Below, piece after piece: positions 1 to 49,078 of a stretch of 49,078 bases of DNA. The notes below the pieces were generated by a model. The model did not search any database. It saw nothing but the letters and a program-made list of their open reading frames with translations, and was not told where the DNA came from. The stretch is from positions 1-49,078 of IMG/VR virus record IMGVR_UViG_3300021085_000050; one strand, given 5' to 3'. The number at the start of each line of letters is the position of its first letter. Position 1 is the first letter of the stretch. Source of the DNA: a virus. Made by a program: the position numbers and the translations under genes.

Positions 1-703
1 CCTCTACAATATTAGAAAGACCACCTGATGTTGTTATATTACCAGAACCTAGTATTGACGTACCGTTAATGGTTTTTATATTTGTACCAGACACCAATGT
101 AGCTTGAGCGTCTGTAATACCATAACCCGAGATTGTTGTTGGTGTGCTAGTTATTGTTGACCAAGCTTGGTTATGGCTTGCAGCAGCAAATAATGCAGTG
201 TCAACAATGACAATGTCACCAACCATACCTGCGTGGTTTGTACATTGGTATACTAATGAGTTGGGTGCATCCATATCTGGAGTAAAGAAAACACTACCCA
301 CTTGAGCACCATTATTTACTACACCGTCACTATATGCACTACCGCCACTACTTACTCTTATTTGAAATGGGTGACCGGAAGCATTAACATTAAACTTATA
401 TGTTTTACCACGGGTAAGATATAGAGTAGGGTTATTAGCAGATGAAGAGAATCCATCTCCAGTAAAAGCATACTGACTTGAACCGCCATTAACAACATTA
501 AAGACTGTATCAGTAATACGCTCTGCATCAAATAGAGTAGCTATCTGGTCTGAATCTAAAAAGGATTTAATCTGATTAGAACTATTTTTATAATATAGAC
601 GGCCGTCAGCATAGTTAATTGCTATTTCGCCATATTCTAAATCACCTGCACTAGGTACACGTGCTACGACCGAACTTTTCTTATGTATAATTTTTGTCGT
701 CAT
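1..703 (-). CDS. Tail-fibre-like structural protein with cupredoxin-like domain (partial, 3' end outside window)
   Basis: The gene starts at ATG 703 behind an AAGGG ribosome site and is open to the window edge, so only the first 234 residues are visible. The N-terminus (SAGDLEYGEIAINYADGRLYYK) is the common start of marine phage fibre or appendage proteins. Residues about 79-167 look like a cupredoxin beta-sandwich: a GKTYKFNV strand, H111 in SGHPF, then C154, H157 and M160 in QCTNHAGM. Cys-x2-His-x2-Met plus an upstream His is the type-1 copper ligand set, with the spacing used by amicyanin. The rest is fibre-like (ITDAQATLVSGTNIKTINGTSILGSGN). It sits next to other appendage genes on the same strand, so I infer a virion role. 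Whether copper is bound is unknown. Confidence 0.7.
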   Translation of the reverse strand, partial: MTTKIIHKKSSVVARVPSAGDLEYGEIAINYADGRLYYKNSSNQIKSFLDSDQIATLFDAERITDTVFNVVNGGSSQYAFTGDGFSSSANNPTLYLTRGKTYKFNVNASGHPFQIRVSSGGSAYSDGVVNNGAQVGSVFFTPDMDAPNSLVYQCTNHAGMVGDIVIVDTALFAAASHNQAWSTITSTPTTISGYGITDAQATLVSGTNIKTINGTSILGSGNITTSGGLSNIVE

Positions 704-770
704 AATGACCCTTAAAAAAGATTTAGAACTAGAATAAAAATCCTAGTGTTTACCGAATTGTTAAGACTAT

Positions 771-2204
771 TTAGTACGTCCCGCCATTGACTTCAGTAAT
801 TGTCACATCACCTGCACCTGTTACATCAAAGTTATCTGTATTAAATTTAGCAACACCAAGGTTAGATGAAGATGCTATTTCAGCAGAAATTGTTAAAGTG
901 TCAGAAGCATCTACATAATTAAAGTTAATTCCTTCACCTTCTTGAAGTAAATTAGAAAGTCTATCATCAACTCTTTCATCAAAACCAACACCATTGACTA
1001 AGAAGTCAGATCCTGTTGGTAGATTAATTGATTTGTTTATATCAAAGCGGTTAGTACCAGCATTGTATAAGATAGTAGCATTAGCACCATTAATAGTAAT
1101 ACCAGCACCGTCTGCAGCTGCAGCACTACCAGCACTATCAGCAAGTACAAGGTTAAGATCATTAACAGACATTGTTGTTGAGTTAATGATAGTCTGAACA
1201 CCTTGAACAGTAAGGTTACCACGGATGATTAAATCACCACCATCTGAATCTTCAGGAGCTGGGTCAATAAAGAGTTGATTAGAACCATCTGTAGAACTCA
1301 GAGTGTTGCCATTCATCTTTAAGTTATCAACTATTAAAGATGTAAGACCAGCTACGTCTGTAACTGTTTCACCAGGATTAAGTCCTGTAGTACCAAGTGT
1401 AGTAGTATTTACAGCAACAGCACCACTAGTAACAGTAAAGTCTGTTGAGTTAAATGATGCAACACCTTTATTACTTGAACTTGCATCCTCACCAGCAACA
1501 GTAATTGTTGTACCAGAGTGAGTAACATCCATTCCCTCTCCACCAAGGATTGAGAATCCATGTGAAGAAACAGTTAATGCACCGTCATCTGTACTAACTG
1601 CTTTAACAACAGTATCCGATAATGAAACAGCACCACTGGCAACACTAAAGTCTGCTGTTGCAAAAGAAGCAATACCTTTATTAGTTACACTTGCATCTTC
1701 ACCAGATATTGTAGTTGTACCAGCTCCATCATCATATGCAACATCGATACCTTCTCCAGCAGTTACAGAACCACCAGAAATATCTTCAATATATTCTTGG
1801 AGAGATGTACTTGCATCTGTGTAGATGTTTGTTATGACAGACTTACCAGATCCGTTTGGAGTTACTGTAATATCACCATTTGTATTTGTTGAAGTAATTG
1901 CATTACCATCAATAGTAATATTATCAACTAGTAATTCGTTAATCTTTTTATTTGCATCTACTATTAATGCTGAGTTTGCTGTTAGCGTACCTTTAGCATG
2001 ATCTAACTGGTCTGTAAAAAACTTACCACCAATGACTTCATGATTTGCAGCATCTCCGTTAGTCTCGGATCCATGACCAACGTATAAACGATCACCGCCG
2101 TTGGAACCGTTATCTGCTAATGATGAATATGCTAATTCTCCAGCAGCCAATGTGGTAGGATTACCTGATGTCGCACTGCGTTTAATTCTGATTATTGATG
2201 CCAT
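771..2204 (-). CDS. Tail fibre / virion appendage protein with repeated module
   Basis: A 477-residue protein rich in Ser, Thr, Gly, Ala and Asn with no cysteine, typical of beta-structured phage fibres. The N-terminus (RIKRSATSGNPTTLAAGELAY) is the frequent attachment-type start of cyanophage fibre proteins. A module of about 45 residues, GEGI/GEGM followed by GEDASxxNKG and FxVxSG, occurs at about residues 150-195 and 222-265, and a degenerate copy at 423-470. The same module occurs once in the fibre gene at 11230-12318. The start codon overlaps the stop of the gene at 2204-2425 by one base, so the two are translated together. Function as a structural appendage is inferred from composition and position; receptor binding is not shown. 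Confidence 0.65.
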   Translation of the reverse strand: MASIIRIKRSATSGNPTTLAAGELAYSSLADNGSNGGDRLYVGHGSETNGDAANHEVIGGKFFTDQLDHAKGTLTANSALIVDANKKINELLVDNITIDGNAITSTNTNGDITVTPNGSGKSVITNIYTDASTSLQEYIEDISGGSVTAGEGIDVAYDDGAGTTTISGEDASVTNKGIASFATADFSVASGAVSLSDTVVKAVSTDDGALTVSSHGFSILGGEGMDVTHSGTTITVAGEDASSSNKGVASFNSTDFTVTSGAVAVNTTTLGTTGLNPGETVTDVAGLTSLIVDNLKMNGNTLSSTDGSNQLFIDPAPEDSDGGDLIIRGNLTVQGVQTIINSTTMSVNDLNLVLADSAGSAAAADGAGITINGANATILYNAGTNRFDINKSINLPTGSDFLVNGVGFDERVDDRLSNLLQEGEGINFNYVDASDTLTISAEIASSSNLGVAKFNTDNFDVTGAGDVTITEVNGGTY

Positions 2205-2425
2205 CAGTATTGGCCTCCTGTTATGTTTGTATCTTCTAATGTTTTATCGGCAATAAATTTGCCTTGATCTTCATCATATACTAATACTGCGCCAGTTACT
2301 GCGCCGGAGACATCAACACCTCCTAAATTTGATATACTAAAAGCACCAGATGTAACCTTTTTTACTGGCGTTCCTATAATAATTTTTCTTACTTGAGTCT
2401 TAGATCCTGAAACAATTATAGCCAT
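2204..2425 (-). CDS. Small virion-associated protein, probable fibre partner
   Basis: A 73-residue protein, beginning MAIIVSGSKTQVRKIIIGTP and ending NITGGQY, a tail similar to the NGGTY end of the neighbouring fibre. Composition is beta-rich (many Val, Ile, Gly, Thr) with no membrane segment. It shares one base with the fibre gene downstream, implying coupled translation and a role in the same structure. I do not recognise a named T4 equivalent; similar short proteins sit beside fibre genes in marine T4-like phages. Confidence 0.5.
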   Translation of the reverse strand: MAIIVSGSKTQVRKIIIGTPVKKVTSGAFSISNLGGVDVSGAVTGAVLVYDEDQGKFIADKTLEDTNITGGQY

Positions 2426-2431
2426 TATATT

Positions 2432-2785
2432 CTACCTTGTTACTGAAGGTGTTACTACAATTCTTCCCTCAAGAATTCGTTCTATAATAGTATTTGAATC
2501 ACTATCTAAAAAACTCATTTCTACATCATATACATATTTTCCAGGCTTTAATGATTCTGTCTGAGTATTATTTAGACCTAATGTTACTATACCCTGTGTT
2601 GCTGGCGATGAAACTATTGCATTAAAGTTTGTTGTCTCAGCGCTATCGCTATTATAATTCTTTTTCATCTTAGCCGATATTTGATGGTTAACCAAATTTT
2701 TGGCTGCTCCAGTTTTATCTATTAGATGTATCTCAATGGCTACATCAGACCCTTTATCAATAGTGAATGTTTCTTCTTGTGCCAT
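2432..2785 (-). CDS. Virion-associated beta-sandwich protein (hypothetical)
   Basis: A 117-residue protein. The pattern FTIDKGSDVAIEIHLIDKTG followed by a Lys/Asn-rich strand, LKPGKYVYDVEM and RILEGRIVVTPSVTR resembles the Ig-like N-terminal domains of phage baseplate or receptor-binding adaptors (BppU type), but this is a weak visual match. It is the first gene of a three- to four-gene appendage operon, with a T4-type late promoter motif 36-43 bases upstream, which fits expression with structural genes. It could also be a chaperone for the fibres. Confidence 0.5.
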   Translation of the reverse strand: MAQEETFTIDKGSDVAIEIHLIDKTGAAKNLVNHQISAKMKKNYNSDSAETTNFNAIVSSPATQGIVTLGLNNTQTESLKPGKYVYDVEMSFLDSDSNTIIERILEGRIVVTPSVTR

Positions 2786-2820
2786 GCATCATACCCATAA
2801 ATTTTCTGTTTTCTTACTCT

Positions 2821-2828
2821 TATTTATA
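2821..2828 (-). promoter_or_regulatory. T4-type late promoter motif TATAAATA
   Basis: Reading the minus strand gives TATAAATA, the T4 late consensus recognised by RNA polymerase with gp55 and gp33. It lies 36 bases upstream of the start at 2785, a normal leader distance, and would drive the appendage genes down to the left edge. Confidence 0.6.
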
Positions 2829-2944
2829 ATCTTTTTTTACCTTAGAATGCGATTATGGCTAGACAAACCAAAGAAAATGTGTTATAATAAACCAACGGTT
2901 TCATAGAGAGGGATGGTATTCAAACTTTGCTTCTAATGTAATTC

Positions 2945-2986
2945 TATTTATAATCTAAATAATGATATATAATATTGGTATTTATA
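2945..2986 (-). promoter_or_regulatory. Two further minus-strand TATAAATA motifs in an intergenic region
   Basis: Minus-strand TATAAATA occurs at 2945-2952 and again at 2979-2986, so three late-type motifs face the appendage operon within 170 bases. The 214-base gap 2786-2999 holds these motifs and no other gene that I can see. On the plus strand, TATAAT at 2968-2973 is a possible -10 for the kinase-like gene at 3000, without a convincing -35. Confidence 0.4.
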
Positions 2987-2999
2987 GGTATAATAACTA

Positions 3000-3749
3000 A
3001 TGGTAATTCTTGAAGACTATACTGCTCTATCAAATTTATCTATCAATCGTAATGTATATAAAGTACAGATTGATAATGGTATTTTTTGTTATAAGACAAA
3101 GTCTATACAAGAGACACAATTACTAATTAGAGTTGGTAAAAATAAACATATACCTAAATTAATAGACTATGATATAAAAAAAGGTTGGCTGATAAAAGAA
3201 TGGTGCCACGGTAAAGTAATAAATGATATGGATAGATTATTTTGGAGTTTAGATAGAATAAGAGAACTATATAATTTTACAAAGAATATATTTGAATTAT
3301 TTCACCCTCTTAATTTATTATTACAGGATTTTAAACCTAAAAACATTTCATATGGTGATAAGTTTATGTACTTTGATCTTGACTGGGTTGTATCTGATTC
3401 TCATGTGTTTAGTAATACACTAGGATCTAAAAAGTATCTTTACAAGTCATTTGAAAGTTTATATAACTATCCTATATCATCTACTAATGACGATTATTTT
3501 TCTTTTGCCAATATAATATATAATGCGTTAGTAGGAATTCCTAAGTGGTCTAATAGTAAAAAAGATCCTATGGAAGCTTATGAGCAGTTTGAAAATGAGT
3601 ATGAAGAATTTAAAGATGAATTTTTAGATTCATTAAACAGTATAGGATTAAAACCTTGTGAGGTTAATTTTATTATAGACTGTTTTAATCCTATAAGACA
3701 AAATCGACCACAAGTGTTTAACTGGGATAACTATTCATCTTGTTCATAG
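3000..3749 (+). CDS. Protein-kinase-like fold protein
   Basis: A 249-residue protein with the landmarks of the kinase fold in the correct order. K32 in FCYKTK fits the ATP-anchoring lysine and E38 the helix-C partner. GWLIKEWCHG (residues 62-71) fits the hinge. LLLQDFKPKNI has D110, K112 and N115, matching the HRDxKxxN catalytic loop with HR replaced by LQ. YFDLDW places D126 where the DFG aspartate binds Mg. D164/D165 fit the helix-F aspartate. The glycine-rich loop is poor (VYKVQIDNG). It is shorter than typical Ser/Thr kinases and may phosphorylate a protein, sugar or small molecule. It stands alone on the plus strand at the edge of the sugar-modification island, with a weak ribosome site. 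Confidence 0.6.
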   Translation: MVILEDYTALSNLSINRNVYKVQIDNGIFCYKTKSIQETQLLIRVGKNKHIPKLIDYDIKKGWLIKEWCHGKVINDMDRLFWSLDRIRELYNFTKNIFELFHPLNLLLQDFKPKNISYGDKFMYFDLDWVVSDSHVFSNTLGSKKYLYKSFESLYNYPISSTNDDYFSFANIIYNALVGIPKWSNSKKDPMEAYEQFENEYEEFKDEFLDSLNSIGLKPCEVNFIIDCFNPIRQNRPQVFNWDNYSSCS

Positions 3750-3812
3750 ATAAACACTTGCGCTTCAGGTTTCTTCCTCCAGAATTTTAATCTATTCATA
3801 AACATCTTTATT

Positions 3813-4601
3813 TTATATTTCATAATCCGTATATGACGCATTAAACCATTCTCCTATTTTTCTATGACCGTTTTGATTAGGATGGCCATCTCCATTACCT
3901 AGAATATCCTCTTTAGTATTAAGTATTGAATCTGCAGTAAATCCACCAGCACTTGATGTCCAAGGGTATCCTATTAAATCAGCTTTGTTATCATACAGGT
4001 CTAGGAAAAGATCCGATGATATCAATTCTCTTTCAAATACTGTTCTGTTATCATTTAAATCCTTAGCACAAGAAAAAGCATTAAAAGTTTGAAATATATG
4101 AAGCTTTATTTTTAAATGATTACATATGTGAATAATATTCATCAGAGCAAGACTTGTGTTGTATACAAACATAGGAATATAATTTTTCATAAAATGTATT
4201 ACAAACCCGTACACATCATCCACTTCTTCTATTGTAGTATCCATCATACCAGCTAGGTGTCTAAGCATACGGGTATATTCTTTTTTATCATATTCATAGT
4301 TAGCAATCTGTTTTGTTTTAACCGCAACGTTGAATAAAAAAAGTGGATTCATTCTATAGTTAGGAGTAGAATATCTTGACCAACAAGATAAAGCTAAAAC
4401 GACTCTATCTGGTTTATTTTCATATATTGACTTTAATGCATTATTAACTATTGACACATTATCTAAACCATTAATTGAGATATTAGTTACATCACCATCT
4501 AACATGTCTGACCAAGTCATTATTTGTTTATATTCTGGATTCATCCGAGATTTAAAATTAGGATTAGACCAACTATCTCCGCTTACTAATATCTTTTCCA
4601 T
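3813..4601 (-). CDS. SGNH/GDSL-family hydrolase-like protein
   Basis: The N-terminal SGDSWS block (residues 7-12) gives the nucleophile Ser10 in the GDS motif. Near the C-terminus, GNGDGHPNQNGHRKIGEW supplies the acid/His block (D238, H240), with spacing one residue shorter than the usual DxxH. The 262-residue size fits the family, whose members remove or transfer acyl groups on sugars, lipids or peptidoglycan. The start overlaps the stop of the carbamoyltransferase gene by one base, so the two are coupled, which suggests acyl and carbamoyl decoration of the same sugar structure. The substrate is not predictable. Confidence 0.65.
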   Translation of the reverse strand: MEKILVSGDSWSNPNFKSRMNPEYKQIMTWSDMLDGDVTNISINGLDNVSIVNNALKSIYENKPDRVVLALSCWSRYSTPNYRMNPLFLFNVAVKTKQIANYEYDKKEYTRMLRHLAGMMDTTIEEVDDVYGFVIHFMKNYIPMFVYNTSLALMNIIHICNHLKIKLHIFQTFNAFSCAKDLNDNRTVFERELISSDLFLDLYDNKADLIGYPWTSSAGGFTADSILNTKEDILGNGDGHPNQNGHRKIGEWFNASYTDYEI

Positions 4602-5905
4602 TAGAATACTTTAACTCCGTATAATCTCTCAAATGATTTAGAATCTTTTTCGTCATTAACCATAGGCTTACCTTTAATATTTAGACTAGTATTAAGTAGC
4701 ATAGGACAACCAGTCTGTTCATACCATTCTTCTAATATAGGTCTTATTATAGATTTACAATTACTATTTACAACTTGTACTCTAGCAGTACCATCTATAT
4801 GAGTAACAGATTTATAATCATGCTTTGCTTCTGATACAAATTGCATATATTCATTCATCGGGCCTTTGAAATACTCTTTTCTAAATTCTCCCAATATACA
4901 TGGGGCGAAAGGCCTATATTTTTGCCTTCTTTTAATACTATTAATAGTATCTTTAAGATCAATACGGGGATCAGCAATAAGACTACGATTGCCGAGAGAC
5001 CTAGGGCCAAACTCAGCACGACCATTAGCAATACCACAAAAATGGTATTTAAGCAAATGTTTAACAACTTTTTTAACATTTATATCCTTTATAATATTAT
5101 ATCCTAAATAAGGATGATCAAATTTAATTCTTTTATCCAAGTGTGCTGCAGCTGCTCCTAATGATGAACCAGCATCACCAGGGTTTGGTAGTATCCATAT
5201 CTTATCAAATATATTATATATCTTACTATTAGCAACACAATTTAAAGCAACACCACCGCCATAGCAGAGATATGGAGATATTCTTCTGGCTCTATTCATT
5301 ATCTTAATAAGTTCAAACTCAAGATTCATTTGTGCTGTATTAGCTATTACTTCTTTACTATATCCGGATAGATTAACACCTTTATGATAATTATTCATTG
5401 GATTTATATCAAAGGACTCGTCTGTAAATCCAGCCAAACCCATTGTGATATATTCATCTTCCATTGGCTTTAAACCAATTGCTTTAGTCATTGCACTATA
5501 GAATAAACCTAATGACTTAGGATATTTCATTGACCATACTTTTTTCTTTTTAAACCATATTGATGCAGTATCCCATTCACCAATCGCATCTACCACAACA
5601 CATACTGGCTCTTCATTCCATGGTCTTGTATAATAGGCTGCAGCTGCATGTGACCAATGATGATCTATATAGTAATCGTGTCTAGGTTGTGTCTTCCAAC
5701 TTTGACCAGCATATAATCTTCTTAGATTTTTTCTAAAAGGTCTCTCAAAAAATACTGTAGTACCAACTGGATTATATTTATGTAAGTTTCTATCAAACTT
5801 TTTCTTGCTATATCTTTCACTGTGAATAGCATGTATTATTTCACCATTAAAGCTTAATCTTGTTGCGGCTGCATCGTGAAACCCATATGATAAGCCAGTA
5901 ATCAT
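4601..5905 (-). CDS. Carbamoyltransferase (NodU/CmcH/TobZ family)
   Basis: Family hallmarks are clear: the start ITGLSYGFHDAAA (H10, D11), DHHWSHAAAAYY at residues 81-92 with metal-binding histidines, VVVDAIGEWDT, YGGGVALNCVANSKI, then the C-terminal GRAEFGPRSLGNRSLIADPR and RPFAPC, and MLLNTSLNIKGKP. These enzymes move a carbamoyl group from carbamoyl phosphate via an adenylate to a hydroxyl on a sugar or antibiotic. At 434 residues it is shorter than the usual 550-600, mainly in the middle, but both the Kae1-like and YrdC-like parts are represented. It is coupled to the SGNH gene downstream and diverges from the glycosyltransferase at 5933. Confidence 0.85.
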   Translation of the reverse strand: MITGLSYGFHDAAATRLSFNGEIIHAIHSERYSKKKFDRNLHKYNPVGTTVFFERPFRKNLRRLYAGQSWKTQPRHDYYIDHHWSHAAAAYYTRPWNEEPVCVVVDAIGEWDTASIWFKKKKVWSMKYPKSLGLFYSAMTKAIGLKPMEDEYITMGLAGFTDESFDINPMNNYHKGVNLSGYSKEVIANTAQMNLEFELIKIMNRARRISPYLCYGGGVALNCVANSKIYNIFDKIWILPNPGDAGSSLGAAAAHLDKRIKFDHPYLGYNIIKDINVKKVVKHLLKYHFCGIANGRAEFGPRSLGNRSLIADPRIDLKDTINSIKRRQKYRPFAPCILGEFRKEYFKGPMNEYMQFVSEAKHDYKSVTHIDGTARVQVVNSNCKSIIRPILEEWYEQTGCPMLLNTSLNIKGKPMVNDEKDSKSFERLYGVKVF

Positions 5906-5932
5906 TGTATAGATATATCCAAGGAGTTAGTT

Positions 5933-6835
5933 ATGAAACGTATAATCTATAGTATCTATATCGACATTGATGCTGATCAATTGGATCCGCAGCCACCGCA
6001 TCACGGAGATACTGAAGATAAGAATCAAAAGGCTAAAAGAGAATTCGCTAATAATCAGATATGGTTAGAATACAAACAAAGAATGTATGCTAAGTCTATA
6101 GGTATTGAATATAAACTATTTACAGCAGATGATCAGTGGATAGAATATAGAGATAAATTATCTAAACAATATCCTCAATTAACAATGTATAATATCGTAA
6201 ACTTCTATAAGATACACTTAATGTATCAACTCAAAGAAGAATATGATGAGATGCTGTATATGGACCTAGACGTTGTACCTATAACTAATGAATCATTCTT
6301 TGACGTATGGGATTTATCCAAAGGTATGGTTATTAGACATAGTATGCCTATGGTTGAAATACGCATAGACCATATAAAAGAAAAAGAAAAGTCTTTTATT
6401 AAAAAAGGTAAAACTGATAGCATCAGAAGTCCGTTAGCAAAGTATTGGAATAATAAAGCATTACTTATGGAATATGGGATTGATAAGGATGATGCTCCTG
6501 TGTATAATACAGGGATTGTAGGTATTGATAAACAGTCTTTAGAAGAATTAGATTACTTCGGTGATTTTGATCATATGATTGAAGTTATGACAGAACTAAA
6601 AGAAGAACAGCCATCTATGTGGCCTTCTTATATTCAGTCTATGTTTGGATGGGATAATGAAACACTGTGGGGATTTCTATGTGTGAAGAAAAATATTAAA
6701 GTTCAAACAATAGATCAGTTTTGGCATTACTTTTTAGATAGAGGTACTTTTATACCTAAAGCAGCAAAGTTGGTTCACGTAATATCTAAGAATTTTGGTG
6801 AAGTGAGGAGCTGGTGTGAAAAGAATAATCTTTAG
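5933..6835 (+). CDS. Glycosyltransferase-like protein (DxD motif)
   Basis: A 300-residue protein starting MKRIIYSIYID, with EMLYMDLDVVPITNE around D111-x-D113. This is the hydrophobic-DxD signature of GT-A fold, GT8-like transferases that bind nucleotide sugar through a metal ion. YNTGIVGID further on matches the second conserved block of that fold. A strong AAGGAG site precedes the ATG. The 3' end overlaps the next glycosyltransferase gene by 20 bases, so the two are co-translated. Donor and acceptor sugars are unknown. The neighbours (carbamoyltransferase, SGNH hydrolase) support a glycan-building role. Confidence 0.7.
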   Translation: MKRIIYSIYIDIDADQLDPQPPHHGDTEDKNQKAKREFANNQIWLEYKQRMYAKSIGIEYKLFTADDQWIEYRDKLSKQYPQLTMYNIVNFYKIHLMYQLKEEYDEMLYMDLDVVPITNESFFDVWDLSKGMVIRHSMPMVEIRIDHIKEKEKSFIKKGKTDSIRSPLAKYWNNKALLMEYGIDKDDAPVYNTGIVGIDKQSLEELDYFGDFDHMIEVMTELKEEQPSMWPSYIQSMFGWDNETLWGFLCVKKNIKVQTIDQFWHYFLDRGTFIPKAAKLVHVISKNFGEVRSWCEKNNL

Positions 6836-7589
6836 TCAGTATAATGATAATATAGATCAAAACACTATAAGCACTAATCAGTATAAACTAAGTCAGTTTA
6901 GAAAGTATAGTAATCAATTAGAACAAGCTCAAAGAGAATATGCTGATAGATGTGGTGCAGAGTATGTATTACATAGATTAGATATAACAGACTATGATAC
7001 ATTACAGTTTGAAAAGATATTACAATTAGAAAGATATGCTGAAAACTATGATCAGATATTATATCTTGATTTTGATGTAGTACCTAATAAGAGAGCAGAA
7101 AATGTATTTGATGTTTTTGGTGATAGTCTAGCAATGTATCCATTATATAGAGACCAGCATAAGCATGAACTAAAATGGAATATAGAAAACGATACATATG
7201 ATAATCAGAATGTATATTGTAAAACTTGTGCTAAAAACTCTATGCTAATACTAGATGATGGTAATATTTCACCAAAGTTATATAACACAGGTGTCACATA
7301 TGGTAGTAGTAATGCTATAAAGAATTTAAAATTTAGTCAACAGCTAAATGATATGAAAGAATTATTAGATGAAACACTAAATGATTCAATCTATCCAGAT
7401 AGTATTACAAAGAATTTCTTTCATAATAATGAAGTGTTTATAACATATCTTATTGAAAGAGATAAAATAGAATGTACTGATATGAATATACATTGGAACT
7501 TTATACTAGATGGTTTTCAAAAAGAATCAACAGATATAGCATACTTTACTCATCATGTAAATAAAGAATTTGAACTTAGCTTTTCTTAG
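6816..7589 (+). CDS. Glycosyltransferase-like protein (DxD motif), GTG start
   Basis: A 257-residue relative of the upstream gene: it begins (M)KRIIFSQYND and carries QILYLDFDVVPNKRAENVFDVF with D85-x-D87, and LYNTGVTYGS as the second GT-A block. The start is GTG at 6816, chosen because AGGAG lies five bases upstream and the reading frame overlaps the end of the preceding gene. The similar start and same DxD context suggest an old duplication of the pair. The 3' end overlaps the convergent gene at 7576-8103 by 14 bases. Confidence 0.65.
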   Translation: MKRIIFSQYNDNIDQNTISTNQYKLSQFRKYSNQLEQAQREYADRCGAEYVLHRLDITDYDTLQFEKILQLERYAENYDQILYLDFDVVPNKRAENVFDVFGDSLAMYPLYRDQHKHELKWNIENDTYDNQNVYCKTCAKNSMLILDDGNISPKLYNTGVTYGSSNAIKNLKFSQQLNDMKELLDETLNDSIYPDSITKNFFHNNEVFITYLIERDKIECTDMNIHWNFILDGFQKESTDIAYFTHHVNKEFELSFS

Positions 7590-8103
7590 TCTCTCTGTAT
7601 ATCTTACATGCAGCTTCTACTGTAGACATTAAATCTGGAGCTTGTCTTAGTTCTTTCTTTAAAGCTCTATCTTTTACTTCCTTAATAAAATCTACATTAA
7701 ACAGTTCCATCTTTAGCATAAACAATTGTTCTTTTTGTTCTTTTGGATCAAACTCATCAAATAATGCTCTTACAATAGCCTTATAGATGTTACTATCAAT
7801 ACCTTGATCTAAGTCATACACCAGGCCTCTTTCTTTTGCAATAGGAAGTACCATATTTTCAAAGGCTGTAACACGTCTTTGATTATTAACATATGTCTCT
7901 TGCATAATTTGATCAACTGTTGTTAATTCAAGCAATTCTTTCCATTGGTGACCATTATCATCAACTTCAATAACACTCTCTGTAAGTAGTTCACTACCGT
8001 CTTCAGCTTCTGTATTTTCTGGATCTCTCCAAATAGCTCTAACTGAATTATATTCGCTATTAGTGTATTCAGCTGTTACTAATTCATATCCTAAATTTTT
8101 CAT
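7576..8103 (-). CDS. Hypothetical protein, acidic and helical
   Basis: A 175-residue, charge-rich soluble protein without membrane segments or catalytic motifs that I recognise. The N-terminal part (YELVTAEYTNSEYNSVRAIW and the following strands) looks beta; residues 60-175 look helical with many Glu and Lys. It follows the split radical SAM genes on the same strand and begins right after their stop, so it may be co-expressed with them. Its 3' end overlaps the convergent glycosyltransferase by 14 bases. Confidence 0.5.
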   Translation of the reverse strand: MKNLGYELVTAEYTNSEYNSVRAIWRDPENTEAEDGSELLTESVIEVDDNGHQWKELLELTTVDQIMQETYVNNQRRVTAFENMVLPIAKERGLVYDLDQGIDSNIYKAIVRALFDEFDPKEQKEQLFMLKMELFNVDFIKEVKDRALKKELRQAPDLMSTVEAACKIYRETKKS

Positions 8104-8406
8104 TTATTCTTCTCCGCACCATGTCTTACATTGTCGCACAGTTCTAGTTTCATCTTTCCATGACTCAGGTAAAGTCTTAGTAAACCACTCACTGTTGATT
8201 ATATCTCTCATATCATTAGTATGTATATTATATTTTTCTTTATTATCATTATATTCTTTCATTACAACTTGAGTGTTTTTTAAATCTTCTTTTCCTTCAA
8301 CACTATACTGATATTGTAAATTACCTAGATAACAACAAGGGTAAACTTGACCATCTGGATTAACAAGTAGCCTATTAATTTGTTTCCACTTACATTTGAT
8401 ATTCAT
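8104..8406 (-). CDS. SPASM/twitch-like auxiliary cluster domain, separate from its radical SAM core
   Basis: A 100-residue protein that looks like the C-terminal half of a radical SAM enzyme. CKWKQINRLLVNPDGQVYPC has Cys5, then GxxxxC ending at Cys24, followed by Cys25, and QCKTWC near the C-terminus supplies two more cysteines. This is the pattern of SPASM or twitch domains that hold an auxiliary iron-sulphur cluster. The ATG at 8404-8406 lies 17 bases inside the end of the radical SAM gene, in the +1 frame. I infer that the two chains form one enzyme, made by coupled re-initiation or possibly by frameshift. A sequencing or real indel is the alternative. Confidence 0.65.
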   Translation of the reverse strand: MNIKCKWKQINRLLVNPDGQVYPCCYLGNLQYQYSVEGKEDLKNTQVVMKEYNDNKEKYNIHTNDMRDIINSEWFTKTLPESWKDETRTVRQCKTWCGEE

Positions 8407-9079
8407 TTACAATCTCACTCTTTTCGAATTTTTGTTCTTTACCATCAGCATCTGTAAAATTAAAAACAAATGGACCTCCAGAATCCTTATACCAACGATC
8501 AGATGGTGTAAACCAAGACCTACTTGCACCATGATCTTTTACCATCTTATGAATCTGTTCTAAATATTTTTCATTATGTTTAAATACAATTGTTCTTGTA
8601 TATATGCTAGCCATTGTATTTGATAGTGCTTCCATATTATCTAAAACTTTAGACAGACTTGTATTTCTTCTATAATGAGAATGCATTTTTTGATCTAGGC
8701 CATCGACAGCAAAAGTTACACGTAATCTTTTACCACCTAATATTCCTAAATTCCACCACCATTCTTCATCTCTAATTGATCCGTTAGTGTCTATAGTTAC
8801 ATACGCTCTACTGTTTTTAAGAATATATTCAACCATTGCTGTTAAGTCTTTATTCATAACTGGATCACCCCAGGTACCACAAAAGTGAAATGATCCGTAT
8901 TGTATTCTAGGCTTATTTAGTGTATATGCTTTCTTAAATGTATCAATATCCCATTGAACTAGCGGTAACCAATCTGCTTTATCCAATCCATTAGGATTAG
9001 TTCTATGGCATTTAGGACAAGCAGCATTACAATATGTGGATATATCCAAGAATACCTGTAATTGATTTGAGTTATACAT
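8390..9079 (-). CDS. Radical SAM enzyme core
   Basis: The N-terminal STYCNAACPKCHRTNP holds the CxxxCxxC cluster motif (C17, C21, C24) that binds the catalytic 4Fe-4S cluster and S-adenosylmethionine. FCGTWGDP matches the GGE-like strand, TIDTNGS and TFAVDGLD the later TIM-barrel strands. At 229 residues it stops just where an auxiliary-cluster domain would start, and that domain follows as a separate overlapping gene at 8104-8406. Such enzymes modify peptides, sugars or cofactors. The flanking glycosyltransferases and methyltransferase make sugar chemistry plausible, but this is not demonstrated. Confidence 0.75.
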   Translation of the reverse strand: MYNSNQLQVFLDISTYCNAACPKCHRTNPNGLDKADWLPLVQWDIDTFKKAYTLNKPRIQYGSFHFCGTWGDPVMNKDLTAMVEYILKNSRAYVTIDTNGSIRDEEWWWNLGILGGKRLRVTFAVDGLDQKMHSHYRRNTSLSKVLDNMEALSNTMASIYTRTIVFKHNEKYLEQIHKMVKDHGASRSWFTPSDRWYKDSGGPFVFNFTDADGKEQKFEKSEIVNEYQM

Positions 9080-9700
9080 TTATCTACCTATTACCATATA
9101 TCTTGTAAAGTCACCAAGATTAAGTTCACCTTTATATATAATATCTAAATCTGTATATTCTACAAATTCATCTAACGAATGTGAACAGTTAATGTGACAG
9201 TTAAGATCAAAGTAATTATTTGATTGTAGTGCTATAAATTTACAACATCTCATCTGTAGTTCTTCAATAGTTGATATAATATCTTCTCTATCAATATGTT
9301 CTACACTTGTACATGCAACTACATCAGCATCAGCAAATATATCAGAGTTAGTAAAGTCTTCTGTCTTAAACTTTATAGAACTATCATGGTATAATTTTCT
9401 ACCTATAATCTCACATATAGGATCTATATCTGACGATATTATATTACTATAATGTTTAGATAGTAAATAAGCAAGAAGTCCATTCCAACCACCTGCTATA
9501 TGTATTTGTCCATCATCTTTATATACTTTTATTAGCTCATCTACTAACCACTGTTTACTTTTCCAATGATTAGAATCAAGTGAGTCTATAGTGTCTTTTA
9601 TTCTATAAAGATCATTATCCCATACATCATCAGTATACATTGAAGCATTATAAAAATTCTCTATCAGCTTTAATCCACGATTTAATATCTTGGCTTCCAT
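9080..9700 (-). CDS. SAM-dependent methyltransferase-like protein
   Basis: The core strand-loop IHIAGGWNGLLAYLLSKHY resembles the glycine-rich motif I of class I methyltransferases. IISSDIDPICEIIGRK gives the acidic residue after strand 2, and ADVVACTSVEHID fits motif IV. I place the start at ATG 9700 because GAGGAAG lies seven bases upstream; this overlaps the end of the glycosyltransferase gene by 53 bases. The product is about 206 residues. The target is unknown; its place between a glycosyltransferase and a radical SAM enzyme suggests methylation of a glycan or small molecule. Confidence 0.6.
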   Translation of the reverse strand: MEAKILNRGLKLIENFYNASMYTDDVWDNDLYRIKDTIDSLDSNHWKSKQWLVDELIKVYKDDGQIHIAGGWNGLLAYLLSKHYSNIISSDIDPICEIIGRKLYHDSSIKFKTEDFTNSDIFADADVVACTSVEHIDREDIISTIEELQMRCCKFIALQSNNYFDLNCHINCSHSLDEFVEYTDLDIIYKGELNLGDFTRYMVIGR

Positions 9701-10298
9701 AATCAACTTCCTCAAAGGTTACAATAGGTGCTTTCCAATTATATGAATATTTATAAGATTGTACAATATCGCTTGGAAAGACATCATAATGAAAACCTTC
9801 GTGCACTATAAACCTATCAATTCCAGCATACTTACGAAGATAATAATCTTTCTGAGAACTATAGAATTTATCCCATATAGAATGTATATGACCAGCATCT
9901 GCATTCCAAGCAGCTACGGATGAATTTATCTTTACATCAAAGTGATGTTTTCTACTATCTACAACATGAGTTTTATATGAACAGTCAACTAATGTTAACT
10001 TTTGCCAATTAATACTTTCTAATATTACCCAAGGATCTGATCTGATATAGACATCAAGATCAAAGAAAATAGTTTTGCCAGTTAAAGGAAAGTCTTTGTT
10101 AAACATATATAATTTATTCCACCAAACTTTTAAAGCTGGTTTAGCAGGAATAGGAATAATGTTTATATTAGGATCTATACCAGAAGGATCATCTGTATAG
10201 CAATAGTAATCAAAGTCTTCTCTGACTAATGATTTATATAAGGTATTAACATCTTCACTGGAATACTTAGTACCCCATTTAACAAAAATTATATTCAT
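9648..10298 (-). CDS. Glycosyltransferase-like protein (DxD motif)
   Basis: A 216-residue protein. MNIIFVKWGTKYSSEDVNTLY is a typical GT-A start (strand plus small-residue turn), YYCYTDDPSGID follows, and TIFFDLDVYIRSDPW holds D80-x-D82 for metal and nucleotide-sugar binding. WNADAG (residues 131-136) resembles the acceptor-side block. It is the first minus-strand gene of the island after the fibre gene at 10302. It is the third DxD transferase of the region and differs in sequence from the pair at 5933-7589. Donor and acceptor are unknown. Confidence 0.65.
   Translation of the reverse strand: MNIIFVKWGTKYSSEDVNTLYKSLVREDFDYYCYTDDPSGIDPNINIIPIPAKPALKVWWNKLYMFNKDFPLTGKTIFFDLDVYIRSDPWVILESINWQKLTLVDCSYKTHVVDSRKHHFDVKINSSVAAWNADAGHIHSIWDKFYSSQKDYYLRKYAGIDRFIVHEGFHYDVFPSDIVQSYKYSYNWKAPIVTFEEVDYGSQDIKSWIKADREFL
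9748..9755 (-). promoter_or_regulatory. Late promoter motif TATAAATA inside the glycosyltransferase gene
   Basis: Minus-strand TATAAATA lies 48 bases upstream of the methyltransferase start, within the coding region of 9648-10298. It could give the methyltransferase and radical SAM genes late expression, but a chance match in AT-rich DNA is possible. Confidence 0.3.
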
Positions 10299-10301
10299 AT
10301 G

Positions 10302-11225
10302 TTACACTTGGTATATTCTCAAATAATGGGTTGCAGCTGTAATAGCAGAACCAGCTGGGAATTCTTGAGTACGATAATCATCAGCACTAACAAGTCTTGT
10401 GTTGTATGATGAACTATTAAGAATAGTATTAGTCATACCTGAACCTCTAACATTACCAGCACCGTTAAGTCTATATCTAATTCTTGAACCAGATACTTGT
10501 GATGCAACATGTCTTACACAATTTTTTAATATAGCATCAAACCCTGCAGTAGAATATTGTTGAAGATTTTTATCTGCATTTCTTACAAATACTGGAACAG
10601 TATAGCTTACAGCACTTCCAGAGTTAGTACGGAACAAATAGTAATTAGTTATAGTAGTTGGCTGATCTTGAGTTTCTGGAATACTACCTGATGTATAAGC
10701 ACCAGTATTTGCTCTTGTATCAGAATATACAGGTGAGCTACTTATTAGTGTATGATTACTTAGAGATGTTGCTGTATGAATACGATATGTGCCAGGCTGA
10801 TCTGTACCATTAGTTAAAGTATCTATAGACGGATATATAAAGGTATCATACATATCAGTAAGAGTCATAGATTGAATATTACCGCTATTATTAAACACTG
10901 GAAAGGCTACACTATTGGTATCAGCAGTTTCTGATGTATTCTCTTGAGATGAACTAATACGAGCTATGTTAACCGTAACTGTAGACACATTAGGTGTTTC
11001 AGCTTCTGTATCAAAGTTAGTTACATCTGTTGTAGAAGCACCAGCTTGTAATCTTGTATCAGTAATAGTTCCTAAGTTACCACCAGATGATACACGAGAT
11101 AAATCAACAGAAGGATCAGTACCGTAAAGGTATCTAACCTGATTCTTAATATTGTTTATATCAGTTGTACTCATCTCAATGAGATTATTACTCCCATCAA
11201 GTTTAAGTGGTGTTCTAACAGCCAT
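10302..11225 (-). CDS. Virion structural protein, baseplate/fibre region
   Basis: A 307-residue protein starting MAVRTPLKLDGSNNLIEMST, with VRYLYGTDPSVDLSRVSSGG and a polar, Ser/Thr/Asn-rich body. This N-terminal pattern is familiar from structural proteins near the baseplate genes of cyanomyoviruses. There is no signal peptide or membrane segment. It lies four bases after the fibre gene at 11230 on the same strand with an AGGAAG site, so it belongs to the baseplate operon. It may be a connector such as gp9 or gp11, but I cannot align it with either. Confidence 0.55.
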   Translation of the reverse strand: MAVRTPLKLDGSNNLIEMSTTDINNIKNQVRYLYGTDPSVDLSRVSSGGNLGTITDTRLQAGASTTDVTNFDTEAETPNVSTVTVNIARISSSQENTSETADTNSVAFPVFNNSGNIQSMTLTDMYDTFIYPSIDTLTNGTDQPGTYRIHTATSLSNHTLISSSPVYSDTRANTGAYTSGSIPETQDQPTTITNYYLFRTNSGSAVSYTVPVFVRNADKNLQQYSTAGFDAILKNCVRHVASQVSGSRIRYRLNGAGNVRGSGMTNTILNSSSYNTRLVSADDYRTQEFPAGSAITAATHYLRIYQV

Positions 11226-11229
11226 TTAC

Positions 11230-12318
11230 TTAACTTCCTGCACCATACAATGTTTTTACTGCTGTACCTGCACTGTTATATATTATTAAAGAAACAACGC
11301 TTTTTAATTCTGCTGAACTAATTGCATCATCAGCCATCTTAGCTTCTGTTATTGCATTACTACCAATTTTATCAGATGTAACAGCACTAGCTGCAATCTT
11401 ACCTGATGTAACAGCATTACTAGCAATCTTAATTTCCGTTACTGCATTACTTGCAAGATGTTCTGGATCAATTGAACCATCTGCATAGTGTTCTGAGTTA
11501 ATTACACTATCAGCTATCTTTGATCCGTCTATAGCATCACCCACAATCATTGCACGTGCTATCTGAACTTCTCCAATAAGACCTGCACTTGTTGATCCTA
11601 ATACTCTATTTGCTGTTACTAAGTTTTGTATTTTAGCATATGTAACTGCATCGTCTGCAATCTTAGCTGTAGTAACTGCAGTGTTATTAATCTTATCTGT
11701 TGTAACTGCGGAGTTATTAATCTTAGCTGTAGTAACAGCCGAACCATTAATCTTAATAGAAGTCACTGCATTTGTTGCTAATTGTGTTGCAGCTACTCCA
11801 GCCGTTTTAATTGTTACATCACCAGACGTAACACTAAAGTTTCCTGTATTAAACTTAGCAATACCTTTATTAGTTGCTGTAGCATCTTCACCTGATATAG
11901 AACCTGAAGAAATATCAATACCTTCTCCTGCCGAGATAGCACTTCTGATATTATCATTTGTTACTTTATCAAAAGAGTAAGCTCCAGTTCCATCAAAGGA
12001 GAGTGTACCAAAACCTGTTCCAGTATTAGATGCAGTAAATATATTAACAATCTCATCAGAGTCAACACCTAGGAGTCTGACTTCATTAATAGCTGCAACT
12101 AAACTTCCTTTAGCTGTTGTTATTAAGTCTCCTAATGAACCAGCTACTGCTTCTGCTGAATCTATTTCAGAGTTTAGTGAATTAATAGCTTGAACTATAT
12201 CACTGTCCTGCCCTGATGTTGATAAAAGAGATATATCACCGACATCATCTGATATGTCGTTGATCTTGTTCTTCATATCTAAAATATGATCTGTTATATT
12301 TACGTGAGTTCTTGCCAT
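11230..12318 (-). CDS. Tail fibre protein with decapeptide repeats
   Basis: A 362-residue protein in three parts. Residues 1-90 are helical with heptad-like spacing (a probable trimeric coiled coil). Residues 131-172 hold the GEGID/GEDATATNKG module shared with the fibre at 771-2204. From about residue 177 onward a ten-residue repeat of the form NxAVTTxKI runs through residues 177-230 and 261-340. Such repeats form trimeric beta or mixed shafts in phage fibres. The short C-terminal end (VVSLIIYNSAGTAVKTLYG) may be a tip or a docking site. No adhesin head is visible, so another protein may carry receptor binding. Confidence 0.7.
   Translation of the reverse strand: MARTHVNITDHILDMKNKINDISDDVGDISLLSTSGQDSDIVQAINSLNSEIDSAEAVAGSLGDLITTAKGSLVAAINEVRLLGVDSDEIVNIFTASNTGTGFGTLSFDGTGAYSFDKVTNDNIRSAISAGEGIDISSGSISGEDATATNKGIAKFNTGNFSVTSGDVTIKTAGVAATQLATNAVTSIKINGSAVTTAKINNSAVTTDKINNTAVTTAKIADDAVTYAKIQNLVTANRVLGSTSAGLIGEVQIARAMIVGDAIDGSKIADSVINSEHYADGSIDPEHLASNAVTEIKIASNAVTSGKIAASAVTSDKIGSNAITEAKMADDAISSAELKSVVSLIIYNSAGTAVKTLYGAGS
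11299..11790 (-). repeat. Tandem 30-base coding repeats (decapeptide fibre shaft)
   Basis: The fibre shaft is encoded by imperfect 30-base repeats in register with codons, giving units such as NSAVTTDKIN and SNAVTSGKIA. The array has two blocks, 11629-11790 and 11299-11538, separated by a non-repeated stretch. Copy-number change by slippage could alter fibre length. Confidence 0.7.
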
Positions 12319-12537
12319 TTAAATTTTCTCTACAATTTGAGCTAACAGTTGTTTAATGTCACCAATCTCATTTTTCAAACTTAGTACATCTGCTTTTAGT
12401 TTTTGTTCTTCTAGTTCTTTTTCAGCACGTGCTATCTTTCTTGCTCTTGCTGATGTAATCTCATCTTTATTTATATTAATTATGGCACCCGATTTTGGGT
12501 CCCTTACTAAATTAGAATGTCCTTTAACCTTTAACAT
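12319..12537 (-). CDS. Small coiled-coil protein
   Basis: A 72-residue protein. Residues 1-28 are polar (MLKVKGHSNLVRDPKSGAII), and residues 29-72 form a continuous charged heptad pattern ending DIKQLLAQIVEKI, which is a coiled coil. The start overlaps the last base of the large baseplate gene at 12537, and the stop abuts the fibre gene at 12318. It may join a fibre to the baseplate or act as its chaperone. A minus-strand TATAAATA motif occurs inside it at 12468-12475 and could serve the fibre gene. Confidence 0.55.
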   Translation of the reverse strand: MLKVKGHSNLVRDPKSGAIININKDEITSARARKIARAEKELEEQKLKADVLSLKNEIGDIKQLLAQIVEKI

Positions 12538-15500
12538 TATACACTCAGAGCAATTATTCTCAAGTCTTGTATAACTGGTGGTCTTGAAGTATTAGTTGAT
12601 TTTAATACTATCTTAACTTGGAATTGTGAGAAAGCATCCATGGTTCCGCCATCACCACCTACCAAATATCTGTACTCTCTGAATACATTAATATTTTGAT
12701 CAGAAGGAATTTCATTTTCAACTGTTGCTAATACCCAAGTCGAATCAAGTAAGTTACCTACGGCAGCAGTATCTGAAGCATTTGTTCTATAGTAAACATC
12801 AAAGCTTGCTGCAGATGGTCTATTTGCACCAATTAAAATCTTTAAGCCAACGGCTGACTCATCAAGAGCCACAGGTTGTGTAAGATGTTTAGATAGATGC
12901 GAACCACCAGTTGGGTTTGTTTCGGCAATATAAGCTATTGGAATATTACCACCAGTGCCACTTGCAACCTGTTGATCAACTAAATTGTTTACAGCTGTTA
13001 TAGAAGCACGTTGAAGATCAACTACTGGTGCAACAAATAGAGATGATGTTTGCAAATCAACTTTATATGTAAGAGATTTACTACCAGATAAAGATGATCC
13101 AGCCTCATTAGCTGTAGAAGCAATCATCATAGGTTGTGTAAAGTTATTATTGTTTCTATTTGATACAGTTCCATAGATAGTTTCTTTGTCATAAGCAGTT
13201 TCAGATCCAGCATAAGATTTACCTGTTGTAAATTTAGCTGAGTGTGAAATTAAAGTCCTAGGTGGTGAAAGTGTTTCAACATAAGGTACTGCTGTATCCA
13301 TTAAAATGTTTCTTGTAATTGTAATATTAGCTCCACCGCCACTTACAGTAGAACTAGCAGTATCTGATGCACCTGCAACAAACTCAAAGCCTGTGCCATC
13401 TACTTTAGTGACTGCTCTTGTACCATTAATATTAGCTGCATCTATTCCACCGAATGTTTCAGCTCCTGCAATTGTTACTGAGTCGCCTACTGTAAACCCA
13501 TGGCCAAATGCAAGAACAGCAATTGTACCACTTGAGTTCGTAGTGTCTAACGGATTATTATCTAACAGCATTAATGGTGTTGCTGCATTTTCTAATACAA
13601 CAGATCCGCTTGTTGAAGTAAACTGTGCACGATCAATAGTAAATGTTAAATCTCTTTCCTGATCTGGTGTCCAAGTTCTACTATTCTGAGATTTAAATAA
13701 TGAACCTAGTGTAGGCTGTTTAGCAACTCTTAGCTCTGTAGAGTTAAGCATTAGATCACCAGATTTGGCTACATACACATTATAGTCTATAGAATCAGCA
13801 AGTAGAACAATAGAATATTCATTATTACCATTTAGATAAACTGGTTCATCAAACTCAAAGTATGTTACTGCACTTGCGTCAGCTGAAATATTAACAGATC
13901 CAGGTGCAAGAACTTTAACCCCATTAGGTATAATCTCATCTGATGATGGAACACCGTTTACAGTCGATCTAATTTGCATCATTACAGGAACTGTTGAATC
14001 TTTAGTTTGGAACTTAACGCCAATTCTAGTTACAAAGATACCATCATTTTCATCAATAAAGAATGTTTGCGCTAAAGGATCTCTTCGTCTCCTAAAGGTG
14101 TTAGATGTGGTGACAGTTGAGATAATTAATCTTCTAGTTGATGTGACTGTTGCTTGTCTTGTCTCCAACACACCAGATGATGTGAACGGCTCTTTTGCAA
14201 TTGATGTTGAAAAATCATCATTAGGTGTACTAATATCAAGTAGTTTAAATTCACGTGTACCAGTTCTAAATTTAATTGCATCTGTATTAGGTATAAAGAA
14301 CGAACCAGTAACAGAACCATCAGGTCCAGTTGTTAGTGTTGATTTACCATCAGGGTGTTCAGTTGCTCTGTTATGTCTATTACCAAAATCATCATTAGTA
14401 GTAGCAAATCTAGTAAATGATTCTGATCTTACCCAATCAGCAACTGGTTTGTTATTAAAGAAAGCATATACTTGAGTATTAGGTTTAAGACCTTGTGCAC
14501 GGAAGCTAACTTTCTTAGATCGCATAAACGGAATAAATGCAACATCTAATACACGATCATTGACAAGCTCTCGTACTGTCTCTGAAGCAACAACTCTATC
14601 AACGCTTGTAAAATTTGTAACTGTTTGTCTGTTATTGTTCCACTGACTAGTTCTAGTAAATGAGTTCACTTCACTAAGATTTTGTCCAACATTTAAGTCA
14701 TCTTCACGACCAATCCAGTTCCATCTCCAGTTATTCCATAGTAATGCATTATTATTAACAAGTCTTGTTCCACCATCTTCTACACGATCTGGTCTTCTAT
14801 CAATTGCAGTCCATTCATCTGATGCTGGTGAAAGATCAATAAAACCTTCATTTACAATAACAGCAAATGGATTAATATTCATTGATTCTGTTGCAAGAGG
14901 CTGATCAACATAATTTGCATTATCATGTTTTAGATATACACTATCGCCTTTAAGAATTGTGTTACTAGATTGATCAGAGTCATAAATCATTCTCACATTA
15001 GCTTCTTGAAACCATGGTCGCATAATCTTGGCTTCTGGATCAATAGCAGCTCTATAATCTGCAGACATATATGACCTAGCTTGATCAGCAAAGTTATCCA
15101 CAAAGAAACCAGACTGTGTTCTATTATTGCCGCTAGCATCAAGAACATTAAATGATGATGTATCTAATTCAAGAAGACTTAGTGCTGTAGCCTCTTCAAC
15201 ATTATCAAGCCTTTCTTCTAGTTTGCCAATATCTTTCATAGTAAAGTTTTTAGCTTTAATAGTAGATGAACTAAGATCAGTATCGCTAACTGTATATGGA
15301 TTCATATCAACATGGAATAAATCTAAAGAGTTATTTGGGGCTGGTGGTAATTGAGGATTAATATCAGCTGTACCACTAATAGCATTAACAGTACTATTTT
15401 TATCTATTGTCACACGAACTTTTTTACCAAGGTAATACTCTGCATCAAATTGAATTAAACCTGTATTCTTAGGCATCTCATTAATTCTAGCACCTGAACC

Positions 15501-17561
15501 AAAGTTACCTGAGCTGTTAACACTTGAACGGAAGTCTAAAACATTTCTTAGAGATACTTCTGTACCATTTGCTTGTGTATATGATGGAATATCTTCATAG
15601 TCAACTTGACCTGTATAAGAGTTAACTGCAAAGAAGTCACCAGATGCACCATGAGCAAAGTGTTTATATCTTACAAATACATCAGCTGTTTGAGTAACTC
15701 CAGCTTTCTTAATCATTCTACCATTTAGATAAGCAAAATCACGTTGACCATTATCTAAGTCATATGATGTTGTTAGATCAGTACCATCTGAGTCTGTAAG
15801 AGTAATTCTAACTATACTACTAATATCAGCTTTTGTAAAGTTTAAATTACCAGAACCATCAGGTGTAATTGTTTCTGTTACTTCAGTAAGCACCTTAGTT
15901 CTAACAGCAGCTGCTGATTTACTTACATAAGTAAGTATCTCATAATCACCATCAGCAACACCACTTAGTGTGCTAGCTGTTGTACCAGCTCCATTTGCAG
16001 TAAAACCTGTATCTATATCAGAATCTGCTTGTGCTGCAATCCATGAACTAGTATCAGCAAAGTTCTCACCTGTTGCTGTTAGTGTAATAGAACCTGATCC
16101 ACCTGAGATAGTAGCTGTTCTGTATCGTTGTGTTGTAAGACTAATATCTGTAATAACTTTTGGTCTATTTCCAGGGACTGAGAACAATAAACTTGTAGAT
16201 GCTTCATCTTTAAATACTGCTTGACTATTCTCAAGGACTAATGTCATATAGTCAGTAGAACCAGTACCTATTGATTTAGTATTTCTTTTATTTTTACCCG
16301 ATGCAATTTGTACATCAAATAGATATACTCTATAGTATGAACCATCTTCCTCTACAGCTCTTACACGAGCAGTACCTATTAGAGTGCCAGTACCAGCTGT
16401 ATTAGGATAAAGATTAACTTGTGCAAATGTATCAATGTTAGGTAAACCTTTATTACCAGATACTATAACATATTGACCATATGCAGCTGCTGTTACTTCA
16501 TTATTTTCAGTAATAGTTGTTCTTGGTTTATCAACTTGAATTGTAAGTGGTGAATTAATAACAGCTCGATATCCATCAACATATGCAACACCAGGTGTTA
16601 TATCAAAGTCTAGCTTGGTCTCATCTGAATCATTGGTATCAAAACTAATAGCAAATCTTTTAGCAATATAGTTACCTGATTCTTCACTTGTTCTAAGAGC
16701 CAGTCTGTCTTCTAATTTATTATATTCATCAGTACCAGTAACTTGTGTAACAATTGAACCATTAACAACTTTAGCAACATATACAAAGTTTTCGTCGGCT
16801 GCAATATTAGCCTGATCTGCTATATTAAGTCGAATTCTATATCTATCAGCACCTGGTGCAGATACATTAGGAGTTGCACCAGAATTATCATATAATGCAG
16901 GTGAATCATTAACATTAATAATATCTTGAGTTACTTTAAATCCAATTACAGCATTCGGGTTAGAAGTATATTTAGAAAGAATAATTGATTGCTCTCTTGC
17001 ATAGACAAAACGATCTATAGCAAAGAAGTCACCAGCATGAATGGATACTCTAGTACCGGTACCTGTAGCCGGATTAGCAACAGTATTTGTAGATTGTACT
17101 GTAAGAGTTTCACCACCACCACTTAATGAGTCACCTGCAGATACTCTAATGGGAGTTGATCCACTAGTTCCACCTGATGTGCTTACATATTTAACATAAA
17201 TTGTAGCTGGTTCTGAATCTGATACTCTTGCAACTGACTCAAGCACTTCTACAATAATAGAGTTAGATGCTGAAGTAAACTGTATACCAACAATGTCGGC
17301 ACTTGGTAATTCACCAGTTAGTTTAATAAATTCATATGCATTATTAACAGTAGTACCACCTGGATTAACGGCTGCACCTTCTCTAAATAAATGTCTACCC
17401 ATCCGAGAAATCTCAGACTGAGTAATAGTTTGTAGTTGCGTTAATTCACGGGCTTGTAGGGCACGTCCGTTGTTAAAGAGTATTCTATGATAGTTGTCAC
17501 TATCAGCGAAGTCATCTTTATATGTTGACGCAAAAATGTCTTTTGTAAAATCTATTGCCAT
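12537..17561 (-). CDS. Very large baseplate-associated structural protein (DUF4815-like N-terminus)
   Basis: A 1674-residue protein, the largest in the window. The N-terminus, with NYHRILFNNGRALQARELTQ (residues 23-42) and ISRMGRHLFREGAAVNPGG, matches the start of a family seen in tailed-phage baseplate or appendage proteins (DUF4815 by memory). The remainder is beta-rich, with stretches like DGTDLTTSYDLDNGQRDFAY and Ig-like segments, and contains LETRQATVTSTRRLIIST near the middle. It is followed at once by small coiled-coil and fibre genes and preceded by gp8, so it belongs to the outer baseplate, perhaps in the place of T4 gp10 and gp12. No enzymatic motif was seen. Confidence 0.65.
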   Translation of the reverse strand: MAIDFTKDIFASTYKDDFADSDNYHRILFNNGRALQARELTQLQTITQSEISRMGRHLFREGAAVNPGGTTVNNAYEFIKLTGELPSADIVGIQFTSASNSIIVEVLESVARVSDSEPATIYVKYVSTSGGTSGSTPIRVSAGDSLSGGGETLTVQSTNTVANPATGTGTRVSIHAGDFFAIDRFVYAREQSIILSKYTSNPNAVIGFKVTQDIINVNDSPALYDNSGATPNVSAPGADRYRIRLNIADQANIAADENFVYVAKVVNGSIVTQVTGTDEYNKLEDRLALRTSEESGNYIAKRFAISFDTNDSDETKLDFDITPGVAYVDGYRAVINSPLTIQVDKPRTTITENNEVTAAAYGQYVIVSGNKGLPNIDTFAQVNLYPNTAGTGTLIGTARVRAVEEDGSYYRVYLFDVQIASGKNKRNTKSIGTGSTDYMTLVLENSQAVFKDEASTSLLFSVPGNRPKVITDISLTTQRYRTATISGGSGSITLTATGENFADTSSWIAAQADSDIDTGFTANGAGTTASTLSGVADGDYEILTYVSKSAAAVRTKVLTEVTETITPDGSGNLNFTKADISSIVRITLTDSDGTDLTTSYDLDNGQRDFAYLNGRMIKKAGVTQTADVFVRYKHFAHGASGDFFAVNSYTGQVDYEDIPSYTQANGTEVSLRNVLDFRSSVNSSGNFGSGARINEMPKNTGLIQFDAEYYLGKKVRVTIDKNSTVNAISGTADINPQLPPAPNNSLDLFHVDMNPYTVSDTDLSSSTIKAKNFTMKDIGKLEERLDNVEEATALSLLELDTSSFNVLDASGNNRTQSGFFVDNFADQARSYMSADYRAAIDPEAKIMRPWFQEANVRMIYDSDQSSNTILKGDSVYLKHDNANYVDQPLATESMNINPFAVIVNEGFIDLSPASDEWTAIDRRPDRVEDGGTRLVNNNALLWNNWRWNWIGREDDLNVGQNLSEVNSFTRTSQWNNNRQTVTNFTSVDRVVASETVRELVNDRVLDVAFIPFMRSKKVSFRAQGLKPNTQVYAFFNNKPVADWVRSESFTRFATTNDDFGNRHNRATEHPDGKSTLTTGPDGSVTGSFFIPNTDAIKFRTGTREFKLLDISTPNDDFSTSIAKEPFTSSGVLETRQATVTSTRRLIISTVTTSNTFRRRRDPLAQTFFIDENDGIFVTRIGVKFQTKDSTVPVMMQIRSTVNGVPSSDEIIPNGVKVLAPGSVNISADASAVTYFEFDEPVYLNGNNEYSIVLLADSIDYNVYVAKSGDLMLNSTELRVAKQPTLGSLFKSQNSRTWTPDQERDLTFTIDRAQFTSTSGSVVLENAATPLMLLDNNPLDTTNSSGTIAVLAFGHGFTVGDSVTIAGAETFGGIDAANINGTRAVTKVDGTGFEFVAGASDTASSTVSGGGANITITRNILMDTAVPYVETLSPPRTLISHSAKFTTGKSYAGSETAYDKETIYGTVSNRNNNNFTQPMMIASTANEAGSSLSGSKSLTYKVDLQTSSLFVAPVVDLQRASITAVNNLVDQQVASGTGGNIPIAYIAETNPTGGSHLSKHLTQPVALDESAVGLKILIGANRPSAASFDVYYRTNASDTAAVGNLLDSTWVLATVENEIPSDQNINVFREYRYLVGGDGGTMDAFSQFQVKIVLKSTNTSRPPVIQDLRIIALSV

Positions 17562-17576
17562 GTTTTCCTACACCGA

Positions 17577-18911
17577 TTATAATTGAATAACGATTTTAAT
17601 ATCTTCTGTTTGTTCTGCAACTCTAGTTACTGCAGCTCTATTATCTATATAGAGAATATCACCAGTTAGTGAGTTAAACTCTCCTGAACTATCAGTAGCA
17701 ATAACTCCAGTACCAGAACCATCTATTTCTGATATTGATTCACCTGCACTAAATGAACCAAAGCCTGTTTCTTCATTTTGATGATAATATAAGTTGTCTG
17801 AATCTATCTTATCTATATAAGCTTGAGAGCCACCTGCATTTGCAATAGTTTTATCTGCACTAAATGCTGCACCAATACTTGATAGATTAATTTTATTTAA
17901 TGCATTACCAGTAGCATCTGTTAATTTGGCACTTGAGTATGTGAGAGGATTCTTAATAAGAGCAACTTGACGGAAATCATTTCCTATCACAAAGTCACCT
18001 GATTCAGAACCATCTGGTTTTGCATTGAACATAATTGCTCTTGCTCTAAGATCATCTCTTGGATCTGCTCCGACACCAGCTTTTGCACCAAAGATAGGTC
18101 TTACTGTTGCACCAGTTCCTCCACCACCTACTAATGTAACATCAGCATAGCTATAACCAGAACCAAATACTAATGTTCCGCTTGAGTCTCTAGCATCAAC
18201 TTTAGATATAGCTCCACCAGATACTGTTACATCTGCTTTTGCTAATGTTCCGTTACCTGAGATAGTAACTGTTGGTGTTGATGTATAACCAGTTCCTCCA
18301 GCTGTTACTGTATATCCAATAATCTCTCCGGCTACTGCTGCATCTTGTATTCCCTTTTGTTCAACAATAGAAGCTAGTGAATCAGAATCAGTTGTTTCAA
18401 TAAAAGTAACTGGAAGAAAGTTAGATGATAAGAACTTAGCTGCTGTTAAAGCACCGATAGAGTATAAGAATTTCCATACATATCCGTCCGCTGTTTTAAA
18501 TGCATTACCGCTAGTCCCTGTTGGCTTAACAGTGGAGTTAACCGCATTTCCCGCCGCATTTCTACCTTGCTGTAAACAAATATATAAGTGATTCTCATCA
18601 GTAAAAACATAATAAGAAGTTGCTGGATGTCCTTCTATATTATCATTATAAGATGAATATATTGCACCAGATGACCAATCAGTTCTTGGTACAACTAAAG
18701 ATTTATCTGCAATAGCTTTTACAGATTGTAGACTCAATCCTAAGTTTCGTTCATCACGTAAACTATTCTTAGGGGTAGGAGCAGTATCAGTTGCGTTCCA
18801 TGCTTCAGATTTACCAATGCCAATAAAGTAATTATTATCCGCACTATCTACATCATCAATGATGCTTAGTAGCATTTGTTTTTTGAGTTTATCTGTTATA
18901 ATAGCTGTCAT
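17577..18911 (-). CDS. 8: Baseplate wedge protein gp8-like
   Basis: A 444-residue protein. MTAIITDKLKKQMLLSIIDD, YFIGIGKSEAWN, FTDENHLYICLQQGRN and TADGYVWKFLYSIGALTAAKF are the conserved blocks of T4-like gp8. That protein forms a dimer in each baseplate wedge and binds gp7, gp10 and gp6. It is about 110 residues longer than T4 gp8, with an inserted beta-rich segment (ISGNGTLAKADVTVSGGAIS and after) common in marine homologues. It lies between a fibre-type gene and the large DUF4815-like gene on the same strand. Confidence 0.75.
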   Translation of the reverse strand: MTAIITDKLKKQMLLSIIDDVDSADNNYFIGIGKSEAWNATDTAPTPKNSLRDERNLGLSLQSVKAIADKSLVVPRTDWSSGAIYSSYNDNIEGHPATSYYVFTDENHLYICLQQGRNAAGNAVNSTVKPTGTSGNAFKTADGYVWKFLYSIGALTAAKFLSSNFLPVTFIETTDSDSLASIVEQKGIQDAAVAGEIIGYTVTAGGTGYTSTPTVTISGNGTLAKADVTVSGGAISKVDARDSSGTLVFGSGYSYADVTLVGGGGTGATVRPIFGAKAGVGADPRDDLRARAIMFNAKPDGSESGDFVIGNDFRQVALIKNPLTYSSAKLTDATGNALNKINLSSIGAAFSADKTIANAGGSQAYIDKIDSDNLYYHQNEETGFGSFSAGESISEIDGSGTGVIATDSSGEFNSLTGDILYIDNRAAVTRVAEQTEDIKIVIQL

Positions 18912-18922
18912 TTTCTATGTCC

Positions 18923-19915
18923 TTAAGAAGCAACTGTTTTAGAGGCTAAGTGCCAGTTTGCACCATCCCACATCATGAAACCAGCTTCATGTGCCGCAAA
19001 TGCTACTGTTGATGGGTTACCTGTGCCTACTAAGCTTGTTACTGTTACTGTAGCAGTACCGGTTCCTCTATTTACAAAGTATTTAGTCTCACCAGTAATA
19101 GTTCCATCTGCCATTGTAATAGCAAGAGCTGATGAAGCATTAAAGATTGTGAGAGGAATTGTTAAGTCTACAGCGCCGTCACCTGTCATAAAGTGTTCAC
19201 GGTGTACAACTTTGTTATTAATATTAATAGCACCTGTACCTTTAGAGCCAAGTGTAAGACTTACATTAGTATCATCTCCGTCAGCTGTAATAGATGGAGC
19301 ATTACCAGTTGCAGCATTGGCTACTAATACTTGGTTTACTGCACTAGCAGTTGCTGTTACTTTAATTAATTCAGCACCGTTAGTATCATTAATACTAGTA
19401 CCAATTTTACCAGTATTGATAAGAGGTGATGTTAATGTTTTATTAGTTAATGTTTGTGTATGTGCTTGGAATACAAATGTATCACCACCTGATAATAAAG
19501 GTAATGTAACAGTTCTATTTGCAGATAATTCACTTACACCAAATATATATTTATGATCAGCTGATGTATCATTAATCTGTGGTGATGTAAAAATAGGTGA
19601 TGTAAATGTTTTATTAGTAATAGTCTGAGTTGCAGTATTAGATATTATCTCAGTACCAGCTGTAGGTAATGCTAATGTTACATCAGCGGATGGATTACCA
19701 GCTGTTAATGTTGTTTCATGATCATCAACACTAGTACCTTCAAAGACAACACCCTGATCTGTAAAACTAATACCAGCACTTAACTCACCAGAGTCACCAC
19801 CGAGCACTTGGTACAGCTCAGCAAAGTTTTGGTTAATCTTTAAACCAGCAACACGTAATGTATCACCAGTTCCGTCGTTAGCGGCTGTGCCTCGGGCTAT
19901 ATCTTGTCTTGCCAT
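18923..19915 (-). CDS. Tail fibre-like structural protein
   Basis: A 330-residue protein. The start MARQDIARGTAANDGTGDTLRVAGLKINQNFAELY is a common N-terminus of marine T4-like fibre or baseplate-decoration proteins. It contains TNKTFTSPIFTSPQINDT and TNKTLTSPLINTG, a repeated ITNKTxTSP motif typical of phage fibre beta-shafts. The C-terminus FMMWDGANWHLASKT is like the closing segment of fibre-tip domains. It has its own late promoter motif upstream, at 19944-19951. A receptor-related or decoration role is inferred, not proven. Confidence 0.65.
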   Translation of the reverse strand: MARQDIARGTAANDGTGDTLRVAGLKINQNFAELYQVLGGDSGELSAGISFTDQGVVFEGTSVDDHETTLTAGNPSADVTLALPTAGTEIISNTATQTITNKTFTSPIFTSPQINDTSADHKYIFGVSELSANRTVTLPLLSGGDTFVFQAHTQTLTNKTLTSPLINTGKIGTSINDTNGAELIKVTATASAVNQVLVANAATGNAPSITADGDDTNVSLTLGSKGTGAININNKVVHREHFMTGDGAVDLTIPLTIFNASSALAITMADGTITGETKYFVNRGTGTATVTVTSLVGTGNPSTVAFAAHEAGFMMWDGANWHLASKTVAS

Positions 19916-19943
19916 TTTAATCTCTATCCAAATCTATTATCTT

Positions 19944-19951
19944 TATTTATA
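19944..19951 (-). promoter_or_regulatory. T4-type late promoter motif TATAAATA
   Basis: Minus-strand CTTATAAATAAAG lies 29 bases upstream of the start at 19915, in the short gap after the 19956-20921 gene. Position and exact consensus make this one of the clearer late promoters here. Confidence 0.6.
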
Positions 19952-19955
19952 AGGG

Positions 19956-20921
19956 TTAGGCTGAGTCTGAGTCATACCAAATGTAATTAACTTCGTCGAA
20001 TGTGTCTAATTCTGCAGACATCCTTGGTGTATATGGATCACCAATTGCTGAATCTTCATCAAATGTTGGTGATTTAGTAGAAACCCATTCTTCAATAGTA
20101 TTATAGTTTCTACCAATTTGATCAATTGTAAAGTTAGTATATTCTTCAACTTGTGTGTTAACATCTACACGTACTTCACTATCTAAGAATACATTACGTG
20201 GTCTAAGTCCAGTAACATCTAACTGAGCAGTAATATTTGTTGTAGCAATACCTTCGAATACTGGATTCAAGTTATCAGTAAGTATAACATCTGGCATAAC
20301 TAAAAGATCATTAACATTCTCACTTACTATCTGAACTTCTCCACCAATGTACATACCCGCTGGGTGTACAAATAGTTTATATGCTTCTTTCCATTCACTA
20401 ATAGGAATAGGTGCTTTAACCAATAGAGCATACTTCTGATATAGTTTATCATCAATAAGATACTTGAGTGACTCTGGTCCTATAAGTGATGTAGTTTCAC
20501 CTATGTTAAAAATGTTTTCTTTTGTATATACAACATCTGGAGAGATGCTAAAGAATGATCTAAAGAATTGTTCAATAGAAAAGAGTGTACCCTTTGATCT
20601 ATATAGTGTGTTAGAATACTTAGCAGCTGATCTTTTATTCTGAAAGCCTTCAAAGTATTGTTGACCTAAGAGTAACTCGTCTTCTATAAAAGAAAGATTT
20701 GAAAGATCAGTTGCTGTAATGTCTCTATTTAAAAACAAATCGTGTATTAGTCTTGAAGGAGCTTCACTACTATTATCCCACTCATAGTAAGCTTCAAGAA
20801 AGCTAACAAGCTTAGGATACTCTTCAAGAAAATATGCAGGTAGAACCTCACGTACAGAATGGTAATCATGTACTGATAGATTACGTCTGTTATTATCTTT
20901 TAATGTTTTATCTTGTGACAT
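19956..20921 (-). CDS. Baseplate wedge protein, possibly gp7-like
   Basis: A 321-residue acidic protein. The N-terminal half, with REVLPAYFLEEYPKLVSFLEAYYEW and YSNTLYRSKGTLFSIEQFFRSFF, is a conserved structural protein found directly after gp6 in marine T4-like phages. Its position and the presence of an aromatic, helical N-terminal region suggest correspondence to the N-terminal (P2 gpI-like) part of T4 gp7, but T4 gp7 is over 1000 residues, so the equivalence is uncertain. It lies six bases downstream of gp6 on the same strand, so it is co-expressed with the wedge genes. Confidence 0.55.
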   Translation of the reverse strand: MSQDKTLKDNNRRNLSVHDYHSVREVLPAYFLEEYPKLVSFLEAYYEWDNSSEAPSRLIHDLFLNRDITATDLSNLSFIEDELLLGQQYFEGFQNKRSAAKYSNTLYRSKGTLFSIEQFFRSFFSISPDVVYTKENIFNIGETTSLIGPESLKYLIDDKLYQKYALLVKAPIPISEWKEAYKLFVHPAGMYIGGEVQIVSENVNDLLVMPDVILTDNLNPVFEGIATTNITAQLDVTGLRPRNVFLDSEVRVDVNTQVEEYTNFTIDQIGRNYNTIEEWVSTKSPTFDEDSAIGDPYTPRMSAELDTFDEVNYIWYDSDSA

Positions 20922-20927
20922 ATATTT

Positions 20928-22751
20928 CTAAGTGGTTGTAACCACAACTCCAGTAGCAAAAGATGGACCGCTATCATATTCAAGGATATCATTTCTAAGT
21001 GGACTAATAGCCGATTGGTTAGCTGGAACAGCACTTACTTTAATAAATGCATCACCACCTATAATAGATTGTAGTCTTAATCCAATAATACTTATAACAC
21101 CAGTTGCTGAGTTATATGATCCGATGTTATCAGCTTCCACTGATTGTTCACCAAGTGTAACAACTTCAAGTTTATTAGAACTTAGTTTATTTCTGATGAT
21201 ACAAGTTTTACCATTAAACTGGAATGGTGTTGTTTTAATAATATAGTTTACATCATCTGGTTCAGCAAGTCCGACTGGATACCTTAGTGTATGATCTTGA
21301 AGTAAATCTGTTGTAGGAGTAAACCTACGCTGAACTTTAATATTAGCACGTGATGATAGAACCGATGTATTAACTTCATCTACATTATTTAATAGATTTG
21401 ATCTACGGAATGATTGGTTAAATTTACCAACATTAGTTGTAAAGTAATTATTAATTTCTGTTTGTACATTATCTTGTACAGTATTAAGAGATAGTGAACC
21501 AAGTTTAGGATTAAACTGGAAGAATATTTCTGTCTCAATAAATGTGGTAACAGGATCTTCAAACTTAATATCAAAGCCAACAACCGATAACTGTTTAGAT
21601 AGATCAGTAATAGCATCCTTAGTAGTTGCAATAGTATCTGCTGTTACATCTGAATTGAAAACAATAGATAAGAAAACAACTCCAAATTCTGGTAAGAGTG
21701 CTTCTTCACCACCAAATGCTTGTATATCTTTAATCAGTGTACCAAAGTTAGATAGAACTAATGTAGAGTAATCAACTGCAGTAACCATTCTATTCTGTGT
21801 AGCATATTGGAATGGAGCATTCTTACGAATAGAAGCCATTGTTTCTTCTTCAGCACCACCAATAGAATTGATCACAGTAACTGGTGTTACATTATAGTCT
21901 TCACCTAATATAGAGATTTTAGAGTTTGCTGTAAATGAACTAGCTCCGTTAGCAACAGAACCATTAACTTTTAAATACTCTATAACAATTTTATTACCAG
22001 CTTCTGGTGCTGTACCGAGTGTAATACCATCTCCGAATGTTATCTCATAGAAACCATTTGGTGCTTCTTTCATAATATATAATCGAGTGTTAGCATTAAT
22101 TGTAGTTGCTTTACTGATATTAATATATGAAGTAAATGCTGTATCACTTGCTGATTGATATACTTTAACAATCGCAGTTTCCATATCTATGTCTTTATCA
22201 GGTATAATATATACATCATCTACACTATCTGGTCCAACAAAGAATGTTTTTGTTTTAGCAACACCTTCTTTAATTCCAATGTTAGCTGAACCAGATGGAG
22301 TTAAGTATGAATAGTATCCGTAACCATTATCTGTAGCACTTACTGTCTCTGTAGTCTGAAACGTATATGTTACATCATCCACTGAAGCAGTAAACTTAGT
22401 ACCACTAGCCAAAGATAGTGTCGAAGGTCTACCTGATAAATCACCAGTATTAGTTGATAGTGTTACAGTACCCATTGAAGCAGTCTTAGATTTTGGAATA
22501 TAACCAATACCTTCCGCTAATGATACTAGTGAACTTCTTAATTGTGCTGTAGAAAGATATGATTCATTCAAAGCAAAGTTAGCAATCAATCCATTATAGT
22601 GTGTGTTAACAGCAAGAACATCAAGAATATTAGATAAACCCGATGCCTCAAAGTTATAGTCAGCAAACTCACTCTTAGCTGCAAGTGCTGTTTTTAGATT
22701 GTTCTTGATTGTATTGAAGTCAAGTTCTGTTGATTTAATTGTTGTAGCCAT
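20928..22751 (-). CDS. 6: Baseplate wedge protein gp6
   Basis: A 607-residue protein (T4 gp6 has 660). The N-terminus with FNTIKNNLKTALAAKSEFADY, SNILDVLAVNTHYNGLIANF and LNESYLSTAQLRSSLVSLA is the conserved gp6/gpJ-family segment. That family forms the continuous ring of the baseplate inner wedge. Later RMVTAVDYSTLVLSNFG and PEFGVVFLSIVF are also family features. It follows gp25 with one base between the genes, the order found in T4 relatives. Confidence 0.85.
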   Translation of the reverse strand: MATTIKSTELDFNTIKNNLKTALAAKSEFADYNFEASGLSNILDVLAVNTHYNGLIANFALNESYLSTAQLRSSLVSLAEGIGYIPKSKTASMGTVTLSTNTGDLSGRPSTLSLASGTKFTASVDDVTYTFQTTETVSATDNGYGYYSYLTPSGSANIGIKEGVAKTKTFFVGPDSVDDVYIIPDKDIDMETAIVKVYQSASDTAFTSYINISKATTINANTRLYIMKEAPNGFYEITFGDGITLGTAPEAGNKIVIEYLKVNGSVANGASSFTANSKISILGEDYNVTPVTVINSIGGAEEETMASIRKNAPFQYATQNRMVTAVDYSTLVLSNFGTLIKDIQAFGGEEALLPEFGVVFLSIVFNSDVTADTIATTKDAITDLSKQLSVVGFDIKFEDPVTTFIETEIFFQFNPKLGSLSLNTVQDNVQTEINNYFTTNVGKFNQSFRRSNLLNNVDEVNTSVLSSRANIKVQRRFTPTTDLLQDHTLRYPVGLAEPDDVNYIIKTTPFQFNGKTCIIRNKLSSNKLEVVTLGEQSVEADNIGSYNSATGVISIIGLRLQSIIGGDAFIKVSAVPANQSAISPLRNDILEYDSGPSFATGVVVTTT

Positions 22752-22752
22752 A

Positions 22753-23193
22753 TTATCTTAACCTCGAAACGATGGTATTGAGTGTAACTGTTTCTTCCGT
22801 ACTTATTACCTTAAAGGTGACTGTTACAGAAAGTGAATTATTATCTGGTTGTAAATTTACATCTACGTTTAATACTTCGGCACGTGGCTCATAAACATAG
22901 ATAGCATTTCTAATATTTTGTTTTACGGTGCGTGATGTTCTATTATCCGCTAGTTCAAAGAACATAGATGTTATATCTGCACCAAAGTCTGACTCGAATG
23001 GTTTCTCTAATCTACCAGTTGCGACAATATTCTTTACTGATTGTTTTACAGCAGCTGCATCTTTTTTCTTATATACATCACCACTCGGACGCTTTGCAAA
23101 TGATAAGTCTATATCCATATAGTTGCGCTTACGAGATGTAACCACACTAGACGTATTTAGATCCTTATCCTCTATTGAAAGTATTCGAGCCAT
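22753..23193 (-). CDS. 25: Baseplate wedge protein gp25
   Basis: A 146-residue protein close to T4 gp25 (132). GDVYKKKDAAAVKQSVKNIV, KPFESDFGADITSMFFEL, and NIRNAIYVYEPRAEVLNV are conserved blocks of the gp25-like family. It has a lysozyme-like fold without enzymatic activity in contractile tails and links the wedge to the sheath. It is the first gene behind the late promoter motif at 23219-23226 and is nearly contiguous with gp6. Confidence 0.85.
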   Translation of the reverse strand: MARILSIEDKDLNTSSVVTSRKRNYMDIDLSFAKRPSGDVYKKKDAAAVKQSVKNIVATGRLEKPFESDFGADITSMFFELADNRTSRTVKQNIRNAIYVYEPRAEVLNVDVNLQPDNNSLSVTVTFKVISTEETVTLNTIVSRLR

Positions 23194-23218
23194 TCTTTAT
23201 CCTTAAACCTATTGCTTT

Positions 23219-23226
23219 TATTTATA
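23219..23226 (-). promoter_or_regulatory. T4-type late promoter motif TATAAATA
   Basis: Minus-strand CTTATAAATAAAAG lies 26 bases upstream of gp25 in the only intergenic gap of this part of the baseplate cluster. It would drive gp25, gp6 and the genes after them. Confidence 0.6.
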
Positions 23227-23232
23227 AGAGTT

Positions 23233-25254
23233 TTATCGAGGACTAAAGGCAGTATTAGCAGGATTTGGTTCTAATTCTACTAAACTATCCGTTGATTGTA
23301 AACCATTATTAAATTTAGTCTGTACTAATCTTTTAAATGTAACTGCTTCTGGTTTAGTCACTATTGGTGTTTCAATGATGATCTGAACATTCATAGAACC
23401 ATCAGGATTAAATGTATCATAGTCTAGTGTAAGTTTATCAAATAAACCTATCTCTGCTATATCACAAGCTAAATCAAATGTTACTTCTGGATCCATCTTA
23501 CCATCTGGACCATATAATTCATATACTACAGCTCTACCTTTGTTTCTTAAATCAAGTAGACCATCTGTTGTAAGTGTTTCCGTTTCAAGCCCAGCGGCAC
23601 CACCTTTACCATATAGTTCTTTAGCATAGAAACCTTCTACAGCTTTAAGTTTATAATCAGAAAACTTACCAGATGTACCCATAGCATGTTTAGTAATATG
23701 AGTCTGAACAAGATAGTTCTTAGCAATCTGTTTCTTATCAGCTAACGATAGTGATTTAAAAGAACCAGCATCATTAGCACCAATAAATCTTGCCATGGTT
23801 ATTGGTTTATTTAATACAGTATTAGAAGTAATATCAGTTAAAGCATTTATTTCACCAAACTTCTGATCAGTAAGTGAGAATATTTTCTTCTTACTATCTA
23901 CAATAAATGTCTTAGTTGCTCTCTCAATACCAGCATTACCTAATTTAGATGTTCCTCTTTGTGCAGTACCACTAGCTTTTCTTACTCTACCATATCCACC
24001 TGGTGGTGTTGTAGAAGTATACTGTTCATTTAGTTTACCTGCTCCTAATTGAATAGCAGCAAAGTCTACATCATTAAGATATGAAGGATCCCTCAACTTT
24101 GATCTCACATCAACAGTATCTAATGCTCTGATTCTTAATGAGTTATATAAGAAGTTATCTACATCAACCTTAACAGTCTTTACACCTATTTCTGATTTAG
24201 TAAGAACATCTGATAGAACACCAGATGCAGCAGTGTATACATCAGGCTGTGCTACATTAGATACAGTAAAACCAGATGGAGAGCCAACTCCACCACCAGT
24301 TGATGGATCTGCATAGCTTTGTGAATTAGATATATCAGCAACAAGAGATGTTAATGATGTACCTCTGAGATCACCATGAAATGTCGGTGCTGTTACACCT
24401 TCACTAAAGTGTGCTCCTTGACCATGATGTCTTACTTCTACACCACCGAATGTACCAGTATCAGCCCATATATATGCTTCAAGTGCTTGTATATTCATCT
24501 TAGGTGATGATTGTATTATTCTTGTCTCTGCAGTAAGTTCCATCTTAGATGAACCAGCGATAATGATATCACCTTCTGTAGCTTGCTTATTAGTACCTCT
24601 AATAGCCGTAGTAACATTACCAAGATGTGTACTTACTGATTCTCCAGCAACTACTTTACTATCATTACCAGATACATTAGAGCCTTTATTACCAAATACC
24701 TTTGATCTGCTATTGCCCTCAATGTTTTCTTTCTTATCACCTTTAGTGTTAACTTCGTAGTTATCACAATTGACTTTAAAATCACCCTTAACATTGATAG
24801 TAAGATCACCTTCATATGTAAGTTGACCATTACCTTCTACTATAACAGTCTGATCACCATGAGTAACTTCTACTTTGTTATCTGTTGCTAGTACAACTAC
24901 AGTACCATCTGGTCTTAATTCTATACCAGAGCCACTATTATGTTTAATAAGAATACGTTCGCCACCTGGTGTATCATTAAACTCAAATACGTGACCAGAA
25001 ATTGTTTCTTTAACATCAGCATATGGGTATTGTGTAGATGTAAGAGGCGGCATATTTACATCAGCGCCTAATGGTAGTTGATGTGTTTTACCTGATCTAA
25101 CAGATTCATTTATACTAGATAAGTTTTCATATTCTTTTCTTGGAAACTCTTTATTAGGATCAGAAAAGCCATTAACAGTAGTACCTTGAGTATCTACAAA
25201 CCCACTACCGAACCTTTGTACTCTATCTTTTAAATCATCTCTTTCGGTTGTCAT
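23233..25254 (-). CDS. 5: Tail spike/needle protein (gp5 C-terminal beta-helix-like)
   Basis: A 673-residue protein. From about residue 85 (SGHVFEFNDTPGGERILIKH, GIELRPDGTVVVLATDN) it matches the gp5/VgrG needle. Residues 140-215 carry a valine-x-glycine pattern about every eight residues (VIVEGNG, INVKGDF, NTKGDK, NIEGNS, NVSGND), as in the triple-stranded beta-helix of T4 gp5. The OB-fold and lysozyme parts of gp5 are not here but in the gene at 26716-27567. The C-terminal 350 residues (VADISNSQSYADPSTGG on) are an extra domain unlike T4. Overlap of four bases with the amidase gene implies coupled translation. Confidence 0.7.
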   Translation of the reverse strand: MTTERDDLKDRVQRFGSGFVDTQGTTVNGFSDPNKEFPRKEYENLSSINESVRSGKTHQLPLGADVNMPPLTSTQYPYADVKETISGHVFEFNDTPGGERILIKHNSGSGIELRPDGTVVVLATDNKVEVTHGDQTVIVEGNGQLTYEGDLTINVKGDFKVNCDNYEVNTKGDKKENIEGNSRSKVFGNKGSNVSGNDSKVVAGESVSTHLGNVTTAIRGTNKQATEGDIIIAGSSKMELTAETRIIQSSPKMNIQALEAYIWADTGTFGGVEVRHHGQGAHFSEGVTAPTFHGDLRGTSLTSLVADISNSQSYADPSTGGGVGSPSGFTVSNVAQPDVYTAASGVLSDVLTKSEIGVKTVKVDVDNFLYNSLRIRALDTVDVRSKLRDPSYLNDVDFAAIQLGAGKLNEQYTSTTPPGGYGRVRKASGTAQRGTSKLGNAGIERATKTFIVDSKKKIFSLTDQKFGEINALTDITSNTVLNKPITMARFIGANDAGSFKSLSLADKKQIAKNYLVQTHITKHAMGTSGKFSDYKLKAVEGFYAKELYGKGGAAGLETETLTTDGLLDLRNKGRAVVYELYGPDGKMDPEVTFDLACDIAEIGLFDKLTLDYDTFNPDGSMNVQIIIETPIVTKPEAVTFKRLVQTKFNNGLQSTDSLVELEPNPANTAFSPR

Positions 25255-26726
25255 ACTATTGTTCCTGCATTAATCTGTTCTGTTGTAAGAGGACCAGATG
25301 CCTTAGCATCTACTATTATATTTGTTTTATTAAAGTTAACACTTACATATTCTGGTACATCAAACCCAGGATCTACTTTACCTTTATCTGATGTATCGTT
25401 ATGACCTAGTGCTTGTCCAGAAGGCCATACTTCATAGAAGGCTTCTACAAACTTCTTAAAAGAATCCATCTGTACGGCTGTTAAACTATCTGCACTAATG
25501 TATCTATTAGGGTTAGGAGTACCTGTTGGACAGTTATAACCACCAGCCATAGAAACACCTATAGACTTATCATTATGACCATATGCGGCTGAGTGAGCAC
25601 CTTTTCTATCAATAGGTCTACCTCTTTGTATTCTTCCGTCACGTCTAATTATATAATGATAACCACAGCCAGACCATCCATTAGCCAAATGCCATGCGTG
25701 TACTTCTGGTGATCCTATGTCTTGATTAGTATATGAACCAGTCCAGTGTGCTATAAACTCAGTGATTTCTCTATTACTATTTCTAAACTCAGCAACCAAT
25801 TCTTCTTTTGAATCTACATATGTGAATAGATCAGATGATATAGGTGTATCTTTACCTTTCCAACCATTATTGTTTGAGCCAATAACGTATGAATTACCTG
25901 TCTTTTTACCTATTGATTTATCATTATTAAATTCAACAGTATCATTTGGGTTGATAAGGATCTGATTTACCTTTTCTTCAATGTCTGCATACTCTTTTGA
26001 CGACTGACTTGCTATTAGTTTAGTTGCTTCTTCCCTATCATCAGTCTCAATAAGATTAACAACTTCCTCTTTATCTACATTTGTACCATTAATTAAATCA
26101 TCTAATACTATATCAGTATTGGTATCAAGTTTACGTGTTACATTAGATAGTAGTGTACCACCTGTGAAACCAAGTATGTTTGAAAAGTTACTCTTATATG
26201 CAGCAATAGATTCACTGAGACCAGTAGCTGAACCAATCTTTTCTTCTATTGTTTTTTCTATTGTAGATACACTCTGCTTACCATTTGGTGCAGCAACACT
26301 CGATAGTATAGCATCTGGTACTTTTTCATTAGTTACATTCTTTAATGATCTTGATATAGCTTCAGGAGAACCAGTGCTGATTATAAGTTTTAACTCACCA
26401 TTTGCAAGTGTTTCACCAATAGCACTATTGATCTCTGATATTCTTGCACTTGATAGATTACCAATCAGTTTGTCTTCTAATCCTGGCACCTTACCAGTGA
26501 TTTCTACTATAGAATCAACGGCTGCTACAGCTTGCGATAAAGGATGATCACTACCACTTAATGGTACAATACCAGATACGGCAACACCAACATCTTTAAG
26601 ACCAGTCTCTAGTTGACAAGATGTCTGTCCTACTACTTGTGTTTTTTTATCTAAAACTTGATCTAAGTTAGAGTTACTGTTTAAAGTATTCAGCTGGCTA
26701 TTTAAAACATTAATATTAATTGCCAT
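25251..26726 (-). CDS. Tail-associated N-acetylmuramoyl-L-alanine amidase
   Basis: A 491-residue protein. The N-terminal 310 residues are helical and probably structural. Residues 320-465 form an Amidase_2 / T7-lysozyme-type zinc amidase: EFIAHWTG (H327), WHLANGWSGCGYHYIIRRDG (Y356), GAHSAAYGHNDKSIG, and GHNDTSDKGKVDPGF (H442, K450, D452). The zinc ligands would be H327, H442 and D452, with Asp in place of the T7 Cys, as in AmpD-type enzymes. It cuts the bond between muramic acid and the stem peptide. Its place between the two halves of the gp5 hub, with overlaps on both sides, argues for a baseplate enzyme used during entry rather than for lysis. Confidence 0.8.
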   Translation of the reverse strand: MAININVLNSQLNTLNSNSNLDQVLDKKTQVVGQTSCQLETGLKDVGVAVSGIVPLSGSDHPLSQAVAAVDSIVEITGKVPGLEDKLIGNLSSARISEINSAIGETLANGELKLIISTGSPEAISRSLKNVTNEKVPDAILSSVAAPNGKQSVSTIEKTIEEKIGSATGLSESIAAYKSNFSNILGFTGGTLLSNVTRKLDTNTDIVLDDLINGTNVDKEEVVNLIETDDREEATKLIASQSSKEYADIEEKVNQILINPNDTVEFNNDKSIGKKTGNSYVIGSNNNGWKGKDTPISSDLFTYVDSKEELVAEFRNSNREITEFIAHWTGSYTNQDIGSPEVHAWHLANGWSGCGYHYIIRRDGRIQRGRPIDRKGAHSAAYGHNDKSIGVSMAGGYNCPTGTPNPNRYISADSLTAVQMDSFKKFVEAFYEVWPSGQALGHNDTSDKGKVDPGFDVPEYVSVNFNKTNIIVDAKASGPLTTEQINAGTIV

Positions 26727-27567
26727 TATAATTCTCCAAAACTCTTTTAGCGTTATCTATTCTTGCTGGCTTATTTGCGGAGGCTGCATTAGGTCTCTCA
26801 TACTTATCACAAAAATATTCAGTTGCTACTTTAATATTAGTTAATGTCTTAAACTTAGCATATCCTAAGTATCTATTTGTAGTAAAGTCATGTATAAAGA
26901 AAGCTAATTGTGTTCCTAAGTCTTCTATATCAAGAAACCTTTCATCAGCAAACTGTTCTAACTCTTGTTTGCGACCTACAGCTGGATTCCATTGGGCTAT
27001 ACCATATGATTCTTCCCCAGGTACTTCGGATATTCTCTTTGGATCCATACCTGATTCGTGTATAAAGTTACCTATGATAGCTGCTGCTTGTACAGGACTA
27101 AAGCTATGAGAGATAAGAAAGTTAAATGCTTTCTCTGCATTACTCTCACCTACTAGTGCTATAGTGGATATAGTATCTTTTATATCTCTATTTGATTCTG
27201 TTCTTACTGTAGAATCATTTTCAAATCCATTATTTGTTCTTTCACCTGACTCAAATCTAGGAGTTGAACCAAGAACAAGAGGTACTTGAGACTGAATACC
27301 ATCCATGAATACACCAAATACTTGTGCCCCCGGCTTAATACCAAGTGATCTACCTAGACCAGATACACCATCCTCTGTAGTAGGTGTTACAACTTGAGCC
27401 CAAGGGAGTGATCTTTCTGGTACTTCATTCACATCACCATTATGAATACCATAAATTCTTACTTTAATTCTACCCGCTCTAAGAGGATCTTGTATATTAA
27501 CAACAACACCAAGAAACCACCTTTGAATATCACCATAGTATGCTGACTGAATTGTTGATAAACTCAT
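26716..27567 (-). CDS. 5: Baseplate hub protein: gp5-type OB-fold with tail lysozyme domain
   Basis: A 283-residue protein with two domains. Residues 14-105 (RWFLGVVVNIQDPLRAGRIK, LPWAQVVTPT, GAQVFGVFMDG) are the OB-fold of gp5 and VgrG proteins, which sits on the gp27 ring. Residues about 140-283 (FLISHSFSPVQAAAIIGNFI followed by HESGMDP and SYGIAQW) match the phage tail lysozyme family, with E171 as the likely catalytic acid. The needle domain of T4 gp5 is missing and is provided by the separate gene at 23233-25254. The start overlaps the gp27-like gene by four bases and the end overlaps the amidase by 11. Confidence 0.8.
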   Translation of the reverse strand: MSLSTIQSAYYGDIQRWFLGVVVNIQDPLRAGRIKVRIYGIHNGDVNEVPERSLPWAQVVTPTTEDGVSGLGRSLGIKPGAQVFGVFMDGIQSQVPLVLGSTPRFESGERTNNGFENDSTVRTESNRDIKDTISTIALVGESNAEKAFNFLISHSFSPVQAAAIIGNFIHESGMDPKRISEVPGEESYGIAQWNPAVGRKQELEQFADERFLDIEDLGTQLAFFIHDFTTNRYLGYAKFKTLTNIKVATEYFCDKYERPNAASANKPARIDNAKRVLENYNGN

Positions 27568-28814
27568 AACTTACTTACTCCTAAGGTAACAGTATGTTTC
27601 TCATCAAAGAACTGGTGATCTAAAGATGAAATTATAAAGTTACCAGACTTCTTTTCATCTACGACATATTTATTATCAAAGAACTGAACAACTTCTATAG
27701 CTATAATAGACCCTGGTCCAACACTCTTAGATGCCATAAACGGTAATCCATTTACTTTAATAACAGTACTATTGATATTCAGTGCATTGAGAATGCCGTT
27801 TCTTAAAATTTTACTCTTTAGTTTATCAGTATCTTTATTATAACCATATCCATTGGCATCTTCCATAGTAGGTGAAACAACACTAAATATAAAGTTTGAT
27901 TCAAAATCAGATATTTTCTTATCATCTATCTTATATTTGGTATCATATAACTTAGTATCAGGAAGAGCATCTTCTATCTTAAACTGTTTGTTATTATTAC
28001 TTGTTCCGTAAACAGTATCTAATACTTCATACCTAGCTCCAACAGCACCACTTATGACTGATGTTAATGTACTCGAATTATCATTGTATTCTATCTGTTC
28101 TATAGTAAATAGCTTTTTAATAGTATCGTCAGTATTTGCTATGGCACCAGAAAATACAAATGGATTATTAAATGCTGGTTGTTTATCTATTATGCTTTCA
28201 AGTGAAGCTACTTTGATATCATCTGAATGAACTGTACCGAATAAAAAGAAAGGATATCCACTACCTTCTGTAGTACACATATTACGAATCCATTGAATGG
28301 TTTCTATAGGTGTAAGATAAGGTGATATAATACTCATATTCTCTTGAGCAGGCTCTGAGCCTTTTAGTAATGTTTTATCTAAAGAAACATCAAGGCTACC
28401 AGTAAGAATTTTACCTATTATCTGAAGTGGTGTTCCCTCGTAAGCCTTACTTAATACTTGAAGATTACTTTTAAATACTGGTTTACTCATAAGACTAAAG
28501 ACATATGATATAGTCTCGTCGTTTACAACTTCTTTTTTATCAACTTTAACCATAACAAATGATTTAGTAATGGTTGTTCCAGTAGCATCTGATATTACTT
28601 CAATATCTAATGTCTCAGTACCAGAGAAGTTTATTCGATCAAATAGATTTAAGTTATCAACTATAAGGATTTTACCAGAGATACCGATGCTTGTTATGTT
28701 CTCGTATAGTTGTAGTTCAGCAATAGCACCAGATACATCTACTTTAAGACCTGTTGTTTCATTCACTACAAGAGCAGTTTGATACCTATACTGTGAGGCA
28801 ACTATATCAGACAT
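27564..28814 (-). CDS. 27: Baseplate hub protein gp27-like
   Basis: A 416-residue protein (T4 gp27 has 391). Its place directly before the gp5 OB-fold gene, and blocks such as IAELQLYENITSIGISGKIL, DRINFSGTETLDIEV and SKAYEGTPLQIIGKIL, fit the gp27/gpD hub family. That protein forms the trimeric ring that receives the spike and starts the tail tube. The C-terminus (FIISSLDHQFFDEKHTVTLG) has the typical closing strand of these hubs. The gene follows gp53 by three bases. Confidence 0.75.
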   Translation of the reverse strand: MSDIVASQYRYQTALVVNETTGLKVDVSGAIAELQLYENITSIGISGKILIVDNLNLFDRINFSGTETLDIEVISDATGTTITKSFVMVKVDKKEVVNDETISYVFSLMSKPVFKSNLQVLSKAYEGTPLQIIGKILTGSLDVSLDKTLLKGSEPAQENMSIISPYLTPIETIQWIRNMCTTEGSGYPFFLFGTVHSDDIKVASLESIIDKQPAFNNPFVFSGAIANTDDTIKKLFTIEQIEYNDNSSTLTSVISGAVGARYEVLDTVYGTSNNNKQFKIEDALPDTKLYDTKYKIDDKKISDFESNFIFSVVSPTMEDANGYGYNKDTDKLKSKILRNGILNALNINSTVIKVNGLPFMASKSVGPGSIIAIEVVQFFDNKYVVDEKKSGNFIISSLDHQFFDEKHTVTLGVSKL

Positions 28815-28817
28815 AAT

Positions 28818-29540
28818 CTAAGCCTTTAACTCTTTATTGAATTGTCCAACTACTTGTTCTATTATTCTAGGATTAATAATACTTATCTGAGATAGATCAT
28901 CATTAAAGTTAATAAGTCTTTCAGCATATGTAATAGGTACTAATCCAGATGTATTAGGGTTAAGAGGATCAATATCAACATGTTCATTATCTGAATTCTC
29001 ATAGTGATGTATTGAATCATACTGCGCTACTTCACTAGTAATAAGACAAGTTTGTATATCACCGCCTGTACCAACACTTAATGTTTCACCATCATTAAAA
29101 TTACCATTAGCATTTACAATAATAATACCAAGATCAAGCTTTACTTCTACAACAGGACCAGTTGAACCAGACTGTGAACCAGTTACAACTTGACCTTTCT
29201 TAAAGTTAGTATCGCTTATATTAGTTGCTGTAGTAATAGCCCTATGTGGATAATTCTTTTGAGCCGCTTCATATATACGTGATCTATCTAAAGGCCAACC
29301 GCTTTCTCTTAATTTCTCATTAGCCATAAAGAATGTCCAATAGTAATCAGTAGTACCATAAAGTCTAAATGATAAGGTATCTGCTCTTTCACCTGGTTGT
29401 ATCGTATATTTCTCATAAACTGTCACATCATCTCTAAACTGATCAATTAGATTTACATAAGTGTTTAGTTGTTGAAATCTAACAAATGGTTCAGCATCTC
29501 CAAAATTATATAATGTTTGTGGAAAATTTTTAAAATACAT
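28818..29540 (-). CDS. 53: Baseplate wedge protein gp53
   Basis: A 240-residue protein (T4 gp53 has 196). The N-terminal half is diagnostic: MYFKNFPQTLYNF, DVTVYEKYTIQPGERADTLS, and FRLYGTTDYYWTFFMANEKL, a LysM-like segment present in all gp53 proteins. The extra length is a beta-rich insertion at about residues 110-170 (FKKGQVVTGSQSGSTGPVVE and following). gp53 clamps the wedge to the hub. It is followed by gp27 and its start shares one base with the end of gp48. Confidence 0.85.
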   Translation of the reverse strand: MYFKNFPQTLYNFGDAEPFVRFQQLNTYVNLIDQFRDDVTVYEKYTIQPGERADTLSFRLYGTTDYYWTFFMANEKLRESGWPLDRSRIYEAAQKNYPHRAITTATNISDTNFKKGQVVTGSQSGSTGPVVEVKLDLGIIIVNANGNFNDGETLSVGTGGDIQTCLITSEVAQYDSIHHYENSDNEHVDIDPLNPNTSGLVPITYAERLINFNDDLSQISIINPRIIEQVVGQFNKELKA

Positions 29541-30478
29541 TAGTAATCACCCTTAATGTCTTCACGGTTAAGTGGTCTTGTTTCAGTAAATGATAAGGTA
29601 ACTTCTACATCAGTAAAGCCACCATCTTTATAGAATCCTTGTCCAGCATTATTATATGTAGTAGTAACATTAGTTAGATATGATGGTAGTATTTTTGTAA
29701 ATACATCTTTATCTCTATATAACATCTTTATCTCAAATGGATCTGGAAACTTATAACCTATAGCAACTTGATCAAAGCCTATCTCCTCTGGATACATAGC
29801 TGTTCTAAATTTCTTAATAATACTTTTAATTCTAGCAACTTCTTTAGGATTATTAGGGATGAGTTTAAATGAAAAAGCAAAGTTTCTCATAGGAACACTA
29901 TTAAACATTGTTCTACTATTAGGGTTTAATGATACACGTGTAGCAGATGATACAGCATTAGCGGCTGTAGTGTTTACTTTACTAGCAACTTTAAGTGCAG
30001 CTAAACTACCAGCACTACTATTAACATTTTCTATAAGACCATCTATAAGACCAGATGTTGTTTGTTGTACAGCACTAACGGCTGCTTGAGCCAAGTTTTT
30101 ACCACTGTTAAGAGAATTAACAATTCCAGCACCAATAGCACCAAGTTCTACATTCTGATATGCAACACCATCATTAAAAGGAATACTTTGTGGCATATAT
30201 AATGATACTGACCATGGTCCATTTGCTTCTAATGGTTTTCTTTTAATAGTTTTAATAAGTCTTTTTTCTTCTGTATTAGATAGATTATTTATAGGAGAAC
30301 CTAGACTATCTCTTTCTGTAGAGACACCTTCCGCATTCATTTCAGATAAATCAATTTCTCTTACAAAGTTTTCTAACTTTTCAGCAGTCAGAGGTGCTAT
30401 CTCAATCTGACGGAATATAATCTCAGCTGGATACTCATTTGTATCATCGATTGGAAAACTGTACTCTGCATGTTCCAT
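29540..30478 (-). CDS. 48: Baseplate tail-tube initiator gp48-like
   Basis: A 312-residue protein. RNFAFSFKLIPNNPKEVARI and KKFRTAMYPEEIGF, with FKDGGFTDVEVTLSFTETRP at the end, match the tube-initiator family (gp48/gp54), whose folds resemble the tail tube. ANGPWSVSLYMPQSIPFNDG in the middle is also typical. gp48 is preferred because gp53 follows directly and because a tube-like protein is present separately at 31637. It is the first gene of the minus-strand baseplate operon, with a late promoter motif upstream. Confidence 0.75.
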   Translation of the reverse strand: MEHAEYSFPIDDTNEYPAEIIFRQIEIAPLTAEKLENFVREIDLSEMNAEGVSTERDSLGSPINNLSNTEEKRLIKTIKRKPLEANGPWSVSLYMPQSIPFNDGVAYQNVELGAIGAGIVNSLNSGKNLAQAAVSAVQQTTSGLIDGLIENVNSSAGSLAALKVASKVNTTAANAVSSATRVSLNPNSRTMFNSVPMRNFAFSFKLIPNNPKEVARIKSIIKKFRTAMYPEEIGFDQVAIGYKFPDPFEIKMLYRDKDVFTKILPSYLTNVTTTYNNAGQGFYKDGGFTDVEVTLSFTETRPLNREDIKGDY

Positions 30479-30512
30479 GTTTTAAACCTTAATATATAGA
30501 AGTAATTAGTAT

Positions 30513-30520
30513 TATTTATA
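30513..30520 (-). promoter_or_regulatory. T4-type late promoter motif TATAAATA
   Basis: Minus-strand CTTATAAATAATAC lies 35 bases upstream of gp48 in the divergent gap between gp48 and gp4. It would begin the long baseplate transcript. On the plus strand of the same gap I see only a poor match (TATATAGA, 30493-30500) for gp4. Confidence 0.6.
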
Positions 30521-30529
30521 AGGTAAATT

Positions 30530-31039
30530 ATGGCTCATAGTGGTAAATTTAAACCAAAGAATATTGAAAAATACAAGGGCGACTTTACTAAGATAACATA
30601 TAGATCAAGTTGGGAGCTAAAATGTTTTAATTGGTGCGACCAAAACTCTGCTGTTAAGTATTGGTCAAGTGAAGAAGTTGTAATACCATATCTTTATGCT
30701 GTAGATAAAAAGTATCATAGATATTTTATGGATCTGAAGATCACATGGAAAGACGGATCTGTTGATCTTATAGAGATTAAACCAGATAAAGAAACAAGAC
30801 CACCAGACTATCCTGGCAAGAAAACAAAGAGATATATCAACGAAAGTCTGTCTTACATTAAGAATGAGAACAAATGGGAGGCAGCCAGAGTATATGCTAA
30901 AGATAGAAATTGGGGTTTTCAGATATGGACAGAGAATACTTTAATTAAGATGGGTATTATGCCTAAACCAATTAAGAGATTGAAAGCACTTAAACCTTTA
31001 AAACCTTTCAAGGCGAAGAAGAAAACTACTAAAAAATAG
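30530..31039 (+). CDS. 4: Head completion protein gp4 (nuclease-fold)
   Basis: A 169-residue protein (T4 gp4 has 150). AHSGKFKPKNIEKYKGDFT and YRSSWELKCFNWCDQN are conserved in T4-like gp4. The pattern E29 (in SSWELK), D68 (RYFMDLKITW) and E82-x-K84 (DLIEIKPDKE) is the full PD-(D/E)xK nuclease core of the TnsA type. gp4 acts after packaging, finishing the head so that tails can join. The C-terminus is very basic (LKPLKPFKAKKKTTKK), as in a DNA-binding tail. It opens the plus-strand cluster, with AAGG before the ATG. Confidence 0.8.
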   Translation: MAHSGKFKPKNIEKYKGDFTKITYRSSWELKCFNWCDQNSAVKYWSSEEVVIPYLYAVDKKYHRYFMDLKITWKDGSVDLIEIKPDKETRPPDYPGKKTKRYINESLSYIKNENKWEAARVYAKDRNWGFQIWTENTLIKMGIMPKPIKRLKALKPLKPFKAKKKTTKK

Positions 31040-31047
31040 TATAAATA
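31040..31047 (+). promoter_or_regulatory. Late promoter motif TATAAATA directly before a gene start
   Basis: Plus-strand AGTATAAATAACATC ends six bases before ATG 31053. A T4 late promoter here would start transcription at about the A of the ATG, giving a leaderless or nearly leaderless message. Confidence 0.4.
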
Positions 31048-31052
31048 ACATC

Positions 31053-31640
31053 ATGAGCAAGAATTTATTTAATAGAATATCCGCAGAAGCACTCAGAGCT
31101 GGTATCACACCAAGGACTGACCAATCACGTGAATGGTTCCGTAAGCGTGCGCAATCAATGCGCAGAATCAATCGTGAGGGTTTAATGCGTGCGGAGTCTC
31201 TACAACTATCTAAAACTAGTGTAGTAGGTAATATGTACATGTTCTTTTATGATCCAAAGCATAAAGATACATTACCATACTATGACCAGTTTCCTCTTAT
31301 CTTTGTTATAGGAGATGCTAAAGGTGGTTTTATGGGATTAAACTTACATTACTTGCCACCAATTCTAAGGGCTAAACTACTAGATGGTTTAATTGATCTA
31401 AAGAATAATGATAAGTACAATGAAACAACAAGACTAAAACTTAGTTATGAGTTACTCAATGGCTCATCTAAGTTTAAAGAATTTAAACCTACAATAAAAC
31501 ACTATCTTACAGCACACGTTAAAAGTAGATTGGCATTAGTACCACCATCAGAATGGGAAATTGCTACATTCTTACCTATGGCTCAATGGAAAGGTGCTTC
31601 TTCCAACCAAGTGTATAAACAGTCAAGGAAAATGATATGA
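31053..31640 (+). CDS. Probable DNA end protector / head completion protein gp2-like
   Basis: A 195-residue basic protein. NRISAEALRAGITPRTDQSR, EWFRKRAQSMRRINREGLMR and NMYMFFYDPKHKDTLPYYDQ are strongly conserved in marine T4-like phages, where I recall the annotation gp2, the protein that protects DNA ends and closes the head. T4 gp2 is longer (274), and T4 gp3 (176) is the main alternative. Its place right after gp4 supports a head or tail completion role. No Shine-Dalgarno sequence precedes the ATG. The 3' end overlaps the next gene by four bases. Confidence 0.5.
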   Translation: MSKNLFNRISAEALRAGITPRTDQSREWFRKRAQSMRRINREGLMRAESLQLSKTSVVGNMYMFFYDPKHKDTLPYYDQFPLIFVIGDAKGGFMGLNLHYLPPILRAKLLDGLIDLKNNDKYNETTRLKLSYELLNGSSKFKEFKPTIKHYLTAHVKSRLALVPPSEWEIATFLPMAQWKGASSNQVYKQSRKMI

Positions 31641-32227
31641 GCTTTAGCGTTGATCAGATGAAATCTCTTATAGGCAAAAAGGGTGGTCTTGCAATGGCTA
31701 ACCTATGGAAAGTACAATTGCCAAACTTAGGTGTAGAAGCATCATATGATCTAAACTTACTTTGTAAAGATGTACAATTGCCTGGTCGTCAGATACTTAC
31801 TCAAGAGCGTATCATTGGTATGAAGCAGAAAAAAGTTGCTTATGGTTATGCTGAAGAAGATGTTTCTATGACATTCTATGTAATGAATGATTACGGCATT
31901 AAAGAATACTTTGATGAGTGGCAATCTAGGATCATTGACTTTCAAACAAAAGAATTAAAATACAAAGATGATTATGTCTTTGATATAGAAATTACTCAAT
32001 TACAGAAGAAAAAACGTAACGGTCTTACTGTTAATTTTGAGATAGACTTTACTGCAAATAACTTAGCTGATCTATTTGATTTCAGCATTACAAGTGATAT
32101 TGAAGTATATAAATGTAAATTGATTAGAGCATTTCCAACTACGATTAATGCTCTTCAACTAAATAGTGAGCAAAATGGTTTGCTTGAATTAAACGTCCAG
32201 TTCAGTTATGATGACTGGGTATCTTAA
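31637..32227 (+). CDS. Tail-tube-family protein (gp19/gp54-like)
   Basis: A 196-residue protein. ANLWKVQLPNLG, LNLLCKDVQLPGRQILTQER, KVAYGYAEEDVSMTFYVMND and LNVQFSYDDWVS at the end follow the standard tail-tube fold pattern of T4 gp19 and its relatives: strand, CKxVxLPG loop, central sheet, closing strand. It is coupled by ATGA to the preceding gene and lies just before the tail chaperone genes. It may be gp54, the second tube initiator, which is not otherwise visible, or a tube subunit. gp54 of T4 is longer (320), so this is left open. Confidence 0.55.
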   Translation: MSFSVDQMKSLIGKKGGLAMANLWKVQLPNLGVEASYDLNLLCKDVQLPGRQILTQERIIGMKQKKVAYGYAEEDVSMTFYVMNDYGIKEYFDEWQSRIIDFQTKELKYKDDYVFDIEITQLQKKKRNGLTVNFEIDFTANNLADLFDFSITSDIEVYKCKLIRAFPTTINALQLNSEQNGLLELNVQFSYDDWVS

Positions 32228-32239
32228 CATGGAGTTATT

Positions 32240-32956
32240 ATGGCTTTACCAAAACTAAACGACCAACCAAAATATGAATTGATCATACCTTCTACAAAGC
32301 AAAAGATTAGATTTAGACCATTTCTAGTTAAGGAGGAAAAAGTTCTTTTACTTGCTATGGAATCAAAAGATGAGACACAGATTTTATCATCTATCATTGA
32401 TACTATTCAAGCTTGTTCTGAGGGTGAATTAAACACATCTAAACTAACAACATTTGATATTGAATTTATGTTTACACAACTAAGATCAAGATCAGTTGGT
32501 GAAAATGTTAAACTATCATTGGCTTGTGGCGAATGTGAAGAACCTAATGAAGTATCAGTACCTATTGATAATATTAATGTACAAGGTAATATGAATTCAG
32601 AAGGATCTGTAATTGAATTAAATTCTGATATATCATTAGAGCTACAATGGCCTACTTATAATAATGTAGTAAATGAATCAAAGGATTTATCTGGTAAATC
32701 AAGCTCTGAGTCTACATTTGATATGATTAAGATGTGTATTAAGACTGTGATTACTGACGAAGAAAGAATAGACTTTGCGGGTGAAAGTAAAGTTGATCAA
32801 GATAACTTTATTAACTCTATGAATACTAATGATCTTAATGGTATTAAAGATTTTATGGAAGATATGCCAACACTTAAACACGATGTTAAATTTGTTTGTC
32901 ATAGTTGTAATAAAGATAATGAAATAACACTAAGTGGTATGCAAGATTTTTTCTAG
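32240..32956 (+). CDS. 26: gp26-like baseplate hub assembly protein / tail assembly chaperone
   Basis: A 238-residue protein (T4 gp26 has 208). MALPKLNDQPKYELIIPSTK, RFRPFLVKEEKVLLLAMESK and FDIEFMFTQLRSRSVGENVK are the family blocks. Two CxxC pairs occur, CGECEE (residues 94-99) and CHSCNK (near 222-227), as in many homologues, suggesting a zinc-binding domain. The gene ends TTT TTC TAG, a canonical T TTT TTC slippery heptamer right before the stop, and the -1 frame continues into a gp51-like tail. Followed by the tape-measure gene, this is the G/GT layout of lambda-type tail chaperones. Confidence 0.8.
   Translation: MALPKLNDQPKYELIIPSTKQKIRFRPFLVKEEKVLLLAMESKDETQILSSIIDTIQACSEGELNTSKLTTFDIEFMFTQLRSRSVGENVKLSLACGECEEPNEVSVPIDNINVQGNMNSEGSVIELNSDISLELQWPTYNNVVNESKDLSGKSSSESTFDMIKMCIKTVITDEERIDFAGESKVDQDNFINSMNTNDLNGIKDFMEDMPTLKHDVKFVCHSCNKDNEITLSGMQDFF
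32947..32953 (+). promoter_or_regulatory. Predicted -1 programmed ribosomal frameshift site (T TTT TTC)
   Basis: In the gp26 frame the codons are GAT TTT TTC TAG. The heptamer at 32947-32953 fits X XXY YYZ exactly and is followed at once by the stop. After slipping back one base, translation continues at CTA (32953) for 63 codons to TAA 33142-33144. A short AT hairpin (ATAGTA 32972-32977 with TACTAT 32986-32991) lies 18 bases downstream and could assist weakly. Confidence 0.75.
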
Positions 32957-33144
32957 TATGTCTGTCTCATAATAGTATAATTAATTACTATAGAAATAAC
33001 TTTGCTTTAATGCAACACCATAACTATAGTTTGAATGAGATAGACAGTTTAATACCATGGGAAAAAGAAGTTTATATAACAATGCTTGAAACGCATTTGA
33101 AAGAACAAGAAGAAGAAACCAAAAGGCAGAATAATGGCAACTAA
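32953..33144 (+). CDS. 51: gp51-like segment, read by -1 frameshift from gp26
   Basis: This frame has no good start of its own. The only usable ATG (33010) lacks a ribosome site and would remove the YYRNNFAL segment before it. Read from the slip site it adds 63 residues to gp26, giving a fusion of about 301. Its core, NNFALMQHHNYSLNEIDSLI followed by PWEKEVYITMLETHL, resembles the short gp51 proteins of marine T4-like phages. A charged helical tail (EEETKRQNN) follows. It ends 11 bases inside the gp29 gene. gp51 is needed for hub assembly in T4. I infer that gp26 and the gp26-51 fusion act as chaperones for the gp29 tape measure. Confidence 0.7.
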   Translation, partial: LVCLSHNSIINYYRNNFALMQHHNYSLNEIDSLIPWEKEVYITMLETHLKEQEEETKRQNNGN

Positions 33145-34861
33145 TCTCGAAGATGTAGTAAAGCAACTACATAAGAATAATACAGAGACTGCTAATCTCA
33201 ATAGGAACTTTAAACAATGGTTCTTAACTCAAGAGCGTGCACGATTAGATGCCCTTGAGAAAGAACGAGAAAGCAAGTCCGATAAAAGTGATAAGCCAGT
33301 ACAAGCTACTAAGATTAACGGAAATAATGGTGATAAGTTTAATCTAGGTCTATTTGGTTTAGCTGGTCTAGCCGGAAAGCTAGGAACATTTCTTGCTGGT
33401 ATTAGTGCAATAGGTTTAGCCATGGTTGGATTACGTGGTTGGGAATTACCTCTTATCAAGAAGCTTAACAGTCTTACTGGATTTACAGCAAAGATTGGTG
33501 ATATAATTGAAGAAACAAAGGGTAAGTTTAAAACCAACTTTAAGACATTAGTACCAAGGCTTGGTATACAAATTAGGTCTATGCTTCGTCCTTTAACTGT
33601 AGCATCTACAGCATTGGGTGCATACTTCTTAGGACCAGGTGCAAAGATAGGTGGATTTATAGGTAAGTTTTTTGGTGGTGCAGCACGTGGTGCTGTTGGA
33701 GTTGCAGCCCCTCTTTTAAAACTTATGGGTAAGATACTATATCCTATAGGTATTCTAATGTCTGTATATGATGGATTTTCAGCATTCGGTAAATCAGATG
33801 AAGAAACATTCTTAGGAAAATTTGGCGATGGCTTTTCAGCATTTGTCGGTTCATTTATTGGCGCACCTTTGGATCTAATTAAAAATGGATTGGTCTGGGG
33901 TGTTGGAAAAATGTTTGGTCTAAGCCCTGGTGCAAATGGTAGGTATAATTCAAATTCTGGTTTAGGTAGATTTTTAAATGCCGCTAAAGGTATGAGCTTT
34001 GAAGAAACTATTAAAGGTATTGTTAAAGCACCGTTTGATCTTTTCACAAATGCCGGATTATATATTGATGAGTTAGCAAGAAAACAAGAAGAAGGCGGTG
34101 ATAAGGCAGTATTTAAGAAATTGTGGGAAGATACAAAGACAAGTGTGTATGGTACTATTCCTGCTGCCGAGTGGTTATTTGATCTAATAATTGGTAATGC
34201 AGCAAAGACTTTAGCTGAAGTCGCAACTAGTAAAGAACTTTCTGATGAAGAGTTTACAATAAATCCAATAACGTCTGTTAGAAATTTTATAAAGTTTATT
34301 AATGGTGAATTAGAAGTACAACAAGAAGATAAAGATGGTGCAGTAAAAGAAGTTTCTAAGTTTAAGATGTTTTGGAAAAATGCTGGTGATAATGCAATGA
34401 AAGATTTAAATGGATCTTGGTTAAATATTCAACTACAGTTCCAAAGATTGACAACATTTCTATCTGAGATGCCACAGAAATTAATGATTATTACTGTTAA
34501 GAAACTTAATAGTAAACTACCAGAATTCTTAAAAATGGATACACTTGAAAATAGCCTTACAAAAGAACTAGAAGCTATGCAGTTAAGAAATATTGAAAGA
34601 CAGAATAGTGTTCTTTTAAAACAATTACAAAGCGGTAATATATCTACTGGCCAATATTTACAAGAGTCAGCTGCTTTACTTAGAAATGCTGATAGAGGTG
34701 GTAAAGGTCAATTATTATATCAAGATAATAGTCAGAATAATCCAATAAATAATGTGGCAATTAACACTATCCCTGGTCCTTTGAGATTATCAGCATCTGG
34801 TAATGATAATACCTTTGGGGCTACTGCTAATACAAGTAAAACAGGACCTTCAGGTTACTAA
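33134..34861 (+). CDS. 29: Tail length tape-measure / baseplate hub protein gp29-like
   Basis: A 575-residue protein, close to T4 gp29 (590). The N-terminal 65 residues are polar and helical (NNTETANLNRNFKQWFLTQE). Residues 70-270 hold several glycine/alanine-rich hydrophobic segments (FGLAGLAGKLGTFLAGISAI, GAYFLGPGAKIGGFIGKFF, VGSFIGAPLDLIKNG), which is usual in tape measures that enter the host membrane. The rest is helical, with a Ser/Asn-rich end. It follows the gp26/gp51 pair, as tape-measure genes follow their chaperones in other phages. The end abuts the terminator that serves gp32 from the other side. Confidence 0.75.
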   Translation: MATNLEDVVKQLHKNNTETANLNRNFKQWFLTQERARLDALEKERESKSDKSDKPVQATKINGNNGDKFNLGLFGLAGLAGKLGTFLAGISAIGLAMVGLRGWELPLIKKLNSLTGFTAKIGDIIEETKGKFKTNFKTLVPRLGIQIRSMLRPLTVASTALGAYFLGPGAKIGGFIGKFFGGAARGAVGVAAPLLKLMGKILYPIGILMSVYDGFSAFGKSDEETFLGKFGDGFSAFVGSFIGAPLDLIKNGLVWGVGKMFGLSPGANGRYNSNSGLGRFLNAAKGMSFEETIKGIVKAPFDLFTNAGLYIDELARKQEEGGDKAVFKKLWEDTKTSVYGTIPAAEWLFDLIIGNAAKTLAEVATSKELSDEEFTINPITSVRNFIKFINGELEVQQEDKDGAVKEVSKFKMFWKNAGDNAMKDLNGSWLNIQLQFQRLTTFLSEMPQKLMIITVKKLNSKLPEFLKMDTLENSLTKELEAMQLRNIERQNSVLLKQLQSGNISTGQYLQESAALLRNADRGGKGQLLYQDNSQNNPINNVAINTIPGPLRLSASGNDNTFGATANTSKTGPSGY

Positions 34862-34894
34862 AAAAAAAGGGCGGAGAATAAACCCCGCCCCTTT
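34861..34894 (-). terminator. Rho-independent terminator between gp29 and gp32
   Basis: Read on the minus strand, CCGCCC/GGGCGG pair (34885-34890 with 34869-34874) around an AT loop, followed by eight T. This is a strong intrinsic terminator for gp32. From the plus side the hairpin is followed by only CCTTT, so it is a weaker terminator for gp29. Confidence 0.85.
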
Positions 34895-34911
34895 AAGATA
34901 TTTAATTAATA

Positions 34912-35832
34912 TTAATCTTCGGCTGCAAGACGGGCAAAGTATGACATAGTGTCATCAGTACCTGTACTCTCCATAGCCTCTGCCGTTACTGGCTCCACAG
35001 CTGCCGCAAAGGCAGGTGCTTCAGAAGCAACCGGAGAAGGTGCTGCAGAAATTGTTTCTAACTCTTCACGAGCTTGAGTTGTCATAGTGCTAGTACCTAA
35101 CACTTTATTCAACTTAGCTTTTAACTCATCATATGATTTATAGTTCTTAGGATCAGAGAATTCTGTTAGATCATGTAACTTGCCATAAATCTCTTCCAAT
35201 TCACTTTCATCTGAAGACAAAGCACTTGCTGATGCAAACTCAGACTTGTCATAGTTTCGGTAACCTTCTACTTGACGTATCTTTAGTTTAAAGTGTGCAC
35301 CTTCCCAAAAATCAAATGGGTTGATAGGTGATTCATCTGCAAACTGTGGCTGCATAACATCCATGATTTTATCAAAGATTTTCTTACCGAACTGATATAA
35401 CACAATCTTACCTTCATTAGCAGGATTAGCTGGATCAGAAACAACCATTGCATTAACTACATAGTGTAGTCGCCGCTTTTGTTTACGAACTATTTCTTTA
35501 TTCGAGTCAATACCCGAGTTCCAGAGTTCTGAGTTATGCTCAGACACTGGGTCTTGCTGACCAATTGAAGTCAATGATTTTTCTATGTACCACTGACCTG
35601 TTGGTCCTTTGAATCCATGATCCCAATAACGGACCCATGGTAATTCAGAACCTTCGGTTGCTGGAAGAAAGCGAAGTACAGCATAGCCATTACCTGCTTT
35701 ATCCACCGTTGGTTTCCAAACACGATCATCACCATAATTTTTCTTACCACCGCCACCGGCGCCAGCGGCATCTGCGGCTGAGATAAGTTTTGAGATTTGA
35801 TCACGATTACGTTTTAGGTTTGCAAAAGACAT
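34912..35832 (-). CDS. 32: Single-stranded DNA binding protein gp32
   Basis: A 306-residue protein (T4 gp32 has 301). The basic N-terminus (NLKRNRDQISKLISAA) fits the cooperativity region. The core carries KAGNGYAVLRFLPATEG, WVRYWDHGFKGPTGQWYIEK, DPVSEHNSELWNSG and KIVLYQFGKKIFDKIMDVM, all typical of gp32. The C-terminus is acidic with an Ala/Pro/Glu linker and ends MSYFARLAAED, as expected for the protein-interaction tail. There is no cysteine at all, so the T4 zinc site (three Cys, one His) is absent. It has its own host-type promoter upstream and a strong terminator downstream. Confidence 0.9.
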   Translation of the reverse strand: MSFANLKRNRDQISKLISAADAAGAGGGGKKNYGDDRVWKPTVDKAGNGYAVLRFLPATEGSELPWVRYWDHGFKGPTGQWYIEKSLTSIGQQDPVSEHNSELWNSGIDSNKEIVRKQKRRLHYVVNAMVVSDPANPANEGKIVLYQFGKKIFDKIMDVMQPQFADESPINPFDFWEGAHFKLKIRQVEGYRNYDKSEFASASALSSDESELEEIYGKLHDLTEFSDPKNYKSYDELKAKLNKVLGTSTMTTQAREELETISAAPSPVASEAPAFAAAVEPVTAEAMESTGTDDTMSYFARLAAED

Positions 35833-35878
35833 TTATATTTTTCCTTATGTTTTTATATTGCTGAAGTATTACTGTAAT

Positions 35879-35907
35879 ATCATACTATATTTTCGGCTCA
35901 ATGTAAA
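35879..35907 (-). promoter_or_regulatory. Host-type (sigma70-like) promoter for gp32
   Basis: On the minus strand, TTTACA (35902-35907), 17 bases, TATGAT (35879-35884). It is placed between gp33 and gp32, 46 bases upstream of the gp32 ATG. Confidence 0.65.
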
Positions 35908-35911
35908 CCCT

Positions 35912-36145
35912 TTATTCTTCAAAAGGTAAACTATTTTGCCTAGGGAGATAGTTCAAATTCATAGCTTCTCCCTCTAGTTTCTCAACGATAACACCGTTGA
36001 GAAATTTCTTTACATCTTCGGGCTCAATGTTTGTTTCTTCACAGACATCTATCACTGCATCCATGTAGGATAGCTTTTTGCCAAATACGGTAGTTTCTAC
36101 CATACGAGAGAATTTACTTTTATTCAAGAAAACTGCTTCACTCAT
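35912..36145 (-). CDS. 33: Late transcription co-activator gp33
   Basis: A 77-residue protein (T4 gp33 has 112). SEAVFLNKSKFSRMVETTVF, SYMDAVIDVCEETNIEPEDV, and LNYLPRQNSLPFEE match the short gp33 proteins of marine T4-like phages. gp33 binds the RNA polymerase flap and, with gp55 and the clamp gp45, drives late promoters such as those in this window. It is coupled by ATGA to the gene before it (36142-37266). The gp32 promoter begins just after its stop, so gp33 and gp32 are partly independent. Confidence 0.75.
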   Translation of the reverse strand: MSEAVFLNKSKFSRMVETTVFGKKLSYMDAVIDVCEETNIEPEDVKKFLNGVIVEKLEGEAMNLNYLPRQNSLPFEE

Positions 36146-37266
36146 TTATCCATAGCCCTTAATATAATTGTTTCTTTATTTAGTCTTCCATTAGGCACCT
36201 CTGTTTTAGTAGTCAGAGTTCCCCACATCTTATTAATCTGATTAGGTGTTTTACCTAAAGCAACTGGGAGGACTTCAGAAGGTTTTCTGATCTTCGTCAT
36301 CCTTGATTCATCAAGATCAAAACCTTTTAAGGTAGTTCCCTTGACTTCAAACCCAGTTGCTTTACGGCTTACATATTCGGTCAGCTGTTTATATTTAGTG
36401 TTAAAGGTATACAATCTCATAGCACCAACAACCATCATTGGGTGTATTGACTTGATCTTATATTCTTTAGACTCCAACAAGAACTGCATCTTAGCTACTT
36501 GTTTATCTGCACTCTTAACTCTAGGTTTGCGAGGTGCACGTGTAGCTTTTTTGCTCATGATGTACTTTTGCGCATCATCTATAATATGCTGAACGAATTC
36601 CAGATATTTCTTTCTAGCACGTGCTGGTACATTTTCATAACCCTCAATCAGATCAGGGGTCTTTTTTGTAACCAACTCATTGAGTTCATCACGCAATGGT
36701 GTGTAGTAAGAAACAACTGCACTAGCTGTCGACTGCGGATAGGCATCTTTAGTCAGTTCGTCATATACAGAATACTTCATCTGAACTTCATGTTTATCGT
36801 CAAAGTATGCATCAAGAATATTCTCAATGCCGCCAATAAACTCAGATGTTTTTTCTTTTATGATCTCAGCTGGTGTTTTGCGAGGTTTAATTGCTACATC
36901 AACATTCTCTTCCTTAGCCTTTAAGGCTTTATTACCTAATACAGTAATATATTCAAAGAATGTTTCCAGTGCTGCTTTTGCATTCCAATTGGGAGGGAAA
37001 TCATGCCCTTTTTGCTCCCACAAAATAGTAGAAGCAATAAAGTGCTTGGGTGTAAAAGCATATTCTGGTGCAGCAAGATAGACCCGCTGGGTAGGCTTAT
37101 CAAACGTAGCACGAATATAAGTTTTGATAAGAGATGCAATATCTTTCTTATCTACTTCCATTCGAATGTATTCATTAAAGTTACGAAAGTTATTTTCAGG
37201 TGCAGCACCAAAACCAGTTTTCTTACGTGCTCTTGGTAGCGCCTTAGTCTTTTTCTTAACAGCCAT
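36142..37266 (-). CDS. Conserved protein of marine T4-like phages, unknown function
   Basis: A 374-residue basic protein. I start it at ATG 37266 because GGAG lies eight bases upstream; the open frame extends 13 codons further without a ribosome site. The N-terminus MAVKKKTKALPRARKKTGFG is strongly basic. RVYLAAPEYAFTPKHFIAST and later GYENVPARARKKYLEFVQHI, then SADKQVAKMQFLLESKEYKI, are distinctive but match no domain I know. It ends coupled to gp33 and near gp32, so a role in DNA binding, replication or late transcription is plausible. In T4 the gene at this place is gp59, the helicase loader, which it does not resemble in size (217). Confidence 0.6.
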   Translation of the reverse strand: MAVKKKTKALPRARKKTGFGAAPENNFRNFNEYIRMEVDKKDIASLIKTYIRATFDKPTQRVYLAAPEYAFTPKHFIASTILWEQKGHDFPPNWNAKAALETFFEYITVLGNKALKAKEENVDVAIKPRKTPAEIIKEKTSEFIGGIENILDAYFDDKHEVQMKYSVYDELTKDAYPQSTASAVVSYYTPLRDELNELVTKKTPDLIEGYENVPARARKKYLEFVQHIIDDAQKYIMSKKATRAPRKPRVKSADKQVAKMQFLLESKEYKIKSIHPMMVVGAMRLYTFNTKYKQLTEYVSRKATGFEVKGTTLKGFDLDESRMTKIRKPSEVLPVALGKTPNQINKMWGTLTTKTEVPNGRLNKETIILRAMDK

Positions 37267-37293
37267 AATATATCTCCGTTTGATTATATAACT

Positions 37294-37322
37294 ATTATAA
37301 CACATATAAAAACAAATGTAAA
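37294..37322 (-). promoter_or_regulatory. Early, host-type promoter (TTTACA-17-TATAAT)
   Basis: On the minus strand, TTTACA at 37317-37322, a 17-base spacer ending TATGTGT, and TATAAT at 37294-37299. The spacer end gives an extended -10 (TGT-TATAAT). It lies 27 bases upstream of ATG 37266 and fits the consensus shared with four other promoters here. Confidence 0.8.
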
Positions 37323-37345
37323 GTGTTTTCTTTACTTTTTTTAAT

Positions 37346-37546
37346 TTATTTTTTATATGGGTGTAAAACTATTTCGCCATTTTCGTCCCAGTTATGTTTA
37401 ACAAAGCCTTGTTCACAGAGGTACTCAATTGTATCACTAACAATTTCGTCACGTGATTTTGAAAAGTAATTCTTATGAATATAAAATCCACATGCAGCAC
37501 AACCAATGCCGTATAGTAGTGTCAAAATATTCTCATCAATATACAA
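37346..37546 (-). CDS. Small protein with a membrane segment (hypothetical)
   Basis: About 66 residues. The best start is TTG 37546, seven bases after a perfect GGAGGT; the ATG five codons upstream has no ribosome site. ENILTLLYGIGCAACGFYIH (residues 5-24) is a single hydrophobic segment, probably a membrane anchor. The remainder is polar and ends ENGEIVLHPYKK. It is one of several small genes of unknown role upstream of the 37266 gene. Confidence 0.5.
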   Translation of the reverse strand: MYIDENILTLLYGIGCAACGFYIHKNYFSKSRDEIVSDTIEYLCEQGFVKHNWDENGEIVLHPYKK

Positions 37547-37573
37547 TGTAAGTACCTCCATTTAAATTATTAT

Positions 37574-37831
37574 TTAGCTACAAGAAAAGGATACAACCTT
37601 ATCTAATCTGAAAGACCTCCAGCCTTCAGCCTTAACATCATACACAGGAAGAACTTCTTCGTTAATATTACGAACTTTCTTTTGTGTGATACTATCACTT
37701 TTAGTAGCAGCGGGAATAATATCAGAACGTAGAGTACACATCATATCACGTTCATCACCATTCACTTTCTTAAAAATAACACGACACGTGTTAGTCTCAA
37801 GTTGTTCAATCATTTCACTTCTAGTTATCAT
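37574..37831 (-). CDS. DUF2693-like small protein
   Basis: An 85-residue protein. CRVIFKKVNGDERDMMCTLR, IIPAATKSD and VYDVKAEGWRSFRLDKVVSF match the pattern of a small SH3-like family common in T4-like phages (DUF2693 by memory): a strand with KxxGxxRxMxCTL, then the DxxxxGWRSFRxD strand. The function is unknown; the fold suggests nucleic acid or protein binding. It is one of a run of small early genes. Confidence 0.6.
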   Translation of the reverse strand: MITRSEMIEQLETNTCRVIFKKVNGDERDMMCTLRSDIIPAATKSDSITQKKVRNINEEVLPVYDVKAEGWRSFRLDKVVSFSCS

Positions 37832-37841
37832 ATAATATTCC

Positions 37842-38072
37842 TTATTTTAAGTGGTATGTTCCTTGAGGTAGTTCCCAAGCTTTCATAAGTTTGCGGTACA
37901 TCTCCGCAGTCATTCCAATTACATTAAAGTTGTTTTTATCTTCCTCCCATTGTCTAATAAAAGCATCACCATTCTCAGTAAAGTGTACAGTAACATCCTC
38001 AAACTCTTCAGTATTATCAAGAATTGTTACAACAGTTTCGTTATACTGGTGATCATGTTCAATTGTAAACAT
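37842..38072 (-). CDS. Hypothetical small acidic protein
   Basis: A 76-residue protein, beginning MFTIEHDHQYNETVVTILDN and ending LMKAWELPQGTYHLK. An N-terminal beta-hairpin region is followed by a helix (FIRQWEEDKNNF, AEMYRKLMKAW). There are no recognised motifs. Its start shares one base with the stop of the preceding gene, so it is translated with it. Confidence 0.5.
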   Translation of the reverse strand: MFTIEHDHQYNETVVTILDNTEEFEDVTVHFTENGDAFIRQWEEDKNNFNVIGMTAEMYRKLMKAWELPQGTYHLK

Positions 38073-38404
38073 TAGCTTCCCATCTTTGATACTTCTATTG
38101 CTTGATCCTTATTAAGAATAGGAACAGCATTAGATTTGTGCATAGTAGCAATACCTTTAATAAGAGTACCGGTATATTTTTTACCTTCTATCTTAGCGCC
38201 ATTACCAGCAACTTTATCAGAAGTCATTCTAGGACCGGTATTATAATCAGGTATCTCAGTACGATACTCCGTCTTAGGTTTATCTTTAATACCCATTGAC
38301 TTTAAGAAGGCTTCGTGTTTTTCTTGAGCTTTCTTCCAGCCTGGGGCTTTCTTTCTTTTAGATTTACCATGGACTTGAACGCCCTGTATCATGTGCATAC
38401 TCAT
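38072..38404 (-). CDS. Hypothetical basic protein behind a structured RNA leader
   Basis: About 110 residues. I start at ATG 38404, six bases after GGAG; a TTG four codons upstream is less likely. The protein is Lys-rich (HGKSKRKKAPGWKKAQEKHE), with AFLKSMGIKDKPKTEYRTEI and GRMTSDK-like polar stretches, and no known motif. The ribosome site lies at the base of a long RNA helix at 38415-38504, so its translation may be controlled by that structure. Confidence 0.5.
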   Translation of the reverse strand: MSMHMIQGVQVHGKSKRKKAPGWKKAQEKHEAFLKSMGIKDKPKTEYRTEIPDYNTGPRMTSDKVAGNGAKIEGKKYTGTLIKGIATMHKSNAVPILNKDQAIEVSKMGS

Positions 38405-38414
38405 ATAAATCTCC

Positions 38415-38640
38415 AAACTATTTAAAGTAGCGCCTCAGAAACAACAAAAAGGAAGTGTACTTTTAGGCTATGCCCTCCGTACGAGACGCTAGTTAAAATA
38501 GTTTTCGTGGGAGAGACTTTCCTGCAGCGCCTCTCCCCTTATCTGCATTATCGTTAGCAGCTAACGTCCGGGTTTCTATTCGGTACCGGCTGTCTATACC
38601 CACCTAACAAAACCTTGTACATTGGCAGTTAGGTTTTTCG
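38415..38640 (-). ncRNA. Structured RNA element, unidentified (5' leader or small RNA)
   Basis: A region of about 230 bases without a gene, locally rich in GC and stem-forming sequence. Read on the minus strand, 38496-38504 pairs with 38415-38423 (9 bp) and 38483-38491 pairs with 38428-38436 (9 bp with one G-U). Together they make one long interrupted helix whose 3' side touches the GGAG of the next gene. The G-U pair would be a mismatch on the plus strand, so the minus RNA is favoured. Further stems are GGGAGAG/CTCTCCC (38509-38515 with 38531-38537), a 6-bp triloop hairpin (38552-38566), and ACCTAAC/GTTAGGT (38602-38608 with 38628-38634). The octamer AGCGCCTC occurs twice (38429 and 38526), so the partner at 38483 could choose between two helices. 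It is not a tRNA. Confidence 0.5.
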
Positions 38641-38653
38641 ATAATAAATGAGA

Positions 38654-38923
38654 CTAGTCCCAATCGTTATCGAATTTTGTAGTCTCCCGCATTGTATCAC
38701 CATAATACTGATCAGCATACTTAGATGCATCAGTCCATTGGTAGATATTCTCACGATATGCAGGCTCTTGCATTACATTAGTCTTACGAACAACAGGTCT
38801 AGCATTAACAGTTCTAACCTGTTTAGCAGATGCTTTTTTAAGTTTAGCCATTTTATTGCGACGGTCGCCAATCTTTTTGATAAGAGCTAAACGGTCTGCT
38901 TTTTGAGTTGATGTCATAGTCAT
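38654..38923 (-). CDS. Hypothetical basic protein
   Basis: An 89-residue protein. The N-terminal half is basic and helical (MTSTQKADRLALIKKIGDRR, MAKLKKASAKQ); the C-terminal half is polar and acidic (QWTDASKYADQYYGDTMRET). No motif is recognised. A clear early promoter lies upstream at 38955-38983, and an inverted repeat overlaps that promoter. Its stop is followed by the structured RNA element, which may be in the same transcript. Confidence 0.5.
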   Translation of the reverse strand: MTMTSTQKADRLALIKKIGDRRNKMAKLKKASAKQVRTVNARPVVRKTNVMQEPAYRENIYQWTDASKYADQYYGDTMRETTKFDNDWD

Positions 38924-38954
38924 AATATAATCTTTCTTTTTTGTTTCTATAATT

Positions 38955-38983
38955 AGTATAGCATATTTTAGGGGTCTTGTAAA
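38955..38983 (-). promoter_or_regulatory. Early promoter with inverted repeat over the -35 region
   Basis: On the minus strand, TTTACA (38978-38983), 17 bases ending TATGC, TATACT (38955-38960). It serves the gene at 38654-38923. Confidence 0.7.
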
Positions 38984-38990
38984 CCCCTAA
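38968..38990. repeat. 8-bp inverted repeat (TTAGGGGT/ACCCCTAA), possible operator or terminator
   Basis: Arms 38968-38975 and 38983-38990 with a seven-base loop. It overlaps the -35 element of the early promoter, so it could be an operator. On the plus strand it is followed by a T-rich stretch and resembles a terminator, but no plus-strand gene needs one here. Confidence 0.5.
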
Positions 38991-39001
38991 TTTACTTTTT
39001 T

Positions 39002-39208
39002 TTAATTTATTTGACTAATAAAGTCTGTAGCATCTTGATCTAAAAACCCTGATGCCAATTCGTGTAGATAGTGAAAGTTATCTGACTTAAAGATAAAGTT
39101 ATCTACTTTAGAAGGATCTGCTTCTACTGTACAGCCGTGGTCTGTAGCAAATTGTTTAATTTCTTCTACAGAAGCGGTAGTGATTTTAAAATCTATTTCG
39201 TAGTACAT
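39002..39208 (-). CDS. Hypothetical small protein
   Basis: About 68 residues. I start at ATG 39208, eight bases after AAGG; the frame extends three codons upstream to a GTG. The sequence MYYEIDFKITTASVEEIKQF followed by ATDHGCTVEADPSKVDNFIF suggests a small alpha/beta fold. No family is recognised. It begins just after the stop of the 39210 gene and is co-transcribed with it. Confidence 0.5.
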   Translation of the reverse strand: MYYEIDFKITTASVEEIKQFATDHGCTVEADPSKVDNFIFKSDNFHYLHELASGFLDQDATDFISQIN

Positions 39209-39209
39209 A

Positions 39210-39416
39210 TTACACACCTTTCTCTGAACGGATTTCAGTTACGATTTTATCGAAGTCTTTATAGAAACCTTCTTCGCTTGCATAAAACTTAAAGCACTCG
39301 TGGTAAGCATCAGCATCTACAAAATTCCAGATGATTTTACTATTAATATCTAAATTTTCTGGGTTAACCATTGCGTTACGGATTGAGTTAGTTAATTCTG
39401 TAATAATGTTTGACAT
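39210..39416 (-). CDS. Hypothetical small acidic protein
   Basis: A 68-residue protein (MSNIITELTNSIRNAMVNPE, then AYHECFKFYASEEGFYKDFD), mainly helical and acidic, without a motif I know. A clear AAGGA ribosome site and a strong early promoter (39449-39477) precede it. It is the first gene of a two-gene unit with 39002-39208. Confidence 0.5.
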   Translation of the reverse strand: MSNIITELTNSIRNAMVNPENLDINSKIIWNFVDADAYHECFKFYASEEGFYKDFDKIVTEIRSEKGV

Positions 39417-39448
39417 AATATAGTTCCTTATTTATTGTTTCTATAACT

Positions 39449-39477
39449 CTTATAACACATCCAATAACTAATGTAAA
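39449..39477 (-). promoter_or_regulatory. Early promoter (TTTACA-17-TATAAG)
   Basis: On the minus strand, TTTACA (39472-39477), a 17-base spacer ending GATGTGT, and TATAAG (39449-39454). It lies 33 bases upstream of ATG 39416. Confidence 0.7.
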
Positions 39478-39536
39478 CAACTAATTTACTTTTTTTTTAA
39501 ATTAATTGTAAATACAGCAAAAGTGTTACAATTATG

Positions 39537-39725
39537 TTACACCTCACATTGAGCTTCAATTTCCATTTCGCTTTCTGTGAGATTTACATTTTTTTGAAGA
39601 GTAGCACAAATCATATCAAGTTCAATTAATACATGCTCTTTAGAGCAGTTATCAGCACGACGAATAACATCTTCAATAAGATTTTTCATTGTTAATGCAT
39701 CTTGAATATCTTTTACTATAACCAT
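39537..39725 (-). CDS. Hypothetical small helical protein
   Basis: A 62-residue protein, MVIVKDIQDALTMKNLIEDV then IRRADNCSKEHVLIELDMIC, ending with an acidic stretch. It looks like two helices. It stands alone behind its own early promoter (39757-39785) and shares an intergenic region with the divergent oxygenase gene at 39833. The function is unknown; small host-takeover proteins are often encoded this way. Confidence 0.5.
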   Translation of the reverse strand: MVIVKDIQDALTMKNLIEDVIRRADNCSKEHVLIELDMICATLQKNVNLTESEMEIEAQCEV

Positions 39726-39756
39726 AATATAGTCCTTACTGTTTGTTTCTATAACT

Positions 39757-39785
39757 ATTATAGCACATATAAATACAGATGTAAA
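39757..39785 (-). promoter_or_regulatory. Early promoter (TTTACA-17-TATAAT)
   Basis: On the minus strand, TTTACA (39780-39785), a 17-base spacer ending TATGTGC, TATAAT (39757-39762). It lies 31 bases upstream of ATG 39725. Confidence 0.8.
39768..39775 (+). promoter_or_regulatory. Late promoter motif TATAAATA inside the opposite early promoter
   Basis: Plus-strand CATATAAATACAG lies within the spacer of the minus-strand early promoter and 57 bases upstream of the oxygenase start at 39833. The same bases could thus serve an early leftward and a late rightward transcript. Confidence 0.45.
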
Positions 39786-39832
39786 GTGTTTTTTTAATAA
39801 AAATGCAAATTAAATTATAAGGTAGTGATAAA

Positions 39833-40453
39833 TTGAATTATGAAAGATTATTATCCTTTGGTGATATACTAGAATTAAATATACAATGTGATCCATATAA
39901 ATTATTAAATGAGACTAAACCCTATAAATGGTTAAAATATAATCCACGTAAAGATATAAAAAGATATGGTCTCAGCTTAACATCACTCACAGGAGAAATT
40001 GATGGTATTGACCTTGACTCTATCTATGAATATAATAGAGTAAATAATGTAAATTTAGATGAGACAAGTTTTACAGAACTAACTGATATATATTATAATA
40101 GCTCAGAAGTTCGTAAGATTATGGATCCTTGGGTTGATACAGGTTTAGGTAGAAGTCATATTATACATCTACCTCCAGGTGGTCACTTCCCACCACACAG
40201 AGACTTATCACACTTTGAAGAGGATCAGAAAACTTTTAGAGTAATAGTTCCATTAATAAACTGTAACCCTGAGCAAGCATATTTTATGTATGAAGATAAA
40301 CCTTTACATTTTAAACACGGTAAAAGTTATTTTATGAATACAAATAAAATGCATAGTGTGTTTTCTATGTCAGACTGCTATCTTATAGTTCTTAATGTTT
40401 TTTATAATGACGATAATGTAAAAGAGATTTTATCTAATTTAGCATATAATTAA
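39833..40453 (+). CDS. 2-oxoglutarate/Fe(II) oxygenase, Asp/Asn beta-hydroxylase-like
   Basis: A 206-residue protein starting at TTG 39833 with AAGG nine bases upstream; no in-frame ATG is near. SHIIHLPPGGHFPPHRDLSH holds H122-x-D124, FRVIVPL gives R136 for 2-oxoglutarate, and NKMHSVFSMSDCYLIVLNVF gives the distal H174. This is the cupin-type iron triad of aspartyl/asparaginyl hydroxylases. Unlike its relatives, it has no arginine just after the distal His (residues DCYLIV). It is the only member of the oxygenase cluster on the plus strand, and its end overlaps the minus-strand gene at 40434 by 20 bases. The substrate is unknown. Confidence 0.65.
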   Translation: MNYERLLSFGDILELNIQCDPYKLLNETKPYKWLKYNPRKDIKRYGLSLTSLTGEIDGIDLDSIYEYNRVNNVNLDETSFTELTDIYYNSSEVRKIMDPWVDTGLGRSHIIHLPPGGHFPPHRDLSHFEEDQKTFRVIVPLINCNPEQAYFMYEDKPLHFKHGKSYFMNTNKMHSVFSMSDCYLIVLNVFYNDDNVKEILSNLAYN

Positions 40454-40952
40454 TATCACCCTTATAAAAAACATACTGTTCATTATTAGGATATATTACA
40501 GGAATCTTTTCTGGGTGAATATGCCAATCATTAAATATATCTGATCTACCTTTTTTTAATCTATTAAAGAAACCTTTACTCTTATCTCTGGTCCATATTA
40601 TTAATGGATAGTGAGATATTCTATCAAGACAATATTCAAGTTCTAAGAAGTTATCTATTTTTTCAAGCAAATCTTTACCATCAGTTCTTTGAAATGCAAA
40701 ATATCTTGACTGAACTCTTATTGTATTCTCATTTACTATTTGACAACCAGACATTAATATTGGTTTTGTTCCTTCAAATACAAAGTTAAACATTACCATA
40801 TCTTCAAGATGAAGTCTATTTGTTTTATAATTTTCTTGAAGTCTATCCACAGATTGTTCTGCAAGTAGTAAAGCCTTTTCACACAATAGAATATCATCAT
40901 AACTAAGATTTGTATTTTTCTTACCACCTATAATGTAAGGCAAAATCTTCAT
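40434..40952 (-). CDS. Hypothetical protein ending the oxygenase operon
   Basis: A 172-residue protein. The start at 40952 is supported by GGGAGAG five bases upstream, though it overlaps the preceding gene by 32 bases. MFNFVFEGTKPILMSGCQIV, IRVQSRYFAFQRTDGKDLLE, HYPLIIWTRDKSKGFFNRLK and then NDWHIHPEKIPVIYPNNEQY form an alpha/beta pattern vaguely like a GNAT acetyltransferase, but no acetyl-CoA motif is seen. It is the last gene of the operon. Confidence 0.5.
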   Translation of the reverse strand: MKILPYIIGGKKNTNLSYDDILLCEKALLLAEQSVDRLQENYKTNRLHLEDMVMFNFVFEGTKPILMSGCQIVNENTIRVQSRYFAFQRTDGKDLLEKIDNFLELEYCLDRISHYPLIIWTRDKSKGFFNRLKKGRSDIFNDWHIHPEKIPVIYPNNEQYVFYKGDINYMLN

Positions 40953-41412
40953 GGAGTCTCTCCCAATTAAAATCTTTAAAGTAAAATGATACTTGTATAA
41001 AAAATCTTTCTACATTCATATCATCTATAAAATGTGGTATCTTTGCATGTGGCATTGTTGGACATCTATATTGATGTGTATGTATTATTGATTCCTCATT
41101 AGATATGTCAGATAAGAAATGTATATTATAATGTTTAGGGTCAATAGGTATAATTAATACAGCATCTCTATCTGTGTCTATATGTGGTTTTATATAATAC
41201 TCTGGAAGTTTATGTGTTAGCCATGCTTGAGGTGGTTCTCTATAATCATATGATATAGATGATAATTCTGGTAACTCTATCTTATAATTGCGAACACCAT
41301 TCCACACATCATCTGGTTTGTTTAGATCAATAGTTTTTATATCAAAATCAACTCTAAACTTAGGAAGTTCAAGTATGAAACATTTTTCCTGATCTGTAGT
41401 GATTAACGACAT
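40921..41412 (-). CDS. Putative 2-oxoglutarate/Fe(II) oxygenase (paralogue of next gene)
   Basis: About 163 residues. The start is at ATG 41412 or 41415, with GGGAG just upstream, inside the end of the preceding gene. YYIKPHIDTDRDAVLIIPID has H77-x-D79, HQYRCPTMPHAKIPHF has H112 and H117, and ERFFIQVSFYF has R126. These are the iron and 2-oxoglutarate positions of the cupin oxygenases. HQYRCPT and the closing KDFNWERL align with HQYRCPT and GDINWEF of the upstream gene, so the two are tandem paralogues. This copy is about 40 residues shorter and may have a reduced fold. Confidence 0.6.
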   Translation of the reverse strand: MSLITTDQEKCFILELPKFRVDFDIKTIDLNKPDDVWNGVRNYKIELPELSSISYDYREPPQAWLTHKLPEYYIKPHIDTDRDAVLIIPIDPKHYNIHFLSDISNEESIIHTHQYRCPTMPHAKIPHFIDDMNVERFFIQVSFYFKDFNWERLHEDFALHYRW

Positions 41413-41977
41413 CATTAAACTCCCAATTAATATCTCCAAAGTTTACTCTGAAAGAAAGCATCTTACGTTCCCTTCTTTCTTCTACAGCATGAGGGTGTTT
41501 AGTATTTAAGAAAGTAGGGCAACGGTACTGATGTCTAAAAACTTCCTTATATTCGTAATCGAGACCATCTTCATATGGTCGTCTGTAAAAGTCTGTATCT
41601 AATTCTTCCATTCCTTCTTCACACTTATCAACATAAACAATATCATAATCAAGAGGTGCTATAGGATAGATTAAAACCACATTTCGACCAGGTGCATTAT
41701 CAATATGAGGTCTCATCCATTTACCCTCTGCCTTTACTGTTAGGTAAGGAGTAATGTCTGTTCCTTCGTCAACATATTCTCTGTTGATTCTATTAATTGC
41801 AGATTGAATTCTAGGATCATTATTAGTTCTATACCATTTTTGACCATCCCATGATCTTTGATCATCACCTAGTAATTCACCTTTAAGGCTCCAAAGTTCT
41901 TCTCTAGGAGGAAGCCAGTCAATTAGTTCAGGCACTTCTATAATATATTGGTTTACTATCTGATCAGTTATTTTCAT
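41369..41977 (-). CDS. Putative 2-oxoglutarate/Fe(II) oxygenase
   Basis: A 202-residue protein. KWMRPHIDNAPGRNVVLIYP has H91-x-D93, then HQYRCPTFLNTKHPHAVEER gives H161/H163, and RKMLSFRVNFGDINWEF gives R171. The order and spacing fit a double-stranded beta-helix dioxygenase. An N-terminal segment (IIEVPELIDWLPPREELWSL) precedes the core. The start overlaps the peroxiredoxin gene by 14 bases, the end overlaps its paralogue by 44, so all three are probably co-translated. The substrate is not predictable. Confidence 0.65.
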   Translation of the reverse strand: MKITDQIVNQYIIEVPELIDWLPPREELWSLKGELLGDDQRSWDGQKWYRTNNDPRIQSAINRINREYVDEGTDITPYLTVKAEGKWMRPHIDNAPGRNVVLIYPIAPLDYDIVYVDKCEEGMEELDTDFYRRPYEDGLDYEYKEVFRHQYRCPTFLNTKHPHAVEERRERKMLSFRVNFGDINWEFNDVVNHYRSGKMFHT

Positions 41978-42395
41978 CAGTTATATCCTCATATATATCT
42001 GTAAACCATGGTTCATTAAATTTTTTTACTAACTGATTATCTCTTATTAGATATGCAAATCTTTTACAAGTTTTACCCATAACATCTTCCCACGTACCAG
42101 ATATTTCAGAAAGTGTTTCACAAAATATACCTAAAGGATCTGCTACACAATCTATATCAGAATGACCATACTGTTCGTTCCATGCAGCCATTGTATATGG
42201 AGTTTCTACTGATATAAAAACAACTTTATATTCTGGTAGTTTATTAATGTTTGCTGCAAACTCTGGTAAATGTTTATCAGTACATGTTGGGGAAAAAGCA
42301 GCAGGTATTCCAATAAGTATAACATTACCTTCAGGTATATTATAAGTATCTGGTTTTCCGTTTATGATCTTATAAAGTGGTGAACTGTTTATCAT
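41964..42395 (-). CDS. Peroxiredoxin (Prx5-type, 1-Cys or atypical 2-Cys)
   Basis: About 143 residues from ATG 42395 (42404 is possible; AAGGA lies upstream). GIPAAFSPTCTDKHLPEF is the peroxidatic motif with P31, T37 and C38; FISVETPYTMAAWNEQYG and DPLGIFCETL match the conserved Prx5 strands, and GKTCKRFAYLIRDNQLVKKF gives R112. These enzymes reduce peroxides using a thiol. C73, C82 and C110 could resolve the sulphenate. A phage-encoded peroxiredoxin is unusual. Here it sits among iron oxygenases, where it could remove peroxide formed by uncoupled turnover. Confidence 0.8.
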   Translation of the reverse strand: MINSSPLYKIINGKPDTYNIPEGNVILIGIPAAFSPTCTDKHLPEFAANINKLPEYKVVFISVETPYTMAAWNEQYGHSDIDCVADPLGIFCETLSEISGTWEDVMGKTCKRFAYLIRDNQLVKKFNEPWFTDIYEDITDENN

Positions 42396-43074
42396 GTAAT
42401 ACATAATCCTTATATTTGTCCATAGATTTTTTAAGAAGTTGTTGATGTTTAGGTATATCAACAACCCCAGACATAACTATTAAAGCTCGTTGATCCATTG
42501 TAAAACCTCTATCTGTACCGTGTTCCCAAACTGATCCATCATACACATATGTATTAGTCTCCTCTGGTAATACAGGATAAACTTTAGTTGCTCCTGAATC
42601 TTTACTCATATAGAAAATTTCTTCATCTGGTTTTGTTACATTTGACCAACGTATTCTATACTGAGAAGGTGCGCTATCGGTTAAATGTGGAGTCATATAG
42701 ATAGGTTCATCATAATGTGGTGGTGTTATACCAGGAGGTTGAACAAATGCACATTGTCTCATTGTTTTAAAAGGCAGTTGATCTATAAAGTTACACAGTT
42801 CTGGTACTTCACTTTTAGCCCAATCAAACCATGGAGCATCACCATCTATCTGAGTGTACATATTCTTTTTTAAGAATAGAACTCTACCTACAGCTATTGT
42901 ACCTGCTGTAGTTCCTTCTTCCATTTTAGGATCAGCCCATAAAGATTTAATGTGTTCCAAATCCATATCAATGCGAGGCATATCTATAGGTGTGTAAATA
43001 GCATCTTGATAACCTTTGTATTCATTATGGATCTGTAAATGATCATAGTCTGGTCTATCATTATGTGGATCCAT
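42370..43074 (-). CDS. 2-oxoglutarate/Fe(II) oxygenase, Asp/Asn hydroxylase-like
   Basis: About 234 residues. I use ATG 43074; the open frame reaches a TTG at 43173 that overlaps the preceding gene and lacks a ribosome site. CAFVQPPGITPPHYDEPIYM has H120-x-D122, VYDGSVWEHGTDRGFTMDQR has H185, and R196 precedes ALIVMSG. This is the complete iron/2-oxoglutarate set of a cupin hydroxylase. A region of about 100 residues before the core is unlike other members here. The end overlaps the peroxiredoxin gene by 26 bases. Confidence 0.7.
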   Translation of the reverse strand: MDPHNDRPDYDHLQIHNEYKGYQDAIYTPIDMPRIDMDLEHIKSLWADPKMEEGTTAGTIAVGRVLFLKKNMYTQIDGDAPWFDWAKSEVPELCNFIDQLPFKTMRQCAFVQPPGITPPHYDEPIYMTPHLTDSAPSQYRIRWSNVTKPDEEIFYMSKDSGATKVYPVLPEETNTYVYDGSVWEHGTDRGFTMDQRALIVMSGVVDIPKHQQLLKKSMDKYKDYVLHDKQFTTL

Positions 43075-43120
43075 ATTTACATACTTACGTTTACTAACAT
43101 CAACTGTTCTTTTTTCTACT

Positions 43121-43744
43121 CTATATCGTAACGTCAAGGATAAGTCGCCTTCCTGCAAATATCTCACAATCAACTAAAACTGACTCAATAGTATATTCTG
43201 TATAGTATTGATGCAAATCTTCGGTAATTGTATTTAGTATAACTTTATCGTCCCAGTGCTTCTGATCATGATATGGTTCTTGTATAATAGCTTTCTTTGC
43301 TCCATAGAAATTCATAACCCATTTAAAGAATTCAAAATGATCTTCTCTATATAATAACACTCCACTAAAAATAACCATATCAACATCAAAATCTACAAGA
43401 AACACTTCAGTGTCATTCCAGCTTTCACATCTAAATTCTATATTACTATGATCTTTCCAATTGTTTCTAGCAATATCTATAGGTTCTTGAGATGTATCAA
43501 AGCCCATATATTTAAAATCGTGTGTTAGATAATCTAATACTGGACCATGTCTACAACCAACATCGACAATACCTTTAGATTGATTTGATGTAATTATATC
43601 AGCTTGAGTTTTAAATATTGGTGAAGCCGCTTTAGTATCTAAGTACCACATATCTTCAAATTTATAATCTTCCTTTAGAGGAACTTTTACATTCTCTTGA
43701 CTAAAAGATCCTAAATCTGGCCATGGAATATCTACCATATCCAT
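43121..43744 (-). CDS. SAM-dependent methyltransferase (class I)
   Basis: A 207-residue protein. GIVDVGCRHGPVLDYLTHDF is motif I with the glycine loop, KYMGFDTSQEPIDIARNNW gives the acidic residue of strand 2, FDVDMVIFSGVLLYRED is motif IV, and the end forms the usual strands (TIESVLVDCEIFAGRRLILD). It resembles small-molecule or protein methyltransferases and not DNA methyltransferases, since no DPPY/NPPY motif is present. The start overlaps the preceding oxygenase gene by 13 bases, so it belongs to the same operon. Confidence 0.75.
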   Translation of the reverse strand: MDMVDIPWPDLGSFSQENVKVPLKEDYKFEDMWYLDTKAASPIFKTQADIITSNQSKGIVDVGCRHGPVLDYLTHDFKYMGFDTSQEPIDIARNNWKDHSNIEFRCESWNDTEVFLVDFDVDMVIFSGVLLYREDHFEFFKWVMNFYGAKKAIIQEPYHDQKHWDDKVILNTITEDLHQYYTEYTIESVLVDCEIFAGRRLILDVTI

Positions 43745-44292
43745 ACCGCAAAACTATATCTATTACCTTTTGTAATAGGAAGAACCTGATGAGGATATAA
43801 AAAGTTAGATGGAAATATTAATGCTTCACCTGCTTTTAATTTAATCTTTTCCTCTTCCCAAAACTCTAATTCGCCGCCTTCATAGTTATCATTTAATGCA
43901 CCTAGAACAGTAAGTGTCGGTATACCTCTCCTTGTACCATCAAATATATTTCTAACATGATCAGCATGAACTCCCATGCCGTCAGAGCCAGCAGGATACT
44001 TTATCCAAAAAAACCTTGTTTTTCCATTCCAATATGAAAACCAAGGTAAATCTTTTAAGAATACATTGATATAACTGTCTACTGCCTTGGATATAATATC
44101 ACTTAAATTAGGAAAATCTGCTTCTGTAACTTGATATGGTAATGAAGGATTATCTTGAACACAAATATTCTCAGGGCCAGCATAATTAAAATCTTTCCAG
44201 TTTGTCTGATCTAATTCTTTTATTGTTTGATCGGCTTGTTTGGAAGATATAAGCTGTATTCTTTGTACATAATCTTTTAAATTTAATTTCAT
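43732..44292 (-). CDS. 2-oxoglutarate/Fe(II) oxygenase, prolyl-hydroxylase type
   Basis: A 186-residue protein, the clearest oxygenase here. GMGVHADHVRNIFDGTRRGI has H109-x-D111, TLTVLGALNDNYEGGELEFW is the GGEL/F strand of prolyl 4-hydroxylase-like enzymes, LKAGEALIFPSNFLYPHQVL gives H168, and KGNRYSFAVWIW gives R178. Such PiuC/P4H-like proteins occur in several marine myoviruses. The start is coupled by ATGA to the aminotransferase gene. Possible substrates are prolines of proteins or small molecules. Confidence 0.85.
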   Translation of the reverse strand: MKLNLKDYVQRIQLISSKQADQTIKELDQTNWKDFNYAGPENICVQDNPSLPYQVTEADFPNLSDIISKAVDSYINVFLKDLPWFSYWNGKTRFFWIKYPAGSDGMGVHADHVRNIFDGTRRGIPTLTVLGALNDNYEGGELEFWEEEKIKLKAGEALIFPSNFLYPHQVLPITKGNRYSFAVWIW

Positions 44293-45107
44293 ATCATATC
44301 ATCAAATAAAGGTGTTAAACATATACGAGCAACATCATCAACTCGTCTCCGTCTTGTATAATATCTATCTGTGGTAGTAGCTAAGTAAAAGACATCTGAT
44401 GGTGTTAAATCATATTCTTTACATAACTCCAACTGTTTATCTCTATACTTATTGTACATGGTATCCACAGAAAAGTTATTCATTATTAATTGCATAGTTC
44501 TAACACCACCATAGTTCCAGTTCTCATATTCTTTTAATCTGTGTAATGTTGGATGCGGTTCTTTTGTATAAACTAAGCCTAATCTTTGACCAACTAGACC
44601 AAACCCTTTAGAGAAAGAAAAGAATACCTGTTCTGTACGTTTAGGTATATTAATAGTTTTTATATCAGTTGAACTAACATATGTACAATCAAGTATCACA
44701 GGCTGTTCAGCATCAGAATGTAATATATTACCTGTTGCTGCAGAAGGATTAGAAAGATATAAAGGTTGATCTAAAACCTTTGTACCTTTTCCACCAATCA
44801 TATTAGCATATTCATATTCACCTTTAGGTATCTGCCACTTTCTATTTTCCGTAAGTGACCAATGATGTATAGCGTCTGTTGCTCCGTGAGTATAATAACA
44901 ATATGGAAAATCTGATAGATCAATCATAGGGCTTACCCAATGCCTATGAGTAGATTCGACGTGATCCAATTCTCTGGTTGCTTGTCCAGAACCTCTGCTA
45001 AAATATGTATCTGCTACTGTCTGAGCTAATAGTAATATTTCTACAGCTTTAAAACGAGGTACATTTACATATGGGAAGTTTCTTAATTCAGATTTTCGAA
45101 TAGTCAC
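44289..45107 (-). CDS. Compact PLP-dependent aminotransferase (fold type I)
   Basis: A 272-residue protein with all cofactor signatures of class I/II aminotransferases. YYTHGATDAIHHW (G75-T77) is the phosphate-binding turn, LSNPSAATGN gives N120, VILDCTYVS gives D140 and Y143, FFSFSKGFGLVGQRLGLVY gives the Schiff-base K167 and R175, and ARICLTPL gives R261 for the substrate carboxylate. It is much shorter than the usual 380-420, lacking most of the C-terminal domain loops, yet no key residue is lost. The start is GTG 45107, six bases after GGAGAG, overlapping the TauD-like gene by 20 bases. It probably transfers an amino group to a 2-oxo acid or aldehyde, perhaps an oxygenase product. Confidence 0.75.
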   Translation of the reverse strand: MTIRKSELRNFPYVNVPRFKAVEILLLAQTVADTYFSRGSGQATRELDHVESTHRHWVSPMIDLSDFPYCYYTHGATDAIHHWSLTENRKWQIPKGEYEYANMIGGKGTKVLDQPLYLSNPSAATGNILHSDAEQPVILDCTYVSSTDIKTINIPKRTEQVFFSFSKGFGLVGQRLGLVYTKEPHPTLHRLKEYENWNYGGVRTMQLIMNNFSVDTMYNKYRDKQLELCKEYDLTPSDVFYLATTTDRYYTRRRRVDDVARICLTPLFDDMI

Positions 45108-45885
45108 CGGCAGCTCTCCATAACATACGGTCTCCCATCACAGGTGTTCGTCTGTGCAGAGAAGTCAATTGATCCATTAAAAGCATATCACCTTTTTGGA
45201 AGATATGATGTGTCTGATACTTGCTCTGAAAGATAATAGGCTTTAATCTTTCTATAAGTTCATTATGGTCTATGCGAGTTGTTCCAAGCCATGCTTTACA
45301 TATAAAATGATATGGAAAGTAAAAGTAATACTTATCTGTATGAGGATGTCTACCAACTAGTGGTCGAATAGAACCTTTGTTCTTACTCATAAACTCAAGT
45401 TCTGGATCTTCATCATCTAACGCATACATTGTATTGTTTTTAAATTTAAGACGTATTCTTACATTTTTAAAATACTCTTGATCCTCTTCAGATAAGTCAT
45501 AGAAAGGATCTGAGGTATTACATATAGATAATGTAGTATTAGGATCACCTTCTACACAATAAAGGCTGATTAATATCTTATCTATTTTGTTCCTGCTATT
45601 ACCATTAGAATGCCATCCTAATTCACCACCACCGAACATACCAATTTTCTTACCAGAGTCATCTCGTTTATCAGTAACATAAAAAAGTTCTGGCACTTCC
45701 TTTGAATTCATAAACAACTCATGTCGTTCAAGTTCTCCAAAGCCTTTCATATAGTCAATATAAGATTGCTCTGTAAATTCTTGATCGTAAAATATTTTAT
45801 GACCCTTTACTTGTACTTCACGTGCAATAGGCCAAAGGTGTGATCTATTATAATACTGGTTACTATCGCAAGTCATCTGTACCAT
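45088..45885 (-). CDS. TauD/TfdA-like oxygenase with altered iron site (HxN)
   Basis: A 265-residue protein. The fold follows TauD/TfdA and clavaminate-synthase-like enzymes: GGELGWHSNGNSRNKIDKIL, GRHPHTDKYYFYFP, GDMLLMDQLTSLHRRTPV, and DRMLWRAAGD at the end. The distal histidine H244 and the 2-oxoglutarate arginine R257 are present. The first motif reads H92-S-N94, where family members have HxD or HxE. Asn could still hold iron or could leave room for a halide, or the enzyme may be inactive. It overlaps both neighbours (23 and 20 bases). Confidence 0.7.
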   Translation of the reverse strand: MVQMTCDSNQYYNRSHLWPIAREVQVKGHKIFYDQEFTEQSYIDYMKGFGELERHELFMNSKEVPELFYVTDKRDDSGKKIGMFGGGELGWHSNGNSRNKIDKILISLYCVEGDPNTTLSICNTSDPFYDLSEEDQEYFKNVRIRLKFKNNTMYALDDEDPELEFMSKNKGSIRPLVGRHPHTDKYYFYFPYHFICKAWLGTTRIDHNELIERLKPIIFQSKYQTHHIFQKGDMLLMDQLTSLHRRTPVMGDRMLWRAAGDYSKI

Positions 45886-46474
45886 CCAAACTAAACATTA
45901 AAGCAATACGTGGCTTATCACTCATATTTACAACTGCATGAGGATACCCTATATTTAGAAAATATGCATTACCACACTTCAGATTATATGCTTCTAACTT
46001 GCCGTCACGTTTAAATAAATTAATAGTATTACTGTCTCCATATATTGGTACAATACACCTTACTGCATATGATACATCATAGTCTACATGGAATGGAATG
46101 GTTTTACCTGGTGCAAGTTTAGTAATACGAATACGACTTGCCGGCGCTTTACATTGTGTTACTACTTTTTCAATGTAAGAATAACTATAATCATCTGTAG
46201 GTACATTATATAAATGTTCTTCTCTGCGTCTTAATCTTTCTTTAATAGATGATGTATGAGGTAATACTTCAGATGGCGTTGTAAGATTAATCTGTTCAAA
46301 ATTATCATAGACATCTTTTACAAGGTCTTCATGATTCATACATAGGCCAGGATTAGCTGTTCTTACATCAACAAACTTATCTTCGCCGTGAAGCATATCG
46401 CAGTTTTTTCTTAGTTTATCCAAATCAATATTAATATTCAATTTCATAATTGTTGGTAATTGATTTTTCTTCAT
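45863..46474 (-). CDS. 2-oxoglutarate/Fe(II) oxygenase, Asp/Asn beta-hydroxylase-like
   Basis: A 203-residue protein. KLAPGKTIPFHVDYDVSYAV has H129-x-D131 and R139; CGNAYFLNIGYPHAVVNMSD has H179, and KPRIALMFSLDG gives R189. This is the full set for the Asp/Asn hydroxylase family. AAAGGA lies six bases before the ATG, and the ATG directly follows the stop of the desaturase gene. It leads the oxygenase series. The similarity in order and spacing to the plus-strand gene at 39833 suggests a common origin. The substrate is unknown. Confidence 0.75.
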   Translation of the reverse strand: MKKNQLPTIMKLNINIDLDKLRKNCDMLHGEDKFVDVRTANPGLCMNHEDLVKDVYDNFEQINLTTPSEVLPHTSSIKERLRRREEHLYNVPTDDYSYSYIEKVVTQCKAPASRIRITKLAPGKTIPFHVDYDVSYAVRCIVPIYGDSNTINLFKRDGKLEAYNLKCGNAYFLNIGYPHAVVNMSDKPRIALMFSLDGTDDLR

Positions 46475-47107
46475 CTATTTTCCTTTAACAAATAATCTTT
46501 CAGCAATCCATCCTGCTGTATCATATCTATGTAGTCTTATTTTTTTAAAGTTATCATGATGATTTTTATGATATCCTTCACCTGCAATAAATAAATTTAA
46601 CCATGGTACATTTGAAGGACCATTACTATGACCTACAGTATTTAATAAACCAAATCCAATCTTAGCAAAGATAAACGGTACAAGAGCAAATGATATAAAG
46701 AAATATGGAGAGATGATGTAAGATATAGCCCAAACAGAAATTAATATTTTAAGCCAATGATTATGACAGAATACTAATTTTGGATTTTTATATAAGTCTC
46801 TTGCATACTTTATAGGTATTGTTGGTATCGTCCAAGTTGTGGTTAATACTTTTAAATAACCTACATGTTTAGGAGCATGAGGGTCTTCAGGTCCATCACT
46901 ATGAGTATGATGCATTCTATGAGATGCAATCCAACCAATAGGTGTTCTAATACATGCTATCATTAGCATTGCTAATCCCATTGTCTCAAACCACCCAGGC
47001 ACTTTAAATTGTTTGTGACAATAATATCTATGTAATAATATGGAAGCACCAAAGTGTGATATGACTTGTGACCATATTAATCCAATTACTATTGACGTTA
47101 GAAGCAT
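46475..47107 (-). CDS. Membrane fatty-acid desaturase (Delta9-type)
   Basis: A 210-residue membrane protein with the three histidine boxes of acyl desaturases: HRYYCH (H26, H31), HRMHH (H63, H66, H67) and GEGYHKNHH (H180, H183, H184), plus H150 in GHSNGPSN. Four hydrophobic segments lie around residues 1-20, 44-60, 120-135 and 136-152. It is shorter than bacterial enzymes (about 280-320), mainly at the ends. Such enzymes use a di-iron centre and oxygen to place a double bond in acyl chains and could change membrane fluidity. It lies upstream of, and adjoins, the oxygenase operon. Confidence 0.85.
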   Translation of the reverse strand: MLLTSIVIGLIWSQVISHFGASILLHRYYCHKQFKVPGWFETMGLAMLMIACIRTPIGWIASHRMHHTHSDGPEDPHAPKHVGYLKVLTTTWTIPTIPIKYARDLYKNPKLVFCHNHWLKILISVWAISYIISPYFFISFALVPFIFAKIGFGLLNTVGHSNGPSNVPWLNLFIAGEGYHKNHHDNFKKIRLHRYDTAGWIAERLFVKGK

Positions 47108-47109
47108 TT

Positions 47110-47577
47110 CTATTCCTCAATAAACTCTTTAACGTCAATACCACCGAATATTTGCCAGTTACAACCAAGGCTTTCAAAACCGTGTGTATTTTCTAACCAT
47201 TCAAATCTACTAAGCCAATCATCTTCTAAGTTTTTTTCATACTCTTCATCTAATGCTTGTTGTTCATCTTCAGTAAAGTGATTACCAAAGTGTACAAAGT
47301 CCTCAGAGCAACCGTCATATGAATCCTGAAGTTCAACATTATTATAACTCTCGTAATCCCAATCATCTGGTTCGTTATTAGTTTCTTCATCATAGATACA
47401 ATCTTGTAAATCCAATTGTTCTATCTCATTTTCAATATGCACAATAAACGTACCATTGCGCCAACAAATTTCAGTATTTAAAGCACGTCCGTCTTTATGT
47501 TTAAACATTTCTATTTCGTATAAACTTTTTTTCCAGCTTGCTGTTATCTCGTAAGATTTTCCAATTTCAATTTTCAT
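47110..47577 (-). CDS. Hypothetical acidic protein
   Basis: A 155-residue, very acidic protein with runs such as DEETNNEPDDWDYESYN and DEEYEKNLEDDWLSRFE. The N-terminus KIEIGKSYEITASWKKSLYE and EICWRNGTFIVHIENEIEQL suggest a small beta-barrel domain. There is no enzyme motif. A GAGG site precedes the ATG. The acidic nature could fit a DNA mimic or an adaptor, but this is only composition. It lies two bases upstream of the desaturase gene. Confidence 0.5.
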   Translation of the reverse strand: MKIEIGKSYEITASWKKSLYEIEMFKHKDGRALNTEICWRNGTFIVHIENEIEQLDLQDCIYDEETNNEPDDWDYESYNNVELQDSYDGCSEDFVHFGNHFTEDEQQALDEEYEKNLEDDWLSRFEWLENTHGFESLGCNWQIFGGIDVKEFIEE

Positions 47578-47578
47578 A

Positions 47579-47839
47579 TTAACCTCTATAGATTTTAGTA
47601 ATCATTGTTTCAAATTGTTCTACCTTATCTAAACGATTTGGCCAGAGAATGTAATCTTTCTCTGGATTCTTTTTTAGATTAGTAAGAAGTGGTATGACTG
47701 AGTTGTAAAGATTATCTAATCTTTCTTGTACAGAATTAGCTTCATCAACTGCTTGAGTTGCTTTAGCTACAGCTTTCTGAGAATATTCTAATTCATCCTC
47801 AGTGACTGCAGTAAAGCCGAAATCAAATATATCACTCAT
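47579..47839 (-). CDS. Hypothetical helical protein
   Basis: An 86-residue protein. DELEYSQKAVAKATQAVDEA and NSVQERLDNLYNSVIPLLTN form long amphipathic helices, and ILWPNRLDKVEQFETMITKI ends it. This resembles short T4-like phage proteins that accompany replication or nucleotide genes, but I cannot name one. AGGA precedes the ATG, and the next gene follows by one base. A late-type motif lies just upstream (47872-47879). Confidence 0.5.
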   Translation of the reverse strand: MSDIFDFGFTAVTEDELEYSQKAVAKATQAVDEANSVQERLDNLYNSVIPLLTNLKKNPEKDYILWPNRLDKVEQFETMITKIYRG

Positions 47840-47848
47840 GGTTTTTTC

Positions 47849-48454
47849 CTATATGTAACCTTCTGTAATGTATTTATAGATTTCTTTCCAGTTTTTAGCT
47901 GATTTAGATACAGATTTTGCATCTTCACGATTTCTATTGAAAGGGTGTTCAATCATAATACAGTTAAGACCCATATTAGAACCAGTGATAATATTCTCTG
48001 GTTTATCTTCGATCCACCAACATCCAGTATCTTTATACTTTAACAAAGCATCATCTTTATCTGCACCACATGGTAGAGATACTAAACTTTCAAATGCTGT
48101 TGGACCAAATAGTTGATCAAGATTATACTTACGAGCTTTATATGCAGACTCGTTAGTATTCATACTTGTAATACAATGGAAAACATATCCATGCTCTTCA
48201 TGTAACTTGCGTACATACTTAATTGCATCACGTTCTGGTTTCATATAACCAATTGCTGAAGATAAGTTAAATGCCTCAACATACTTCTTAGCTTCAGGTA
48301 CAGACATTCCCATTGCCTTACCAAGATCATATTCATCAGGGCTTACACCACTGATTCCATGTTCTTCTTTCATCCATCTACCGAATGAGTATAGCCAATC
48401 TACTAAGACGCCATCGCAGTCTGTTAATATAATTTTTTCATTTAATGTATTCAT
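47849..48454 (-). CDS. HAD-superfamily phosphatase/nucleotidase-like
   Basis: A 201-residue protein. ILTDCDGVLVDW is HAD motif I with D12 and D14, HCITSMNT gives S97 of motif II, CGADKDDALLKY gives K133 of motif III, and WWIEDKPENI gives the acidic pair E149/D150 of motif IV. All four catalytic positions are present. Such phage HAD proteins may act as 5'-nucleotidases or sugar phosphatases. The gene follows a strong early promoter, with AAGGA before ATG 48454. Confidence 0.75.
   Translation of the reverse strand: MNTLNEKIILTDCDGVLVDWLYSFGRWMKEEHGISGVSPDEYDLGKAMGMSVPEAKKYVEAFNLSSAIGYMKPERDAIKYVRKLHEEHGYVFHCITSMNTNESAYKARKYNLDQLFGPTAFESLVSLPCGADKDDALLKYKDTGCWWIEDKPENIITGSNMGLNCIMIEHPFNRNREDAKSVSKSAKNWKEIYKYITEGYI
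47872..47879 (-). promoter_or_regulatory. Possible late promoter motif TATAAATA
   Basis: Minus-strand CTATAAATACAT within the 3' end of the HAD gene, 33 bases upstream of ATG 47839. It could give the following desaturase-oxygenase operon late expression in addition to the early promoter at 48487-48515; a chance match is possible. Confidence 0.3.
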
Positions 48455-48486
48455 AATATAATCCTTATTTTATTGTTTCTATGTGT

Positions 48487-48515
48487 ATTATAGCACATAT
48501 TAAAACAAATGTAAA
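48487..48515 (-). promoter_or_regulatory. Early promoter (TTTACA-17-TATAAT) for the HAD and oxygenase operon
   Basis: On the minus strand, TTTACA (48510-48515), a 17-base spacer ending TATGTGC, and TATAAT (48487-48492). It lies 32 bases before ATG 48454 and may drive all genes from here down to 40434, since no terminator is visible between them. Confidence 0.8.
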
Positions 48516-48521
48516 CAACTA

Positions 48522-48710
48522 TTATACATTATTTTCTTTTAATTTAATACAAACTGCTTGTGTACCTGTATCAAAATAACCGCCACCTTTACCGTGGTAT
48601 TCACTGAGTGCTTCTCTTGCTAGAAAACAATTCTCCATTGTATCAGCAACAGTTACTTTTTCCACGTACGGTACTGTTTCATAAAAATATATAAAGACAA
48701 GTACCCACAT
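48522..48710 (-). CDS. Small protein with a membrane-anchor-like start
   Basis: A 62-residue protein. MWVLVFIYFYETVPYVEKVT begins with a hydrophobic stretch of about 11 residues, a short anchor or signal-like segment, followed by a polar part (DTMENCFLAREALSEYHGKG) ending KLKENNV. No family is recognised. GAGGA precedes the ATG, and the start shares a base with the preceding stop. Confidence 0.5.
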   Translation of the reverse strand: MWVLVFIYFYETVPYVEKVTVADTMENCFLAREALSEYHGKGGGYFDTGTQAVCIKLKENNV

Positions 48711-48940
48711 TATAAATCCTCACAGTGCATTAGTAAATCACTAAAACCTATTTGTAATACACTATATTCGTTCAGCTCACTTTTAAACTCTTCAATTTGT
48801 GAAATTTGTTCTTCAGTAAGTTGTTCGATTTCTTCAATACCATAATACTGAAATATATATTCATAAACACTGTCTATGATATTACGTTCAAAGTTTTCTT
48901 CATACTTATGTATTCTAGGCCAGTTGAATTCTTTAGTCAT
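48710..48940 (-). CDS. Hypothetical acidic helical protein
   Basis: About 76 residues from ATG 48940, preferred because GGAGA lies upstream and the ATG overlaps the TGA of the short gene at 48937-49047 (ATGA). An ATG four codons earlier has no ribosome site. The protein is acidic and helical (TEEQISQIEEFKSELNEYSV). No family is recognised. Confidence 0.5.
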   Translation of the reverse strand: MTKEFNWPRIHKYEENFERNIIDSVYEYIFQYYGIEEIEQLTEEQISQIEEFKSELNEYSVLQIGFSDLLMHCEDL

Positions 48941-49047
48941 AGTGTTCTCCATACTACTTTAATATAGTGCGCATCTAAGTGTTCTCTATACTCAATCGCA
49001 TCAAAGGTACACGTAAATGCCACACCATTTATAATATGTTTAATCAT
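48937..49047 (-). CDS. Very small protein (36 residues), not recognised
   Basis: An ORF from ATG 49047 to TGA 48937-48939, giving MIKHIINGVAFTCTFDAIEY followed by REHLDAHYIKVVWRTL. AGGA lies 11 bases upstream, and its stop overlaps the next start as ATGA, the same arrangement as other coupled genes here. The residue pattern is that of a small alpha/beta peptide. The remaining 31 bases to the window end hold its leader. Confidence 0.5.
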   Translation of the reverse strand: MIKHIINGVAFTCTFDAIEYREHLDAHYIKVVWRTL

Positions 49048-49078
49048 TTATTATATTCCTAGTATCCCAAATAAGTTA

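Follow-up and report, generated by a model that had tools for sequence, protein, structure and literature searches.

Phage auxiliary genes mostly resemble a host pathway. The passages of PMC7029224 on the host-recognition cluster of pelagimyophages describe a hypervariable T4-like island with LPS genes and radical SAM cassettes, which in freshwater phages also carries fabF, a stearoyl-CoA desaturase and a 2-oxoglutarate (2OG) oxygenase. That cluster is a genome region and not a defined enzyme set; the four-gene core that we report below is not described in those passages (PMC7029224), and the cassette analysed here lies elsewhere. In other pelagiphages, 2OG oxygenases are paired with ferrochelatase, which is a different association (PMC9599517). 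Pelagibacter phage Mosig (EXVC030M, MT647606) carries the same cassette as our sequence in genes Mosig_00072-00081, comprising two Asp_Arg_Hydrox proteins, a desaturase, an aminotransferase, a peroxiredoxin, a TauD protein, a methylase and an acetyltransferase. Its genome announcement annotates these genes singly and describes no pathway (PMC7892664). The cassette as such was not described in the literature searched, many subscription papers being outside the scope of that search.

Enzymes that modify aminolipids hydroxylate or methylate the amino-acid lipid after N-acylation. Ornithine-lipid type pathways, with their acyltransferases OlsB and OlsA (PMC11631085), resemble the cassette in outline, namely an N-acyltransferase followed by hydroxylation or methylation. 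The cassette differs from them in its additional aminotransferase and desaturase and in being phage-encoded. No match to OlsB-type N-acyltransferases (PF13444) was found in the cassette's GNAT-fold protein or in the GNATs of its relatives, and none to OlsA-type O-acyltransferases among the twelve cassette proteins.

Layout of the cassette

The window (the whole stretch of DNA that was analysed, 49,078 nucleotides) comes from a marine T4-like virus of bacteria, with the T4-type markers gp32 (6e-42), T4_baseplate (5.6e-57) and a wedge subunit (6e-125). The cassette spans positions 39833-47107, and all twelve of its ORFs are present as follows:

A, 39833..40453, plus strand: Asp/Asn-hydroxylase-like 2OG oxygenase, convergent to the operon
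B, 40434..40952, minus strand: predicted acyltransferase with a GNAT fold; core GNAT of this locus, for which three alternative types exist
C, 40921..41439, minus strand: 2OG oxygenase-like protein, paralogue of D; probable start near 41415
D, 41369..41977, minus strand: 2OG oxygenase-like protein
E, 41964..42464, minus strand: peroxiredoxin; probable start near 42395
F, 42370..43173, minus strand: 2OG oxygenase, predicted double-stranded beta-helix
G, 43121..43744, minus strand: SAM-dependent methyltransferase
H, 43732..44292, minus strand: prolyl-hydroxylase-like 2OG oxygenase, occupying the position directly ahead of methyltransferase G
I, 44289..45107, minus strand: small HisC/CobD-like PLP aminotransferase, core gene
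J, 45088..45885, minus strand: TauD-family protein, HxN replacing HxD
K, 45863..46474, minus strand: Asp/Asn-hydroxylase-like 2OG oxygenase, best-conserved core gene
L, 46475..47107, minus strand: SCD1-type membrane desaturase, core gene

Seven genes (A, C, D, F, H, J and K) encode proteins resembling 2OG/Fe(II) oxygenases, a count proposed in the initial annotation and borne out by Pfam, the HxD...H motifs and a structural model of F. The aminotransferase, methyltransferase, peroxiredoxin and desaturase named there correspond to I, G, E and L; B (40434-40952), the fifth non-oxygenase gene, had been overlooked. The reported overlaps between neighbouring genes hold at most junctions, where they measure 4-32 bases. 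The long overlaps of E/F (95 bases), F/G (53) and C/D (71) depend on upstream TTG starts, L and K abut with zero overlap, and A is convergent to B-L. The later start proposed for E is suggested by its relatives, which are 143 aa long. The largest gap between L and A is at most 2 bases, so that the window's operon has no room for a RiPP precursor, which we excluded there. The late-promoter motif TATAAATA had 12 matches against 12.6 expected, and scans for sigma-70 promoters and terminators were at chance level.

Catalytic features of the encoded enzymes

The desaturase L matches Pfam FA_desaturase (6e-10) and the acyl-CoA desaturase 1 structure 4ymk (E-value of 6e-18). Its metal-site histidines are kept (H26, H31, H63, H66, H67, H160, H180, H183 and H184) and N156 at the diiron site is nearly invariant; we take these ten residues to be equivalent to the diiron ligands of SCD1. 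Aminotransferase I has weak matches to Pfam Aminotran_1_2 (13.5 bits, with a cut-off of 19.7) and, in the PDB, to HisC and CobD-type enzymes (1e-3). Its K167, D140, R175 and R261, the PLP lysine and the Asp and Arg residues, are invariant in 40 relatives. The AlphaFold model of B (pLDDT 87.9) has a GNAT fold and 52 PDB matches at E <= 0.001, the top matches listed being GNATs, and B is thus predicted to be a GNAT-fold acyltransferase. A comparison of B with the GNAT type f41 (E-value of 0.0023) is suggestive of shared ancestry; for the third type, gnat8, common descent is not shown.

Among the oxygenases, the iron-binding HxD...H motif is kept in relatives of A, C, D, F, H and K. Pfam Asp_Arg_Hydrox matches K (2.4e-6; motif H129-x-D131...H179...R189) and, under its cut-off, A (5.9e-4), in which H122-x-D124...H174 is retained in 34 nonredundant relatives. 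H matches Pfam 2OG-FeII_Oxy_3 (5e-14) and PHROG 61 (1e-28) and has an HxD...H...R motif. No Pfam family matched C, D or F. Relatives of C and D conserve H91-x-D93...H163...R171, and the two paralogues share 32% identity over 121 aa, as measured in a relative; by sequence, both are placed among the 2OG oxygenase-like proteins. H153-x-D155...H218...R229 is invariant in relatives of F, and the AlphaFold model of F (pLDDT 73, moderate confidence) matches PHD2, prolyl-4-hydroxylase (P4H) and AspH in the PDB, with PHD2 and P4H the best (probability 0.97-0.99). F is therefore predicted to be a double-stranded beta-helix 2OG oxygenase, the fold that the initial annotation had put forward for checking by structural modelling. 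Sequence-based PDB searches for K, F and B returned nothing useful. Profile comparisons of K with C/D, and of C/D with the Mosig protein o7, aligned the metal motif at a probability of only 3-4%, so that common descent of the oxygenase families is not demonstrated.

J departs from the other six. Pfam TauD (PF02668, 7e-18) covers most of J and its profile matches solved TauD-family enzymes, with whose HxD the HxN of J aligns. H-S-N stands where HxD is expected (LGWHSN in 80 of 81 J sequences), and the HxD/E carboxylate that marks iron binding in TauD/TfdA dioxygenases is absent. 2OG enzymes without this carboxylate include halogenases (HxG) and AspH (PMC12346261, PMC10947486). J resembles these in lacking the iron-binding Asp/Glu, but has Asn instead of Gly/Ala at the site and is a TauD-family protein. 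Such HxN proteins offer a chance of finding unusual iron chemistry.

Two further genes may act in tailoring. E matches Pfam Redoxin (7.5e-9) and a peroxiredoxin PHROG (4e-15), and its peroxidatic Cys61 is invariant in 17 relatives. G matches Pfam Methyltransf_25 (5e-7) and, weakly, a PHROG of tRNA methyltransferases. In two other loci (L008 and L011), a G-type methyltransferase is fused behind 2OG oxygenases of two different kinds.

Recurrence among aquatic phages

K was found in about 60 nonredundant viral contigs and in one isolate, Mosig, its only match among 50,697 phage records; identities range from 58 to 100% among the full-length matches listed. The genes thus recur together in dozens of other uncultured aquatic phages, as the initial annotation had suggested looking for, and this recurrence excludes a chance grouping. 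Among 84,980 prokaryote genomes, scanned by short peptide patterns that divergent cellular relatives could escape, the single K match lay on a viral-looking contig and no genuine bacterial genome carried the cassette.

All compared loci were chosen via K or I, and we called a locus complete if K was flanked by 7 kb or more in both directions (n = 18). Each of these 18 K loci carried L, I and a GNAT of exactly one of the three types, giving a fixed core of desaturase, K oxygenase, aminotransferase and one GNAT. TauD oxygenases, hydroxylase-methyltransferase pairs or fusions, FMN reductase, peroxiredoxin, radical SAM enzymes and others vary between loci, and gene order is shuffled. Mosig is 69% (K), 77% (L) and 64% (J) identical to the window, has an FMN reductase and o7 in place of C, D, F and H, and follows another gene order. 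K is 81% identical in gp23-bearing contigs in which no relative of the gp32 of the window was detectable; the cassette is swapped laterally between T4-like aquatic phages. Evolutionary distances of most cassette genes co-vary, while I co-varies weakly with K and J (r 0.17). These results support a phage-specific cassette that appears to be co-inherited.

A proposed pathway and its alternatives

The genes probably form one joint phage-encoded pathway. This is supported by the core in 18 of 18 complete loci, recurrence with shuffled order, fusions, co-varying distances and intact catalytic motifs, and it agrees with the undescribed multi-enzyme pathway that the initial annotation had proposed. 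Of the two outcomes that the annotation had named as speaking against a joint pathway, models lacking the double-stranded beta-helix and genes never found together elsewhere, neither was seen. 2OG oxygenases are frequent in phages, where a role in modulating 2-oxoglutarate has been proposed (PMC3037559), and accessory genes differ widely between loci. Unrelated auxiliary genes gathered in a hot spot, with oxygenases that mainly tune 2-oxoglutarate or iron metabolism, could account for both points. Set against the four constant functions, the fusions, the gene overlaps and the correlated divergence, such a gathering is quite improbable.

For the joint pathway we infer substrates, step order, product and benefit as follows. 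The fixed core (L, K, I and one GNAT, here B) would be surrounded by interchangeable tailoring genes, in the window the hydroxylase-methyltransferase pair H-G, J, the extra 2OG oxygenases A, C, D and F, and E as a redox helper. I would make or interconvert an amino acid or amine, which the GNAT would N-acylate using host acyl-CoA or acyl-ACP. L would then desaturate the membrane-inserted acyl part, K and the other 2OG oxygenases would hydroxylate the acylated compound, and G would O-methylate a hydroxyl that its partner oxygenase had introduced. During infection, these steps would yield a decorated N-acyl amino compound or aminolipid.

An acylated or lipid-like product is favoured by the SCD-type desaturase and GNAT in every complete locus and by an array in IMGVR_UViG_3300013006_001903 (L104). 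There, a distant relative of I lies among desaturase, ACP, phosphopantetheinyl transferase and ketosynthase genes. L104 shares with the cassette an I-family aminotransferase next to desaturases and a nearby GNAT-like ORF, but it encodes an ACP, a phosphopantetheinyl transferase, a ketosynthase and an ATP-grasp enzyme of its own and lacks K in the stretch examined; it is a distant analogue and not the same cassette. Queries with the ACPs of E. coli and of L104 found no carrier protein except L104's own, and none near K. L could also act independently on bulk host lipids. We rate an N-acyl or lipid-like product as possible, somewhat below even likelihood; an exchanged, phage-owned biosynthetic cassette working by the proposed mechanism towards an N-acyl amino compound or aminolipid is a tentative reading that falls just short of even.

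The amino-acid or small-molecule chemistry suggested in the initial annotation is plausible. Tail-fibre genes adjoin the cassette in Mosig and many relatives, a setting that corresponds to the hypervariable host-recognition region, also with LPS genes, in the pelagimyophage passages of PMC7029224, and proteins are often the substrates of Asp/Asn and prolyl hydroxylase folds. The enzymes might thus modify tail fibres, other virion proteins or host surface molecules, with 2OG oxygenases hydroxylating residues and methyltransferase, GNAT and sulfotransferases decorating them, and so alter receptor binding or block superinfection. We consider this unlikely: the free-standing aminotransferase and SCD-type desaturase, in all complete loci, have no obvious protein-modifying role, and the window's cassette adjoins the gp32 region, not a tail-fibre island. 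Equally unlikely is a diffusible amino-acid analogue without acyl chain, an antimetabolite or signal, in which L would act on a small amino compound and the GNAT would acetylate it or protect the producer. An aminotransferase, amino-acid-type hydroxylases, a methyltransferase and a GNAT are typical of such pathways, and in rhizobitoxine synthesis RtxC, a desaturase-family enzyme, acts on an amino acid. L is nevertheless closest to acyl-CoA desaturase 1, and among the Pfam matches of the cassette no export or peptide-assembly gene was recognised.

Nothing points to the nucleotide chemistry also suggested in the initial annotation. Some 2OG oxygenases use nucleic acids as substrates, and G has its weak tRNA methyltransferase match. 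The membrane desaturase is nevertheless invariant across complete loci, and the cassette proteins matched no nucleotide kinase, nucleotide-sugar glycosyltransferase, thymidylate-synthase-like or nucleic-acid-binding domain in Pfam or PHROGs. Modification of DNA, tRNA or nucleotides is therefore extremely improbable; for DNA, we set it aside, as no positive evidence emerged and no nucleotide-modifying or -activating enzyme was matched in these databases.

Dozens of aquatic phages, a Pelagibacter phage among them, share an invariant four-function core for which the search revealed no bacterial owner. It is conceivable, if doubtful, that this is a virus-only pathway found in no cellular genome in its present form, with a new N-acylated or lipid-like product and an HxN TauD-family enzyme performing chemistry other than hydroxylation. 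If the genes form one pathway, infected marine cells may produce a compound or lipid that no cell is known to contain, and some of the large set of 2OG oxygenases in marine phages would acquire a concrete purpose that can be tested, since Mosig is available as an isolate.

Cassette genes in the window

The window, an IMG/VR virus record of 49,078 bases, comes from a T4-like phage, with gp32 and T4 baseplate and wedge proteins present. GC content is 32% in its cassette, compared to 34% in the remaining window. The cassette (genes A to L) is arranged as follows:

39833-47107: twelve genes with intergenic gaps of at most 2 bases, all in the - orientation except A (+)

As the initial annotation had proposed, seven of the products (A, C, D, F, H, J and K) are 2OG/Fe(II) oxygenase-like. 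H, J and K pass the Pfam cut-off and A has a weak match. C, D and F have no Pfam match, and the pattern HxD...H...R is conserved among the relatives of each; a predicted model of F, of moderate confidence, is similar to PHD2, prolyl-4-hydroxylase and AspH. The annotated starts of C, E and F are tentative. The short PLP enzyme I resembles HisC and CobD, and its lysine and other catalytic residues are invariant. L is an SCD1-type membrane desaturase with intact metal-site residues. G is a methyltransferase, E a peroxiredoxin, and B, a gene that the initial annotation left unnamed, has a predicted GNAT fold.

The TauD-family oxygenase J and nearly all of its paralogues carry His-x-Asn, whereas solved TauD-family relatives have His-x-Asp; the exception among the paralogues, at locus L022, keeps HTD. 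The carboxylate is likewise lost in halogenases, which have HxG (PMC12346261), and in AspH, which has two His only (PMC10947486), but the position in J is Asn.

In related loci, G is fused downstream of two different kinds of 2OG oxygenase. The partner is TauD-like in L008 to L010. In L006, L007 and L011 it is unrelated to the TauD-like one and silent in Pfam; visual inspection of its His/Asp pattern marks it as a putative 2OG oxygenase. In the window the slot matching the fused oxygenase is occupied by H, which has a 13-base overlap with G. These arrangements suggest hydroxylation followed by O-methylation.

A Nol-like carbamoyltransferase (PHROG 1601, 7e-72) is encoded at 4601-5905, in another stretch rich in enzyme genes at the window's left end.

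Recurrence and spread of the cassette

Searches with I and K retrieved approximately 100 viral loci, many of them fragments. Sixty nonredundant loci contained K, and in 18 of these K is flanked by 7 kb or more on each side. Families were grouped by simple linkage of BLAST matches. L and I were found in all 18 complete K loci, where the presence of K and I is partly selected because loci were gathered via K or I; the K search alone gave most K loci. Each complete locus also held a single GNAT family (gnat8 in five, B in seven and f41 in six). The order of the cassette genes is shuffled among loci, and the listed 2OG families have 2 to 11 members within 10 kb of K per complete locus.

Further families in the 18 complete K loci
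J or paralogue: 14/18
FMN reductase: 10/18
G: 9/18
E: 9/18
o7 (further oxygenase family): 9/18
F: 7/18
KedN5-like B12 radical SAM enzyme: 6/18

The radical SAM enzyme was found in f41-GNAT cassettes (L030, L037, L038, L040, L061, L072, L076 and L077), and the two are inseparable in complete loci. Some cassette islands contain a sulfotransferase (Sulfotransfer_2, 7e-7) and a look-alike second protein without a Pfam match (sites L062 10603-11154 and L028 9394-10008).

Pelagibacter phage Mosig was the single match to K, L, J or I in 50,697 phage records; its cassette adjoins tail-fibre genes. Mosig's island also contains a carbamoyltransferase. A separate run in this phage (34864-38719), with four 2OG oxygenases and a ferrochelatase, adjoins heme oxygenase and phycocyanobilin:ferredoxin oxidoreductase and is distinct from the studied cassette. 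Scanning genomes of 84,980 prokaryote species for K with short peptide patterns, which divergent cellular relatives could escape, yielded one contig, in a Paceibacter MAG. This contig looks viral: its 8.6 kb hold the same cassette and a DUF6267 protein.

Contigs with a K 81% identical to that of the window contain T4-type gp23, but no protein detectably related to the gp32 of the window. Mosig and the window share 53% identity in gp32, compared to 69% in K and 77% in L. Judging from these sequence comparisons, the cassette has probably been transferred among T4-like phages that are distant relatives of each other. For most cassette genes the pairwise distances co-vary, which fits inheritance as a unit; those of I co-vary well with L and weakly with K and J.

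Candidate product and alternative roles

That the cassette genes form a single pathway is well supported: the joint phage multi-enzyme pathway put forward by the initial annotation is supported by the recurrence, the fixed core and the co-varying distances. Tuning of 2-oxoglutarate by phage 2OG oxygenases was proposed earlier (PMC3037559), but this leaves the fixed core unexplained. Since no complete locus lacks a GNAT or an SCD-type desaturase, the substrate may be acylated and associated with the membrane. An aminotransferase distantly related to I (34% identical) is flanked by desaturases in the following array, which also encodes an ACP, a phosphopantetheinyl transferase, a ketosynthase and an ATP-grasp enzyme:

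83-11499 of L104 (IMGVR_UViG_3300013006_001903, 52,582 b), also L107 1172-12588: viral contig with a tandem run of eight or more FADS-family desaturases and an I-family aminotransferase

The array resembles a cluster of the acyl-ACP polyene or polyyne type, and a further two desaturase-like ORFs lie near it (L107 14397-15194 and 15747-16499). Possibly a related idea is seen in two co-isolated cyanophages, which reportedly encode an ACP with its synthetase (ACP synthetase), a TauD dioxygenase and a pair of asparaginyl beta-hydroxylases, genes absent from the other cyanophages studied (PMC3037559, Sullivan 2010).

One serious alternative is that the cassette modifies virion or surface proteins, as tail fibres neighbour the cassette in relatives and a host-recognition region is known in pelagimyophages (PMC7029224). 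Equally to be taken seriously is a product that lacks an acyl chain, namely a small analogue of an amino acid. Modification of nucleic acids has no positive evidence in its favour.

Phage metabolic gene clusters are already known. We found no description of this gene set, its fixed core, its spread or the HxN enzyme in the literature searched, and the Mosig announcement (PMC7892664) does not mention the cassette. In outline the cassette resembles aminolipid synthesis and modification, but its proteins match neither OlsB nor OlsA, so it is not a member of that pathway. Considering the enzyme families and the context of the L104 array, the product would most likely be a desaturated, hydroxylated and O-methylated molecule, either an N-acyl amino compound or an aminolipid.
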